From assembly GCF_004114375.1 (NCBI RefSeq), contig NZ_CP034692.1, forward strand, positions 930,001 to 994,000: 64,000 bases of DNA. Reading direction: 5' to 3'. Source of the DNA: Halorubrum sp. BOL3-1. GTDB lineage: Archaea > Halobacteriota > Halobacteria > Halobacteriales > Haloferacaceae. Of the stretch, positions 1 through 64,000 are shown piece by piece. Under the pieces are notes generated by a model. The model ran no database searches. It saw only the letters and a list, made by a program, of their open reading frames with translations, and was not told where the DNA came from. Positions within the stretch are counted from its first letter, which is position 1. Every line of letters begins with the position of its first letter. Made by a program: the position numbers and the translations under genes.

Positions 1-416
1 GTGAGCGGCGGGATCGTCGATTCGATATTTATCAGCTCGCCGCCCTCGATGTACGGCAATATCGACTCGACGGCCGCTTCGACGTAGGACAGGTCCGGGC
101 TCTTCGACGGTTCTTGGAGAGGAGTTGGAACTGAGATGACAAATGCGTCGCCAGTCCGGGGCTCAGTGCTCGCTTCGAGGTTAGCTTGGACCGTCTCGTC
201 TTCCAGCCGTGAGTGGAACTCACCACTCTCGAGTTTGAGGGAGGCGTCGTTGATCGCCTCCACGAGGTTCTCGTCGATATCGACCCCGTACACTTGCTTC
301 CCTCGTTCGGCAAGCACCAGCGCGAGGGGGAGACCGACGAACCCTGTCCCGATAACGACGATCTCGTCGACCGGATCGACGTCGCTCGCCTGCTCCGAGA
401 TCGTCCTACTCGACAT
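1..416 (-). CDS. UDP-N-acetyl-D-mannosamine dehydrogenase, 3' end outside window
   Basis: Minus-strand reading from the ATG at 416 gives an N-terminal Rossmann segment with GTGFVGLPLA, an acidic VDID strand end and the SVPTPL motif of the UDP-glucose/GDP-mannose dehydrogenase family. The sequence resembles the WecC (UDP-ManNAc to UDP-ManNAcA) branch more than the AglM copies elsewhere in this window. About 138 residues are visible; the catalytic cysteine region lies beyond base 1. The start overlaps the end of the upstream epimerase gene by 11 bases, so the two are co-transcribed. With the UDP-GlcNAc 2-epimerase gene two genes upstream this gives the UDP-ManNAcA route. The WecC assignment over another 6-dehydrogenase is inference from the N-terminus and context. 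Confidence 0.85.
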   Translation of the reverse strand, partial: MSSRTISEQASDVDPVDEIVVIGTGFVGLPLALVLAERGKQVYGVDIDENLVEAINDASLKLESGEFHSRLEDETVQANLEASTEPRTGDAFVISVPTPLQEPSKSPDLSYVEAAVESILPYIEGGELINIESTIPPL

Positions 417-1323
417 CGTAGTAGTCCCGCATCCACTCGATCGTCTTCGGGATACCTTCTTCGAGCGACATTTGCGGGTCGTGATCGAGATCGCGTTCTG
501 CTCTTTCGACGCTTGCGCGTTTGTTCAGCGTATTGTGCTCTTCAGTACCGCGATATTCGACCTTCTCGTCGTCTTTTCCGAGGTAGTCGAGGATCAGGTC
601 CGACAGTTCCTTGATACCGTGATACTCGGTGTTCGCGATGTTGTAGACTTCTCCCGCTATGAAGTTGTCGACGATGTTCGCGAGCGTGTTGACGGTGTCA
701 CCGACGTAGGTGAACGACCGGTGGTGATCCTCGTACACGTGATACGGTTCGTCGTGGAGCGCTCGATAGCAGAACTTGGCGACGACGCTCCGGTATTCGC
801 TGTATTTCTCGCCCGGCCCGTAGGTGTTGAACAGGCGGACGCGAACCGTCTCGGTCCCGTGACGGTCCGCCGAGTTCATGATCTGTTGTTCGTTGACCCA
901 CTTCGAGATAGCGTAGTCGTTGAGCTGTCGAATGCTCTTTTCGTGCGGAACGGACTCCTCCATCACGCCGTCGTGGTCTCCATAGACCTCGCTGCTGGAG
1001 GAGAAGATCATCTTGAACCCGTGTTCCTGTTGGAGCCGGAGCATGTGTTTCGTTCCGGTGGCGTTCGACCGCCACATCGTCTCGTAGAAGTTCTCCCCGT
1101 TCATTCGGCCGAACTCGGCCGCGAGGTGATAGACGAAGTCGAACTCCCGGTCTTCGAAGATACGAGCCAGCTGTCGGTACTCACCGACGTCACACCGGTA
1201 GTACTTCTCGCGTTCCGACCACGGGAGGTCGGCGACCCAGACGTCGTGCCCACGGGCCTCGAGTTCGTCAACGAGCGGAGCCCCGACACTTCCTAAGCCA
1301 CCGGTAACCAGAATTGTCGCCAT
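406..1323 (-). CDS. NAD-dependent sugar epimerase/dehydratase (extended SDR)
   Basis: 305 residues from the ATG at 1323. The N-terminus has the nucleotide-binding GGLGSVG glycine motif; the active-site pair is SSSSEVYG (Ser) and YAISK (Tyr-x3-Lys), and RLFNTYGPG is the usual sugar-nucleotide epimerase motif. An in-frame ATG lies nine codons upstream, but the chosen start places the first beta strand (ATILVTGG) at the N-terminus. It modifies an NDP-sugar in the cytoplasm; the exact substrate cannot be read from the sequence. It sits 28 bases after the UDP-GlcNAc 2-epimerase gene and overlaps the dehydrogenase that follows, so it belongs to the UDP-ManNAcA operon. Confidence 0.88.
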   Translation of the reverse strand: MATILVTGGLGSVGAPLVDELEARGHDVWVADLPWSEREKYYRCDVGEYRQLARIFEDREFDFVYHLAAEFGRMNGENFYETMWRSNATGTKHMLRLQQEHGFKMIFSSSSEVYGDHDGVMEESVPHEKSIRQLNDYAISKWVNEQQIMNSADRHGTETVRVRLFNTYGPGEKYSEYRSVVAKFCYRALHDEPYHVYEDHHRSFTYVGDTVNTLANIVDNFIAGEVYNIANTEYHGIKELSDLILDYLGKDDEKVEYRGTEEHNTLNKRASVERAERDLDHDPQMSLEEGIPKTIEWMRDYYDVE

Positions 1324-1351
1324 TATCGGCGACGATGCGGCGGGCATATGA

Positions 1352-2455
1352 CTATCTTTTGTTTTCCGTGTGAGATGACAGGACGATATCGAGGGTCCGT
1401 TCCGCGGCGTCTCCGTCACCGAACGGAGCGTCCCAGTCCGTTGGTTTATCCAACTGTGTTCGGACTCCCACAACAATATCATCGGGTTCCGTTCCCACGA
1501 CGGTGTTTGCCCCGACTGAGACGGTCTCGGGACGCTCAGTTGAGTTCCGTACTGTAACACACGGCGTCTGTAGAATACACGTCTCTTCTTGGACGCCGCC
1601 CGAATCGGTGACAACGAGGGATGCCGTATCCTCGAGCCGCAAGAAGTCAAGGAAGTCGAGCGGCTCGATGAGCCGGATCATCTTCGGGACCGAAACGCCG
1701 AACTCCTCTATGCGTTCACGAGTTCGTGGATGGATCGGGTAGACGACCGGTTGATCGAGTTCCGACGCGATGCGATCGATTCCGGTGAGGATATTGACGA
1801 GTCGATCGCGATTGTCGACGTTCTCGGCCCGGTGCGCCGTCATGAGGATGAACCCGCCGGCGGTAAGATCGTACTCGTTTAGGACAGCACTCTTCTCAGC
1901 AGCGAGAGACCGGTTCGCTTTGACGGCATCTACGATGGTGTTTCCAGTTACATAGATGCGTGATTCATCGATTCCTTCGTCCCTGAGCAAGTCGGCGCTC
2001 TCCTCTGTGGGGGCGAACAAGTAATCGCCGGCGTGATCGGTGAGAATCCGATTGATCTCCTCGGGCATTTCGCGGTCGAAGCTCCGGAGGCCGGCTTCGA
2101 CGTGTCCGAGTTCCGCATCGAGTTTGCTCGTCGCGATCGCACCGGCGAGAACGGAGTTGGTATCGCCTTGTACTACGACGACATCGATGTCCTCCTCTGT
2201 GACGATCTCTTCGATCCCGATCAGCATCTCGGCCGTCTGCTCACCGTGAGTGCCCGATCCGACGCCGAGATGGTAATCCGGTTCCGGGAGACCTAGGCGT
2301 TCGAAAAAGACACTATCGAGTTCGTCGGAGTAGTGTTGACCGGTATGAACGAGCGTGTACGGAACGTTACGGTGGTCACAGACGCGGAGAATCGGGGACA
2401 GTTTGATGATCTCCGGTCGCGTCCCAAGGACGATTGCAATTCGTGTATCGCTCAC
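1352..2455 (-). CDS. wecB: UDP-N-acetylglucosamine 2-epimerase (non-hydrolysing)
   Basis: 367 residues from a GTG at 2455; this start puts IAIVLGTRPEIIKLSP near the N-terminus, where the family expects it. Other diagnostic stretches are HTGQHYS, VQGDTNS, GHVEAGLRS, EEINR, TAHRAEN, YPIHPRT and DSGGVQEE, which together carry the nucleotide-sugar site and the catalytic acidic and histidine residues. The enzyme interconverts UDP-GlcNAc and UDP-ManNAc. With the downstream 6-dehydrogenase this supplies UDP-ManNAcA for surface glycan. Length is typical. The ATG further upstream (2527) would add an N-terminal tail not seen in the family. Confidence 0.93.
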   Translation of the reverse strand: MSDTRIAIVLGTRPEIIKLSPILRVCDHRNVPYTLVHTGQHYSDELDSVFFERLGLPEPDYHLGVGSGTHGEQTAEMLIGIEEIVTEEDIDVVVVQGDTNSVLAGAIATSKLDAELGHVEAGLRSFDREMPEEINRILTDHAGDYLFAPTEESADLLRDEGIDESRIYVTGNTIVDAVKANRSLAAEKSAVLNEYDLTAGGFILMTAHRAENVDNRDRLVNILTGIDRIASELDQPVVYPIHPRTRERIEEFGVSVPKMIRLIEPLDFLDFLRLEDTASLVVTDSGGVQEETCILQTPCVTVRNSTERPETVSVGANTVVGTEPDDIVVGVRTQLDKPTDWDAPFGDGDAAERTLDIVLSSHTENKR

Positions 2456-2929
2456 TAATCTCTTCGTTGGATAGGGAGAACAAATTCCTTGCCTTCCAAT
2501 TCCAACCTGTCTAGGGGGGATAGGCATATCTGTGTTAGGCCACGCTGACTTCTAATGGAATAATTACTCGATACGGTCACAGAAATCTACTGCTCGGCGA
2601 CGAGGTATATCGGATTATGAAGAGCTTTTGATTGTAGACTGATCTTGTGAATCCTGTTTTGAACGGTACTTAAAATTCATCTGCATCACGAGTCTTAAGA
2701 AAACAGTAGTATTCGAGGGCGATAACTTAGCCAAATGAAGCTAAGTACTGAGATTTATCAACGGTCGCGATATCTATTCACGGTTTCTATACTATATATT
2801 TATGTCGTCTAAATAGCTGCTAGGGCGTTGTTTCTGACTTACATACTTGCTATGGTTGAGTGGTAGTTCCCGATGTGATATCCCACACATTGCGATCTAA
2901 ATGCCGAATTCTGTCTAACTCATCTCCAA
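2456..2929. other. AT-rich intergenic region upstream of wecB
   Basis: 474 bases with no convincing gene on either strand. It must contain the promoter of the wecB operon (minus strand) and the 3' flank of the glycosyltransferase genes to the right. The composition is clearly more AT-rich than wecB, marking one edge of the AT-rich glycosyltransferase block. No repeat, tRNA or IS end was recognised. Confidence 0.6.
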
Positions 2930-4123
2930 TTACAGTGTATTCTCTCTGTAGATGTTCTCGTATGACTCCGCACAAGCTTCAACAGAAAACTGTTCTATCG
3001 TCCGTTCACGTCCCTTCTTGCCTCGTTGAAGCCGATCACTCGGTGAAGAGAGAGCCTCCTTTATCGCTTGGGAAAGTTGCTCGGAGTCACCAGGTGGAAC
3101 AACCCAGCCGTAGTCAGAACTTGGGATTTGTGCCGGAACGTTCCCAACACTTGTCGCAATTACTGGCTTTTCCATCGCCATCGCTTCAACAGTGACGAGT
3201 GGCCCCGATTCTGCTACTGACGGCATAACGAAGATATCCAACTGGGCGAGGATTTCTGGGATATTTTCCTGGAATCCAAGGAAGTTGACATGGTCTTCAA
3301 GGCCGAGACGTGAGCGGATATCTAGCAACCTAGTGTAGTACGATTGGTGGGAGTCGAGTATCGATCCAACAATCGGGACGATGATATCGTTGAAGGAGTC
3401 AACGACCGGTGGAAGCGCACGGAGTAAGTGTTCATAACCTTTTGCTGGATTTACATTACCTACCGCTCCAACGAAAAGCGAGTTTTCCGTGCTATTGTCG
3501 ATCGTCTTCCGAAGGTCATTTTCTGGATCAATTTTCACGCTTTCCGGGTCAAATCTTTCTCCATCAACGGGTGGATAGAGCGTTGTCGTTTCACTCGATT
3601 CGAATCCAAAATATTCGTCCACCCGCGGAGAGGAGACTGCTATTTTGTCGGCCCATCGTCTTGCGAATCGGCTCGCAAGGGGCCGTAATGGCCATGGAGT
3701 TAGAGTATCATTAAAATGCCATATAAACTTATGATTATTCCTGTGTGCTGCCAAAGCGGGAGAGAAATTATATGGTGTATTAAGATGGACGATATCACAG
3801 GATGATCTTTGGATCTGGTCTGCTACTCTCGCAACGGTGCGTGGAAAACTTGAGAGATACCGAACGTTTTCCACTATTCCTGGTGGTGAACGCGGACGCG
3901 GGAGTGTAGTCTCGTAAACATCAAACCCCTCTTCCCGGGCTTTTGTTGCGAGTTCTCCAGGCCCATCAGGAACGAGAAACTCAGATATAATCCCTCGTGA
4001 GCGTAATGCTTTTCCAATGGATATGGTACGGGTACCGGGCCCTCCAAATCGTGGATCGCTAAAAACGTGAAGGACTCGAAGGTCGGACATCGGTCTCGTT
4101 TTTGAATTTCTCTGGTGAGCCAT
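2930..4123 (-). CDS. glycosyltransferase family 4
   Basis: 397 residues, or 386 from the internal ATG at 4090 (MSDLRVLHVFSD), which is the more usual start for the fold. The N-terminal donor motif FGGPGTRTISIGKAL and the C-terminal ESGPLVTVEAMAMEKPVIA followed by GNVPAQI are typical of GT-B retaining transferases; the E-x7-E pair is present. It should add a sugar to a lipid-linked glycan at the cytoplasmic membrane face. It lies 7 bases (41 with the shorter start) after the next glycosyltransferase gene, in the same operon. Composition is lower GC than the flanks, which fits horizontally exchanged glycan genes. Donor and linkage cannot be predicted. Confidence 0.88.
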   Translation of the reverse strand: MAHQRNSKTRPMSDLRVLHVFSDPRFGGPGTRTISIGKALRSRGIISEFLVPDGPGELATKAREEGFDVYETTLPRPRSPPGIVENVRYLSSFPRTVARVADQIQRSSCDIVHLNTPYNFSPALAAHRNNHKFIWHFNDTLTPWPLRPLASRFARRWADKIAVSSPRVDEYFGFESSETTTLYPPVDGERFDPESVKIDPENDLRKTIDNSTENSLFVGAVGNVNPAKGYEHLLRALPPVVDSFNDIIVPIVGSILDSHQSYYTRLLDIRSRLGLEDHVNFLGFQENIPEILAQLDIFVMPSVAESGPLVTVEAMAMEKPVIATSVGNVPAQIPSSDYGWVVPPGDSEQLSQAIKEALSSPSDRLQRGKKGRERTIEQFSVEACAESYENIYRENTL

Positions 4124-4130
4124 TTGTACA

Positions 4131-5252
4131 CTATTGACCTACCGCATCTTGACAAGCACGAATAAATCCGTCCACAGACGTGCCAATATCGAAGCGCTGG
4201 GTCGCATCCTTACGAATCTGTCTTGGAGGGGCGAAGGTCTGTGACCCAGTGACTAGTTCTTCTAGCGTCTCCGTCAAATTGTCTTGTTCATCTGATTCAA
4301 AAACTGATCCATTGAACCCTTCTCTAATAAGATCTGGAGCACAACCACACTGATCAGATACGATTGCTGGAGTACCACAGGCAAGAGCTTCATTCACAAC
4401 CAAGCCCCAAACTTCGTTTCGCGACGGCAGAATGAACGCGTCGGCCTCGGTGTAGTAACTATACAATTGATCGCGTTCGACAAACCCCTTGAATTCAACC
4501 GAATTTCCTAGCGTATCAGCTTGGTTCCTGAGAAACGACTCTCGTGGCCCGTCGCCAACGACAATGAACTGAATGTCGCTCTTTGGTATCGGTTCAAGCG
4601 CGTCAAGAACAAGTTCCACGTTCTTACGTGCGATTAACTGACCCACGTACAGCAAGGTGAACCTATCCTCCGCTGACTCGTGACTATAGCTCTCGGCTGC
4701 TCGTTTAAACTCCTCCACAGATACTGTATTGATGCCAATATGAGTCCTACTTTCGTCAGCTCCCCATGATGATAGTGCTGATGCCGATTGGGAACCGTAG
4801 GCAATCCAAGCCTGTCCGAGTTGCGTAAACATTTGTCGTACCGTATTCATCACTGAATTGTTGATTCGAATACTGCCACTCCAAGCACCGCTCCAAGGAA
4901 CTACTGGCGTTCCGGAGAATTTTGAATAGGCAAACGTTATCCAACATGTCGTGTGGTTGTATCCACCAACGACAATTACATCATGCGACGCTTTCCGAAA
5001 CCGAGGTATTACTCCCCAGCTGACCGATATCGAACGATCCAGTATGCTTGAGTACCACGTTGAGCCATCTAGAAACACATACTCAAACTCCCATTCTTCT
5101 GGGGATACCGTCCACGACCGATTCTTTTCGGTGACATCCATAAAATAGATAGTGAGACTAATATTGTCGCGTCTGGCAATTGAATTGAATAATGGAATTC
5201 GATACGGGGACGGAATATTCGTTACGATACCGATGTCGATACTGTTAGCCAT
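4131..5252 (-). CDS. glycosyltransferase family 4
   Basis: 373 residues. The N-terminus IVTNIPSPYRIPLFNSIA is the donor-domain start often found in GT4 enzymes of exopolysaccharide loci. The C-terminal half carries LLYVGQLIARKNVELVLDA, then SRNEVWGLVVNEALACGTP and SDQCG, the E-x7-E donor-phosphate motif. It is the first gene of a two-gene minus-strand operon. About 110 AT-rich bases separate it from the polymerase gene upstream, leaving room for its own promoter. It probably acts on a lipid-linked oligosaccharide; the sugar specificity is unknown. Confidence 0.88.
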   Translation of the reverse strand: MANSIDIGIVTNIPSPYRIPLFNSIARRDNISLTIYFMDVTEKNRSWTVSPEEWEFEYVFLDGSTWYSSILDRSISVSWGVIPRFRKASHDVIVVGGYNHTTCWITFAYSKFSGTPVVPWSGAWSGSIRINNSVMNTVRQMFTQLGQAWIAYGSQSASALSSWGADESRTHIGINTVSVEEFKRAAESYSHESAEDRFTLLYVGQLIARKNVELVLDALEPIPKSDIQFIVVGDGPRESFLRNQADTLGNSVEFKGFVERDQLYSYYTEADAFILPSRNEVWGLVVNEALACGTPAIVSDQCGCAPDLIREGFNGSVFESDEQDNLTETLEELVTGSQTFAPPRQIRKDATQRFDIGTSVDGFIRACQDAVGQ

Positions 5253-5366
5253 TCATTCGGTATCTTCTTTGAACAGATATAAGTAATCTGTTCTAAGTCT
5301 CTAAACGAAAATCAGATTATTACTAATAATAGTGGAATGAAAAGTGTATGCCAAAGAGGCGAATAT

Positions 5367-6800
5367 TCACTCTGGGTGTCGACTACGGGGTTTTTGACTC
5401 AGTTCAAGCAGACCTAGCGAGATCCCGATTAGAATCGAAATCTTGAATTGCCACCCTATAACCCAGCCAGTCATAAGCATGAGCGAGAGGGCTGGGGCCT
5501 TAATTATATCATTTGAGTTTAAGATTACCCTGTATGCTCTTATCATAATGTAGCCCAAAGCAAAGAGACCAAACAGTCCAAACTTTAGTAAAACGTAGCT
5601 TGGTGTATTATGCGGGGTGTAGTACCTTCCTGCCGCAATTTCTCTATCGGAGTAGTCACCATCACCAAGCGTCACATAGCGGTCAAAAGATAAATACGAA
5701 TCTGTGAAAGAACTTCCAATTCCATTACCAAATACTAGATTTACAGGATTTGATACTCCGTGGTGTAATATATTTATCATTTCGATAATCCGTACAGAAA
5801 TTGTAGGGGAGATCTCTGAAAGGTCTAAAGTCGCAATTGTGCTCATCTGATGTGAAAACCTATTTAATATTGTTACAGTATCAGTCTGGAGAAGATATAG
5901 AGTAAATATTGTCAATAATATAAGTAACACCGTTGATCTTGCTATGTACTTCTCTACTCGCTTTCTATTGTATAGGACTCCTGTTATCAATATGACTGTA
6001 CCCACAATCAACCCGACAAAATTATACGAAGATGTGTAACCTGCGGAGATTACAGAAAAAAAGAAGATATATCCGATTAAATATGTGATCGCAACATTAG
6101 TAGGTAATTTTCTCCAGTTGAATATCATTGCTAAATATACGCCATGTAAGTATAGACCCATAACAATGTATCCGCTAAACAACCGTACTCCCGATACCTC
6201 ACCAATTAGTAGTAATATACCATCGCCGACAGTAACAGCGATAGGAATTAATACATATACAAACAACATGCTCTCGAAATCAAGTTTGGAATTCAATATG
6301 TACATGGCGTATACGGGTATTCCAGAAATGATAACAAAGTCCTTAAAAAATGTCTGTAAATTTGACATATCTGAAAATAGAATGCCTAAAACAAATGTTC
6401 CAACAATTAGAAGGATACCTTTGGATATTGCTACCGAATATGAGTTGATGACACGATAAGACATTACAAAAAGTAATATTAGTGTGAAGATGTATATCAG
6501 CGAGATGGGAAGTATATTTCCAGAAACCCAATTACGAAATATTGGCGTAAACAGACCAAACGGATAATACTGTTGTAATACAAATAAGGGGAAAAACAGC
6601 AAAAGAATATCAATATCAGTATAGTATGAAAAAGCTAAAATTAGAATAAATAAGGACAAATATACTGACTTACCCATATCTAGGGCAGAAATAAATTGGA
6701 ATAGTATGTACAATGCCAGAAATAAAGAGAGATAGCCAAAGAAAACCCGATTACAAAACCACTGTTGCTCATTTAGATCTTCTATCGAACTACTAGACAT
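5367..6800 (-). CDS. polytopic membrane protein, O-antigen/N-glycan polymerase-like (Wzy/ligase type)
   Basis: 477 residues, very hydrophobic, about ten to twelve predicted membrane segments. A large loop in the C-terminal third contains GNGIGSSF and a TPHNTPSYVLLKFG motif, which is where Wzy polymerases and O-antigen ligases place their essential residues. The gene is strongly AT-rich. It lies beside glycosyltransferases and is divergent from another one. The role suggested is polymerisation or transfer of a lipid-linked glycan on the outer membrane face. Family-level sequence similarity is always weak here, so the call rests on topology, the loop motif and context. Confidence 0.7.
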   Translation of the reverse strand: MSSSSIEDLNEQQWFCNRVFFGYLSLFLALYILFQFISALDMGKSVYLSLFILILAFSYYTDIDILLLFFPLFVLQQYYPFGLFTPIFRNWVSGNILPISLIYIFTLILLFVMSYRVINSYSVAISKGILLIVGTFVLGILFSDMSNLQTFFKDFVIISGIPVYAMYILNSKLDFESMLFVYVLIPIAVTVGDGILLLIGEVSGVRLFSGYIVMGLYLHGVYLAMIFNWRKLPTNVAITYLIGYIFFFSVISAGYTSSYNFVGLIVGTVILITGVLYNRKRVEKYIARSTVLLILLTIFTLYLLQTDTVTILNRFSHQMSTIATLDLSEISPTISVRIIEMINILHHGVSNPVNLVFGNGIGSSFTDSYLSFDRYVTLGDGDYSDREIAAGRYYTPHNTPSYVLLKFGLFGLFALGYIMIRAYRVILNSNDIIKAPALSLMLMTGWVIGWQFKISILIGISLGLLELSQKPRSRHPE

Positions 6801-6946
6801 CAGTTGTTGGATTGCCTATGTGCTACTTATGTCTAGTGATTCAAAAATATTCAGCTATATGAAAGTGATAACATTTAATAAAGAATAAGCGATAACGCTG
6901 GGCCTTATCAGCAAGCTATATGATGATACCTGTCTAACCTGACTAT

Positions 6947-8119
6947 ATGAATATTGGTCTAGTTGATTTCAACTGGAGCGGACACCACACCGTATATAAT
7001 TCTCTGTTATGTACCTATCTATCTGATGTTGGTCATGATGTGACATATATTACTGCGGATAAACACGAGAAAATCAAACAGTTTCCGGAATCTATAGACA
7101 TAAATAAAATCTCTCAGCCAACAATAGCTATGGACAATTTTAAAGTATCTATGATTGAATCCCAATATAAAAAATATAATTTAGTTGGTGAAATCAAAGG
7201 TATTTGCGACAAAAATCAAATTGATATTCTTCACTATACATACTTTGACTACTGGCCACTACCACTGTTTGCTTTTTTGAGAATACACCCTCACGATCTC
7301 CCACCTATTGCTGGAACTATTCACCGCGATCGGTTTACAACCTCCACCCCACAATCAATTGCGCACAGAGTATTTTACTCACTAACTCAGATGGCTATAG
7401 ACAGTTTGTTGAGTCGAGATTCAATCCATATTGTTTCCCATTCCGGAAATATGGAAAGGCGCATAACCCAGTCGGTCGCCTCAGCTACTGAAGAAAACAT
7501 TACAACACTACCAGCACCAACCCCAGACAAAGACCATGATATACCAAGATCAGAAGCTCATTCTATACTGGGTACCAATGAGGATCTCCCAACAATTCTG
7601 TTTTTTGGAAATCATTCATATGAGAAGGGCCCAGACTTATTAGCAAAGTCTGTGAGAGAAGTTACACACCCATTACAGGTTATCTATGCTGGACCGGAAC
7701 AAGAATTCAAATCTGAAGACATAGATTCTTGGAAGCAAAAATCTCCAGCAAACGTTAAAATCATTAATCGGTCTGGATACGTACCTGATGATAAAGTCGA
7801 TGCCTACTTCGCCGCTGCCGACTGCGTAGTACTACCCTATCGAAGGGAAAGAGGAATATCTGGCCCTCTTCGTCGTGGATGTGTGTTCGATACACATATT
7901 ATTGGACCAGAGGCATCTGACGTTGGTGAAATAATCAGATCTAACAGTTTAGGACAACTATTTCAGCGGAACTCTGTCGAAAGTCTGTCTGAGCAGATAG
8001 ATGTATTTTGTGAGAATATTAACCGCTATCCTCGTAGTGAAGTCAGGAAGTACTCGAAAGAGCAGAATTGGAAAACTGTAGGCAAGCAAATTGAGACACT
8101 ATACACTGAATTAGTATAA
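6947..8119 (+). CDS. glycosyltransferase (GT4-like)
   Basis: 390 residues. The start MNIGLVDFNWSGHHTVYN resembles donor domains that open with a GGH-type loop. The C-terminal domain has ILFFGNHSYEKGPDLL, VIYAGPEQEF, a YFAAADCVVLPYRRE stretch and GPEASDVGEII in the donor-phosphate position. It is AT-rich and divergent from the polymerase gene, across a 146-base AT-rich promoter region. Its stop codon TAA (8117-8119) lies inside the target duplication of a MITE that inserted directly after the gene. The transferase assignment is firm at superfamily level; the substrate is unknown. Confidence 0.82.
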   Translation: MNIGLVDFNWSGHHTVYNSLLCTYLSDVGHDVTYITADKHEKIKQFPESIDINKISQPTIAMDNFKVSMIESQYKKYNLVGEIKGICDKNQIDILHYTYFDYWPLPLFAFLRIHPHDLPPIAGTIHRDRFTTSTPQSIAHRVFYSLTQMAIDSLLSRDSIHIVSHSGNMERRITQSVASATEENITTLPAPTPDKDHDIPRSEAHSILGTNEDLPTILFFGNHSYEKGPDLLAKSVREVTHPLQVIYAGPEQEFKSEDIDSWKQKSPANVKIINRSGYVPDDKVDAYFAAADCVVLPYRRERGISGPLRRGCVFDTHIIGPEASDVGEIIRSNSLGQLFQRNSVESLSEQIDVFCENINRYPRSEVRKYSKEQNWKTVGKQIETLYTELV

Positions 8120-8120
8120 A

Positions 8121-8249
8121 CTGCTCTGTTGAATAGCGATTTTGATCGAGGTGGTCAAAATCTGAGTTGGCTTGTTAGCCGCTGAATCTGGTGATCTCAA
8201 GATCGAGATCATCTCACCGGGGCTCAGAGGCCGCTATTCAACACAGCAG
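8121..8249. mobile_element. 129-bp MITE with 18-bp terminal inverted repeats
   Basis: It begins CTGCTCTGTTGAATAGCG and ends CGCTATTCAACACAGCAG, inverted repeats matching at 17 of 18 positions. TATAAA occurs directly before (8115-8120) and directly after (8250-8255), a likely 6-bp target duplication. The ends match the ends of the IS5-like element at 25.6-26.5 kb, so this looks like a non-autonomous derivative mobilised by that transposase. It encodes nothing. Confidence 0.82.
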
Positions 8250-8255
8250 TATAAA

Positions 8256-8700
8256 CTGCTCTGATGGGATGAAAGCCTGCTAAGTCCCCAGCGTGCGTGA
8301 AGAGGTACTGGGGTGGTCAAAGGCCGATGATTCAACAGCGTCATAGAACGCGTGGCCCGATGCCACGTTCTTCGATCAGGAACAGTACCAGGGTACTACC
8401 AACACCTCTTTGTATTGGCCACATAAGCATGCTCAAAACGCCGGAGCTCGTCGGCACAAACTCATGTGCCATCCTCGATGTTCACTGTTCAGCACACTGG
8501 CACCATGACACGCAAACCGGCCGTCAAGTCGCCCTTCGTAACACCGAGAATAATCTAGAGTCTCGCCGCCGACCAATATCTCTAGGGCACCTTTCGTTCA
8601 GAGAGCGTCCGGCCTTCGCTAGTCACCAGCTGCTGCGTACGATCATGCCCACAACGCATGGTTGGATAGCGAATTATTCGGTTAGCGCTGGATAGCCGAG
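8256..8700 (+). pseudogene. decayed IS5-type (ISH) transposase remnant
   Basis: A stretch near 8455-8560 still reads AILDVHCSAHWHHDTQTG, the conserved block of haloarchaeal IS5-type transposases; the transposase at 25.7 kb has the related VLDVHIAARWKHDTK. Further on, around 8636-8680, YDHAHNAWLDSEL corresponds to the C-terminal catalytic-region motif. Reading frames change several times and both ends are missing, so it is non-functional. It lies directly downstream of the MITE. Confidence 0.65.
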
Positions 8701-8905
8701 ACTGTATTTTTAGCTATCAAACGTTGCTTTGGCCCCACTGTCCTCCCTTACACATGGAATTGTGAGTTCCGCTACTCGCGCTGGCTGCCACAGTCTACAA
8801 CCACGAACAAGCGCCCAAACAGTAATACTGACGCCGTCATCGGATCGAACAAAACAGTAAGTTGAACACCGCTATCTACCTTCTAAGTGATATCAATAAA
8901 CCACA

Positions 8906-10714
8906 TCAAATTTTTGTGGATTGTGTTCTATATAACTCTGCGTACTTCCCATTTTTTTTGATGAGTTGACTATGTTTGCCACTTTCTATAATTTTTCCAT
9001 CACCAACTGTGTATATACAATCCGCATTTTCCACGGTAGACAGTCGATGGGCGATTGTCACGATTGCGTACTCTCGGTCCATCTGTTCAATAGCTTGCTG
9101 AACCTGTGTTTCCAGATTGGAGTCCAAATTGCTCGTTGCCTCGTCCAGGATCAGGATATCTGCGTCCTTGATCAACGCTCGTGCTAACGCCACACGCTGC
9201 TTCTGGCCACCTGAAAGTCGTACTCCTTCATCTCCTAGTACTGTGTCGTATCCTTTCGGTAAGTTCTCGAAAAACTCGTCAACCTTTGCGATGGAACATA
9301 CCCGATCCAACTCTGTCTCACTGACAGTGCGATTTCCAATTGTAAGGTTGTACCGGAGTGTATCATTAAAAACAAAAGGATTTTGTCTAACTACTGAAAT
9401 CTGATCACGCCATTTGGCAATATTCATATCATGAATCGACGAACCGTTTGCAAGTATTTCGCCTTCGCTAGGTTTGTACATTTGAGCAAGTAGCGAGACG
9501 ATTGTTGACTTCCCCGCGCCAGAACTACCGACGAACGCGACAAAGTCTCCTTTCGAAAATTGAAAACTAACTCCTCGTAGCACTTCTTCATCGTCGTTGT
9601 ACGCGAAATGTACGTTATCAAATTTGACGTGTCTCACTTCTTCCGGTACAGGTACCGATCCGCTTTCCGATTCTTGTTTTCTTTTTAGATTTTTGACAAA
9701 ACCAATAGTTCGAACGAGATGAGGGAGATCGTTTTCAACCTGATAGAATAGTCGATTTACGTTACTCGCACGTGGACCAAGCCGAAACATTGCGAAAAGG
9801 AATACACCGAGTGAGCTAAGTCTTAAATCAGCAAAGGACAACGCAAAATAAATGAGAACAAACACTGACACCGCAACTACAAGATTATAGAATTTGTCTA
9901 TGGCTGCTTCATTACGTCTAAGTACGATTTGTTCAGTAGTAAATTTTTCAATCGCATCTTGGAAATCATTGTATAACTCGTCAGCAACGCCAAAAATGCG
10001 TACATCTCGAATCCCCTGCATTCCAGCTTGAACCGCCTCTTGACGTTCTTCGTTTGCCTGAGCGACTCGGTCCCCAACATCATAACCAGATTCAATCACC
10101 CGACGGAAGAACATAGTGAAGCCACCTAAGACAATTCCAGTTACGATTGTTAGGACGGGGGCAATCACCAGCGCGATAAAAAAGTACACGGCAGCCAGAA
10201 AGAACTGTTCGAAAAGCTGAATGCCTCGTTTTATCACTCGACCGGCATATGTTGTCTGTGTCACGATGGCGTTTAAAATATCATCTGAGCCTTCTTCATC
10301 AAAGTACGCTATCTCAGCGTTGAGAGCATTTTGAAATGCCCGATCTTGAAGATCTCGGATGTAGTGCGTTCGGAGAGCCTCGCGTAACCACGCCACTACA
10401 AAACTTGTGGTGTACCGTACGATCATTACGAGAGACACGCCCAGTACCACATACCCAAGTGTAAATGGAAGCCCAATCAGTTGATATATAACAACGAATA
10501 GGCCTAGGAGACCGTCCGCTTGGGCCGCAGGTTCTTCGAGTTGTACCAACTCAACAATCGGAAGAACAAAACTTAGACCGATCCCTTCAAGCACTGCGGC
10601 AACAATCCCGAGCCCAACAATTGCAACCGTATATTTCGGATTGTACCGCGCGACGTCGCGGAGGGCGTCAAGTTTCTCGCGTCTGGAAACCGGTTCTGGG
10701 TCTGACGATGACAT
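8906..10714 (-). CDS. ABC exporter, fused membrane and ATPase domains (MsbA/flippase-like)
   Basis: 602 residues. The N-terminal 330 residues hold about six membrane segments; the C-terminal ATPase has Walker A GSSGAGKST, signature LSGGQKQR, Walker B ILILDEATSNLD and the switch histidine in IAHRLST. This is the half-transporter layout of lipid A and lipid-linked oligosaccharide flippases (MsbA/PglK type), which work as homodimers. Placed among glycan genes, it is a candidate exporter of a lipid-linked glycan. Decayed IS sequence lies just downstream. The substrate is inference; a peptide or drug exporter cannot be excluded. Confidence 0.88.
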   Translation of the reverse strand: MSSSDPEPVSRREKLDALRDVARYNPKYTVAIVGLGIVAAVLEGIGLSFVLPIVELVQLEEPAAQADGLLGLFVVIYQLIGLPFTLGYVVLGVSLVMIVRYTTSFVVAWLREALRTHYIRDLQDRAFQNALNAEIAYFDEEGSDDILNAIVTQTTYAGRVIKRGIQLFEQFFLAAVYFFIALVIAPVLTIVTGIVLGGFTMFFRRVIESGYDVGDRVAQANEERQEAVQAGMQGIRDVRIFGVADELYNDFQDAIEKFTTEQIVLRRNEAAIDKFYNLVVAVSVFVLIYFALSFADLRLSSLGVFLFAMFRLGPRASNVNRLFYQVENDLPHLVRTIGFVKNLKRKQESESGSVPVPEEVRHVKFDNVHFAYNDDEEVLRGVSFQFSKGDFVAFVGSSGAGKSTIVSLLAQMYKPSEGEILANGSSIHDMNIAKWRDQISVVRQNPFVFNDTLRYNLTIGNRTVSETELDRVCSIAKVDEFFENLPKGYDTVLGDEGVRLSGGQKQRVALARALIKDADILILDEATSNLDSNLETQVQQAIEQMDREYAIVTIAHRLSTVENADCIYTVGDGKIIESGKHSQLIKKNGKYAELYRTQSTKI

Positions 10715-10863
10715 GGCGGTGAGTTATACTGGCTTCTGTCGGCGACTCGAATAATGTCGTCGGTCTCTTTCCGTGCGCTGTGTCCGCCCTGCGTTCACGA
10801 CAGTCGTTCCGAATTCGTCCAGATCCCTTTCATCATCTCCGCGACCGTGACCTCGATGAGATG

Positions 10864-10941
10864 GAGAGTACATTTTGTGTCCTTTTCGGCTCTTGTCCTA
10901 CCGAGAGACACGTCCAGAGAGAGTACATTTCGTGTGCTTTC
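10864..10941. repeat. origin-type repeats, family A, 3' side of the broken orc gene
   Basis: Two copies in reverse orientation: 10864-10884 (GAGAGTACATTTTGTGTCCTT) and 10917-10941 (core GAGTACATTTCGTGTGCTTT). They are the reverse complement of the family-A unit found on the other side of the gene. The second copy runs into the stop codon of the orc pseudogene, exactly as at the intact orc copy near 36.08 kb. They are likely Orc1/Cdc6-binding (ORB-like) elements. Confidence 0.7.
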
Positions 10942-12133
10942 ACGCAGTATCCTCCGCGATCTTCTCCTGAGTCTCTAACACAATCTCGGGATCGAGATCC
11001 AGTTCGTATTCGTAGTACTGTCCGCCGCTCAGCCCCTTGTTCTGCTCGTGGCGCCGAAGGAACCCCAGCATGTGAAGGTCTGAGAGGTGGTCCTGAATAC
11101 TCTTCAGCGTCGACAACGGCGAGGCGGCGTGCGAATCCGCTACCTGTTCGTACGTGCGCTGAATCTCTTTCGACCGCGCCGGAACCGTTCCGTTGGCTTG
11201 TAGGTTCGCGATCGCCTCTAGAATGTACTGGGCGTGTTCGGTCTGGTCCCGGATCTTGTTCGCCACTCGACCGCGCTGGACTCGTTCCCGCGCGGTGTCG
11301 ACATGTTCGTCCGTAACTGGCGCCTCCCCGTTCCGCTCGGCCAGTTCCGCACCGACGCGAAGCAGATCGAGCGCCTGCCGCGCGTTCCCCATGTCCTGTG
11401 CCGCCAGCGCAGCCGCCTTCGCGATCGCCGACGTGGCACACGCCTCGTCGACGAACGCTCGGTCCGCGCGATGCTCTAAGATCGTTCGCAGTTCCGCGGC
11501 GTCGTACGGGCTGAAAGAGATCTCGGTCTCCATCAGCGTGTCCTTGACTTTCGGCGAGAGCGTCTGCCGGAACGTGTAGTCGTTGCTGATTCCGATCACG
11601 CCGACTTTCGCGTCCGAGATGTGCCCGTTTGCTTTCGCTCGCGGGAGTTCGTACAACAGCGTGTTCGCGTCCTCCAGGTGATCGATCTCGTCGAACACGA
11701 CGAGGTGCGTCCCGTCGATGCGATCGAGCTGTCGGTACAGCTCGTCGAACGCGCCCGGTTCCGAGTCCCCGCTCCGGGAATCGGCTGGCGTCGTCCGGGA
11801 GCAGCTCGTTGACGAGGCTGCGAACCACCATGAACAGCGTCCGCCCGTTACAGTTGACCGTGTGGGTGTGAAGATCGTCGGCCGCTTCTCGCGTTCGCAC
11901 CCCTCGTGGAGTTCCGTCAGCATGTACTTCGTGACGGCCGTCTTTCCGAGTCCGGCTTTGCCGTACACGAAGACGTTCTCCGGTTTCCGACCGAACAACA
12001 CGTCTTAGAGCGCGTGACTGTACGCGTCGATCTCCTCGTCGCGTTCGAGGATCGTTTCCGGTTGATAGCTTTCCGTGAGCACCGCTTTGTCCGCGAACAC
12101 GGTTTCGGTGAGATCGTCGAACGGGCCGCCCAT
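10940..12133 (-). pseudogene. orc1/cdc6 replication initiator, inactivated copy
   Basis: Close homologue of the intact gene at 36079-37275; most of the protein aligns residue by residue. Three lesions are visible: CAA to TAA in the YSHAL(Q)DVLFG region (TAA at about 12004-12006), a frameshift near 11900 after the TKYMLTELHEG block, and an opposite frameshift near 11765 at GLGTG/AFDELY. The displaced part (EAADDLHTHTVNCNGRTLF) is readable in another frame. Walker A GKAGLGKTAV, Walker B LVVFDEIDHL, the ISNDY sensor and the C-terminal winged helix are preserved. The flanking origin repeats are kept. Reinitiation at the ATG at 12001 cannot rescue it because of the frame shifts. Confidence 0.88.
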
Positions 12134-12180
12134 GGATGTCGCATTTAATTAGGTGGTCAATTATAAAACCACGTGTTGTT

Positions 12181-12396
12181 TGCTTCGTATGCTTTTCATG
12201 AGATCTGTCTTAGCCAAATTCACCCCGCTACGTCGTCGTATCTCCGCGAGAAGAAGATCGAAAGCATACGAAACGTACTCTCTCACTTCGAGCAGACCGC
12301 CCCAACACTGCTGACGTGGCAAGCACACGAAATATACTCTCTGAATGATGTCCACGAGGGAATCACCCAGCGAAAGCATACGAAACGTACTCTCTC
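12181..12396. repeat. origin-type repeats, family A, 5' side of the broken orc gene (putative origin)
   Basis: Three forward copies: 12261-12284, 12321-12342 and 12373-12396, consensus AAGCAYACGAAAYRTACTCT followed by CTC in two of the three. A reverse-oriented partial copy TGCTTCGTATGCTTTT lies at 12181-12196, just upstream of the start codon. The same four-part layout occurs upstream of the intact orc at 37321-37537. Direct repeats beside an orc1/cdc6 gene are the usual structure of a haloarchaeal replication origin; activity is inference. Confidence 0.75.
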
Positions 12397-12450
12397 ACAC
12401 TGATCGGGGGAGAGTGGCAATCGGGCGATCTGACCGGAGCTGTCTCTGGG

Positions 12451-12476
12451 ACAGACGAAACGAGGTGTGTCTCCCC
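12451..12476. repeat. dispersed ACAGACGAAACG repeat, copy 1
   Basis: Contains ACAGACGAAACGAGGTGTGT followed by CTCCCC. An identical 26-base copy is at 37611-37636, beyond the other family-A origin repeats. Related copies follow both aglM genes (17141-17162 and 49878-49896). Short inverted arms (AGACA/TGTCT or GAGACG/CGTCTC) could form a hairpin in some copies but not all. Confidence 0.65.
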
Positions 12477-12502
12477 AGCCCGGCCCCGTCGCTCGCGCTT
12501 GC

Positions 12503-12562
12503 CTACGACGACCGCACCAACGGCTCGTACCACTCTCGATTCTCACGATACCACTCAACGAG
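12503..12562 (-). pseudogene. 3'-end fragment of sugar epimerase gene
   Basis: Minus strand reads VEWYRENREWYEPLVRSS then stop, matching the last 18 residues of the epimerase at 13799-14785. Nothing of the rest of the gene is present. It is one of five places in the window that carry this same gene end. Confidence 0.8.
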
Positions 12563-12633
12563 CGTCGACCGGCCGGCGGAGGGAGAGCCGACCGGGCAGC
12601 GTATTTATTCACGGGTCCGACGTAGGGACTCGT

Positions 12634-12930
12634 ATGTCCGGGCTCGCAGAGGATCTCGACGCCATCGCGGCCGCCGGTGACTACGATGACGCCGATGCCG
12701 TGGTCGAGGAGGCCGTCCGTGAACTGTTGCGTCAGCGTCCGGAGCTTCGTGTGTCGCTCGCGGTCGAAAAGTACCGAACCGGGGCCGTGAGCTGTAACCG
12801 GGCGGCCGAACTGGCCGGTCTCTCGGCGGAGGCATTTCGGGACGAACTCGCGGATCGAGGGATCGACCGCGACGCCGGCTTTCTGCGTGACGCGCAACGG
12901 GAGAGCCGGCTGGAGACGTTTACCGAATAG
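12634..12930 (+). CDS. UPF0175-type antitoxin
   Basis: 98 residues from the ATG at 12634. The block VSLAVEKYRTGAVSCNRAAELAGLSAEAFRDEL is the UPF0175 helix-turn-helix signature; only its start, VSLAVEKYRTGAVS, is needed to recognise it. Such proteins are usually encoded just before a PIN-domain (DUF3368-type) toxin, and here a broken PIN gene follows 8 bases later. A longer upstream reading frame exists but runs through the epimerase fragment, so the start here is chosen. The gene is intact; it is presumably an orphan antitoxin and autoregulator. Confidence 0.8.
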   Translation: MSGLAEDLDAIAAAGDYDDADAVVEEAVRELLRQRPELRVSLAVEKYRTGAVSCNRAAELAGLSAEAFRDELADRGIDRDAGFLRDAQRESRLETFTE

Positions 12931-12938
12931 ATCGACGG

Positions 12939-13040
12939 ATGGCGCTCGTCGACAACAACGTCTTGAGTTTCAGCCGATCCGTTCGCGTCTCTGGTCCACA
13001 TGCGGAGCAACATGTATATGAACTGAGCCAGTATGCTCGC
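12939..13040 (+). pseudogene. truncated PIN-domain toxin (partner of UPF0175 gene)
   Basis: ATG at 12939 gives MALVDNNVLSFS, the first beta strand and first catalytic aspartate region of a PIN RNase. After about twelve residues the similarity stops and the frame runs into the next TA pair. The toxin body is deleted, leaving only the start beside its antitoxin. Confidence 0.65.
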
Positions 13041-13042
13041 GC

Positions 13043-13288
13043 ATGGCAGTCGAAGACGGGCCCGCGGAGACGACGGTCAGCGATCGAGGGATGGTCACGA
13101 TCCCCGCCGATCTCCGCCGGCGGCTTGACATCGAACCGGGTGACAAGCTCCGGTGGACGACCGACGACGGCGGAACCCTCTCGGTCGAGGTCGTTCATCA
13201 GCGCGAGGGCGTGTTCGACGACTTCGAACCCGTCGATGCCGGGGAGACGAACGCCGTTGATGTCGAGACCGAATTCGGTACGGAGTAA
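13043..13288 (+). CDS. AbrB/SpoVT-family antitoxin (VapB type)
   Basis: 81 residues. The swapped-hairpin DNA-binding motif is visible as TTVSDRGMVTIPADLRRRL followed by DIEPGDKLRW. The acidic C-terminal tail after residue 50 would wrap the toxin. The stop TAA shares one base with the ATG of the PIN toxin (TAATG), a tight translational coupling typical of VapBC pairs. It should bind its own promoter and neutralise the VapC RNase. The pair appears complete. Confidence 0.9.
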   Translation: MAVEDGPAETTVSDRGMVTIPADLRRRLDIEPGDKLRWTTDDGGTLSVEVVHQREGVFDDFEPVDAGETNAVDVETEFGTE

Positions 13289-13716
13289 TGGCGGTCGCGC
13301 TTGTGGACACGAACGTCCTCTTCGCGGGCGCGAGTGCCCGCGATGAGTATCACGACCGTGCCCGAAAGATCGTCAGCGGAATCGATCACGGGGAGCTTCC
13401 GAGTGCCGTTCTCACCGACTACGTCGTCGCGGAGCTGTTGAACCTCTCGCGAGAGAAGCTCGGTATGGATGCGGCAACCCAACTGTTGGACCGGTTCATC
13501 GAAGGCGCACACTTCGAGATCGTTCACGCCCCGAAGGCGGATTTCAACGCCGCGCAGCCGCTGTTCCGTCGGTACGATGAACTCTCGTTCGTGGATGCGA
13601 CACTCGTGGCATACCTCCAGCGAGCGGACATCGAGTACCTCTATTCCTTCGATGACGACTTCGACGCGATCGATGGTCTGACCCGCCTCGATACCGCCGA
13701 GAATCCCTTCCGGTAA
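13288..13716 (+). CDS. VapC-type PIN-domain RNase toxin
   Basis: 142 residues. PIN acidic residues appear in order: LVDTNVLFA (first Asp), VVAELLNLS (Glu), SFVDATLVAYLQ (Asp) and YSFDDDFDAIDGL (last Asp). Length is normal. It is translationally coupled to the AbrB antitoxin gene through TAATG. The expected role is growth-arresting RNA cleavage when antitoxin is depleted. It is one of the few toxins in this window with no visible damage. Confidence 0.9.
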   Translation: MAVALVDTNVLFAGASARDEYHDRARKIVSGIDHGELPSAVLTDYVVAELLNLSREKLGMDAATQLLDRFIEGAHFEIVHAPKADFNAAQPLFRRYDELSFVDATLVAYLQRADIEYLYSFDDDFDAIDGLTRLDTAENPFR

Positions 13717-13798
13717 TGCTGTATCCTCCCGTCTCAGCCGGCTACGACAGGTGATCGCAAAACGTCGATCCCGCGAACAGTGCCTCTCGATCCTTCGT

Positions 13799-14785
13799 CT
13801 ACGACGACCGCACCAACGGCTCGTACCACTCCCGATTCGCTTCGTACCACTCGATGAACTCACCGACGCCCTCCGTGATCGTCCGCGAGGGCTCGTACCC
13901 GATCAGCTCGCCCGCCTTCTCGACGGACGCGTGTGTGTGCTCGGCGTCGGCCTCCCGCGCTTCCTCGTACTCGATCTCCAGCTCGGGCGCCAACTGATCT
14001 CGAACGACCTCCGCCAACTCCTGGATCGAGATGTTGTCCGAACTCCCGATGTTCAGGACGTCCCCGTCGGCCGAATCGTCAGTCAACAGCGTCCGGTTCG
14101 CGTCGACGACGTCGCCCACGTACGTGAAGTCCTGCGTCTGCTGGCCGTCGCCGTAAATCACGGGCGGCTCCCCGTTGAAACACCGCGAGACGAAGTTCGA
14201 GATCGCCATGTTCGGCCGCATCCGCGGCCCGTACACCGTGAAGTACCGCAACGCCACGGTCGACAACCCGTGTAACTCCGTGTACACCCGCGCCATGTGC
14301 TCCTGCGCAACCTTCGTCACGCCGTACGGGCTCACGGGCTCGGTTGGATGGTCCTCCTCGTACGGCAGCGACTTCGGCTTCCCGTACACCGACGACGAAC
14401 TCGCGAGGATCACGCGCTCGACGCCAGCCTCCTTTGCGGCCTCCAACACCGTCACCGTCCCGCCCACGTTGATGTCGGTCACCTTCCGCGGCTCCGCGAC
14501 GCTTGTCCGCACCCCGGCCTGAGCCGCCTGGTGGACGACGGCGTCGACGTCGGCGACGACCCCCCGGACCGTCTCCGCGTCGCGCACGTCTCCTTCGCGG
14601 AACGTGTACGACCCGTCGTGCTCGCTCGCGACCTCGCGGTGGACGTCGAGGGTGTGTTCTTTGATCCGGACGTCGTAGAACGGTTCGAGGTTGTCGAGGA
14701 CGGTCACGTCGTGGCCGTCGCGGAGGAACGCCTCCGCGAGGTGGCCGCCGATGAACCCCGCCCCGCCGGTGACGAGAACGCGCAT
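13799..14785 (-). CDS. NAD-dependent UDP-sugar 4-epimerase (GalE/WbpP-like)
   Basis: 328 residues, full length. Motifs: GGAGFIGGHLAEAF, VHQAAQAGVR, SSSSVYG with PYGVTK (Ser, Tyr-x3-Lys) and RYFTVYGPRMRP. It most resembles UDP-glucose/UDP-GlcNAc(A) 4-epimerases of glycan loci. The gene is 86 bases downstream of aglF in the same direction, so the two are probably one operon. It is the only intact copy of a gene whose 3' end recurs at 12503, 42028, 42981 and 46344. Substrate specificity is not determinable by eye. Confidence 0.88.
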   Translation of the reverse strand: MRVLVTGGAGFIGGHLAEAFLRDGHDVTVLDNLEPFYDVRIKEHTLDVHREVASEHDGSYTFREGDVRDAETVRGVVADVDAVVHQAAQAGVRTSVAEPRKVTDINVGGTVTVLEAAKEAGVERVILASSSSVYGKPKSLPYEEDHPTEPVSPYGVTKVAQEHMARVYTELHGLSTVALRYFTVYGPRMRPNMAISNFVSRCFNGEPPVIYGDGQQTQDFTYVGDVVDANRTLLTDDSADGDVLNIGSSDNISIQELAEVVRDQLAPELEIEYEEAREADAEHTHASVEKAGELIGYEPSRTITEGVGEFIEWYEANREWYEPLVRSS

Positions 14786-14871
14786 GTTACGAGGCTCTCT
14801 TCGCTCGGTAAAATGTGTCCTGATCCGGCTACGAGAGAACGCGCACAGTCGGTGAGCCGAGAGCGGGGACG

Positions 14872-15657
14872 TTACGACTCGTCAGACGCTGCCGCCTCAA
14901 CCGCAGCATCCGCTTCGTCGCCATCTTCGCTGTCGATTTCGCCCTGTTCCTCCAGCAGTCGCTCCTCGGCCCGATCCCGATCTTCGGGATAGCCGATGTC
15001 GGTCCGCCAGCCGTCCATCCGGATCGCGTCGATGGTGCGGCCGGACGCTAACAGCAGATCCACCGCGTCGGAGATCTCGTACTCGCCGCGATTCGACGGC
15101 TGAACGAGGTGACACGCGTGGAAGATCTCCGGCGTGAACGTGTAGAAGCCGGTCATCACCAGATTCGACGGCGGGTCCTCGGGCTTCTCGACGACCTCGA
15201 CGATCTCGCCGTACTGGTTGGTGTCACAGACGCCGTACCGGCTCGCCTCCTCATAGGGGACCTCCTCGACGAGAAACGCCGCGTCCGCGCGGGTTTCCGC
15301 CTGTCGGTTGACGACGTCTTCGAGGTTCGCTCGGAACACGTTGTCGCCGAGCATCAACATGAAGTCGTCGTCGATCTGCCCTTCGACCGTCAACAGCGCG
15401 TGGGCGAGCCCGAGCTGCTCGCGCTGATGGGAGTACGTGATCGGGACGCCCTCGAACGCGTCGTCGTAGTGCTCGATGATGGCTTGCTTCTTGTAGCCGA
15501 CGACGACGTGAAGCTCGTCGGCGCCCAGCTCGATGAGCTGTTCGAAGCAGTGCGTCAAGATCGGCTTGCCCGCGACCTCGACCATCCCCTTGGGTTTGTC
15601 GTCCGTCAGCGGCCGGAGCCGCGTCCCCTGGCCGGCCGCGAGTACGACTGCTTGCAT
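14872..15657 (-). CDS. aglF: UTP-glucose-1-phosphate uridylyltransferase, AglF type
   Basis: 261 residues from the ATG at 15657 ([17 protein letters not shown]). The nucleotidyltransferase signature [19 protein letters not shown] includes the catalytic Arg and Lys; LGDNVF and [12 protein letters not shown] are the metal- and sugar-binding segments. The last 25 residues are acidic low complexity. In Haloferax volcanii AglF makes UDP-glucose for the S-layer N-glycan; the arrangement next to aglM is the same here. Upstream ATGs would add an unlikely basic leader. It is divergent from aglM across a 164-base region that must hold both promoters. Confidence 0.9.
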
Positions 15658-15821
15658 GGACGGACTACGACCACGTACCGACATATGTCTTCTCACTTAT
15701 CCCATTGCGCCACACCGGGCGGAGAGAACGCCGGGACCGAAAGCCACGACGAGAGCGCGGACGGAGACGCCGGACTATCACCCATCCGAACGCTGATTAT
15801 CCGCGGGGGGCTCCACCCGGT

Positions 15822-17126
15822 ATGAAGATCAGCATCATCGGCAGCGGCTACGTCGGGACGACCGTCGCGGCCTGTTTCGCCGACCTCGGCCACGACGTCG
15901 TCAACATCGACATCGACGAGGCGATCGTCGAGACGATCAACGACGGCGACGCCCCCATCCACGAGGAGGGGCTCCCCGAGCTCGTCGCGGACCACGCCGG
16001 CCCGGACGGCACCGGGCGGCTCCACGCGACCACCGACTACGACGCCGTCCTCGACACCGACGTGACGTTCCTCTGTCTGCCGACGCCCCAGAACGACGAC
16101 GGCAGCATCGATCTCTCGATCATGGAGGCGGGCGCAAAGCAACTCGGAGCCACCCTCGCCGACAAGCCGGACTGGCACACCGTCGTCGTCAAGAGCACGG
16201 TCGTTCCCGGCTCCATCGAGGAGACGATCACGCCGATCCTCGAAGCGGAGAGCGGGAAGACCGCCGGCGAGGAGTTCGGTATCGGAATGAACCCGGAGTT
16301 CCTGCGAGAGGGAACCGCAGTCCACGACTTCCTGAACCCGGACAAGGTCGTGCTCGGCGCCGACGACGAGCGCGCGCTCGCGACCATGCACGAGGTCTTC
16401 GATCCGCTGGTCTCGCAGGCCGACGCGCCGGTCGTCGAGACCGACACGCGGACCGCGGAGATGATCAAGTACGCGAACAACGCGTTCCTCGCGAGCAAGA
16501 TCAGCCTCATCAACGACATCGGGAACATCTGCAAGGAGTTCGGCATCGACGCCTACGAGGTCGCGGACGCGATCGGCTTAGACGACCGCATCGGCGAGCA
16601 GTTCCTCCGGTCCGGCGTCGGGTGGGGAGGCTCATGTTTCCCGAAGGACACCCACGCAATTATCTCGGCCGCCGAGGAGCAAGACTACGAGCCGATCGTC
16701 CTCAAGTCTGCCGTCGAACTCAACGACCGCCAACCCGAGCGCCTCCTCGACCTGCTCGACGGCCACGTCGACGTCGCCGGCGAGCGCGTGGCCGTCCTCG
16801 GACTCGCGTTCAAGCCCGGCACCGACGACGTGCGGAACTCCCGCGCGATCCCGGTGATCGAGGGGCTTCGCGAGCGTGACGCCGAAGTGGTCGCCTACGA
16901 CCCCGTGGCGACCGCGAACATGCGCGAGCACTTCCCCGACATCGAGTACGCCGACTCCGCGGTGACTGCCCTCGAAGGGACGCACGGCGCCGTCGTGGTC
17001 ACCGACTGGGACGAGTTCGCCGCGCTCGACGGCGAGTTCGACGCGATGGCCGACTCGGTCGTCGTCGACGGACGACGAATTATTGATCGTCGCGAGGGCA
17101 TCACCTACGAGGGGCTTACCTGGTAG
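15822..17126 (+). CDS. aglM: UDP-glucose 6-dehydrogenase, AglM type (copy 1)
   Basis: 434 residues. N-terminal Rossmann [23 protein letters not shown] and substrate segments [17 protein letters not shown] and [10 protein letters not shown]; catalytic cysteine in [13 protein letters not shown]-terminal domain with [17 protein letters not shown]. It oxidises UDP-glucose to UDP-glucuronate, the step assigned to AglM in haloarchaeal N-glycosylation. The start at 15822 ([12 protein letters not shown]) is family-typical; an upstream ATG at 15705 adds an Arg-rich tail and is rejected. A near-identical paralogue is at 48559-49863, and a short piece is at 21.45 kb. Confidence 0.94.
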
Positions 17127-17140
17127 CTCCGGGGAGACGG

Positions 17141-17162
17141 ACAGACGAAACGAGGCGTCTCT
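17141..17162. repeat. dispersed ACAGACGAAACG repeat, copy 2 (after aglM)
   Basis: ACAGACGAAACGAGGCGTCT follows the aglM stop by 14 bases. The flanking GAGACG and CGTCTC can pair, so here the repeat would sit in the loop of a hairpin and could serve as a transcription terminator. The second aglM copy has the same element at the same distance. Confidence 0.6.
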
Positions 17163-17311
17163 CGCGGAGTTCACCGAGTCCAATTGCGAAACGATCCGGC
17201 CGACGAGCGGCTCGGACTCTGCCGGCGGTTCCACCCGTGAGGACGACGCTGGGTCACGTTCCGGCTAAATAATTTGTTGACAGTAGATTTATTTGGCTAT
17301 ATTGCCTATTC

Positions 17312-17851
17312 ATGGGCATGCCCACAGACCGGCCGCCCGAGGAGTTTGACCTCGCGGCGGGGTTCGAAACGGATCTCGAATCTGAACCTGCAGACGAGCG
17401 GGTGTACCGGGTCAGCCTCCAGCTGTACGACCCTGCCGGCGTGTCGGCGATCGCGGAGCGCGCCTCGTGTGCCCCGGACACGGCTCGGCGGCACCTCGAA
17501 CGGCTCGCCGACATCGGCGTCGTCGAAGCCGTCTCCGAGTCCCCGCTCACGTACGCCCGGAACGAGTCGTACTTCGAGTGGCGACGCCGAAACCGCCTCG
17601 AGAAGCAGTCACAAACCGAACTCCGTGATCGCCTCGCCGAGCTCACCACGCGCGAGGCGGCGTTTCGGGAGCGGTTCGACGCGGAGTCGCCCGCGGCGGT
17701 GGATGCCGTCGATCACGCCGATTACGACGATCTCGACGATATCTGGCTCGCGTTGAGCGAGTGGCACACGGTCAGAGAGCAGATTGAGCGACTGGAGGCC
17801 GTGCGGCGGGACCGCGACTCCGACCCGTCAGTCGAGGAGAACGCGGCGTGA
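17312..17851 (+). CDS. winged helix-turn-helix regulator/antitoxin of an HTH-TumE-like module
   Basis: 179 residues. Residues about 30-75 form a winged HTH (VSAIAERASCAPDTARRHLE, then LADIGVVEAV); residues 90-150 are a charged coiled-coil region (EKQSQTELRDRLAEL). It overlaps the next gene by four bases (GTGA), the same coupling as in the paralogous pair at 28098-29071. The likely role is DNA-binding antitoxin/autoregulator. The partner's family assignment is tentative, so the TA role is inference from paired conservation and overlap. Confidence 0.75.
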   Translation: MGMPTDRPPEEFDLAAGFETDLESEPADERVYRVSLQLYDPAGVSAIAERASCAPDTARRHLERLADIGVVEAVSESPLTYARNESYFEWRRRNRLEKQSQTELRDRLAELTTREAAFRERFDAESPAAVDAVDHADYDDLDDIWLALSEWHTVREQIERLEAVRRDRDSDPSVEENAA

Positions 17852-18288
17852 CCGGTCTCGACCCGTCGCGGTCCGTCGACGCGGAGACGCTCCGCTATCT
17901 CGGCCACGCGTTCGGTCGCCGCCCGGAAGTTCATCACACATCGTTATTTCCCTCGAACAAGCTGGAGAGCCTCGTCGTGACGCTCGACGCGGACTACTAC
18001 CCGGAGGACATCGATGATGTCTCGATCGAACTCCGCGCGTACACGAACGGCGACTTCCATGTCTCGTATCTCGAGTCTCAGTCGAGAGAGCGACGACGGT
18101 GCCGATGGGACCGACACGATCAGCCGCACAACACCCGCGATCACTTCAATCCGCTTCCAGACGCCAGTACGGCCGCCGCGGTCGATCGGTCGTACGCACC
18201 GGATCTCACGCACGTCGTCGAGGAGACCGCGCTTCCGTGGATCGACGACAGAGTAGGCGAACTGTGGGAGTCGACGGCCACCGACTGA
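17848..18288 (+). CDS. TumE-like (DUF6516-type) putative toxin
   Basis: 146 residues from a GTG overlapping the HTH gene's stop (GTGA). The core, around residues 60-105, is FHVSYLESQSRER followed by CRWDRHDQPHNTRDHF, shared with the protein at 28613-29071 (WECRWDRHPNEHNTR). This histidine- and arginine-rich RWDRH-x-HNTR block looks like the active part. It resembles TumE/DUF6516-type toxins as I recall them, but a profile search is needed. No frame lesions are seen. Confidence 0.6.
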   Translation: MTGLDPSRSVDAETLRYLGHAFGRRPEVHHTSLFPSNKLESLVVTLDADYYPEDIDDVSIELRAYTNGDFHVSYLESQSRERRRCRWDRHDQPHNTRDHFNPLPDASTAAAVDRSYAPDLTHVVEETALPWIDDRVGELWESTATD

Positions 18289-18508
18289 AGGCGGACCTAC
18301 GACGGATGAGTCTGTGACGCCGGTCACTGGGATGCCGTGCCCGTCGCTTAGATTCACCCTCGGCGCGATCTCAACGGTCGCCGTTCAATCGGCGTATGTA
18401 TCGTCGATCCGATGGATAGCAGTTAGCACGTCTCTGACGGATGGACGGTCGGCTCGACACGGGTGGTGTCCAACAAATTTAACATTCGATTCAGGCGTAA
18501 TAGAGGGT

Positions 18509-18859
18509 ATGTCGAATCAACCACGAACCGACCGAACAGAGATGGCAACCGTGCGTGACGAGTATCCATCGGGGCTGCGTGTGCTTATGCAAAACGAGAG
18601 TGTCGGATACATGATTGATGCGCTCATGGATATGCCTGGCACTGCGTTCAGTAAATCCAGTTTAGCTGACAAAGCTGGTGTCAGTCGACAGTCTGTTCAT
18701 ACGCATATCACACTTCTTGTCAATCTTGGAATCGTGAAAGAAGTAGATGAAACGGATCCAGTTGAGTACACGCTCAACGATGGCGACGAAATCATTCGGT
18801 TACTTCATCGTCTCGAAGGAGTAGTGAATAGACGGCTCAATCCGAAAGTCGACGACTGA
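18509..18859 (+). CDS. winged helix-turn-helix transcriptional regulator (duplicated gene, copy 1)
   Basis: 116 residues. The HTH spans about residues 45-90 (SKSSLADKAGVSRQSVHTHI, then TLLVNLGIV). About 90% identical to the gene at 42286-42636, with the same start context. Its 5' flank (from about 18460) and the first 80 bases downstream are also duplicated, so a 480-bp block was copied. The next gene is destroyed here and frameshifted in the other copy. Targets are unknown. Confidence 0.78.
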   Translation: MSNQPRTDRTEMATVRDEYPSGLRVLMQNESVGYMIDALMDMPGTAFSKSSLADKAGVSRQSVHTHITLLVNLGIVKEVDETDPVEYTLNDGDEIIRLLHRLEGVVNRRLNPKVDD

Positions 18860-18860
18860 G

Positions 18861-18944
18861 ATAGATGGGTTAGGTCCGACAGCTCGGATGGTCTGGAAGC
18901 TAGCCCGGAACCACACGTGGGGACAACCACTCCCTGAAAAAGAT
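18861..18944 (+). pseudogene. remnant of the gene following the duplicated HTH regulator
   Basis: Matches the first 28 codons of 42638-42948, including GPTARMVWKLARNHTWGQ (ARIVWK at 42638). Here the initiator is ATA instead of ATG, GAG has become GGG, and the sequence stops matching after about 84 bases. It cannot be expressed. Confidence 0.7.
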
Positions 18945-19029
18945 GTCAGTCACCTCCCGTGGTGAGTTTGTACTGACACGGATGACACGTCACAACGGCT
19001 ATTATGATGGAGAGAGAAGATAGGGTAAG

Positions 19030-19338
19030 ATGGCCACAAATAACGACAAAATTCAGTTCCGGGGAGAGACTGAGAAGGAGGCGACGCAAGTCGTCGATCA
19101 GATGCGTCTCGGTGGAATTAACATCAGTGAGCTTGCTCGCCAAGGACTTCAAGAGAAACTCAGAGAAGTTCTCTCGGATGAGGAGAAGATCACCCTCCAC
19201 CAGCGATACAAGCAGGGAAAGCTTTCTGAGGAAGTTGCGGAGGTCCTTCTCGGGGATGCCTTGGAAGAAATTAAGCGGGAGCGAGAGGCCTTTACAGAGG
19301 CTGCGGAGCTTGATACGAGTGGCGTGTTCCAGGAGTAA
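19030..19338 (+). CDS. putative antitoxin upstream of an interrupted PIN-like toxin gene
   Basis: 102 residues, charged, helical. GINISELARQGLQEKLREVL resembles a ribbon-helix-helix-type dimerisation segment; the C-terminal half is Glu/Lys-rich (EEIKREREAF). The ATG of the PIN-like gene follows the stop by two bases. I do not recognise a named family. Pairing with a PIN-fold gene makes an antitoxin role likely. The gene itself is intact although its partner was split by an IS. Confidence 0.65.
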   Translation: MATNNDKIQFRGETEKEATQVVDQMRLGGINISELARQGLQEKLREVLSDEEKITLHQRYKQGKLSEEVAEVLLGDALEEIKREREAFTEAAELDTSGVFQE

Positions 19339-19340
19339 AG

Positions 19341-19827
19341 ATGGTGGACGATGCTGTGCGCCATCCAATTATTGTTGATACGGACGCACTGATCGCTGTA
19401 GCAAACACGGAACTCTGGTCTCGAATTACGGAGAACCTGCAGCTGACAACCACTAACGTTTGCTATCACGAACTCAAGCGTCACGTTCGGGAGATGTCTG
19501 AGTACGCGCCCGAAGAGACGAGAGAGCGGTGGGTTCACGGTGGGAGCAAGAGGGCACTCAAGCCGTTTGACGACGGGGATATCTCGTTCACCACGGTTCC
19601 GTGTGTTCCTCGACCACATGGAGAAGATGCTGGGGAGAAATCCTTACAGACTGAAATTGAACAGCATACAGAGCTGTATCGGTTCGCTATTGTGATGGAT
19701 AAACACGGCCGTCGGGCGATTAATCGTGTGTTCGCTGACGCAGAAGAGACAACTGGGAAGGCAGTTGCTCCCACGTTTTTGCTGTATCTGTTGCTAGACG
19801 AGGGGAAATGTACAGACGGTCAAGGCG
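19341..19827 (+). pseudogene. PIN-like toxin, 5' part (split by IS1341-type insertion)
   Basis: About 162 codons: PIIVDTDALIAVANTELW gives the first PIN aspartate, CYHELKRHVREMSEY the Glu, and FAIVMDKHGRRAINRVFADA follows. The gene continues as LLYLLLDEGKCTDGQ and is then cut by the left end of an IS200/IS605-type element. The C-terminus reappears on the far side at 21284-21426. In the current DNA the frame ends at a TGA inside the IS hairpin. Confidence 0.8.
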
Positions 19828-19896
19828 ACTGCCCCGGGGCTTGACCCCGGGGTTGAAGCCGACAGCATTATACTGTTTGGGTCTGTATTATTCAGT

Positions 19897-20025
19897 ATGG
19901 GACAGATGGAATGCTACCCAAAACTACGACAACGGGGTGTCGTCACGATCCCAGAAGAGGTCCGAGACGGCCTTGAACTGGAGAAAGGCGACCAACTGAA
20001 ACTCACCGTCGAAAAACTTGACTAA
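19897..20025 (+). CDS. small AbrB/SpoVT-like protein carried by the IS
   Basis: 42 residues from the ATG at 19897. Most of it is one AbrB hairpin: KLRQRGVVTIPEEVRDGL then ELEKGDQLKL. Six bases separate its stop from the tnpB ATG, so the two are co-transcribed. It is too short to have a toxin-binding tail. A DNA-binding regulator of tnpB or of the element ends is a reasonable guess; the association inside an IS is the interesting point. Confidence 0.75.
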   Translation: MGQMECYPKLRQRGVVTIPEEVRDGLELEKGDQLKLTVEKLD

Positions 20026-20031
20026 CAACAT

Positions 20032-21273
20032 ATGGTGAAACACACGCTTCGCTTCCGCGCGTACCTGCCCGACAACGTGGCAAGCGAAGCGTGGCACCAG
20101 ATCAATATCCTTCGGCAGATTCGCAACCACGCCGTCCGAGACTACTATAACTCGGACTACAACGACCGCCCATCAGAGTACGACCAACACGGCAAACTCA
20201 CCATGTGGGCAAACCAGTGGCCGACCTTTACAGAACCATCACAACACGCCGCTCAACAAGCCATCAGCCAGATATATACCGATCTGGAAACACTACAAGA
20301 ACGTCGAAATAAAGGCTACAACGTCGGGCGGTTGCAGTGGCAAGGTGCGGGCGAGTTTCGGTCAGTGTCGTACAATCAACCCCGTCGCTGGAACGTAGAT
20401 CACAACACGGGCGACGGCCGATTCGTGCGACTCCGACTCGAAAAGATTGGTTGGTTCAAAATCCGGGCAGAACGCGACGTTCCACCAGCAGAGGACATTG
20501 ACGAGGTCATCCTCAAGAAAGAGACAACGGGCGAATGGCACGTGTCACTGGTAACTACTGTAGAAGACACACCCGAGAAGCCGTCACCAGATGAGATTGA
20601 ACCCAAAGACTGTGTGGGTGTTGACCTCGGCATCACCAGCTACATCCACACGTCTGAAAACCTGTCCGTAGATACGTTAGATTTGTCCGACGAGTATGAC
20701 CGCTACGCACGCGAACAGCGGAAACTCGACCGGAAAGAACACGGCTCTGCCAACTGGGAGAAACAACGCCAACAGGTAGCCCAAACCAAACGGAAAATCA
20801 AGCGGAAGATGCGTGACTACCAGCACAAGCTGACGACGTGGCTCGTCCAAGAATACGATATTGTTGCCGTCGAAGACTTGGATGTAAAGCCGATGCTGGA
20901 AACTACCCAGAACGCCAAGAACAAGCAAGACGCCGCGTGGTCGCGGTTCATCGAACTACTGGAGTACAAGGGTGAATTGTACGGCACCCATGTTGAGACA
21001 GTCGAACCTCGTGGGACGACGAAAGAGTGTTCGGTTTGTGGTGTCGAAACGGCGAAGCCGATCTGGGTACGCGAGCATTCGTGTCCAGCGTGCGGACACA
21101 CGGAAGACCGCGATCTCAATGCGGCGAAGAATATTCTCAATCGTGGTTTGAAGCAGTTAGGGGCGGGACGCTCCGAATCAACGCCTGTGCAGACTGCGCT
21201 CCCTACGTTCACCCCTCAGCGGGAGGCTGTGGATGCAAAGCGCGTCGTTGAAGCAGGAAGCCCCGGGGCTTGA
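20032..21273 (+). CDS. tnpB: TnpB, IS1341/IS605-type RNA-guided nuclease
   Basis: 413 residues, full length. The RuvC-like catalytic residues are present: Asp in VGVDLGITSYIH, Glu in IVAVEDLDVKPM and Asp in HTEDRDLNAAKNIL. The zinc ribbon is intact (CSVCG and CPACG). The N-terminal segment TLRFRAYLPDNVASEAW is the usual TnpB beginning. Family members are RNA-guided DNA endonucleases using an RNA from the element's right end; the right-end hairpin here follows the stop at once. No transposase is nearby, so mobility would need TnpA in trans. Confidence 0.92.
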   Translation: MVKHTLRFRAYLPDNVASEAWHQINILRQIRNHAVRDYYNSDYNDRPSEYDQHGKLTMWANQWPTFTEPSQHAAQQAISQIYTDLETLQERRNKGYNVGRLQWQGAGEFRSVSYNQPRRWNVDHNTGDGRFVRLRLEKIGWFKIRAERDVPPAEDIDEVILKKETTGEWHVSLVTTVEDTPEKPSPDEIEPKDCVGVDLGITSYIHTSENLSVDTLDLSDEYDRYAREQRKLDRKEHGSANWEKQRQQVAQTKRKIKRKMRDYQHKLTTWLVQEYDIVAVEDLDVKPMLETTQNAKNKQDAAWSRFIELLEYKGELYGTHVETVEPRGTTKECSVCGVETAKPIWVREHSCPACGHTEDRDLNAAKNILNRGLKQLGAGRSESTPVQTALPTFTPQREAVDAKRVVEAGSPGA

Positions 21274-21283
21274 TCCCAGGGTG

Positions 21284-21426
21284 CGTTCACTGTCGCAGAG
21301 TTCTGTCAGGCCTGTGGTGAGATGCTTCGCGGGGAAGGCTGGACAGGGTATCAAGCAATTCAGGCAGCGTGGGCACCGATTCCGGTTGATTGCTCGCAGT
21401 ATCTTCCGAACAATCTGCTTCCGTAA
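21284..21426 (+). pseudogene. PIN-like toxin, 3' part beyond the IS
   Basis: In the frame ending at TAA 21424-21426 the DNA reads FTVAEFCQACGEMLRGEGW, then YQAIQAAWAPIPVDCSQYL and NNLLP. It has no start codon of its own. It continues naturally from the truncated C-terminus at 19827, so removing the IS would rebuild a single protein of roughly 210 residues. Confidence 0.7.
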
Positions 21427-21452
21427 AGACGGACGCACACCAGAAAGCCCCA

Positions 21453-21517
21453 CGATGTCGAGTACGCCGACTCCGCGGCGGCCGCCCTCGAAGGAACACA
21501 CGGCACCGTAGTGGTCA
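21453..21517 (+). pseudogene. short aglM fragment
   Basis: Encodes [20 protein letters not shown], matching [18 protein letters not shown] near residue 375 of both aglM genes, at high nucleotide identity. Only about 65 bases are present. It is a third footprint of aglM in this window. Confidence 0.75.
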
Positions 21518-21607
21518 AAAAACTCGACAGAGCGGTGTATTGAGAGATAGCGACTACTATTGTCTTTCTAACCAATAAGATTATACCACTGGTCTACGTA
21601 CCAATAC

Positions 21608-22007
21608 ATGAGGATGGCCTCACTGACCGGCGACGACTTGGATGGCTTGCGTGACGGGAGAAAGTACACCGACGGGACTGTCGTCCGTGTGTTCTGTATG
21701 CGGACGGGCAGTGATGCGTACCCATCTGGGTGGGCGTACAACCTCCACTATGGCGCAACAGAGCCGGATCCGCCACGCACGCTTGACGACGGGACAATTC
21801 GTCGATATCTCGAAAATCAGAGATTTTCGACGACTCGTCGAAACGGCGACGTCGTTTCGAGATGACAACTCGCATGAAGACACCAAAGGGCACGAACGAC
21901 ATGTCCCACCGGATCCTGACCCAGACAGAATCACGTTCCCTGGAATGGTCGAACTCTGGGAACAGTTCTGGAGCGAGATACCAAAGTGCGAGTTTGAAGT
22001 CACGTGA
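21608..22007 (+). pseudogene. toxin-like gene interrupted by a 55-bp palindromic insertion
   Basis: Codons 1-67 (21608-21808) end at IRRY. Codons resume at 21864 with DNSHEDTKGHERH and continue to FPGMVELWEQFWSEI and a TGA at 22005. Joining 21808 to 21864 gives one 114-residue protein with no other lesion. It resembles small haloarchaeal proteins (DUF7718-like, from memory) with a RYDN-HEDTKGHERH core that are paired with the type of HTH gene encoded 24 bases downstream. The 55-bp insertion shifts frame, so the present product would stop after 85 residues. Confidence 0.75.
21809..21863. mobile_element. 55-bp palindromic insertion element
   Basis: With one or two adjoining bases the element starts ATCTCGAAA and ends TTTCGAGAT, perfect inverted repeats. 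Internally it has a second hairpin, TCGAAAATC-AGA-GATTTTCGA. It contains no gene. Length 55 is not a multiple of three, so it shifts the frame of the host gene. A possible AT duplication sits at the junctions. Confidence 0.65.
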
Positions 22008-22031
22008 AGCCATCACACCACGGTGATACAC

Positions 22032-22481
22032 ATGAGCGATACGACACCACCCCTACACCCGATGGAACGCGAACAGCTTCGGGCCGAATCAACTCTCGTC
22101 GTGACGGTGAAGTCCTCGAGTGAGTTCCACGACGACATCACTGACGAGATCGAGGCGCTTGAACGAGGCGACACGGTGGAGTCGACACCAACACTCTCGT
22201 TTGCCAGCTACGACGGCCTCATGGAGACGCTAACGCCGCGCGTCCTCGATCTCATCGAAGCCATCTGCCGGGAAGAGCCAGCCAGTATCAACGAGACTGC
22301 ACGGGTCGTTGACCGGGATGTGAAGAACGTCTACGATGAACTTAGCCGGCTCGCTCAGTTGGGCATCATCTTCTTCGAAGAAGAGGGCCAGAGCAAGCAG
22401 CCGGTTGTTTGGTTCGACGAACTCACAATCACCCTTCCGTTCGATTCAGCGGTCGGCGATACGACTACTGTCGTATCGTGA
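22032..22481 (+). CDS. winged HTH DNA-binding protein (HVO_A0114-like), antitoxin-type
   Basis: 149 residues from the ATG at 22032; a GTG at 22023 is possible. The C-terminal half has the motif LTPRVLDLIEAICREEPASI then ARVVDRDVKNVYDELSRL and the wing EEEGQSKQPVVWFDEL, matching HVO_A0114-type haloarchaeal regulators. It follows the interrupted toxin-like gene by 24 bases, the usual order for this pair. It is intact, so it is another antitoxin-type gene that outlived its partner. Confidence 0.78.
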   Translation: MSDTTPPLHPMEREQLRAESTLVVTVKSSSEFHDDITDEIEALERGDTVESTPTLSFASYDGLMETLTPRVLDLIEAICREEPASINETARVVDRDVKNVYDELSRLAQLGIIFFEEEGQSKQPVVWFDELTITLPFDSAVGDTTTVVS

Positions 22482-22673
22482 ACTGTCGTCACGGCGCATG
22501 TTGGTTGTTCGATTGGCGCAGTTCGCCCCTGTTGGCACATTCCGGTGACAGTGAGGGCCTCTATTAATCGTGTTCGGCTAGGCCCATGAGTAGCGAACTT
22601 TCGAGTACCGACCGCTGCTCAATTGAATCAGAATAAGCGGTCTCGAATCCGTCGCAACCCCTAGGTACGCCAC

Positions 22674-22860
22674 TTAGACCACGGGTTCAACGACCAAATG
22701 CTCCTGCGTGAGCCGGGGCTTCTTCGCCCGACCATCCTCCTCGTACTGAATGATGCCGTGCTCTGCGAGGGCGGCGAGATCTCGGCTCACTTGTGCTTTG
22801 TCCCGATCTAGCTCACGGCTGAGTTCGCGGACTGAACACACGCCGACGTGACGCGCTTCA
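22674..22860 (-). pseudogene. C-terminal remnant of an HVO_A0114-like HTH gene
   Basis: Minus strand: VRELSRELDRDKAQVSRDLA, then LAEHGIIQYEEDGRAKKP, the same HTH-wing layout as at 22032-22481. The N-terminal half is missing, cut at a GC-rich palindrome (22861-22883) that looks like an IS200/IS605 end. No partner toxin remains. Confidence 0.7.
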
Positions 22861-22883
22861 CCCCCGCCCACGGTGGGGCGGGG
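22861..22883. repeat. GC-rich palindrome, likely IS200/IS605 end remnant
   Basis: CCCCGCCCA and TGGGGCGGGG pair across a short loop. It lies precisely where the HTH remnant at 22674-22860 breaks off. No transposase is attached. Confidence 0.5.
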
Positions 22884-22908
22884 AACTCGTGCTGTTTTTC
22901 GTTTAGAG

Positions 22909-23011
22909 TCTATGTACTCTAAGCGGTTCTAGAGATAACTCTAGCAGAAATGATTCTCAACGAGTATCTTTATCAGGGGCCGAATTTAGGTTCTATGTAC
23001 GCTGAGCGGCT
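22909..23011. promoter_or_regulatory. 20-bp direct repeats upstream of abiEi
   Basis: TCTATGTACTCTAAGCGGTT at 22909-22928 and TCTATGTACGCTGAGCGGCT at 22992-23011, 17 of 20 identical, 83 bases apart. The second abuts the abiEi ATG. AbiEi-type antitoxins are known to repress their own promoter by binding repeats, so these are operator candidates. Confidence 0.5.
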
Positions 23012-23845
23012 ATGGAGCGCACAAATAACGAGGAAACTCAACGCAAAAGCCTGTCGACGCGTGAGTCGCAGGCATTGTCACAGCTCGCAAGCGAGAATCG
23101 GCACGTCATCAGTATCGGTGACATCGTGGACGTGCTTGATATTCCGCGGAAGTCGGCGAAAGACATGGCGTATGCGCTCAAGGAGAAAGGGTGGCTAGAG
23201 CGGATCGCACACGGGAAGTACCTTATTTTGCCGCTCGCTGCGGGCGGGAACCCTGTGTATACCGAACATGAGTACGTGATCGCGTCAGCGCTCGTGGAGC
23301 CGATGTACATCGGGTACTGGAGCGCGTTGAATCACCACGGGCTGACAGAACAGCTGTCCCGCACGGTGTACATCGTGACGACAGCGCGCACTCAGGAGCG
23401 TGACATCCACGGGGTCACGTACCGTCCGGTAACGGTCACGGAGCAGAAGTTCTTCGGCTATCAACCGACGGCAGTCGGGTCGAACCAGGTGAACATTTCG
23501 AGTATCGAGAAGACGCTGGTCGATTGTGCCGACCACCCGGATTTCTGCGGGGGTAGCAGTGAACTTGCAAAGGCAATGCAGAACGCCGTTGACACGCGGT
23601 GTTCGTGGGATCGAGTCGTCGAGTACCTACGGCGAGTCGAAAACGGTGCCGCCACGAAACGACTCGTGTATCTCGCCGACCAGTTGAACATCGACCTTCC
23701 TGAGTACGACGAGCTCGTTGAGAATTTCACGACTGGATATCCGCTGCTTGATCCGACGCGAGAAGCGACAGGCACCCGCGACAGCGCGTACCAACTCCGT
23801 CTGAACGTCGCTCCTGAATTGTTCCTCCCGGATGATGTCTCATGA
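23012..23845 (+). CDS. AbiEi-type antitoxin (type IV TA, abortive infection AbiE)
   Basis: 277 residues. N-terminal winged HTH (ISIGDIVDVLDIPRKSAKDM, then LKEKGWLERIAHGKYLILP) is followed by the AbiEi C-terminal domain (YVIASALVEPMYIGYWSALN, SSIEKTLVDCADHPDFCGG). In known AbiE systems AbiEi represses the operon and counters the nucleotidyltransferase toxin AbiEii. The toxin gene overlaps by ATGA here but is cut off after 23 codons. The antitoxin appears intact and orphaned. Confidence 0.9.
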   Translation: MERTNNEETQRKSLSTRESQALSQLASENRHVISIGDIVDVLDIPRKSAKDMAYALKEKGWLERIAHGKYLILPLAAGGNPVYTEHEYVIASALVEPMYIGYWSALNHHGLTEQLSRTVYIVTTARTQERDIHGVTYRPVTVTEQKFFGYQPTAVGSNQVNISSIEKTLVDCADHPDFCGGSSELAKAMQNAVDTRCSWDRVVEYLRRVENGAATKRLVYLADQLNIDLPEYDELVENFTTGYPLLDPTREATGTRDSAYQLRLNVAPELFLPDDVS

Positions 23846-23913
23846 TTTCCGAAGCGCAGCTTCGACGCCTAGCCAGAGAGCTGGATGTTCGTCTCGGTTA
23901 CGCGGGGAATTGA
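23842..23913 (+). pseudogene. abiEii toxin, truncated after 23 codons
   Basis: ATG overlaps the abiEi stop (ATGA). It reads MISEAQLRRLARELDVRLGY, the usual AbiEii start, then enters an IS200/IS605-type end sequence and stops. The nucleotidyltransferase domain (GSX10DXD) is missing. The remainder of the gene is not elsewhere in the window. Confidence 0.8.
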
Positions 23914-23914
23914 G

Positions 23915-23950
23915 GAGAAAGCCTCGCGCTTCAGCGCGGGGAGGATGTCA
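23915..23950. repeat. IS200/IS605 right-end hairpin remnant
   Basis: GAAAGCCTCGCGCTTCAGCG followed by CGGGGAGGATGTCA is the standard haloarchaeal IS605-type end, with CCTCGCGC and GCGCGGGGAGG pairing. No transposase is present. It marks the deletion junction that removed most of abiEii. Confidence 0.75.
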
Positions 23951-24475
23951 ATGGAATGTGTCGGCCGTCACCGTTTCGAGATATTCGACGCTGACGTACC
24001 GAAATTCGATACGGTTGCTGAAGCCATGTTGCGGCAAGAGCGTCTCGGCCGCGTTCCCCGCCGGCTTGTCGGTTGTCAAGAGGACAACAGAGGATGCCTC
24101 CCCGGTGTCGAGTAGTTGGGCAGCAAGCCCAACGAGTGCCGTATCCGCTTTCTCGATGTGGTCTTCGTCGCGGTCAGTCTCGTTGGCGATGAATCGGCGT
24201 GTTTCGTCCATCACCGTCGAGACGAGTGAGTTGGCGTAATCAAGTTCGTCAGCGACGGCGATCCATCCCTCCTCAAATCCGTCGGGATAAGGAATGTCCC
24301 CCGACGGATACTCGTCGGCTGCTGTATCGCCCCCGAGTTCCTCGTAGACGCGCTGTGGAATGCACAACGAAACACCTGCCTGTCGAAGTGCTCGACGGAG
24401 CCGTTGAAACTTGTCTTTGTCCGGGCCACCACACCGAACGAAGACGCCGGTATCAGCAACGTACACCGTCGTCAT
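23948..24475 (-). CDS. PIN-like putative RNase toxin
   Basis: 175 residues. MTTVYVADTGVFVRCGGPDK is a PIN-type first strand with an Asp; VYEELGG gives a Glu; ADTALVGLAAQLLD and VLLTTDKPAGNAAE supply later acidic residues. The stop lies directly at the IS605-end remnant. The start codon overlaps the upstream HTH gene by four bases (ATGA). No lesions are visible, so this HTH/PIN pair may still work. The exact family was not recognised. Confidence 0.78.
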   Translation of the reverse strand: MTTVYVADTGVFVRCGGPDKDKFQRLRRALRQAGVSLCIPQRVYEELGGDTAADEYPSGDIPYPDGFEEGWIAVADELDYANSLVSTVMDETRRFIANETDRDEDHIEKADTALVGLAAQLLDTGEASSVVLLTTDKPAGNAAETLLPQHGFSNRIEFRYVSVEYLETVTADTFH

Positions 24476-25008
24476 ACAGCAGCGTCGGCGTACTCTGTGG
24501 CGACCGGTTCGAGCGCCTGGAGGATGATTTCGGCCTCGAGGGGAGAGAGATCGAGTTCACGGGCCGCAATCCGATGGGTGACGGTTCCATCAACGTATTC
24601 CTCGGCGTATTCGAGGGCGACAGCAAGGCCGTCGAGGCCGTGGCGCTCGATGTAGACGTCGATATCTTCGTTTTTATCGCGACGGGCGACAGCAGCGATG
24701 AGCGCCGGCGTGATCGTCTGCGTTTCGCCATCCGTTGAGAGCGTCAGCGAGAGAGATTCACCGTCGTATTCATACGGGCGCTGGTCACAGGTTTTCCCCA
24801 CTAGGCCAGCCACTTCGAGTTTCTGGACGTAGTCATAGGCTGTCCCCTGCGGGATGTCTAATTCGTCAACGATATCGGCGACTGTCACAGGCCCATCCTG
24901 TAGGACATGGGCGTAAATCCGAGCGAGTGAAGGCGTTTCAAGCAGGTCAACGACGGTCTGGAGGTGCTGAATGGGTGGCCGACCTGATCGAGGTGGTGAG
25001 TGTGCCAT
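24472..25008 (-). CDS. winged HTH antitoxin/regulator paired with PIN-like toxin
   Basis: 178 residues. Residues about 25-75 form a winged HTH (TVADIVDELDIPQGTAYDYV, then QKLEVAGLV). The middle is a beta-rich region (SLSLTLSTDGETQTITPALI) and the C-terminus an acidic helical domain (LEAEIILQALEPV). Overlapping the PIN-like gene by ATGA and preceded by AT-rich DNA with TTAATTATGAATTATCGATA, a likely promoter. The layout fits an autoregulated antitoxin gene transcribed first. Confidence 0.78.
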   Translation of the reverse strand: MAHSPPRSGRPPIQHLQTVVDLLETPSLARIYAHVLQDGPVTVADIVDELDIPQGTAYDYVQKLEVAGLVGKTCDQRPYEYDGESLSLTLSTDGETQTITPALIAAVARRDKNEDIDVYIERHGLDGLAVALEYAEEYVDGTVTHRIAARELDLSPLEAEIILQALEPVATEYADAAV

Positions 25009-25078
25009 CTTAATTATGAATTATCGATAATTCATTATAAGGATTCTGGTGAACGAAATGATAGTCCCCCAACCGGTT

Positions 25079-25513
25079 TTACTGGACCCGGTCCGTGACG
25101 CAGTCGAGTTCCTCAACGGTCGCCCATTTGAGCACGCGGTCGGCCACCACCGCCTCCAGCGCCGCCAGGTGGGACGCAGCCATTCCGTTGTCATAACGGG
25201 CCTGCTCGGCGGCCGGATCATCGTACATACGCTTGAGGAGCCACAGGGCGTCGCGGACAGTGGTCTGTTGCCGATACAGATTGTCGAGCTCCCAGACGTG
25301 CCCGCCGTCGAGGTCTTCGATCACGCCGACAATCTACGTCGCCTGTGCCGATAGCACCTCGAACGCCGGGGGCCACAGGTCGAAGTCGTCGAGTCGCGAA
25401 CACACTCGCCGCCGACGCTGTCCCTGCTCGCCCGACCCGCTCTCCACCCCGAGGTACCGACGGTCCGCTTGCCGCAGGTCGTCGAACCGGCTCCCGTGGA
25501 GTCCGTCTGTCAG
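25079..25513 (-). pseudogene. uncharacterised reading frame interrupted by a stop codon
   Basis: The frame 25079-25513 is open except for a single TAG at 25334-25336. Downstream of it MIEDLDGGHVWELDNLYRQQ continues to ATVEELDCVTDRVQ; upstream it reads LHGSRFDDLRQADRRYLGVE and FDLWPPAFEVLSAQAT. The parts look like one acidic protein of about 145 residues, but no start codon was identified and no family recognised. The 81-residue downstream part could also be an intact small gene starting at 25324. Confidence 0.35.
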
Positions 25514-25586
25514 CGGTCAAGTGTTCATCCCTTCTTGACCCGTATCGGCGCGTATGAACCCTGATTCCGTAGAGAGTGACACCAAA

Positions 25587-26516
25587 CTGCTCTGTTGAAG
25601 AGCGATCTTATCAACCGATATCACCGGTTTAGAAGGGTGAGGCCGAGGAAATCGAACTTGGTATGGAGATCAACATCCTCGACTTCATTGAGCAGTGTCG
25701 TCACCTAGCTAAACAAGCGTTAGGGAAGCACGCGGGCGAGCCCGCCAGCGGCGGGTTCGCCCGCTGGGTTCACGTCGTCTTACACTGTTTTCAGGTCGAA
25801 GACGAGCGCGGCTGCCGTGAAACGCCGAATCGGCTGAAGTACATGGCTGAGGTTCGTGACGCTCTCGACTTAGATCAGGACGGTCTCCCCGATCACACGA
25901 CGATCTACAAGTTGTTTGATCGGCTGAAAATGTGGGTGTGGCGGGCGCTGCTGCGCGTTTCCGCGCAGCAGCACCCGCACTCTGGCCACGCTGCGCTCAA
26001 CAGCACGTTTTTTGACTGCCGGCGTGCGTCATCGTACTTCCGCCAGTGGGCAGGACGAACGATACAGGCGCTCAAAGCGACGACATTGACAGATGTGGAA
26101 TCGCTTGCTGTTCTCGACGTCCACATCGCAGCGCGGTGGAAGCATGATACGAAGGCCGAACCGCAGGTCGTCCGCCGAAACGCGGACGACCTGCAGTCCG
26201 TCGCCGCGGACAACGGCTTCCAAGACTGCATACCGAGTACGAAATCGCCGCACATGACGTTGAGTACCTCGTTTACCACCGCGGCTCGTCAGCGAAAGCA
26301 GCCGGGAACAACGCGCTCAATCGAGCAAATGGCTACTCTCAGCGGTGGATGGCCGAAACATCCTACTCGACAACGAAGCGCTCGCTCGGCGATGCCGTGC
26401 GAGCGCTGAGCTGGTATCGACAGTTCCGTGAAATTGTCCTCATGTTCGCCATCAATAACATAGAACCGCTGTGTGAGCCGCTGTAACCGTGACTCAACGT
26501 CTATTCAACAGAGCAC
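25587..26516 (+). mobile_element. IS5-like insertion sequence with frameshifted transposase
   Basis: Left end TGCTCTGTTGAAGAGCG at 25588 and right end CTATTCAACAGAGCA ending at 26515 are inverted repeats. About 930 bp with one transposase gene. It inserted into the coding region of an ISH8-like element, of which only the portion to the right remains. No matching target duplication was found, which suggests a deletion after insertion. Confidence 0.78.
25663..26486 (+). pseudogene. IS5-family transposase, single-base frameshift
   Basis: Codons from 25663 read GKHAGEPASGGFARWVH, LKYMAEVRDALDL, FFDCRRASSYFRQWAGR and VLDVHIAARWKHDTK up to ADNGFQD. The frame then changes near 26226: the next frame continues TEYEIAAHDVEYLVYHRGSS, then AETSYSTTKRSLGDAVRALS and ends at TAA 26484-26486. 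Related transposases have QDWH where this DNA reads CAAGACTGCAT, consistent with loss of one G. A programmed frameshift is less likely because no slippery run is present. Confidence 0.8.
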
Positions 26517-26966
26517 AATCGTCTGCTCTGTAGCATCGTGGAGCAGATGGAGCTTCGCTCCAGCCTGCTCCTCGTGGCGAGCTTCGAACTGATCGGAGAG
26601 AAATTCGTGTAACCGCAACACCGTTCCATCAGCGATCATCAAATCTCTAAATCGGTCGATATCAGCGTCAACAGCGTTAGGAACAGCGACTTCGTCGAGT
26701 GCGGTCTCGACGAGGTCGTGGAAGTACTTCGCAAGCGTCGGAGTCAACCGTTGATAGAATTTGCCCGGAGAGATCGTCTCATCGGCAGTTGAGTTGTAAC
26801 AGCGTCTAAACCCGGCGAGTGTTCGGCTTTCGCGTGCGGCGAAGCCGAATACAAATGCCCAGACGAAGGCAGGGATCTGAAGCTTGCGGTCGCGTTCGAC
26901 CACGCCGAGTTCTTCGGCGTGCTCTTCGAGGAACTCAGAGGGAAACAGTGTAGTGAGCCGACGCAT
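26517..26966 (-). pseudogene. ISH8-like (IS4 family) transposase, 5' portion only
   Basis: From the ATG at 26966 the minus strand reads MRRLTTLFPSEFLEEHAEEL, then AFVFGFAARESRTLAGFRR, IADGTVLRLHEFL and LHLLHDATEQTI, where the IS5-like end cuts it. About 150 residues remain from roughly 400; part of the DDE catalytic core is absent. Sequence to the right (26967-27170) is probably the element's left end. Confidence 0.8.
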
Positions 26967-27451
26967 AATTCGAGATGAAGAGCCGTTGTCGTACACAGAC
27001 TCGGCTTCCTCATTCCTTCCGAAAGATGCCTCGATAAGCCGCCGCTATCACGCGGTTTCTCGCTCAACTAAAGATGGTTGACCCCGCAACTCCGTACGAT
27101 CAGCAGCTTCAGATTCACCGGTGTTGAGGGGAGTACCCACGTCGGTTTCAGACATATTGTTTCACCTTACCGTTGTGCGTATACCTCAACGGTTTTGGCT
27201 TTGCTGAGATGCCCGATAATGAGCGTCTCAGTCCATTTTACGATTTAAATATTCAAAACTAAAATATTTAAATCAATTTAATATATATAAAAGTAAAGAA
27301 GCGTTCTGTATCTCTTAGCAGTCTGTAGGCGGTGTCTCCCCTCCATACTCGCTCCCAATAATCGCTCGTTGACGAAGGGGGCTTACCACCTATAAACTGC
27401 TAACTGCCGGCGAGGCGACCGTTTACGTGGGTCGGCCCGATACGCCCGAAT
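26967..27451. other. IS end and AT-rich spacer, no gene seen
   Basis: The first 200 bases likely belong to the ISH8-like element end. Bases 27240-27300 are extremely AT-rich (runs of TTTAAATATT and ATATATATAAAAG). The last 75 bases hold the GGGGGCTTACC repeat and the presumed promoter of the DUF433 gene, with TATAAA at 27391. Confidence 0.5.
27377..27405 (+). repeat. direct repeat bounding a TA island, left copy
   Basis: GGGGGCTTACCACCTATAAA followed by CTGCTAACT. The right copy, GGGGGCTTACCGCCTATATA followed by CAGCTAATC, is at 29724-29752; 24 of the first 27 bases agree. Between them lie three TA-type pairs and an IS605-end remnant. Confidence 0.65.
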
Positions 27452-27748
27452 ATGGCACAGTCGTCCGTCCGGATCGTGAGCGAACTTCACGACGAGCCGC
27501 ACATCGAGGGGCGACGCGTGACGGTACGGCGGATCCGGGGACTCGTTGAGGGTGCGGAAAAGTCGGTCGAGGAGGTGGTCGCCCAACTCGATCTGGACAT
27601 CGCCGAGGTGTACGGCGCGCTCGAGTACTACCAAAGCCACCCCGAAGAGATGGCAGCCGCTGAGAGACGGCGGGCAGAACGCGAGGCGGCGGCCCGGGAG
27701 CGTGGAGCAGCCTCGCTCGCCGAGTTGGCCCGGAACGACGACGTGTAG
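27452..27748 (+). CDS. DUF433-family antitoxin
   Basis: 98 residues. VRIVSELHDEPHIEGRRVTV is the DUF433 beginning, followed by VEEVVAQLDLDIAEVYGAL (HTH) and YYQSHPEEMAAAE. The C-terminal Ala/Arg/Glu-rich helix would contact the toxin. DUF433 proteins are partnered with DUF5615 PIN-like toxins; the partner follows immediately but is damaged. TATAAA sits 60 bases upstream in the repeat. The gene is complete. Confidence 0.85.
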   Translation: MAQSSVRIVSELHDEPHIEGRRVTVRRIRGLVEGAEKSVEEVVAQLDLDIAEVYGALEYYQSHPEEMAAAERRRAEREAAARERGAASLAELARNDDV

Positions 27749-28077
27749 CCGAATGGAATACCGGGGTACTCGTCGACGAGAACACGAGTCCGCGAGTTGC
27801 GGAGTCGCTCCGTGGCAAGGGCATCGCTGCTGACCACGTTCATGAAGCGCTCTCCGAGGGCATCGACGAACTTCTCGTGGATCCCGCCTGTCGCGAGCGG
27901 TACGGCACCGCCGGCCGCGAGCACGTCGCCGACATCGACGCCTTCGCGAGCGTCGTCGACGCCGACGAGGCCGTCTACAATAACGGCGTACCGACTCTGG
28001 ACGTACCGACTCGGACGCGAGACACGCACCCTCAAACGACGTTTTACAGATATATACTCGTCAAAGCATATATATGA
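27745..28077 (+). pseudogene. DUF5615 PIN-like toxin, damaged/chimeric
   Basis: In the frame beginning near 27745 the DNA reads VLVDENTSPRVAESLRGKGI then ADHVHEALSEGIDE, the DUF5615 N-terminus with its DEN catalytic residues. There is no usable start codon in this frame near the antitoxin stop. After about 45 residues the sequence switches to LLVDPACRERYGTAGREHV, unlike any DUF5615 body I know and more like a glycosyltransferase C-terminus. Thus the toxin is truncated and fused to foreign DNA. Confidence 0.7.
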
Positions 28078-28097
28078 GAAGACTGCGAACATGAGCT

Positions 28098-28616
28098 ATG
28101 GACGATTTCGATCCGGCTCCCGAGACGGACGGCTCTCACTGGCCGGATGACGCGGACACGTTCGACCGCGTCTACGACGTTGCCCTCGGCCTAACCACAC
28201 CCACAAGCGGCGCCGACGTTGCCGACATGGCTACATGCTCGCCCAACGCGGCGAAAAAGCACCTCGACCGCCTCGCAGAGATGGGGATCGTCCGTGCGGA
28301 CTCCGCAGCGCGTCCGGTACGCTACGAGCGCGACGACGGCTATTTACAGTGGCAGGAAGCCAGCCGAATCGTCCGAGGACTCACCACTGATGAGATAGTT
28401 GAGCGCGTCCGCGAGTTGGAAGCCGAACGCGCCCGCTACGAGGATCGCTTCGACGCCACAAACCCCGACGCGGTCTCAGTGTTCGACGCCGACCACGACG
28501 CCGTTCACGAACGGATGGCAACAGTAAGTGACTGGAAAGCCATCGACAGAGACGTTCGGCTGTACGAACTCGCTCGTCAACTCGCTCAGAACGACGGTCA
28601 CCTGATCCGGGCGTGA
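28098..28616 (+). CDS. winged HTH regulator/antitoxin of an HTH-TumE-like module (paralogue)
   Basis: 172 residues; same layout as the gene at 17312-17851: winged HTH (GADVADMATCSPNAAKKHLD, then RLAEMGIV) and charged helical C-terminus (IVERVRELEAERARYEDRF). Overlaps its partner by GTGA. AT-rich DNA with TATATATGAG-like sequence lies just upstream, a plausible promoter. The conservation of gene order, overlap and domain pattern in two copies supports a functional unit. Confidence 0.75.
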   Translation: MDDFDPAPETDGSHWPDDADTFDRVYDVALGLTTPTSGADVADMATCSPNAAKKHLDRLAEMGIVRADSAARPVRYERDDGYLQWQEASRIVRGLTTDEIVERVRELEAERARYEDRFDATNPDAVSVFDADHDAVHERMATVSDWKAIDRDVRLYELARQLAQNDGHLIRA

Positions 28617-29071
28617 CGGATATCGACGATGGCGGTGGCTCTACAGGGCCGCCTGACCGCCAGATACTCCAGCTGTTCGAACGCCGTCTGTCAAGCCACC
28701 CGCTCGTCTCAACCACGGCGTTCGATCCGGGTCGTTTCGAGCCCCGACGCCTCCAAATTCGACTCGACAGCGAGCAGTTTCCTGACACGGTTTCCGTTAC
28801 ACGACTCGACATCCAGTGGTTCACGACCGACGACTTCTCGATTCACTACGTCGAGAGCCACACCACCGAGACGGAGTGGGAGTGTCGGTGGGATCGACAC
28901 CCGAACGAACACAATACCCGACTCCACTTCCATCGGCCGCCGAACAGCGACGACGTGACTGACCTCTCACTCGACTCGACCCACCCGATGGACGTGTACG
29001 CGACCGTACTTGCGGCAGTTGAGCAACGCCTCGCCAATTGCTGGGGCGACGGGCCGGCTCTACACCGTTGA
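28613..29071 (+). CDS. TumE-like (DUF6516-type) putative toxin (paralogue)
   Basis: 152 residues from a GTG that overlaps the HTH stop (GTGA). Core: DFSIHYVESHTTETEWECRW, then DRHPNEHNTRLHFH. Shared with 17848-18288 are the FxxxYxES strand, the CRWDRH block and the HNTR-HF pair. The protein starts with an acidic, Gly-rich leader (TDIDDGGGSTG). No lesions. TumE membership is recalled, not computed; at minimum this is a conserved two-gene module occurring twice. Confidence 0.6.
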   Translation: MTDIDDGGGSTGPPDRQILQLFERRLSSHPLVSTTAFDPGRFEPRRLQIRLDSEQFPDTVSVTRLDIQWFTTDDFSIHYVESHTTETEWECRWDRHPNEHNTRLHFHRPPNSDDVTDLSLDSTHPMDVYATVLAAVEQRLANCWGDGPALHR

Positions 29072-29083
29072 CGCGGTGAACCA

Positions 29084-29104
29084 CCTCGGGGTCAAACCCC
29101 GAGG
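29084..29104. repeat. IS1341-type right-end hairpin remnant
   Basis: CCTCGGGG and CCCCGAGG pair around TCAAA. It follows the TumE-like gene by 12 bases and no transposon gene is attached. It might now act as a transcription terminator for that operon. Confidence 0.6.
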
Positions 29105-29285
29105 CACTCGCCTTGTTTCCGATGTAGACATCAGGTGGTGATCCGGAGGCGTGAGACGAATCAGAACACCTGTCTCCGCGGCCAACCACTCAGGACTGAA
29201 CCGAACTCACGAGCGCGATGTGGGCGGCTCAGAGCAGGATGATCGCCGCCGATGTCTTATATTTGATGCCGACCAACTCGCGTGT

Positions 29286-29558
29286 ATGGTTGAGATCGTG
29301 TCGACAGAGGATGTCCTCGGCGGAGAACCCCGGATCGCGGAAAGTCGGGTCGGCATCCTCAACGTGTACGACCTCGCGTCCGGCGGGCACTCGCCCACCG
29401 ACGTGGCCGACCAACTCGACCGCACGGTCGCGGAGATTCACGCCGCACTGGCGTACTACTATGAACATCCGGAGCGGATGCGCGCGCTCCGCCGCGATCG
29501 TGAGGACATGGTTCAAACGCTCTCGGAGCAATCTCTCTCGCCGCCACACACGGTGTAG
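29286..29558 (+). CDS. DUF433-family antitoxin (second copy)
   Basis: 90 residues. VEIVSTEDVLGGEPRIAESR is the DUF433 start; VGILNVYDLASGGHSPTDVA and AALAYYYEHPERMRALR complete the HTH region. The stop overlaps the following GTG by one base (TAGTG), the usual coupling to a DUF5615 toxin. That toxin is cut short, so this is another antitoxin with a broken partner. Confidence 0.86.
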   Translation: MVEIVSTEDVLGGEPRIAESRVGILNVYDLASGGHSPTDVADQLDRTVAEIHAALAYYYEHPERMRALRRDREDMVQTLSEQSLSPPHTV

Positions 29559-29719
29559 TGACAGCAGGTTTTCTCACCGACGAACACGTCCCGCGTGTGT
29601 TCGTCACGAGCCTCTGGTCAAACGGATACGAAGTCGTTCGTGCGAACGATGCGTTCGGTGAAGCAACCGACGGCGAAACGCTTCTCCGCTACTCGGCTTC
29701 GGCCTGCGTTGCTCCTTGA
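29558..29719 (+). pseudogene. DUF5615 PIN-like toxin, 3'-truncated
   Basis: GTG at 29558 begins TAGFLTDEHVPRVFVTSLWS, then NGYEVVRANDAFGEATDGE. After LLRY the family sequence stops and the frame closes within 10 codons at TGA 29717. The second half, with the last catalytic Asp, is missing. The truncation point lies at the direct repeat at 29724-29752, so the repeat-associated event probably removed it. Confidence 0.78.
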
Positions 29720-29723
29720 GGAT

Positions 29724-29752
29724 GGGGGCTTACCGCCTATATACAGCTAATC
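29724..29752 (+). repeat. direct repeat bounding a TA island, right copy
   Basis: GGGGGCTTACCGCCTATATA followed by CAGCTAATC, the partner of 27377-27405. It overlaps the stop codon of the minus-strand gene at 29747. Confidence 0.65.
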
Positions 29753-30379
29753 AGATTTAATCTCCGCTATTGCCGCGATAATATTTAGATATGCGATGCT
29801 CTTCGCTTTAGAGGGAGGATAGTCTCCTGATTCATACAGTTTCTCACCAGTGTTTGGATCTTTCCAGTGCGCGTAGTCCCTCCATTGGGTGTACATATCT
29901 GAGATGCTGATCTCCTCGAGCGGTGGGGTCTCGTGAAGAATCTGCCGTGATGACCCATCCAAGGATGGTATCCCGAACCAGTCTGTGTGTTCCCGAGCAG
30001 TCAAGATGCCATCGTCAAGCGCGTTCTCGAAGGTGAGGAATCGCTGGGCGCCAGGCTCGTGACCGATTGTAATGCCCTCTTGGAGGTGTTTGCGTTCGTT
30101 GGCAAGCGTATACAAAAAGGCGATCCCGTACGAGAGGCTGTCTGAGTAGGCCCGTTCATCTTGGAGCGAAACGAGAATCTCACGGAGCAGCGATTCAGGG
30201 AGTTCCTCCGTGAGGAATTGAAAATCCCGAAGCGCGTTCGTCACACGGTCTTGGATTGCCTGCCGACGTTGGTAGTCGCGCTGATTGGCGGTCCCTGGGG
30301 TCGATCCATTCGTTTGCTCATGGAGCCAGTGTCGATCGGTCGCAGTGAGAATACCACGGTCTCTATCATCGTGTGACAT
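29747..30379 (-). CDS. haloarchaeal protein of unknown function
   Basis: 210 residues from the ATG at 30379 (MSHDDRDRGILTATDRHWLH). The N-terminal DRGILT-x-DR motif and a repeated GILTAREHTDWFG near residue 135 recall a domain common in haloarchaeal plasmids and integrated elements. The middle is helical (LPESLLREILVSLQDERAYS). No catalytic motif was identified. It is divergent from the large two-gene operon, separated by 160 AT-rich bases that would hold both promoters; it could be a regulator or accessory of that unit. Confidence 0.65.
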   Translation of the reverse strand: MSHDDRDRGILTATDRHWLHEQTNGSTPGTANQRDYQRRQAIQDRVTNALRDFQFLTEELPESLLREILVSLQDERAYSDSLSYGIAFLYTLANERKHLQEGITIGHEPGAQRFLTFENALDDGILTAREHTDWFGIPSLDGSSRQILHETPPLEEISISDMYTQWRDYAHWKDPNTGEKLYESGDYPPSKAKSIAYLNIIAAIAEIKSD

Positions 30380-30539
30380 TATCAGTATCGCGGTTTGCTT
30401 GATGAAGCATTTAAATCCTAACGATTTTGCTCGAATAAGTTTAGTTTTCACGATAGTATCCATCAAATCGGGTGGATTTCCTTGTCTGGTAGGAGGCCAA
30501 TAGTAGCACACGCGTCGACGCGGTCGGCGCGAAACAACA

Positions 30540-32908
30540 TGTCGATTCAACCAAAGCAACCGACCGGCGAATCGCGACCGACGAACCACGACGACGAGCT
30601 ACCGGCACCGGAACAGGTCCCGGACCGCCAGACGGAGATCCCGGATCTCACCGGTTCGCCAACCCAACGCAAGAGGGCGCTCCGAATCCGACTCCCACGG
30701 GATCCAGCCAAACGCGAGGAGCTGCCCGCAGCAATCCACGGCGTTCTCACGTGGATCCTGAGCGACGTGTGCGGAGAGTCCATCATCGAGAGCGTCGAGA
30801 TCCTCATCTTCCCAGGCCCCCAAGGCCTAGAGTTCGTTCTCCACCCGCGCCCGTTCGCGCTTGACGGCCGCAGCGACACAGAATCAACGCTCAACGACTT
30901 CACCGACGAGGTCTACTCGCGCCCGCTAAGCGTCCTCACGCAGGCAGTCAAGCGCCGCTACCCCGAGTCGGTCAACGTCGAAGTCGGCCACCTCGATCTC
31001 GAACCAGTCGGGTTCACCGACGTCACGACGACGCGACTGTACTCGATCGAAGACGGGAACCGGCCGATCCCAGGCAACACCAAAGCAGAGCCGCTGGAGG
31101 AGCTGTTCAAGGCACTCCGAGAGAACCACGATCCGTTCATCTATCAGGTGATCGTCGCCGGCGACGACGGCAGCTACAACATGTCGGTCCGGCTCGCAAC
31201 CTACCACCCGAAGGACAACTACGTCGGCGACCGCGGATTCGCCAAACTCGTCGCCGACGGCAAACCGAACGACCTCGAACGGGTCTTCGGGAATGGAAAC
31301 CTCGTCTCGAACCACGATGCCGTCCTCGCGAACCGCTACTGGAAAACCAACTACACCCACACCATCGACGGAGCCGATAGCTACAAGGCCAGATACGACT
31401 ACGCGCTGGCGAACCAGTACAACCCGCGTTCGAAAGTCCGCCGGCAGGCAGACACGGTCCGACGGATCATCCTCGGGAAAGAAGAACATCGACGACTCCT
31501 GAACGGAGATACAAGCGTCGAGCCCCTACTAAAAGACGAATTCAGTCGCTACGGGTGGTTTTCGCTCTTCGAACCGCAGCTGCTCCCGTTCGTCTGGACG
31601 GTCACCCAACGGTGGGAAACAAACCCCTGGCGTGCCGTTGAGGGCCGGTCTGCGCCGGTGTTCAACTCACTGGAACCGATCACGATCGAAACGCCCAGTG
31701 AGTTCGGCGTCGGGGAAGGGCTGACGGATGCGGCCCCAGACGAGACGGCAGTCGCAAACGAGGGCGGTCCCGGCCACGGCTCGCTCGAACAGTATACGCG
31801 CCGGGTCTTCACCGAAGGCGGTGATGAGATCCACAAAGTCGACCAAACCGCCGAGTCGCTCCCAGACGAGCGACTCACAGAGGTCGATGACACTATCAAC
31901 ACCCTCGGCATCGAGGTTGACTCAGAGATCGTGGCCGTCGAGTGTGAAGACGAAAACACCACCAAGGGCTCGAACACGCTCATTAACGCCGAACGGGCGT
32001 ACGCAGCCGACCGACACGTCGTCTTCGTCTACAACCAACAAGACGTCGAACTGGGCTACAGCCATCTCAACAAACCGTACAAACGCATCGAGGACAACGG
32101 CATCATCACGTACAACAGAACAGATTCGGTTCGATCACCGGATGGCCGAGCGCTCGTCCGGGCCGGCGACGGGAACACGATCTATCGGATCGAAGGCCAG
32201 ACGATCAGCGTCCGTGATGACGACGGCAAACTGACCCGCGGGCCCGTAACCGATGATGTCGGCACGTTCGAGTGGCCGACGGAACCAGCCCAAGATGACA
32301 CCACGCCGGCGAACGTAGACGCGAGCGAGACGCAGTGTGGATACTACCGGAAGACTGACGATGGAACCCATCGCGTCGAAACCGCCGACGGGACGGTCAT
32401 CATGGAATACAGCGAAAAGCAGGCATTCCTCGCCGACTGGACGCAGATCCGAGAACCCCATGTGCCGATTGCGCTGAGCTATCTTGACTTCGTCACCGTC
32501 GCCTACCGAGACGAGAAGACGGGCCAGCTGCGGGTGTATGACCCCCGGCCGGACTGGGAAACCTCCGACAAACCCGAGAGTCACGAAGCGGGGGTACAGC
32601 GGTTCAGTGAGGAGTTCATCGTCGAGCGCGACGGAGCCGAACTGACCTACGATACCCTCGACGCAGCGCTCACGCAGTGGTTCGACGGCCACTCGCAGTA
32701 CCCAGCACCAATTCGGTCGGTGATCGGCGGACATCTTCCCGACGACCTGAAAGACGCAAAGAAGAGCGGGACCGGGAACGCCTACCGCTATTTCGATGGG
32801 TTTGATTGGCTGTTCAAGCCCGGAATCGACTCACCGCATCAGGCGGACGCCCCAGCCGATTACGACCCGGACGACCAGGAGACCGAACCCACCGAAGAGA
32901 CTGATTAA
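30540..32908 (+). CDS. large uncharacterised protein, first of a two-gene operon
   Basis: 789 residues from the ATG at 30540. Not recognised as a whole. The first 60 residues are Pro/Glu-rich. Residues 60-370 contain IRLPRDPAKREELPAAIHGV and PFIYQVIVAGDDGSYNMSVR, faintly like the N-terminal part of haloarchaeal conjugation proteins. Around residue 460, DSEIVAVECEDENTTKGSNT and AYAADRHVVFVYNQQD have the look of a PD-(D/E)xK-type nuclease core. The tail is acidic. No Walker motif or membrane segment. A 45-base gap leads to the next gene. Function unknown; mobile-element or defence roles are only guesses. Confidence 0.7.
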
Positions 32909-32953
32909 CCGCGGCCGACACCGCTCACAACGCACCCCTTTTTATCCAAACAG

Positions 32954-34984
32954 ATGACAGCGACAGCCGACCAATCGTGGCAAGCCGTCGAGATTGTCCT
33001 CGGTCCGAACAGCGACAAGCCGTCGTACGCCACACCGATCGAACGAACCCTCGCGAGCGTGGTCTATGAGGCACTCTGGACGTACGACTGTGGCCCGATC
33101 ACGTATCTCTCGCTGCCCGGCGTGACCCGCCAACGAACGCTGTTGTGGGCGGGCTCCGAGCCAACGCCCGACGGCCCAACGAGACTCCCGTCGCTCCCAA
33201 CAGTTGAAACAACAGACATCACCCTTGCGACAGAGATCCTTGCGGGCAGTCTGCGCCAGCAGTGTACCAATCGAGTTGGCCTCAGTATCGTCGACGTCGA
33301 TCCGAGCCCAGTTGGTGCCAGTAGCGCCGCCACCCAACGACTACTCATCCCAACAGGACCCACCTCACCAACATTCGACACTGCCCCACCAGCCGTAGAG
33401 ACAGTCCTCGCGGCCGTTGATGACCGGCCGCATGCGCTTGCGGTCGTCGCGACCCGCGGGCCAGACAAGACCACCAAAATCACCGTTCGGCTGGTCGATT
33501 TTACACCGGAAACCCAGATCGACACCCGCGAAACCCTCGCGCAGTCGCGTGCCGATCCGCCCATCTCACTGACGGACCATCTCGGCGGCTCCGAGACGAT
33601 CACCAACAGGGACCTGCTTGAAGCGCATGGCTGGGAGGTGACGACAGAGTACCGACTGCCCGGCAGAAAGAAACCCGTGCTACGGAAGTCGTCGCTGCCG
33701 TCACATGAAGCGTGGCAAGCCGACCTCGCGGCCGATCTCGCCGACACCACCGAGGAGTACGCGCAGGTGTTCGCACCCGCCCCTGACGACCCGCGTGCGA
33801 ACGCGTATGGGAAGCTTGGGATGACCGGCCAACTCCCCGTCACAGCCGAACAGCTACCGGCGTTTTTCCCTGTTGTCTCCCAGCAGTATCCGCAGTCGGT
33901 CTGGGACGACGTGGCTGGGCGGACAGCGGTTCGCATCCAGCCCATTACCCCAGTCGCCGTCCCAGACACAATGGCTGTCGCTGAGCAGGATCCAACGGCG
34001 ACAGCGACACGAACGACACCAGCGTCGCTCAGTGAGGCGTATTCGGCGTTCGAACGATCCGTACTGCGATGGTGTTTCGAACGCGGGATCGACGTGGCCG
34101 AGATCGACTGCTCGCTGTCATCGGTACCCTTCGAGCTAAAGGCACCGTCTGGGGCCCGAACGCTTGCGTATCTCGTCGCGGGTGAGTTGCATCGCGGGCG
34201 GCTGCTCGCCAGCGCCTGGCAGGTGGCTCATGACCCGACACTCGCAGGCGTCCGCGTCTTTACTGAGACACGCGCCACCGCAAAACAGGCGGCGATGACG
34301 TTGCTTCAACCGTTCAAAGACGCCCGACCAACTGAGACGGTGACACCGCTGTACTCCCAGCCAAGACGGTTATTCGGGACCGCTGGCGTCGTTGTGCGGC
34401 CGGCAGACACCCAGCCAGAGCGGTGGGTCGTCACCCCGGCAAACGACCTCCAGTGTCGCGTCGACGGCACCGTCGTCGCGGAAGGAGAGTTGACCGAGTC
34501 ACTCGAGACGATCGCTGACCAGCTCCCACAGTTAGTGCCGACCGACGGAACAGTCACGGTGAAACACTCCCACGATGGCACCGCCCACGTATACGAGAGC
34601 CACGACGCCGCCCGGGCGGCAACAGTGCGGATCCGCCGGCCGGCCCGACCAGCATCCCTCGCAACAGGCCTCGAATTCGCCACCGTGTTCGCGCAAGCAG
34701 GAGCAGACTTTAACGAATTCCGCCTCACCGGCTCTTGGGACAGTAAGCTGACAGCGACACCGGAAGCTGCCGCCGCACGGATCTTCCGGGATACATACAC
34801 GGTTCGGGACTCCGGCACAACGCTGTCGCGTGCGACGATGCGTCCAGAAATTGTCTCGTATCTCTCCCAGCGGATGGACCGCCGTATTTCTCGATCCGTG
34901 TTGCGTGGGAGAATAGCCGATCGGTTGGCGCTACGGACAAACCGCCAATGGCGCTATCGACCGCCGACACACCACAGAAAGTAG
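32954..34984 (+). CDS. large uncharacterised protein, second of a two-gene operon
   Basis: 676 residues. Not recognised. The start WQAVEIVLGPNSDKPSYATP is followed by a Thr/Pro/Ala-rich first half. The segment ARTLAYLVAGELHRGRLLAS, then VRVFTETRATAKQAAMTL, could be a second nuclease-like core, similar in style to the one in the upstream protein. The final 60 residues are basic (YLSQRMDRRISRSVLRGRI, TNRQWRYRPP), possibly nucleic-acid binding. It shares the high GC of the upstream gene. Downstream is a 1.1-kb gene-free stretch. Confidence 0.7.
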   Translation: MTATADQSWQAVEIVLGPNSDKPSYATPIERTLASVVYEALWTYDCGPITYLSLPGVTRQRTLLWAGSEPTPDGPTRLPSLPTVETTDITLATEILAGSLRQQCTNRVGLSIVDVDPSPVGASSAATQRLLIPTGPTSPTFDTAPPAVETVLAAVDDRPHALAVVATRGPDKTTKITVRLVDFTPETQIDTRETLAQSRADPPISLTDHLGGSETITNRDLLEAHGWEVTTEYRLPGRKKPVLRKSSLPSHEAWQADLAADLADTTEEYAQVFAPAPDDPRANAYGKLGMTGQLPVTAEQLPAFFPVVSQQYPQSVWDDVAGRTAVRIQPITPVAVPDTMAVAEQDPTATATRTTPASLSEAYSAFERSVLRWCFERGIDVAEIDCSLSSVPFELKAPSGARTLAYLVAGELHRGRLLASAWQVAHDPTLAGVRVFTETRATAKQAAMTLLQPFKDARPTETVTPLYSQPRRLFGTAGVVVRPADTQPERWVVTPANDLQCRVDGTVVAEGELTESLETIADQLPQLVPTDGTVTVKHSHDGTAHVYESHDAARAATVRIRRPARPASLATGLEFATVFAQAGADFNEFRLTGSWDSKLTATPEAAAARIFRDTYTVRDSGTTLSRATMRPEIVSYLSQRMDRRISRSVLRGRIADRLALRTNRQWRYRPPTHHRK

Positions 34985-42980: not shown

Positions 42981-43645
42981 TTAGGACGACCGCGCCAACG
43001 GCTCGTACCACTCCCGATTCCCTCCGTACCACTCGATGAACTCGCCGACCCCTTCTGTGATCGTCCGCAAGGGCTCGTACCCAATCAGCTCGCCCCCCTT
43101 CTCAACGGAGGCATGCGTGTGCTCGGCGTCGGCCTCCCGCGCCTCCTCGTACTCGATCGCCAGTTCAGGCGCCAACTGATCCCGAACCACCTCGGCCAGC
43201 TCCTGGATCGAGATGTTGTCTGAACTCCCGATGTTCACCACGTCCCCATCAACAGAGTCATCCGTCAACAGCGTCCGGTTCGCGTCCACCACGTCGTCAA
43301 CGTAGGTGAAGTCATGCGTCTGCTGGCCGTCCCCGTAAATAACGGGCGGCTCCCCGTTGAAACACCGCGAGACGAAGTTCGAGATCGCTATGTTCGGCCG
43401 CATTCGCGGCCCGTACACCGTGAAGTACCGCAACGCGACGGTCGACGACCCATGGAGCTCCGTGTACACCCGCGCCATGTGCTCTTGCGTCAATTTTGTC
43501 ACCCCGTACGGGCTCACCGGCTCTGTGGGATGGTCCTCCTCGTACGGCAGCGACTCCGGTTTCCCGTACACCGACGACAAACTCGCGAGGATCATCCGCT
43601 CAACGTCCGACTCCTTCGCGGCCTCAAACAACTTCACGGTCTCCT
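42981..43645 (-). pseudogene. sugar epimerase, 5'-truncated copy
   Basis: 219 codons corresponding to residues 110-328 of the 13799-14785 enzyme, over 90% identical, including SSVYGKPESLPYEEDHPTEP and PYGVTK. The NAD-binding GGAGFIGG part is absent; homology ends at about 43645. Could be translated from an internal ATG but would lack cofactor binding. Confidence 0.85.
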
Positions 43646-43725
43646 CCTACATTGTGGGAACCACCCTCCGGAGATTAGCCACACTCTCGGATATCTCCAC
43701 CTAGGCAGCCTAGTAGACAGAGTCA

Positions 43726-44211
43726 TCAATCTTGTCGGGGTTCTAATCCCAGCTGTTCAAACTCCATATTATCTAGATACGCCGTCACATTAGGATGTAC
43801 AGATGGGAGTGAATTAAGATCAAAATACTTCGCAGCTGTGTGCTGATTATCAAGACTCAGGCAATCAGATTGTGGTCGAACCACGTAGCCGTGCGCAACG
43901 TAGTGTTTCCCACCGGCATCAGTCACATCTGCTGTCTCGTAGCGATGGTCGTACGCTCCTAACTGGTTTTCAATTACTACCTCAATACCCAACTCCTCTC
44001 TCGCGACGCGATGAACTGCCTCCTCCAAGGATTCTCCCTTATGAATTCTCCCGCCAGGAACGAACCATTCGCCTTTGGCCGGTTCGTTCTGCCGCTTCGC
44101 CAACAGCAGACCGTCGTCAGTCACGACAAGAAGGTCGACCGAAGGGATCGGCATGTGTTCAACGATGTCGCTCCAGACTTCGTCCGGAATCCACTCTACG
44201 CGTTCAGTCAT
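43726..44211 (-). CDS. NUDIX hydrolase (GDP-mannose mannosyl hydrolase-like)
   Basis: 161 residues from the ATG at 44211 ([20 protein letters not shown]). NUDIX box [20 protein letters not shown] then ELGIEV, with the REx2EE metal ligands. The opening region [20 protein letters not shown] matches GDP-mannose hydrolases of capsule loci. Overlaps the upstream fucose-synthase-like gene by 8 bases, so it is co-translated with GDP-sugar enzymes. Likely controls a GDP-sugar pool. The upstream in-frame extension belongs to the neighbouring gene and is not used. Confidence 0.85.
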
Positions 44212-45184
44212 CCACGATTTCCTCGCGATGTACCTCATACCACTGGATCGTTCGTTGGAGGCCGTCCTCAAATTCTGTCGTTGCCTCCCAACTGAGACGC
44301 TCGCGAGCCCGTGAGGTGTCGAGCTTCCGGCGTGGCTGTCCGTCCGGCTTTGACGTGTCCCACTCAACTTCCCCGTCAAACTCGGTTTGGTCAACGATCG
44401 TCTCGATCAGATCCCGGATCGATATCTCTCGTCCACTCCCGAGATTAATCGGATCGGACTCATCGTACCGCTCGGTAGCAGTGAGGACCCCGTCTGCGGC
44501 GTCCTTCACGTAGAGGAACTCACGCGTCGGTTCTCCGGTCCCCCAAGCGGTAATTGAGTCGTCACCGCGTTCACGTGCCTCGACACACTTCCGGATGATC
44601 GCAGGGATCACGTGTGAGGTCTCCAAGTCGAAGTCATCACGTGGGCCGTAGAGGTTGACCGGCATCAGGTAGATGCTATCAAAGTCGTACTGCTTGCGGT
44701 ACGCACGTGACTGTGTGAGCAGCGCCTTCTTCGCGATCCCGTACGGTGCGTTCGTCTCCTCGGGATAACCGTCATAGAGGTCCTCCTCACTGAATGGAAC
44801 TGGCGTATGGTTCGGGTACGAGCAGATCGTCCCGAGGATAGTGAACTTCTCAACGCCGAACTGTCGCGCCTGTTCCATCAGTTCGATGCCCATCACCGCG
44901 TTCTCGTAGAAGTACCGACCGGGATTCTCTCGATTCGCACCGATACCGCCGACGGTCGCCGCCAGATGGAGCACGACGTCTGGATCCGAAACCTGAAGCG
45001 CTCGCTGGATCGCCTCCTTCTCCCGAAGGTCGTACTCTCCACTCCGGGGGACGAAGACATCAACGTCGTCCCCACGTCGTTCGAGTTCTTCGACGAGGTG
45101 ACTCCCGAGGAAGCCGGCACCCCCAGTCACCATCACCGACTTATTATCCCAGTAGTCCGCCGTCGATCGGTGCCAGTCTGTCAT
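44204..45184 (-). CDS. GDP-L-fucose synthase-like NAD epimerase/reductase
   Basis: 326 residues from the ATG at 45184. Motifs: [79 protein letters not shown] and [12 protein letters not shown]. This pattern, especially AATVGGI-AN and YGIAKK, is characteristic of Fcl/WcaG. It acts after a GDP-mannose 4,6-dehydratase; such a gene overlaps it upstream by ATGA. The product is probably a GDP-6-deoxyhexose. Confidence 0.88.
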
Positions 45185-46275
45185 CGCCAGTCGACTCGTC
45201 CGTACCACGACTCCTTGTTGTTCGCGTACCAGTCGATAGTACGACGAACCCCTTCACGCCACTCAAATTCTGGCTCCCAACCCGTCTCTTCATGGAGTTT
45301 CTCGTACCCGACGAGCAGTTCCTCGACATCACTGTCACCCGGCCGATACCGCTCTTCCTCCTGAACGATCTCTGGGCGCTCCCAGTAGCCCTCTTCCGCA
45401 CCGACGTCGAGGATCAAGTTCGTCCAGTCCCGCATCGAGATGTTCTCGCCGTGTCCGTAGACGTACTGCTCGCCCGGATTTCCTTCGAGGGCAACGTGAA
45501 GATGCCCTCGAACACCATCTTCAACGTAACACAGGTCGCGTTTCGGCTGGAGATTCCCGAGTTCAACGATGTCCCGTTCTAAGGCCTGTGTAATGATCGT
45601 CCCCGTAATGTACCGAGGATTCTGTCGTGGCCCGTAGTTGTTGAACATCCGGGTCGTTACGGTCGGCACGTCGTACGCGTCGAAGTAGTTCATCGTCAGG
45701 AAATCCGCAGCCAACTTCGACGTCGCGTAGATACTGGTCGGGTTAACGGGGGAACGCTCAGAGAGGAGGACACGGTCGTTGTCGTCGAACTCGTGTTTCG
45801 CGGCCATCTCGTCTTTCACGTTCCCGTACTCCTCGCTCGTCCCGGCCGTGTCGAATTTCGAAATGTCGAGACCGAGATCGACGACAGCTTGGAGGAGATT
45901 GAGGGTCCCCTTAACGTTGGTATCGATCGTCTCGTAAGGCCGGTCCCACGATTCACCCACGTGGGCCTGCGCAGCGAGGTGGAAAATGAGGATATCGCTG
46001 TGTCCCTGAAGCGTCGATAGTGCTTGTTTCACCGAATGGGGATCTCGGAGGTCACCACGATGAACCGTCAGGTTCTCCTTCTGGTGGCGAATGTTGTTGA
46101 GTTCGCCGCTCGATGTCGCTCGAACAAAGACATGAACATCCGCGCCGGCATCGATCAGTCGATCGGTAAGGTGTGAGCCGACGAACCCATCTGCTCCCGT
46201 CACGAAAACGGGGCGGTCGGCGAGTCGCGCATCTACATTCATCTGTTGTGTCTCACTTTGCGGATAGGCCATCAT
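45181..46275 (-). CDS. GDP-mannose 4,6-dehydratase-like NAD epimerase/dehydratase
   Basis: 364 residues from 46275; [16 protein letters not shown] at 46239 is an alternative start. Motifs: [47 protein letters not shown] (catalytic Thr/Ser-Glu), [11 protein letters not shown] (Tyr-x3-Lys) and [14 protein letters not shown]. The Glu after Ser in SEEYG supports a 4,6-dehydratase. First gene of a three-gene overlapping operon with the Fcl-like and NUDIX genes. Substrate GDP-mannose is inferred from those partners; dTDP-glucose is the alternative. Confidence 0.83.
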
Positions 46276-46343
46276 GAAATATTCGAAATGAGGTAGAGAT
46301 CATACGTCGCGAATCCCTGTTTCGCTAGACCGTAATTTGCTTC

Positions 46344-46443
46344 TTAGGATTCGCGTACTAACGGCTTGTACAACTCCCAATTCGCTTCGTACCACTCGGT
46401 GAACTCGCTGACGCCCTCCATGATCACCGGATCATAGCCGCTG
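46344..46443 (-). pseudogene. sugar epimerase 3'-end fragment joined to the UXS gene end
   Basis: Minus strand reads HSGYDPVIMEGVSEFTEWYE, then LYKPLVRES and stop, a diverged copy of the epimerase C-terminus. It overlaps the final codons of the UXS gene (stop at 46432) in another frame. It shows that the recombination point lies exactly at the end of the UXS gene. Confidence 0.7.
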
Positions 46444-47364
46444 TGCGAAGTACTCGACTGATGTTTCGAGTCCCTCCCGGAGCGTGACTTCGGGTTCCCA
46501 GTTGAGTTCAGAGCGTGCCTTCGAGATGTCTGGCCGCCGTACCTGCGGATCTTGAGGCGGCAGTTCCTCATAGGTAGTTTCACTATCACTCTCAGTCACA
46601 TCCAGAATAACGTCCGCGAGCCCATTGATTGTCCGCTCGTCAGGATTCCCAATGTTGACTGGCTCTTGAACGCTAGATTCTAACAGCGCTATCAACCCGT
46701 CAATCATATCTGACACATAACAGAAGCTTCGCGTTTGTTCGCCGTCTCCGTACACAGTCAAATCCTTTCCAGTGAGCGCCTGCTTCATGAAGTTCGGGAT
46801 CACCCGCCCGTCGTCAAGACGCATACGCGGTCCATACGTGTTGAAGATTCGCGCTACCCGGACGTCCAGGTCGTGTTTGTCGCGGTAGGCCCGCACCAGC
46901 GACTCACCGTAGCGTTTCGACTCGTCGTAACACGACCGCGGCCCGTATGGGTCAACATTGCCCCGATATGACTCGGGTTGTGGATTTACTTCCGGGTCGC
47001 CGTACACTTCGCTCGTCGAGGTGAATAGGTACGTCGCATCTTTCTCTTTTGCGAGCCCGAGCGTCTTGTGTGTCCCGAGCGCCCCGACTTTTAGCGTCTT
47101 GATCGGATGATCTCGGTAGAAGACGGGAGACGCAAGACTCGCCAAGTGGAGAACCGCATCTAGCTCACCAGCAATGTGAATGAACTCCGTGACGTCATGC
47201 TCGTAAAACGAAAACTGATCGTGATAGAAGGCGTCATCGAGATTCTCGATCTGCCCGCTCACACGATTATCCATCCCGATTACTTCGTGGCCGTCCGCAA
47301 GCAACCGATCACAGAGGAACGAGCCGAGAAATCCGGCGGCTCCCGTTACGAGAATCCGGCTCAT
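46432..47364 (-). CDS. UDP-glucuronate decarboxylase (UDP-xylose synthase) type
   Basis: 310 residues. ILVTGAAGFLGSFLCDRLLA, HLASLASPVFYRDHPIKTLK, GTHKTLGLAKEKDATYLFTS, TSEVYGDPEVNPQPE, CYDESKRYGESLVRAY and RIFNTYGPRMRLDDGRVIPN are hallmark UXS segments (ASP-YQ/YR, DESKR). It converts UDP-GlcA to UDP-xylose. It overlaps galU by ATGA upstream and lies near the second aglM, so UDP-Glc, UDP-GlcA and UDP-Xyl synthesis are encoded together. Confidence 0.92.
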   Translation of the reverse strand: MSRILVTGAAGFLGSFLCDRLLADGHEVIGMDNRVSGQIENLDDAFYHDQFSFYEHDVTEFIHIAGELDAVLHLASLASPVFYRDHPIKTLKVGALGTHKTLGLAKEKDATYLFTSTSEVYGDPEVNPQPESYRGNVDPYGPRSCYDESKRYGESLVRAYRDKHDLDVRVARIFNTYGPRMRLDDGRVIPNFMKQALTGKDLTVYGDGEQTRSFCYVSDMIDGLIALLESSVQEPVNIGNPDERTINGLADVILDVTESDSETTYEELPPQDPQVRRPDISKARSELNWEPEVTLREGLETSVEYFAQRL

Positions 47365-48227
47365 AAGGACTGTTCCTCGAGGAGCGCCTCGACGGCTTCA
47401 TTGATCTCACCGTCGTTGTGATGGAGTGCCATCTCAATATTCGCTCGTAGCCAACTCGGGATGTTGCCGATATCGTAGCGGTCACCGTCGAGTTCGACCC
47501 CACGCACATCGTCCAACTTCCGGATGGCATCGGTTAATTGGAGCTCTCCACCTTTTCCTCTCTCCGTGGTCTCAAGCAGATCGAAGATTTTGGCGGTGAG
47601 CACATAGCGTCCAGTGATTGCGAGGTTGGAAGGTGCCTCATCGCGTGGGGGCTTTTCAACGAAGTCGTCAACGGGGAAACTCCCAACGCTCGGATCTACG
47701 TCACCGGTGTTAGCAACGCCATACGCGGATACCTGTTCCCATGGGACACGCTCCAAGGAGAGTACCGACGACTCAGAGGCCTCCGCCTCATTGATGAGTG
47801 TCTCAGTACACGGCGTGTCGTTTTCGATGATCGTGTCGCCGAGGAGCAACGCAAACGGTTCGTTACCGACGTGTTTTCGAGCGTATCGAACCGCATCACC
47901 CAACCCGTCTCGCTCTTTCTGTCGGACGTAATGAATGTCCGCTAAATCTGCAATCTCTTGAACGCGATCCAGCCGATCGAGTTTTCCGTCGGCTTCGAGT
48001 TCCTCCTCAAGTTCGTATGATTTGTCGAAATGTCGCTCAATAGCTTGTTTGCCACGGCCGGTAATAATCAGAATATCCTCAATCCCGGCGGATACCGCCT
48101 CCTCAACAACGTACTGGATTGTCGGCTTGTCTAAGACGGGCATCATCTCTTTCGGTTGGGCTTTCGTCACCGGGAGGAAGCGAGTACCAAAGCCTGCTGC
48201 CGGAATAACTGCTTTCGTCACGTCCAT
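47361..48227 (-). CDS. galU: UTP-glucose-1-phosphate uridylyltransferase, GalU type
   Basis: 288 residues. VTKAVIPAAGFGTRFLPVTK and AQPKEMMPVLDKP form the GalU nucleotidyltransferase signature; EEAVSAGIEDILIITGRGKQ, GLGDAVRYARKHVG and GDTIIENDTPC follow. The EIxxTDAIR-like end is present as ELQLTDAIRKL. It belongs to the bacterial-type GalU group, distinct from AglF at 14.9 kb, so the window has two UDP-glucose-forming enzymes. First gene of the galU-UXS operon; divergent from aglM copy 2. Confidence 0.93.
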   Translation of the reverse strand: MDVTKAVIPAAGFGTRFLPVTKAQPKEMMPVLDKPTIQYVVEEAVSAGIEDILIITGRGKQAIERHFDKSYELEEELEADGKLDRLDRVQEIADLADIHYVRQKERDGLGDAVRYARKHVGNEPFALLLGDTIIENDTPCTETLINEAEASESSVLSLERVPWEQVSAYGVANTGDVDPSVGSFPVDDFVEKPPRDEAPSNLAITGRYVLTAKIFDLLETTERGKGGELQLTDAIRKLDDVRGVELDGDRYDIGNIPSWLRANIEMALHHNDGEINEAVEALLEEQSL

Positions 48228-48288
48228 ACGTCATCATACTTACTACCCCACTAATAGGTATCTTTTGAGCGACGTGCTGTTCGCCAAT

Positions 48289-48480
48289 TCAAATCGAGAC
48301 GGTACTCACTGATTTTCTACTTATCATGGAACCAGTCACCTCAACGAACTCGGTTACAGAGACCCACACGTAGTTTAGAAGTACTCCCGGACTGATCGCG
48401 TTGGCAAGTGTCACCAGTTGATTGAGGCCCATCAACGAGACTATTGTGAGATACGCTGAGAAGGAGAGTAATGACTGGAG
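48289..48480 (-). pseudogene. possible membrane-protein C-terminal fragment
   Basis: Minus strand carries hydrophobic [20 protein letters not shown], then VTLANAISPGVLLNYVWVSV and a stop at 48289. It has no start codon of its own and merges with the 5' flank of aglM copy 2. Could be a flippase or GtrA-type remnant, or chance. Confidence 0.3.
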
Positions 48481-48558
48481 TCGGAGAGAGTATCGAACGG
48501 AGACGCCAGTCGTCAGGACATCCGAACGCTGATTACCGGCGACGTGTTCCGACCGCGT

Positions 48559-49863
48559 ATGGAGATCAGCATCGTCGGCAGCGGCTACGTCGGGACGACC
48601 GTCGCGGCCTGCTTCGCCGACCTCGGCCACGACGTGGTGAACATCGACATTGACGCGGAGATCGTCAAGACGATCAACGACGGCGACGCCCCGATCCACG
48701 AGGAGGGGTTGCCGGAACTCGTCGCCGAACATGCCGGTCCGAGCGGCACCGGGCGACTCCACGCGACCACCGACTACGCGGCTGTCCTCGACACCGACGT
48801 AACCTTCCTCTGTCTGCCGACGCCGCAGAACGACGACGGCAGCATCGACCTCTCGATTATGGAAGCGGGCGCGACTCAACTCGGTGAGACGCTCGCCCAG
48901 AAAGGGGACTGGCACACGGTCGTCGTCAAGAGCACGGTCGTCCCCGGCACCACCGAGGAGACGATCACGCCGATCCTTGAGGCAGAGAGCGGCACGACCG
49001 CTGGCGAGGCGTTCGGCGTCGGGATGAACCCAGAGTTCCTCCGGGAGGGGACCGCCGTCGACGACTTCCTGAACCCGGACAAGGTCGTCCTGGGTGCCGA
49101 TGACGATCGCGCGCTCGCGACTATGCACGACGTGTTCGACCCGCTCATCAAGGCAGCCGACGCGCCGGTCGTCGAGACTGACACGCGCACCGCCGAGATG
49201 ATCAAGTACGCCAACAACGCCTTTCTCGCGAGCAAGATCAGCCTCATCAACGACCTCGGGAACATCTGCAAGGAGTTCGGCATCGACGCCTACGAGGTTG
49301 CGGACGCGATCAGCTTAGACGACCGTATCGGCGAACAGTTCCTCCGATCCGGCGTGGGATGGGGCGGAAGTTGTTTTCCAAAGGATACTCACGCAATTAT
49401 CTCGGCTGCCGAGGAGCAGGACTACGATCCGACCGTCCTCAAGTCTGCCGTCGAGCTCAACGACCGCCAGCCGCACCGCCTCCTCGACCTACTCGACGGT
49501 CACGTCGACGTTGCTGACGAGCGCGTGGCCGTCCTCGGGCTCGCGTTCAAGCCTGGGACCGACGACGTGCGGAACTCCCGCGCAATCCCGGTGATTGATG
49601 GGCTTCGCAAGCGCGGCGCCGATGTCGTCGCGTACGATCCCGTCGCGACCGCGAACATGCGCGAGCACTTCCCAGATATCGAGTACGCCGACTCCGCGGC
49701 AGCCGCCCTCAAACGAGCACAGGGTGCGGTCGTCGTTACCGACTGGGACGAGTTCGCTGCGCTCGACGCCGAGTTCGACGCGATGGCCGACCCGGTCGTG
49801 GTCGATGGGCGGCGGATCGTCGAGCGTCGCGAAGGACTCACCTACGAGGGACTGACCTGGTAG
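48559..49863 (+). CDS. aglM: UDP-glucose 6-dehydrogenase, AglM type (copy 2)
   Basis: 434 residues, same length as copy 1 and over 90% identical. [40 protein letters not shown] and the catalytic [12 protein letters not shown] are intact. Makes UDP-GlcA, here next to UXS and GalU, suggesting it feeds UDP-xylose synthesis. The 3' flank, TAGCTCCGGGGAGAC and the ACAGACGAAACG repeat, is shared with copy 1, so the duplication extended past the stop codon. Confidence 0.94.
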
Positions 49864-49877
49864 CTCCGGGGAGACAG

Positions 49878-49896
49878 ACAGACGAAACGGGGTGTG
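49878..49896. repeat. dispersed ACAGACGAAACG repeat, copy 4 (after aglM copy 2)
   Basis: ACAGACGAAACGGGGTGTG, at the same distance from the aglM stop as in copy 1. The right hairpin arm is lost here (GTGTGAACC). After it an open frame (YITYRGNRGIELNESYFGEL) of unknown origin runs to about 49990. Confidence 0.55.
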
Positions 49897-50008
49897 AACC
49901 GTACATCACCTACCGCGGAAACCGCGGGATCGAACTCAACGAGAGCTACTTCGGCGAACTCACCAAGGTCTTCTACCAGAAGTATAGCTGGGAAGGTAGG
50001 AGATCGAC

Positions 50009-50212
50009 GTGCTCCCAATATCGCGATCGGTCGCGACGACGGCCGCGACGATCATCGCGACCCTAGAACGAGCGGGTCGGTCCCTCGATGACCTCCACGA
50101 CGTGTATGTCACCGCGACTGCTCGAACGCGGGATATCCCGGTTCTGACCACAAACGTCGATCAGTTCGACCGGATCGACGAACTCCGTGTCGTCGACTGG
50201 GAGACGTTCTGA
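50009..50212 (+). pseudogene. VapC-type PIN toxin, C-terminal fragment
   Basis: Reads TIIATLERAGRSLDDLHDVY, then ATARTRDIPVLTTNVDQFDR and LRVVDWETF with stop. This is the second half of a PIN domain (VLT-N-xxF and VVDW ends). The N-terminal catalytic Asp is absent and no antitoxin is adjacent. Confidence 0.65.
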
Positions 50213-50459
50213 CGGCGCTTCGATCCCGTTCACGAAAGGAGTGGCTTGAGCGAAGCGCATGCTCGTCGAAAGGACCGCGATTCTATGCGTCAAACACTCG
50301 CTGGATGCGCGGAGGAGAACCCCAACGATGCCGGTCACTGGGATTTCGTGACGCGTGGTCGTCACACGACTTCTGTGCTCGTTCACTACGGAGATAGTAC
50401 GATTCGTCTGTCTTCGTTTCGTGTGGGTGAGTAGTCTGCTACCGCAGTCGAGATACAGT

Positions 50460-50930
50460 TCAGTCTCTCATTTGTCGAGCCCGAATCCCACTTACGACAA
50501 GTGGAAACCCGATACCCCTGGCGAGCACGCCACCGGCCACTAACGGATACTCGACGTCCACGACGACCCGAACCGAGTAGATCGACTCCTCGTGGCTGAC
50601 GAGGTACCGATTGACGATGTCGTTTCGGTACGCAAACCGTGTCCCGTCGTCCGAGCCTCCGCGGTCTGTGTGGACACCCCGTGGCGATTGAATAGCCCCG
50701 ACAACGGCGGGCTGTTCGTCCTGAGAGAGCGACGAGAACGGGATCGGGTCGATCTCCGACGGGGGGCACCCGTCGAGCGACGCCGCCATCGCCTCCTCGG
50801 CGGGTGCCTGCTCTTCGATCGTCGTTTCGTGGACGGGTGCGCTGAGGATGACGGCACTGATGCACGCGAGCAGACAGCAACAGCCGACGACGAGCCGGGG
50901 GGACAGCCGGGTTCGGTCAGGGACTCGCAT
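50460..50930 (-). CDS. small membrane protein of unknown function
   Basis: 156 residues. One membrane segment near the N-terminus (LVVGCCCLLACISAVILSAP) and a possible second near the C-terminus (YPLVAGGVLARGIGFPLVVS) bracket an acidic external domain. No family recognised with certainty. It lies 80 bases downstream of the VanZ-like gene in the same direction, so the two may be co-transcribed. Confidence 0.6.
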   Translation of the reverse strand: MRVPDRTRLSPRLVVGCCCLLACISAVILSAPVHETTIEEQAPAEEAMAASLDGCPPSEIDPIPFSSLSQDEQPAVVGAIQSPRGVHTDRGGSDDGTRFAYRNDIVNRYLVSHEESIYSVRVVVDVEYPLVAGGVLARGIGFPLVVSGIRARQMRD

Positions 50931-51010
50931 GGAGGTAGAGGATTACACAGACCGCGAGAGAGTAATGATTTCCCCTAGTTTACGTCGAAGCGGGCCAGCA
51001 ACAGCGCTCG

Positions 51011-51457
51011 CTATCGGACCGGAAGTTCGAGGTCCGCGAGACGCCGGACGTGATAGAACCGCACCGGGCGCGTCAGCACGCGCCACAAGACGGCCGCCAC
51101 CGTCGCCCCGACGGCATTCACGAGCAGGTCGCCGAAGTCGGCTGTCCGAGCGTCGAGCGTCGACTGCAGCAGTTCGATCCCACCGCCGTACCCGACAGCG
51201 GCGAGGAACACCACACCCAGCACGGTTCGGTCGGGCCACGGCGTGTCTTGGACCGCGTACGCGAGCGTGGCCGCGAGCCCGAAGTACGCGAGGCCGTGGA
51301 GCCACGTGCTGTACGGGAGCAGACCGAAGGGTCCGGTCCGAACCGCACCGCTACCTGACGGCGTGAACACCGAAAAGTACAGGATCGTCGCCGCGACCGC
51401 GACGACACCTCCCAGACGGAGCCACCGCGGAACGAGGGGGAATCGCAACCGAACCAT
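51011..51457 (-). CDS. VanZ-like membrane protein
   Basis: 148 residues from the ATG at 51457 (MVRLRFPLVPRWLRLGGVVA). Four hydrophobic segments; GYGGGIELLQSTLDARTADF followed by GDLLVNAVGATVAA is the VanZ signature (E-x-x-Q...R..D..D...N..G). The upstream ATG at 51595 adds a stretch that reads through the divergent promoter. Function of archaeal VanZ-like proteins is unknown; envelope-related by location. Confidence 0.82.
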   Translation of the reverse strand: MVRLRFPLVPRWLRLGGVVAVAATILYFSVFTPSGSGAVRTGPFGLLPYSTWLHGLAYFGLAATLAYAVQDTPWPDRTVLGVVFLAAVGYGGGIELLQSTLDARTADFGDLLVNAVGATVAAVLWRVLTRPVRFYHVRRLADLELPVR

Positions 51458-51631
51458 CTCGTCCGACGTCAGCCGCGGACGCGGCGTAAGCCTACTGGTC
51501 TCGACAGGACGTGATATTGGACGCCACCCAAACGCGACTCCAAGCAACAGTAGACACGCGCACGCTGAACGAATACGCTTTTGTCCCGGGCGCAACTTCC
51601 ACGGGGTAATGCCGTTATCGGAGGGATTCGA

Positions 51632-52732
51632 ATGGCGTTGATCGACGACGAGGGGAACCTCTTCGGTCGGATCAACGTCATCGACGCGCTAGTCGTGTTG
51701 CTGGTCGCCGCCGTCGTTGTCGCGGGGGCCGCGTTCGTTCTCACCGACGATCCGGAACCCGCACCGGAGACGGACACTACCTACGCGACGCTCGACGTCG
51801 GCACCGTCTCGCCGTACATCGTCGACACCATCGGAGAGGGTGACACGCACAGCCCGGACGGCGCGTCCACGCTCCGGGTGACGGACGTTCACCTGACGCC
51901 GCAGGGTGGAAACACGCGGGTGACCCTCCGGGTCGCTCTCGAAGGCGAACTCAACGATCAAGGAAGCCTGATCTACGGCGGCGCGCCCCCGCGACTCGGA
52001 CGCACACTCGGGATCACCACCGACCGCTATGAGATCAGCGGCCAGATCCGCGACGTAGGCGACAGTGACTCGCTCACCACGACCCAACAGTCAGTCCTCA
52101 TCGCGAGTCAGGTCGACGCAGCCACCGCAGAAGACGTGACGCCTGGAGACGAGATTCGCCTGAGCGACCGGACGGTGGCGCGGATCGATAACGTGACCGC
52201 GTACGCCACCAACCAACCCGCCCGTCGCCAGCTGCTCGTCGAGGCGACACTGTCCGCCCACCGCCAGCAGGACCGACTCCGATTTGGCGGCCACGCCGTC
52301 AGACGCGGCCAGCCGATCACGCTCCCCGGCCCTGAGTACACACTCGACGGCCAGATCGAGCAGGTCGGCGGCGATCTCGCGACGGGTGCGACCACCACGC
52401 GCACCGTTACGCTCCGGATGGAAGAGGTCCGTGAGGACTTCGCAGCCGCGATTGAGCCCGGAATGGTCGAGCGCACGGGCGATACGACTGTCGCCCGCGT
52501 CACGGGCGTCGAAACGGAGCCGTCGCTCATTATCACGACCGGCGAGAACGGCAGCGTCAACGTCGTCGATCACCCGGTCAACCGGGAGGTAACGATCACC
52601 GCCGAACTCCAGCTGCGGGAGACCCCGAGCGGGCTCGCGTTCAAAGGCGAGCAGATTCGACAGGGGTCGACCGTCGCACTCGATCTCGGGACGGTCACCG
52701 TTGAGGCGACGGTCGTCTCCGTGGAGCGATGA
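51632..52732 (+). CDS. DUF4330-family membrane-anchored protein
   Basis: 366 residues from the ATG at 51632 (MALIDDEGNLFGRINVIDAL). One N-terminal membrane helix (LVVLLVAAVVVAGAAFVLTD) then a long extracellular beta-rich region. The DDEGNLFGRINVIDA opening is the DUF4330 signature. Four similar stretches with DQGSL, RGQPI and RQGSTV suggest internal duplication. Divergent from VanZ-like. In haloarchaeal glycan loci this family is frequent; role unknown, probably cell-surface. Confidence 0.8.
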   Translation: MALIDDEGNLFGRINVIDALVVLLVAAVVVAGAAFVLTDDPEPAPETDTTYATLDVGTVSPYIVDTIGEGDTHSPDGASTLRVTDVHLTPQGGNTRVTLRVALEGELNDQGSLIYGGAPPRLGRTLGITTDRYEISGQIRDVGDSDSLTTTQQSVLIASQVDAATAEDVTPGDEIRLSDRTVARIDNVTAYATNQPARRQLLVEATLSAHRQQDRLRFGGHAVRRGQPITLPGPEYTLDGQIEQVGGDLATGATTTRTVTLRMEEVREDFAAAIEPGMVERTGDTTVARVTGVETEPSLIITTGENGSVNVVDHPVNREVTITAELQLRETPSGLAFKGEQIRQGSTVALDLGTVTVEATVVSVER

Positions 52733-52799
52733 TCGACTCACAGCCCGCTCGTCGGCCGGACCACAACACGCATCCCCAATCGACCACACGAGTGACATA

Positions 52800-53450
52800 A
52801 TGGACAAGGAGGCACCGTCATCGACAGACCCTGCGTCGCCGGAGACGACCACGCTCGCCCGCGCCGCACAGCGGTCGCGGCTCAGTGGCTTGTGGCGAGC
52901 CGTCACAGGAGCGATCCGATCATCGTATCTCTATCGGTGGCTGACGGCGGAGCCCGACCCGGATGTGATCGTCATCGACCTCCGCGAGACGTGGACTGTC
53001 GGACCTGTGATCCGCCTGCTCGACGCGGTCGTCGACCGTGTGTGGCCCGCCCTCGACGACTCCCGGGTCGCAAGCGTGGTCCGGGCGGGTGTCAGCCACA
53101 CACGCGACGCTCCAGCCGCCGTGAGCGGGCTCATGGTTATGATTGTCGGGCTGCTGGCCGGGCTCGCGACGATCGCAACCCAGGGCGTGTCGACGACAAG
53201 CTTAGCCGTTGCCGTAGTCGCACTCATTGCGGGCGCCGTCGCGACCCGAGAGCGACGTAGCTGGGACCAGCTTCGCGAAACCCGGCCGGTCAAACTCCTC
53301 ATCGCCGCACTCGAACCGCCAGCGCCACCGGATCAAGACGACTCCGATCCGCCAGCTGACACGCCAGCAGACGACTCACAGACTACCGACGAACCCACAG
53401 AGACAAACCACGACGCGACATCCGACGACGACGACACGCCAAACCCCTAA
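52800..53450 (+). CDS. membrane protein of unknown function with acidic tail
   Basis: 216 residues from the ATG at 52800. Two hydrophobic helices in the middle (AVSGLMVMIVGLLAGLATIA and SLAVAVVALIAGAVATRERR). The C-terminal 50 residues are Asp/Thr/Pro-rich, a typical halophile surface tail. It starts 67 bases after the DUF4330 gene and precedes uppP, so all three may form an operon. No family recognised. Confidence 0.7.
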   Translation: MDKEAPSSTDPASPETTTLARAAQRSRLSGLWRAVTGAIRSSYLYRWLTAEPDPDVIVIDLRETWTVGPVIRLLDAVVDRVWPALDDSRVASVVRAGVSHTRDAPAAVSGLMVMIVGLLAGLATIATQGVSTTSLAVAVVALIAGAVATRERRSWDQLRETRPVKLLIAALEPPAPPDQDDSDPPADTPADDSQTTDEPTETNHDATSDDDDTPNP

Positions 53451-53505
53451 TCTGGACGGGACAGAACGGCGCCATTTAACTTGATTCACCGACCCGACAC
53501 GGATA

Positions 53506-54333
53506 GTGACGAACACGGATCTCCTCATCGCGGTGCTCGCTGGGATCGTCCAAGGCGTCGTCGAGTGGCTTCCCGTCTCCAGTCAGGGCAACCTCGCACT
53601 CGTGCTCACCGCTGTTGGGGTTGCACCCGACCAAGCGCTGCAGCTGGCGTTGTTTCTCCAAGTTGGAACGACTCTCTCGGCGGCGACCTACTATCGAGAC
53701 GAGATTCGGGTCGCACTCGACGCGGTACCGGCATGGCGTCCCACGACGGCGTATGACGGTGACCAGGCGCTTGTGACCTATCTGATTGTGGCCAGTGGGA
53801 TGACCGGCCTCGTCGGCATTCCGCTGTACCTCGTTGCCGTTGATCTGGCGGGACAACTCACCGGCGGGGTGTTCATCACCGGTATCGGAGTGCTTCTCAT
53901 TCTGACTGGGTTTCTCCAGCTCGGCTCCGAATCGGTCGCGATGGGCGGGCGTGAACAACCGACACTTATCGATTCACTCCTCGTTGGGGGTGTCCAAGGC
54001 GTCGCAATCCTACCTGGGGTCTCTCGGTCTGGCATGACGACGAGTGCGTTGCTGTTCCGCAGCTACGATCCAGCAACGGCGTTTCGCCTCTCGTTTCTGC
54101 TCTCAATTCCCGCGAGTCTTGGGGCCGCGGCGTTGACGATTGCTGGTGCGGGTGGCCTGCCAGGGATTTCGCCAACGGCGGCGGCAACCGCGCTGGGCGT
54201 GAGTGCCGTTGTCGGATATCTCACGATTGACGTGTTGATGCGTGTTGTCGACCGAATCCCGTTTTGGGCAGTGTGCTTTGGACTCGGTGGGCTTGCGGTC
54301 GTCGGTGGTGGCATCGTCTCGGTTTTCATCTGA
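53506..54333 (+). CDS. uppP: undecaprenyl-diphosphatase UppP (BacA) family
   Basis: 275 residues from a GTG at 53506. About seven membrane segments. Motif 1 GIVQGVVEWLPVSSQGN has the (E/Q)-x3-E pair, with Asn instead of the usual His after SSxG; motif 2 LPGVSRSGMTTSALL carries the catalytic Ser/Arg. Such enzymes dephosphorylate polyprenyl diphosphate carriers; in archaea the carrier would be dolichyl diphosphate. The role in recycling the glycan carrier is inference from location. Confidence 0.88.
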   Translation: MTNTDLLIAVLAGIVQGVVEWLPVSSQGNLALVLTAVGVAPDQALQLALFLQVGTTLSAATYYRDEIRVALDAVPAWRPTTAYDGDQALVTYLIVASGMTGLVGIPLYLVAVDLAGQLTGGVFITGIGVLLILTGFLQLGSESVAMGGREQPTLIDSLLVGGVQGVAILPGVSRSGMTTSALLFRSYDPATAFRLSFLLSIPASLGAAALTIAGAGGLPGISPTAAATALGVSAVVGYLTIDVLMRVVDRIPFWAVCFGLGGLAVVGGGIVSVFI

Positions 54334-54605
54334 GCGTGTGTCTACATCATAGCCACTGCGCTCAGCATCGTGTGGGGGGAATCTAGTGAGAAATAGACGT
54401 CATTGATTTTAGAATGTGGCCGTTTCAGGATCTCCAATAAGAAGTGGTTAGTCGGTACGAATCACTGTCCGAGTCGATCCCGGCTCCACACGTCAAACTA
54501 GATCGCCATTCCCGCTACACTGATCAGTTCTCACTGGGAAGGCCCAACGGTACGTAGCTCACAGTTGTATTTTAGATAGACTATCGAGCGGTCAAAAACA
54601 CTAAT
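54334..54605. other. intergenic region, no gene seen
   Basis: 272 bases between uppP and the small minus-strand gene. Several short T/A-rich patches; no repeat, hairpin or IS end recognised. Confidence 0.5.
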
Positions 54606-54725
54606 TCACTCATCATCGGGCTCGGCGTCGCGACTCTTAGAAAGGCGCTCCCAGATCTCTGTACAGCCCGCACCGTCGGGGACGTCAGCAAGGTGGGCGT
54701 CGTCAGAATCATTTGAGTTACTCAT
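54606..54725 (-). CDS. 39-residue conserved small protein
   Basis: ATG at 54725 gives MSNSNDSDDAHLADVPDGAG, then CTEIWERLSKSRDAEPDDE. The DVPDGAGCTEIWE-LS-R pattern recalls small haloarchaeal proteins of unknown role. Highly acidic. Its start codon lies inside the palindrome TTACTC-N7-GAGTAA, so it should be under the same control as the divergent trmB-like gene. Confidence 0.6.
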   Translation of the reverse strand: MSNSNDSDDAHLADVPDGAGCTEIWERLSKSRDAEPDDE

Positions 54726-54738
54726 GTTCTGAGTAACT
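54716..54738. promoter_or_regulatory. palindromic operator candidate, upstream of trmB-like gene
   Basis: AGTTACTC-ATGTTCT-GAGTAACT, perfect 8-base arms around 7. It is 73 bases before the trmB-like start and covers the start of the divergent small gene. The inner TTACTC-N7-GAGTAA recurs at 55757-55775. Confidence 0.65.
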
Positions 54739-54811
54739 GTATTGGACACGGGATAATAACTCTACCGGCAGCACCAGTACGTACTTACGGAGCGAACGAC
54801 GACGGAGGCGT

Positions 54812-55693
54812 ATGTCAGAGTCCAGCGAGGAGTTCTTTTCGCTGCTCGATCTCACAGAGTACGAAGCCGAGGCGCTGGAGGAACTGCTGCTCTTGGGTCG
54901 GACGACGGCGCCCGACCTCGCCGAGGCGACCGGGATTCCCAAAGCGCGGATTTACGGCGTCTTAGACTCGCTGGCGGAGGCCGGATACATCAAGATGATA
55001 TCGGGACGCCCGAAACGGTACGAGCCGCACGAGCCGGCGGCGATCACCGAGCGCGTGGTCGAGAATCGCCGCCACGCCTACGAGCGGTTCCGCGAGGACG
55101 TCGAAGCCATTGAGGAGGCGTTCGTCGACGAGTACGCGCCGGTCCGTGACCGAGGGATCGACGAGCTCAGCCCGACAGAGGACCTGTTCCATGTCGTCGA
55201 CGTGGGCGAGCCGAGCGAGCGAGAGACTCGCCGGCTGTTTCGAGAAGCCGAGAACGGAGTGTATGTGTTTTCAAAGAGCTTCGGCTACATCGACGCCGTT
55301 CGCCCCGCAATGCGAGACGCGGTCGACCGCGATGTGAACGTCAATGTCCTCCTGTTGAATCCGGAGTCGCTCACCGAAGAGAACCAGCGACGACAGGCTG
55401 AGATTCGAGAGATGTTCAACGAGTCGTTCCCATCGGTCGCCGTGCGTGTCAGCGACCGGCTGTTGCCGTGGCGCGGAACGTTCATCGACCCGAGTCTGTC
55501 GTACGAGTCCGGTCAGGGGCTGCTCATGGTTGAACAAGAGGAGGTGCCGAACCACCACCGGCAGGCCGCAGTCACGGAGAACCCCTCGTTTGTGGCCGGG
55601 ATGTGGCAGTACTTCGACCTGCTGTGGCGCCACGAGAGCGTGCCCGCTGATCCCAGTCCCGACCCGACAGCCAGTGACAGCGCCGGGGAGTGA
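54812..55693 (+). CDS. TrmB-family sugar-responsive regulator
   Basis: 293 residues. N-terminal winged HTH: LTEYEAEALEELLLLGRTTA, DLAEATGIPKARIYGVLDSL, EAGYIKMISGRPKRYEP, characteristic of TrmB. A coiled linker (RRHAYERFREDVEAIEEAF) leads to a C-terminal PLD-like sensing domain (ENGVYVFSKSFGYIDAVRPA). TrmB proteins act as repressors or activators released by sugars. It lies directly before the sulfoquinovose-type epimerase operon, and the same palindrome stands before both, so autoregulation plus operon control is likely. Confidence 0.88.
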   Translation: MSESSEEFFSLLDLTEYEAEALEELLLLGRTTAPDLAEATGIPKARIYGVLDSLAEAGYIKMISGRPKRYEPHEPAAITERVVENRRHAYERFREDVEAIEEAFVDEYAPVRDRGIDELSPTEDLFHVVDVGEPSERETRRLFREAENGVYVFSKSFGYIDAVRPAMRDAVDRDVNVNVLLLNPESLTEENQRRQAEIREMFNESFPSVAVRVSDRLLPWRGTFIDPSLSYESGQGLLMVEQEEVPNHHRQAAVTENPSFVAGMWQYFDLLWRHESVPADPSPDPTASDSAGE

Positions 55694-55755
55694 GCGGGTT
55701 GATTCCGCAGGATGGTATCAGCGCTGCGAACCCGACCGCAAAGCATTTACTCGTA

Positions 55756-55776
55756 GTTACTCGATAGCCGAGTAAC
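55756..55776. promoter_or_regulatory. palindromic operator candidate at start of epimerase operon
   Basis: GTTACTCG-ATAGC-CGAGTAAC, ending one base before the ATG at 55778. Core TTACTC-N7-GAGTAA identical to that at 54718-54736. An additional half site TTTACTCG lies at 55746-55753. Confidence 0.68.
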
Positions 55777-55777
55777 G

Positions 55778-56926
55778 ATGACCGTGCTACTTACCGGTGC
55801 CGACGGCTACCTCGGGTGGCCGACCGCACTGCGACTGGCGGATCGGCTCGACCACCGGATCATCTGCGTCGACAACTTCGCGCGCCGCGATTGGGTTGCC
55901 GAGTCGGGAAGCGTCTCCGCGACACAAATTGAGGATCCCGAAGACCGATTCGAGCGCGTCGAAAATCTCAGCCTGATCGAGGGCGACCTCGCCGACCGCG
56001 ACTTCGTGCTCCAGCTGCTGGACACCCACGAGCCCGACACCGTGCTCCACGCCGCCGCACAGCCGAGCGCACCCTACTCGTCGATCAACGGCGAGCGCGC
56101 GCTGTACACCCAGCAGAACAACATTTCGATGACGCTAAACTTGCTCCACGGGCTCCATGAGACGGGGCTGTCGGACACGCACTTCATCGAGACGACGACG
56201 ACCGGCATCTACGGCGCGCCCCACTTCCCGATTCCCGAGGGGGGGCTGGAAGTCGAGCGCAAGGGCGGGCAAGACGAGGTGCCGTTCCCGGCAATGGGCG
56301 GCAGCTGGTACCACCAGACGAAGTCGTTCGACGCCGCGAACATGCGGCTCGCGGAGTCGCAGTTCGAGTTCCCGATGAGCGAGGTCCGAACGGCAATCGT
56401 CTACGGGACCGAAACCGAGGAGACTCGCAACCACGAGAGTCCGACGCGGTTCGACTTCGACTACTACTTCGGGACCGTCGTCAACCGCTTTTGCGCGCAG
56501 GCGGTCGCCGGCTACCCGATCACGGTGTACGGCAAGGGCGAGCAGCGCAAGCCGATGGTGAGCCTCGAAGACGCCGTCGAGAGCCTCGTCCGGCTCGTCG
56601 AGGAGGGCCACTCCGGCGACGAGGGGATCGACGTGTACAACCAGGTCACCCGGCCGATCGCGATTGTCGAACTCGCCGAGACGATCGCGGAGGTTGGCGC
56701 GGAGTTCGATCTGGACGCTGAGGTGAAACACTACGAGAACCCGCGCGAGGAGGACGAGGAACACAAAATGGAGATGGAAAACGACCGGTTCATCGAGCTC
56801 GTAGGCGGGCAACGACAGGAGCTCGAAGCCGGGATCCGCGATGTCCTTGGCACGCTCGTCGAGGAGAAAGACCGGATCGCGGCCCACGAGGACCGGTTCC
56901 TGCCCGGTGTGTTGACCGATGAGTGA
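55778..56926 (+). CDS. UDP-sulfoquinovose synthase-like enzyme (SQD1/Agl3 type)
   Basis: 382 residues. VLLTGADGYLGWPTALRLAD is an SQD1-type Rossmann start (GxxGYxGW). Further hallmarks: AAAQPSAPYSSINGERALYT, QQNNISMTLNLLHGL, TTTGIYGAPHFPIPEGGLE, and WYHQTKSFDAANMRLAE (Tyr-x3-Lys as YHQTK). The family combines UDP-glucose and sulfite to give UDP-sulfoquinovose; Agl3 does so for the Sulfolobus N-glycan. It overlaps the next epimerase by 8 bases and sits under the TTACTC operator. Use in N-glycan versus sulfolipid cannot be decided. Confidence 0.85.
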   Translation: MTVLLTGADGYLGWPTALRLADRLDHRIICVDNFARRDWVAESGSVSATQIEDPEDRFERVENLSLIEGDLADRDFVLQLLDTHEPDTVLHAAAQPSAPYSSINGERALYTQQNNISMTLNLLHGLHETGLSDTHFIETTTTGIYGAPHFPIPEGGLEVERKGGQDEVPFPAMGGSWYHQTKSFDAANMRLAESQFEFPMSEVRTAIVYGTETEETRNHESPTRFDFDYYFGTVVNRFCAQAVAGYPITVYGKGEQRKPMVSLEDAVESLVRLVEEGHSGDEGIDVYNQVTRPIAIVELAETIAEVGAEFDLDAEVKHYENPREEDEEHKMEMENDRFIELVGGQRQELEAGIRDVLGTLVEEKDRIAAHEDRFLPGVLTDE

Positions 56927-57902
56927 CGCGGGAGGGGCGGAAACCGGACGACGGATCCTCGTCACCGGCGGCTGCGGCTACATCGGGAGCGCGCTCGTTC
57001 CCCGACTGCTCGATGATCCCCGCGTGAGCGAGGTTATCGTCCTCGATTCGCTGGCGTCGGGATCGCCGGCACATCTCGCCAGCTGTATCGGCAACGGTCT
57101 CGACTTCCGCCGCGGCGACGTCCGCGACTACGGCGCCGTCGAGAGCGCGGTCCGCGGCGTCGACGCAGTGATTCACCTCGCGGCGATCACCGGCGCGGCG
57201 TCGACCCACGACCGCCGCGAGGAGACGTTTGCCGTGAACCGCGACGGGACCGAGAACGTGCTCACGGCCGCGGGGAAGTTCGACGTCGAGAACGTCGTGG
57301 TCGCCTCGTCGTGTAACAACTACGGGCGCGCGGCGAGCACCGATATCGACGAGGAGACCGAACAGAATCCGCTGAATCCCTACGCCGAGTCCAAGGTCGC
57401 GTGCGAGCGACTGCTCGACGAGGCGATCGCGGCGTACGACTTCGACGGCACCGCGCTCCGGATGAGTACGAACTACGGCTGGTCGCCGGGCATCCGGTTC
57501 AACCTCGTGGTGAATCACTTTGTGTTCCGTGGGCTGACGGATCGCTCGTTGACGGTGTACGGCGACGGGTCGAACTGGCGGCCGTTCATCCACGTGCGCG
57601 ATGCGGCGCGGGCGTACCTCGACGCGGCGTTGGATCCGGACGCGTGGCCGCAACGCGTGTACAACGTCGGATCGAACGCGGAAAATTATCGTATTTCGGA
57701 GATCGCGGAGATCGTCCGTGAGGAACTCGATCAGAACCTCGACGTAACGTATCTGGAGGACGAACAGCCCGGACCCTCCTATCACGTGAACTTCGACCGG
57801 CTCGCCGAGACCGGCTTCGAGACGGAGTGGACGCTACGGGAGGGGATCCGCGACATCGCAAGCGAGCTGACGGGCGAAGAGACTGAGGGGATCCACGCAT
57901 GA
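56919..57902 (+). CDS. NAD-dependent sugar epimerase/dehydratase
   Basis: 327 residues. RILVTGGCGYIGSALVPRLL, HLAAITGAASTHDRREETFA, SSCNNYGRAASTDIDEETEQ, NPYAESKVACERLL (Tyr-x3-Lys) and RMSTNYGWSPGIRFNLVVNH. The SCNNYG catalytic segment, with Asn-Asn in place of Ser-Val, is unusual and matches the third operon member less than other epimerases. Second gene of a tightly overlapping three-gene operon. Substrate unknown; likely a sulfo- or deoxy-sugar nucleotide made by its neighbour. Confidence 0.82.
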   Translation: MSDAGGAETGRRILVTGGCGYIGSALVPRLLDDPRVSEVIVLDSLASGSPAHLASCIGNGLDFRRGDVRDYGAVESAVRGVDAVIHLAAITGAASTHDRREETFAVNRDGTENVLTAAGKFDVENVVVASSCNNYGRAASTDIDEETEQNPLNPYAESKVACERLLDEAIAAYDFDGTALRMSTNYGWSPGIRFNLVVNHFVFRGLTDRSLTVYGDGSNWRPFIHVRDAARAYLDAALDPDAWPQRVYNVGSNAENYRISEIAEIVREELDQNLDVTYLEDEQPGPSYHVNFDRLAETGFETEWTLREGIRDIASELTGEETEGIHA

Positions 57903-58918
57903 CAGACGCAACACGGACTGAGACGGACGGCGGCAACGACAGCGAGCCAATCGAGAAGCCGACGATCGCGGTCACGGGCGCGGCCGGCTACATCGGGAGT
58001 CGAGTGATTGTCGAGTTTCAGGAGGCGCATCCCGACTGGGAGATCGTCGCGCTCGACAACCAGTACCGCGGGCAGGTGGACTCGGTCGGTGACGTCGAGG
58101 TCAAGCACGTCGACATCCGGAACCGCGACCGATTGGAAGAGGCGCTTGCGGGCGCGGACGTGGTGTGTCATCTCGCGGCAATCAGTGGCGTCGACGACTG
58201 CGAGGAGAACGCCGACCTCGCATATGAGGTGAACGTCACCGGAACGAACAACGTCGCGTGGTTCTGTCGGAAGACCGGCGCAGCGTTGACGTTCCCGTTC
58301 AGCATGGCCGTACTGGGCGATCCGGAGTCGTTCCCCATTACGGCTGACCAGCCGCGCGATCCGTTGAACTGGTACGGCCGGACGAAACTGCTCGGCGAGC
58401 AGGCGGTCGAGGCGTTCGCTGACGGCGCGTTCCCGGCACACCTGTTCTTGAAATCGAACCTCTACGGCGAACACGATGTCGACGGGACAACGGTGAGCAA
58501 GCCGACTGTGATCAACTTCTTTGTGAGCCGGGCGGTTGCGGGTGAGACGCTGACGGTGTACGAGCCCGGGACGCAGGCGCGGAACTTCGTTCACGTGAAA
58601 GACGTGGCGCGAGCGTACGTGCGGAGCGCAGAGCGGTTACTGGAGCAGTTAGCGCGTGAGGAGACTGGAACAGAGACGTTCGAAATTGCAAGTGAAGAAG
58701 ATTTGAGCGTGATGCGCGTGGCGGAGATTGTTCAGAATACGGCAAACACTCTGTTAGAGACAGATGTAGATATTGAACTTATCGAGAACCCTAGAGGTAA
58801 CGAAACGGTAGTTGAAAGGTTTGATGTGGATATCTCGAACACGCAGCAAACGATAAACTGGAGAACAGAAGAGACAATTTCCGATTCAGTCCATCGACTA
58901 TTGAAGGAGAGTCCATAG
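57899..58918 (+). CDS. NAD-dependent sugar epimerase/dehydratase, compositionally mosaic
   Basis: 339 residues, ATGA overlap with the gene before. IAVTGAAGYIGSRVIVEFQE, HLAAISGVDDCEENADLAYE, FPFSMAVLGDPESFPITADQ, NWYGRTKLLGEQAVEAF (Tyr-x3-Lys), KSNLYGEHD. The first 260 codons are GC-rich like the operon, while from about base 58680 to the stop the codons become AT-rich (TTAGAGACAGATGTAGATAT). The C-terminal substrate-binding part thus seems to come from another source or to mark the border of the AT-rich glycan block. Confidence 0.8.
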   Translation: MTDATRTETDGGNDSEPIEKPTIAVTGAAGYIGSRVIVEFQEAHPDWEIVALDNQYRGQVDSVGDVEVKHVDIRNRDRLEEALAGADVVCHLAAISGVDDCEENADLAYEVNVTGTNNVAWFCRKTGAALTFPFSMAVLGDPESFPITADQPRDPLNWYGRTKLLGEQAVEAFADGAFPAHLFLKSNLYGEHDVDGTTVSKPTVINFFVSRAVAGETLTVYEPGTQARNFVHVKDVARAYVRSAERLLEQLAREETGTETFEIASEEDLSVMRVAEIVQNTANTLLETDVDIELIENPRGNETVVERFDVDISNTQQTINWRTEETISDSVHRLLKESP

Positions 58919-59084
58919 ACTAAATTAGATATTTAACATCCACCCCAGTTGTGTACTCTATCTTCTATTCAACGACTCGAAAAACGTATATGCTCGCTAG
59001 CCACGAATTATACTCGGTCACACTTACAGATTCGATAGACTACTCCTCGTAACCTTCATTTACTCCCCGGAAAGCGTTATAGCT

Positions 59085-60041
59085 ATGTCTGAGCCCGTTG
59101 TTATCTGGTGGACTATAGATAGTCTCCGACAGGATATCTGTTCCGTATACGGAGGAGAAGCGAGGACACCGGTTCTTTCAAGACTTGCTGAAGAGGGTAC
59201 AATGTATGACGCCCGCTCAATGGCCACCTGGACGCTACCATCAGTAACTTCGATCCTCACAGGCGAGCGACCAGAAGAACACGGGGTAGAAACACAAGAC
59301 GATCGTCTACAACCAGGTACCCCTACACTTCCACAGTATTTCCGTAATCAGGGGTGGAATACGCTCGGAATTGTCGCTAATCCGTGGTTTTCACGCCGTA
59401 AAGGACTTGATATTGGGTTTGATAGGTTCTACAATATCACAGAGGATGATTCATTACTGAGTCAAGTTTCACGAGCAGCTGTGGTAAAGCACCTTCTCAA
59501 TTTCCGTACTCGGACTGGCGGACTCAGTCTTGACGTTGACAAACATCCCTCGGAGCCATTGATTGTCGATCTGGCGAGAGAGTGGCTTAGAGAGGCTGAC
59601 CAGCCAACATTTATGATGGTTCACACCCAAGGTGCTCACTCTCCGTACAACTCGCCAAACAACTGGAACCGACATCGGGACGAAGCTGAGCCGCTCAGGG
59701 CCGATTATCTGAACCTAGTCGAATTCATTGATGCTCAGATAGGACGGTTTATTGACGAACTCCCCGAAAACGCTACGATAATTGTCACCAGTGACCATGG
59801 AGAAGCACTCGGGGAGTCAGGTGAGTGGGGACACAAAAATGAGAAATTAGATATTCTCCGCAACGTTCCAGCTATTATCGCTGGTTCCACGCCGAATTTC
59901 CAGAACAAGATAGACCACATCGATATTCACGAATGGCTTCGAGAGGATATTATCCCAACACACGGAGACGAAGCTCGGTCTAACGATTTAGAAGAGCAAC
60001 TGGAAGCATTGGGGTATGTTGACGGAGAACATAGTGTATAG
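59085..60041 (+). CDS. sulfatase/alkaline phosphatase-superfamily protein
   Basis: 318 residues. VVIWWTIDSLRQDICSVYGG gives the first metal-binding Asp; ARSMATWTLPSVTSILTGER holds the Thr/Ser catalytic region; FMMVHTQGAHSPY and IIVTSDHGEALGESGEWGHK supply the metal ligands (Asp-His, His). The Cys/Ser-x-Pro-x-Arg formylglycine motif is not present as such, so it could be a phosphoglycosyl/phosphotransferase-like member rather than a true sulfatase. AT-rich, adjacent to a second member convergent to it. Confidence 0.78.
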   Translation: MSEPVVIWWTIDSLRQDICSVYGGEARTPVLSRLAEEGTMYDARSMATWTLPSVTSILTGERPEEHGVETQDDRLQPGTPTLPQYFRNQGWNTLGIVANPWFSRRKGLDIGFDRFYNITEDDSLLSQVSRAAVVKHLLNFRTRTGGLSLDVDKHPSEPLIVDLAREWLREADQPTFMMVHTQGAHSPYNSPNNWNRHRDEAEPLRADYLNLVEFIDAQIGRFIDELPENATIIVTSDHGEALGESGEWGHKNEKLDILRNVPAIIAGSTPNFQNKIDHIDIHEWLREDIIPTHGDEARSNDLEEQLEALGYVDGEHSV

Positions 60042-60064
60042 CCAGAGTCGATTCTGAGTATCGC

Positions 60065-61072
60065 TTAAGCTTTGTAACCTAAGGCCTGAAGAATCTCCTC
60101 GGTTGAATCACTAGCTTCACTTTTTTTTTCGATCATGGGAGTATACGTATTTGAGTCCGTAGCAGTTGTCTCAGCCCACGGCACGTGACGAACTTGTGGA
60201 TGAAGACTCCCAACCGTGTGCCCATAAATCCCGTACTCCCCGAAAGCCTCCCCGTGGTCCGCAGTTATGATGACTTTCTCAGCATCAATATTGTTCAGGG
60301 CAATTTCCACTTCGTCCAACGCGAATCGAATTTCGTTGAGGTATGCCTCCCAGACAGTGTCCATATCACTCGTATTTCGGAGGTACCGGAGAGGTCTCGC
60401 CTCGTGTTTCTTGAGGTCCCGTTCCTCGGTAATCGCGTCGGCAGCATAGGGTCCGTGCGGTTGCATATAGTGTAATATGAGACGGTCTACGTCTTCTTCT
60501 CTCGCTGCCCGTATCCCTCTGTCCGTGATGTATCGCGGAGGGGTTTTCCCCTTTGGATGTTTCCCAATCTCATCACTCGGTAGATCGTATTCAAACGCAT
60601 AGTCTACAAATCCTAGGTCAGAGATATCGACCGTGTCGTGATACGAGAGTAAACTGTGTGCTAGATGTCCATCGAAAAGGCCACCTTTTGAGGGGCGATC
60701 TTCTTCAAGGATTGATCGTAATTGTGCTGTGCCTGAGACGTATCCAGTGTGTTCGATTGTATCAATATACTCTGGATCGAACGTTTTCGCTGTCCACTCG
60801 GGAGTTGAGCCTCCGACGGTCTTGAGCGAGCCAACATCTTGGATAAACTCATACTCTGATGCCACCTCGCGCAGAGCGTCTATGCGGCAACAATCTAAAA
60901 TAATTAATAAATCCCAGTCTTTGGTGAGCATATTTGTTCCAATATCCCGTTGAGTATTATATAGGGTAGATGGAATCCGGTAGCCGTGTTGAAGCACGAG
61001 CTCATCGAAGATCTGGAATGGATTTGAGATCCCTCTCTTGAGATTCTCAATGGTAATATCGAATTTGAACAT
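60065..61072 (-). CDS. sulfatase/alkaline phosphatase-superfamily protein
   Basis: 335 residues from the ATG at 61072 (MFKFDITIENLKRGISNPFQ); an ATG six codons earlier also exists. KDWDLLIILDCCRIDALREV carries the first metal Asp, with Cys-Cys-Arg-Ile-Asp; LILHYMQPHGPY and VIITADHGEAFGEYGIYGHT give the other ligands. The ILDC-R-D-A type is common in haloarchaeal glycan clusters. Convergent with the other superfamily member, only 23 bases apart, and downstream of the flippase gene. Confidence 0.78.
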   Translation of the reverse strand: MFKFDITIENLKRGISNPFQIFDELVLQHGYRIPSTLYNTQRDIGTNMLTKDWDLLIILDCCRIDALREVASEYEFIQDVGSLKTVGGSTPEWTAKTFDPEYIDTIEHTGYVSGTAQLRSILEEDRPSKGGLFDGHLAHSLLSYHDTVDISDLGFVDYAFEYDLPSDEIGKHPKGKTPPRYITDRGIRAAREEDVDRLILHYMQPHGPYAADAITEERDLKKHEARPLRYLRNTSDMDTVWEAYLNEIRFALDEVEIALNNIDAEKVIITADHGEAFGEYGIYGHTVGSLHPQVRHVPWAETTATDSNTYTPMIEKKSEASDSTEEILQALGYKA

Positions 61073-61205
61073 GGATACCACATGAGCCACTACGTATAAT
61101 CCTCTTGCGGTCTTTGGCTATAGTAGCCGATATAACATACAGGAGGAATATTGTAAGAACTACTAGTAGACAGGTTGATATACCAATATATCATTTTTTG
61201 CCAGA

Positions 61206-62675
61206 TTAACTAATTGGTAAGTTGTCAAAGATTGTCTTCCGCGTCTCGTCAGATATAGTCATCAGCGTTCCCATATAGATTGTAGCACCTACGAATACTA
61301 ATCCGAACACGACTAATGCGTTGTGACCAACAATCGTATATGCCGATTCAATTGCCTCAAGCAAGAACACAGAGATTGCCATAATTATTGAGGCCCCGAT
61401 CTGCTTTCCGATCTCTCTTACAGGAACACTCACCGGAAGAATCTCACACACAGCATAGTACGCGTAAACCAAGCTAATACCAGAGGAGAGAACTGTCGCG
61501 ATCGCCGCTCCATACCATCCTATCTGCTGAATTAAAATAAGATTCAGAATGATATTTGAACCGATAAATGTTCCATTTACTCTGAAGTCTATATCTGGTC
61601 TGTCAATACCCTGAAGAACACCAGTCAACTGCTTTTGATAGTCGTATATGAGGACTGAAACAATCAGGAGAATTAGTACTTCAAAGCCTATAACAAAATT
61701 AGACCCATACAGCCTCAAAATACGATCACCAAGTAAGATCCCTCCAAAAAGGCCGGGAATGACGAATAGGCCCGTATACTGTAGGCTCTTTTGTAACAAG
61801 TGGGCGATCTCAGTGTAATCATCTTGGTTTTCAAGCTCGCTAAACTCCGGAAATAGTGTAGTCTCAATCGCAGAGCCCAATATTGTTAGAAACGAAGCGA
61901 TGTTCCAAGCGATTGCGTAGACTCCGATCAAGTTACTGGGTACAAATAGTCCTAAGATTAATATATCCGCATAGTTATTCGTCTTAGATTTCAATGAACC
62001 GAGCCAAGAATATTTAGCAAATGAATAAATATCAATTAATCTCTCACGTGTGTTCATCTGTTTGAGGGATAAGAAATTTTCAGCTTTGACCATAAGATAA
62101 ACAAGCCCAACAGCAGCCGCTACCAGAGAGGATAGGACCCACCCAAACACGAGACCAGACAGTCCAAGCCCAATACTAACCGCAGCAACCTGAAGAACAA
62201 TACGAATAATAGACTGGATTGAGGTTAATATACCCGAAATATGGACGTTTTGGGTCCCCGATAAGCCTGTCCTAACAGCAGTCATCGCTGTCCCAGAGAT
62301 AACAAGAACAATGAGGAAGTACGTTGAGTATGGGTGTGTGATATAGTCTGTTACTTGTTTTGAGAACAGAAGGAGAAAGAACGTAATTGCTCCAGTTCCA
62401 ACACCGATAACTCCCAGTCCCACTTGAAAATATTCTGCGGGAGCTTCACCCTCACTCATCCGTTTGGTGATTGCTGGACTGATGCCGGCGTCGACTAACA
62501 CGCTGAGCCAGCCAACCGAAGAAAGTAAGATGAAGTATATTCCGAGCGTGTCTGATCCAACTATCCTCGCGAAATAAAGTGTCGCAAGGAACCCCCCGGC
62601 TGACGTGACGACCTTTGAAACGAACTGGATTGCTGATGTCTGGCCAATCCTCATCAGTAGGTAGTGTCGTACCAA
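61206..62675 (-). CDS. polysaccharide flippase (Wzx/MATE-like)
   Basis: 489 residues, 12-14 hydrophobic segments. The N-terminus FVSKVVTSAGGFLATLYFAR then GIYFILLSSVGWLSVLVDAG is typical of Wzx/RfbX flippases; MSEGEAPAEYFQVGLGV follows as in MATE-fold proteins. MRIGQTSAIQF at 62654 is an alternative start. It should translocate the lipid-linked glycan across the membrane. AT-rich. With the polymerase at 5.4-6.8 kb the window has both parts of a Wzx/Wzy-like system, if these belong to one pathway. Confidence 0.86.
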   Translation of the reverse strand: MVRHYLLMRIGQTSAIQFVSKVVTSAGGFLATLYFARIVGSDTLGIYFILLSSVGWLSVLVDAGISPAITKRMSEGEAPAEYFQVGLGVIGVGTGAITFFLLLFSKQVTDYITHPYSTYFLIVLVISGTAMTAVRTGLSGTQNVHISGILTSIQSIIRIVLQVAAVSIGLGLSGLVFGWVLSSLVAAAVGLVYLMVKAENFLSLKQMNTRERLIDIYSFAKYSWLGSLKSKTNNYADILILGLFVPSNLIGVYAIAWNIASFLTILGSAIETTLFPEFSELENQDDYTEIAHLLQKSLQYTGLFVIPGLFGGILLGDRILRLYGSNFVIGFEVLILLIVSVLIYDYQKQLTGVLQGIDRPDIDFRVNGTFIGSNIILNLILIQQIGWYGAAIATVLSSGISLVYAYYAVCEILPVSVPVREIGKQIGASIIMAISVFLLEAIESAYTIVGHNALVVFGLVFVGATIYMGTLMTISDETRKTIFDNLPIS

Positions 62676-62820
62676 GTCGCACTCATATATTGATCATTCA
62701 ACATTTCTGGTTTGCTTTGGCAATTTTTTCTTGGTTATCCTTTTAAATACTCGGATTTGGAGAATACGAGACAGTTGGTTGAATATACGAATAATTATGA
62801 TGGAATATAAATAAACGTTA
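62676..62820. other. AT-rich intergenic region, no gene seen
   Basis: 145 bases, over two thirds A+T, between the flippase start and an IS200/IS605 left end. Probably holds the flippase promoter (minus strand). Confidence 0.5.
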
Positions 62821-62958
62821 CAGCGATAGCGAGGCGAAAGCCCACCCGTTCACGGGTGGGATGAAGCCGACAACTGGGAATCTATCCACATTCGTAGTCA
62901 CGTCTGGAGTTAGATATTTGCGTAACATCTTTAGATGAATTACTTCTATATACCGGCG

Positions 62959-63348
62959 ATGCCTCGCGGGTTCGACCGAGAACGTACCAACGTCCACAAA
63001 CTCCAGTACCACTTCGTCTGGTGTCCGAAGTACCGCAAGTCGGTGCTCGAAGGCGAGGTACGCGATCGACTTGAGGAACTCATCGAGGACAAAGCCGACG
63101 AACTCGACGTAGAGATTCTACAGTTGGCGATTCGTTCCGACCACGTTCACTTGTTCATCACGGGCGATCCGACGCTCGCTCCGAACAAAATAATACAACA
63201 GGTCAAGGGCTACTCCTCGCATCACCTCCGCGACGAGTACGACTTTGACTTGCCCTCGCTGTGGACGCGCTCGTACTTCGTCTCCAGTGCGGGCGACGTC
63301 TCCAGCGAGGTCATCGAGGAGTACATCGACGCACAAGCGGGTGAATAA
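62959..63348 (+). CDS. tnpA: TnpA, Y1 (HUH) transposase of IS200/IS605
   Basis: 129 residues from the ATG at 62959; an ATG at 62935 is possible. YHFVWCPKYRKSVLEGEV, AIRSDHVHLFITGDPTLAPN (HUH motif as His-Val-His), IIQQVKGYSSHHL and LWTRSYFVSSAGD are standard. The catalytic Tyr is likely in VIEEYIDAQ. It cleaves and joins single-stranded DNA at the element ends. Two bases separate it from tnpB. Confidence 0.92.
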   Translation: MPRGFDRERTNVHKLQYHFVWCPKYRKSVLEGEVRDRLEELIEDKADELDVEILQLAIRSDHVHLFITGDPTLAPNKIIQQVKGYSSHHLRDEYDFDLPSLWTRSYFVSSAGDVSSEVIEEYIDAQAGE

Positions 63349-63350
63349 CG

Positions 63351-64000
63351 ATGCAGCGGAACGTCTCAACCACGGTGCGGGTCAAGCTCCACTCGCTGAC
63401 CAACAGAAAATCCGATATGCTGGCCCGTGAGTACGAGGCGTTCCAACGCGAAGTTCACGGCGGGGATGCCGACCTCTACTCCGCGACGAAACAGCAAGCG
63501 TCGAAAGTCCAGCGACAGAAAGACCCGAACCCTGACACTGACCAGCCCGTCGTTCTCCGCAACGACGTACTGGATATTGCCCACGACAAGGACACGGTGC
63601 TGTCGTCGTGGTGGATGAAAGTCCCCGTATACGACCCTGAACGGGGACAGGGGAACTCTATCTGGTGTCCTGCCCACGTTCCACACAAGGACGAAACACT
63701 CGTCCAGGAGGGTGACATTCGAGATAGCGAACTAGTGCGCGGTGACGGTGACTGGTACGTCAATCTCGTCGTTAAACGGTCTGTGACCATCCAAGACGAG
63801 TATGACGACGTACTGGCCATCGATATGGGCGCACGCTGGGTCGCTACCTGTGCCTTCCTCTCGGACCGTGACACCACGTTCTACGGCGAAGAAGTGCGCT
63901 GCCTCCGCGAACATTACAAGCAACTACGGAAGTCTATCGGGAAGGCCAAACCTCGACAGGGACAGCAGGTGGTTGAGCGCATCGGTGACGCGGAAGCGCG
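63351..64000 (+). CDS. tnpB: TnpB, RNA-guided nuclease of IS200/IS605, 3' end outside window
   Basis: 216 codons visible from the ATG at 63351. RNVSTTVRVKLHSLTNRKSD is the N-terminal start; YDDVLAIDMGARWVATCAFL holds the first RuvC Asp. It differs strongly from the TnpB at 20.0 kb, so it belongs to another subgroup. The remaining RuvC and zinc-ribbon motifs lie past base 64000. Confidence 0.88.
   Translation, partial: MQRNVSTTVRVKLHSLTNRKSDMLAREYEAFQREVHGGDADLYSATKQQASKVQRQKDPNPDTDQPVVLRNDVLDIAHDKDTVLSSWWMKVPVYDPERGQGNSIWCPAHVPHKDETLVQEGDIRDSELVRGDGDWYVNLVVKRSVTIQDEYDDVLAIDMGARWVATCAFLSDRDTTFYGEEVRCLREHYKQLRKSIGKAKPRQGQQVVERIGDAEA

Follow-up and report, generated by a model that had tools for sequence, protein, structure and literature searches.

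A conserved palindromic operator and the predicted local regulon of a TrmB-family protein in haloarchaea

In Halorubrum sp. BOL3-1, the gene of a TrmB-family regulator (P0001) lies between two copies of the palindrome TTACTC-N7-GAGTAA, which raises the question of which protein recognizes this sequence and which genes it controls. A sequence-only reading of the locus had noted the palindrome, with identical spacing, before trmB and before the first gene of an epimerase operon, and had found no other copy in the window (herein, the whole 64,000-nucleotide stretch of DNA that was analyzed). Both observations were verified: the two sites listed in Table 1 are the only exact matches in the window, and shuffled versions of it gave a mean of 0.00 matches. 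The same reading had proposed a genome scan, on the grounds that many unrelated occurrences would speak against it. No such occurrences were found, since in the whole Halorubrum genome (3,668,425 bases, 4 contigs) these two sites were the sole exact matches in 3.67 Mb, and a reversed control pattern had 0 matches. Allowing three mismatches gave 15 matches in the window against 16.7 expected by chance, with no excess, and the signal is therefore the exact palindrome. We consider it probable, at roughly 80%, that the palindrome serves as operator for the adjacent P0001, which would be the dedicated repressor of a three-SDR nucleotide-sugar operon and of a divergent gene for a protein of ~40 residues.

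Table 1. Features of the locus, numbered from the first letter of the window
Feature	Position	Strand	Basis
Small-protein gene, 39 aa (MSNSNDSDDAHLADVPDGAGCTEIWERLSKSRDAEPDDE)	54606..54725	-	ORF (ATG at 54725, 39 codons, stop ending at 54606); purifying selection; conserved beside the operator in relatives
Operator 1, TTACTCATGTTCTGAGTAA	54718..54736	.	Exact match; with operator 2 unique in the genome; conserved in relatives
Putative TATA element, GATAATAA	54752..54759	.	Predicted by reading of the sequence
TrmB-family regulator P0001, 293 aa	54812..55693	+	Winged HTH, coiled coil, PLD-like C-terminal domain
Putative BRE/TATA (aaagcattta)	55740..55749	+	Directly upstream of operator 2; predicted from 71 aligned promoters
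Operator 2, TTACTCGATAGCCGAGTAA	55757..55775	.	Exact match; -21 to -3 of the first SDR gene, ending 2 bases ahead of its ATG; same position in 27/27 relatives and 68/80 named loci
SQD1-like SDR P0002, 382 aa, first operon gene	55778..56926	+	NF041015; PDB SQD1 1qrr, 8.6e-68
Second SDR P0003, GalE/RmlB-like	56919..57902	+	PF01370, 1.1e-51; 8-nt overlap with the preceding gene; conserved order
Third SDR P0004, GalE/RmlD-like	57899..58918	+	PF01370, 5.3e-41; 4-nt overlap with the preceding gene; conserved order

Both sites contain TACTC-N7-GAGTA and so agree with TACT-N7-8-GAGTA, the motif bound by the Halobacterium TrmB (PMC4158304). The regulon is new, but the type of operator is already known. 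Our search of the open-access literature found neither a description of a TrmB-family/SDR regulon nor anything linking TrmB with sulfolipid or sulfoquinovose in haloarchaea, a result that implies no absence in other sources.

The operator and the regulator were then followed across genomes. Among 97 relatives, an orthologue of P0001 was present in 27, the SQD1-like gene in 29, and the exact palindrome in 24, and the genomes with the motif and those with the regulator were mostly the same. Every relative with both trmB and the SQD1-like gene (27/27) had the operator before the ATG of the latter, starting at -19 to -22 and with 0-1 mismatch, including four (G061, G076, G077, and G088) where trmB sits elsewhere; the two with an SQD1-like gene and no trmB (G063 and G086) had no operator. 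At the class level, the motif was detected in 141 and the regulator in 135 of 391 haloarchaeal genomes, with both in 122, the motif only in 19, the regulator only in 13, and neither in 237 (Fisher p 2.4e-64), counts that are inflated because the genomes are related and are not independent events, the co-occurrence being partly shared descent. The reversed control pattern was found in 6 of the 391. Two of the 19 genomes with the motif only carry a frame-broken trmB (G389 and G407), one has the SQD1-like gene and its operator (G152), and in eight the motif overlies the beginning of a Gfo/Idh/MocA oxidoreductase gene. The remaining sites appear mostly to be due to chance, which fits the 6 control-positive genomes.

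The position of the operator is also conserved. In 68 of 80 named loci, it stands at -20 to -24 of the first SDR gene with 0-1 mismatch (57 exact), and three further loci have it with two mismatches; this placement holds with or without the regulator gene nearby. Two sites in this genome is a number that chance, or sequences devoid of a regulatory role, might be held to account for, but such an explanation is hardly conceivable given the fixed position, the cross-species conservation and the controls, all of which contradict it.

The most telling test is the comparison in trans. There were 33 operator-bearing sqd1-like loci without trmB within 8 kb, and 31 of them belong to genomes with trmB elsewhere, while trmB was found in 0/8 of the genomes having only operator-free sqd1-like genes. 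Three operator-bearing cases had no detectable trmB: G152, the genome behind locus L187 (G445), and that behind L189 (G447, a 2.1-Mb MAG). Halocatena pleomorpha and Haladaptatus sp. DYF46 each carry two SQD1-like genes, one with the operator and one without. The link first drawn from the sequence, an operator shared by the local TrmB regulator and the downstream SDR operon, is thus backed by co-occurrence, fixed position and the trans comparison. The conserved operator and regulator form a real system, and their assignment to a local regulon is strong. In a Methanonatronarchaeales MAG (L131), an SQD1-like gene has a distant trmB (about 40% identity) as its divergent neighbor, and the operator is not recognizable; the recognition sequence there may have diverged.

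P0001 has the TrmB winged-helix DNA-binding domain (PF01978; E 1.1e-17, 64.1 bits, cut-off 25.6), as do all 29 aligned orthologues (29/29). A weak TrmB-like HTH match (24 bits) was also seen at 24775-24921 (-) of the window. The AlphaFold2 model of P0001 (pLDDT 83.7, pTM 0.53) is more certain for the domains than for their arrangement. Its best match, in structure as well as in profile, is Pyrococcus furiosus TrmBL2 (5box, 5bpd), which it follows over the whole chain (Z 17.1), the high rmsd of 15.3 over 254 residues being due to a differing domain arrangement. Both proteins consist of an HTH and a PLD-like domain and have no TrmB C-terminal subdomain; TrmBL2, however, is described as chromatin-type, while the sequence evidence for P0001 points to a site-specific local regulator.

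The control of the operon had also been read as sugar-dependent, a suggestion that the architecture of P0001 weakens. The TrmB sugar-binding domain (PF11495) gave no match in P0001 and only weak ones in 5/29 orthologues. The model matches the PLD-like half of that domain, and it aligned with TrmB (2f5t) only over residues 110-243. As the chain ends 12 residues later, there is no room for the C-terminal sugar-binding part. Gly320 and Glu326, the TrmB residues named in PMC10817205, lie in this C-terminal subdomain, which by model and profile is absent from P0001.

The Halobacterium salinarum TrmB (VNG1451C) shares the PF01978 family with P0001, and its published motif is contained in the operator described here with an 8-base gap. 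VNG1451C nevertheless acts globally, at about 113 promoters, and has a complete sugar-binding domain, whereas P0001 has two sites in its genome. Against the haloarchaeal global TrmB equivalog (NF047392), P0001 aligned by the HTH alone and scored 37.9 bits, far under the curated cut-off of 500. The genuine global TrmB of the same genome, at C3:330638, scored 604 bits, and further relatives are present too. It is quite improbable that this glucose-responsive TrmB, or another paralogue, is the main protein bound at the operators and that P0001 is not cognate. The presence of these proteins and the inclusion of the global motif in the operator mean that another TrmB could bind, and eight Natrialbaceae that have no P0001 orthologue carry this palindrome where an oxidoreductase gene of the Gfo/Idh/MocA family begins, a family that includes a known TrmB target in Haloarcula hispanica. 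The motif nonetheless tracks P0001 orthologues, and P0001 is missing from genomes whose sqd1-like genes have no operator. In addition, 0/15 peaks of the Har. hispanica TrmB ChIP fall at such an SDR operon, although, at the level of the genus, the motif occurs in every Haloarcula (g25) genome sampled. The looser patterns TACT-N8-GAGTA and TACT-N7-GAGTA are hardly commoner in the Halorubrum genome than their reversed controls. In the eight Natrialbaceae (L249, L250, and L252-L257), the palindrome covers the oxidoreductase start codon, often as (A/G)TGAGTAAC, and is probably the site of another TrmB.

Operator 1 covers the start codon of the divergent small gene, so that ATGAGTAAC of its half-site encodes Met-Ser-Asn. 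Comparison of this gene with five Halorubrum orthologues gave pS of 0.56-0.74 and pN of 0.07-0.10, and because pS far exceeds pN, the gene is real. In relatives, the protein has about 31-60 aa and the core HLxDVxDGxGCTEIWExLSExR; no family in Pfam or NCBIfam matched it, and pattern searches gave 30/35 with the final regular expression and 13/35 with a stricter one. Besides the window, the family occurs at L289:6001-6150, in L196 (just upstream of an SQD1-like gene), and in L182 (about 260 nt upstream of one). A paralogue in the same genome (L109:1463-1602; G000:C3:1118782) has no operator upstream by eye. The Har. hispanica TrmB, too, has targets that encode proteins of <50 aa and are preceded by a motif (HAH_0188 and HAH_2805).

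The palindrome had been read as predicting autoregulation of trmB, which is possible, although unproven. Operator 1 stands 75 nt ahead of trmB, and the gap is similar (about 60-80 nt) in many relatives. Across the trmB loci, however, this distance varies from 37 to 320 nt, while the operator is fixed at the start codon of the small gene, the ATG being 8 nt inside the operator end or 1-2 nt beyond it in 56 of the 60 cases measured. Among 91 distinct trmB loci, 65 had both operator and small gene, 20 neither, 6 the operator only, and 0 the small gene only. The upstream operator thus tracks the small gene, and in one genome (G095) it goes with the small gene to a place away from trmB, which there has no operator. 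As the small gene was never found without the operator in these loci, operator 1 is best read as belonging to it; a primarily autoregulatory site is a rather unlikely alternative.

Alignment of 71 promoters showed that the conserved element is wider than first described, roughly aGTTACTCa-N5-tGAGTAAC. It is preceded by a block rich in A/T (9-17 nt upstream) and by a purine-rich one (19-23 nt). At operator 1, the putative TATA element GATAATAA is 27-34 nt from the ATG of the small gene and 53-60 nt from that of trmB, and it may serve both. Short leaders are usual in haloarchaea, which would place the start of transcription in or just after the operator. This is where archaeal TrmBs are known to act as repressors, at sites downstream of the TATA box (PMC10817205). 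Since TATA elements and start sites are themselves predictions, repression over activation is unproven, but a repressor is the likely mode. Activation by P0001 at both operators is unlikely: the Har. hispanica TrmB is mostly an activator, and its small-protein target HAH_0188 has been described as not following the position rule, but the site of the SDR operon lies between the TATA-like block and the start codon, where archaeal TrmBs repress. In the preferred model, with P0001 as the repressor, a P0001 dimer would bind the operator at the two promoters, that of the three-SDR operon and that of the divergent small gene. Both sites are just downstream of the predicted TATA box; they overlap or adjoin the start codon and probably cover the point where transcription begins, so that bound P0001 would block recruitment of the polymerase. 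Binding of an effector would release it, turning on both units together. Because the upstream region is shared, the trmB gene itself might also respond, an effect that would be incidental in many species.

The operon had been described as of sulfoquinovose type, which the residues of its first enzyme make doubtful. P0002 aligns over its full length with the UDP-sulfoquinovose synthases SQD1 (1qrr) and Agl3, and keeps their His95, Thr, Tyr148, Tyr182, and Lys186. The SDR signature Tyr-x3-Lys (equivalents of Tyr182 and Lys186) is present in 82/82 SQD1-like homologues. In the same homologues, the position of Agl3 Arg101 is Pro (82/82), that of Glu147 is Val, Ile or Leu (82/82), and that of Met145 is Thr (80/82). 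In Agl3, replacing Arg101 or Met145 by alanine abolishes activity, and mutation of Glu147 impairs it (PMC4388408). The score of P0002 against the UDP-sulfoquinovose synthase family (NF041015) was 342 bits, and those of its relatives 334-380, with a curated cut-off of 575. Because critical residues are replaced and the scores are far under the cut-off, synthesis of UDP-sulfoquinovose is unproven and perhaps unlikely, and the enzyme is more safely called an "SQD1-like SDR".

The small gene and the SQD1-like gene also go together where the regulator is missing. In Haladaptatus halobius and in G086, which have neither trmB nor operator, the small gene is directly upstream of the SQD1-like gene with a 4-nt overlap, and in Halocatena pleomorpha about 260 nt separate it from the operator-free copy downstream. 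These three associations, independent of the regulator, suggest that the two genes share a function. As a tentative proposal, which may well prove wrong, the microprotein (core H-L-x-x-V-x-D-G-x-G-C-x-E-I-W-E) would be the dedicated partner of a new SQD1-like SDR that makes an uncharacterized nucleotide sugar; a single-purpose TrmB-family repressor would co-regulate both, and where this repressor is missing, the genes could be found fused into one operon.

A haloarchaeal genome encodes about three TrmB relatives that have the full domain set (PMC10817205), and few of the many TrmB relatives in haloarchaea have known targets. For P0001, the result is a compact predicted regulon, in which the operator is exactly defined and the target promoters number two; it can be tested in Haloarcula or other genera amenable to genetics. 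Database calls of haloarchaeal "UDP-sulfoquinovose synthase" drawn from the P0002 family may be wrong, as catalytic residues are consistently missing (n = 82). The freshest lead is the conserved microprotein, which the analysis has brought out and tied to a sugar-nucleotide pathway.
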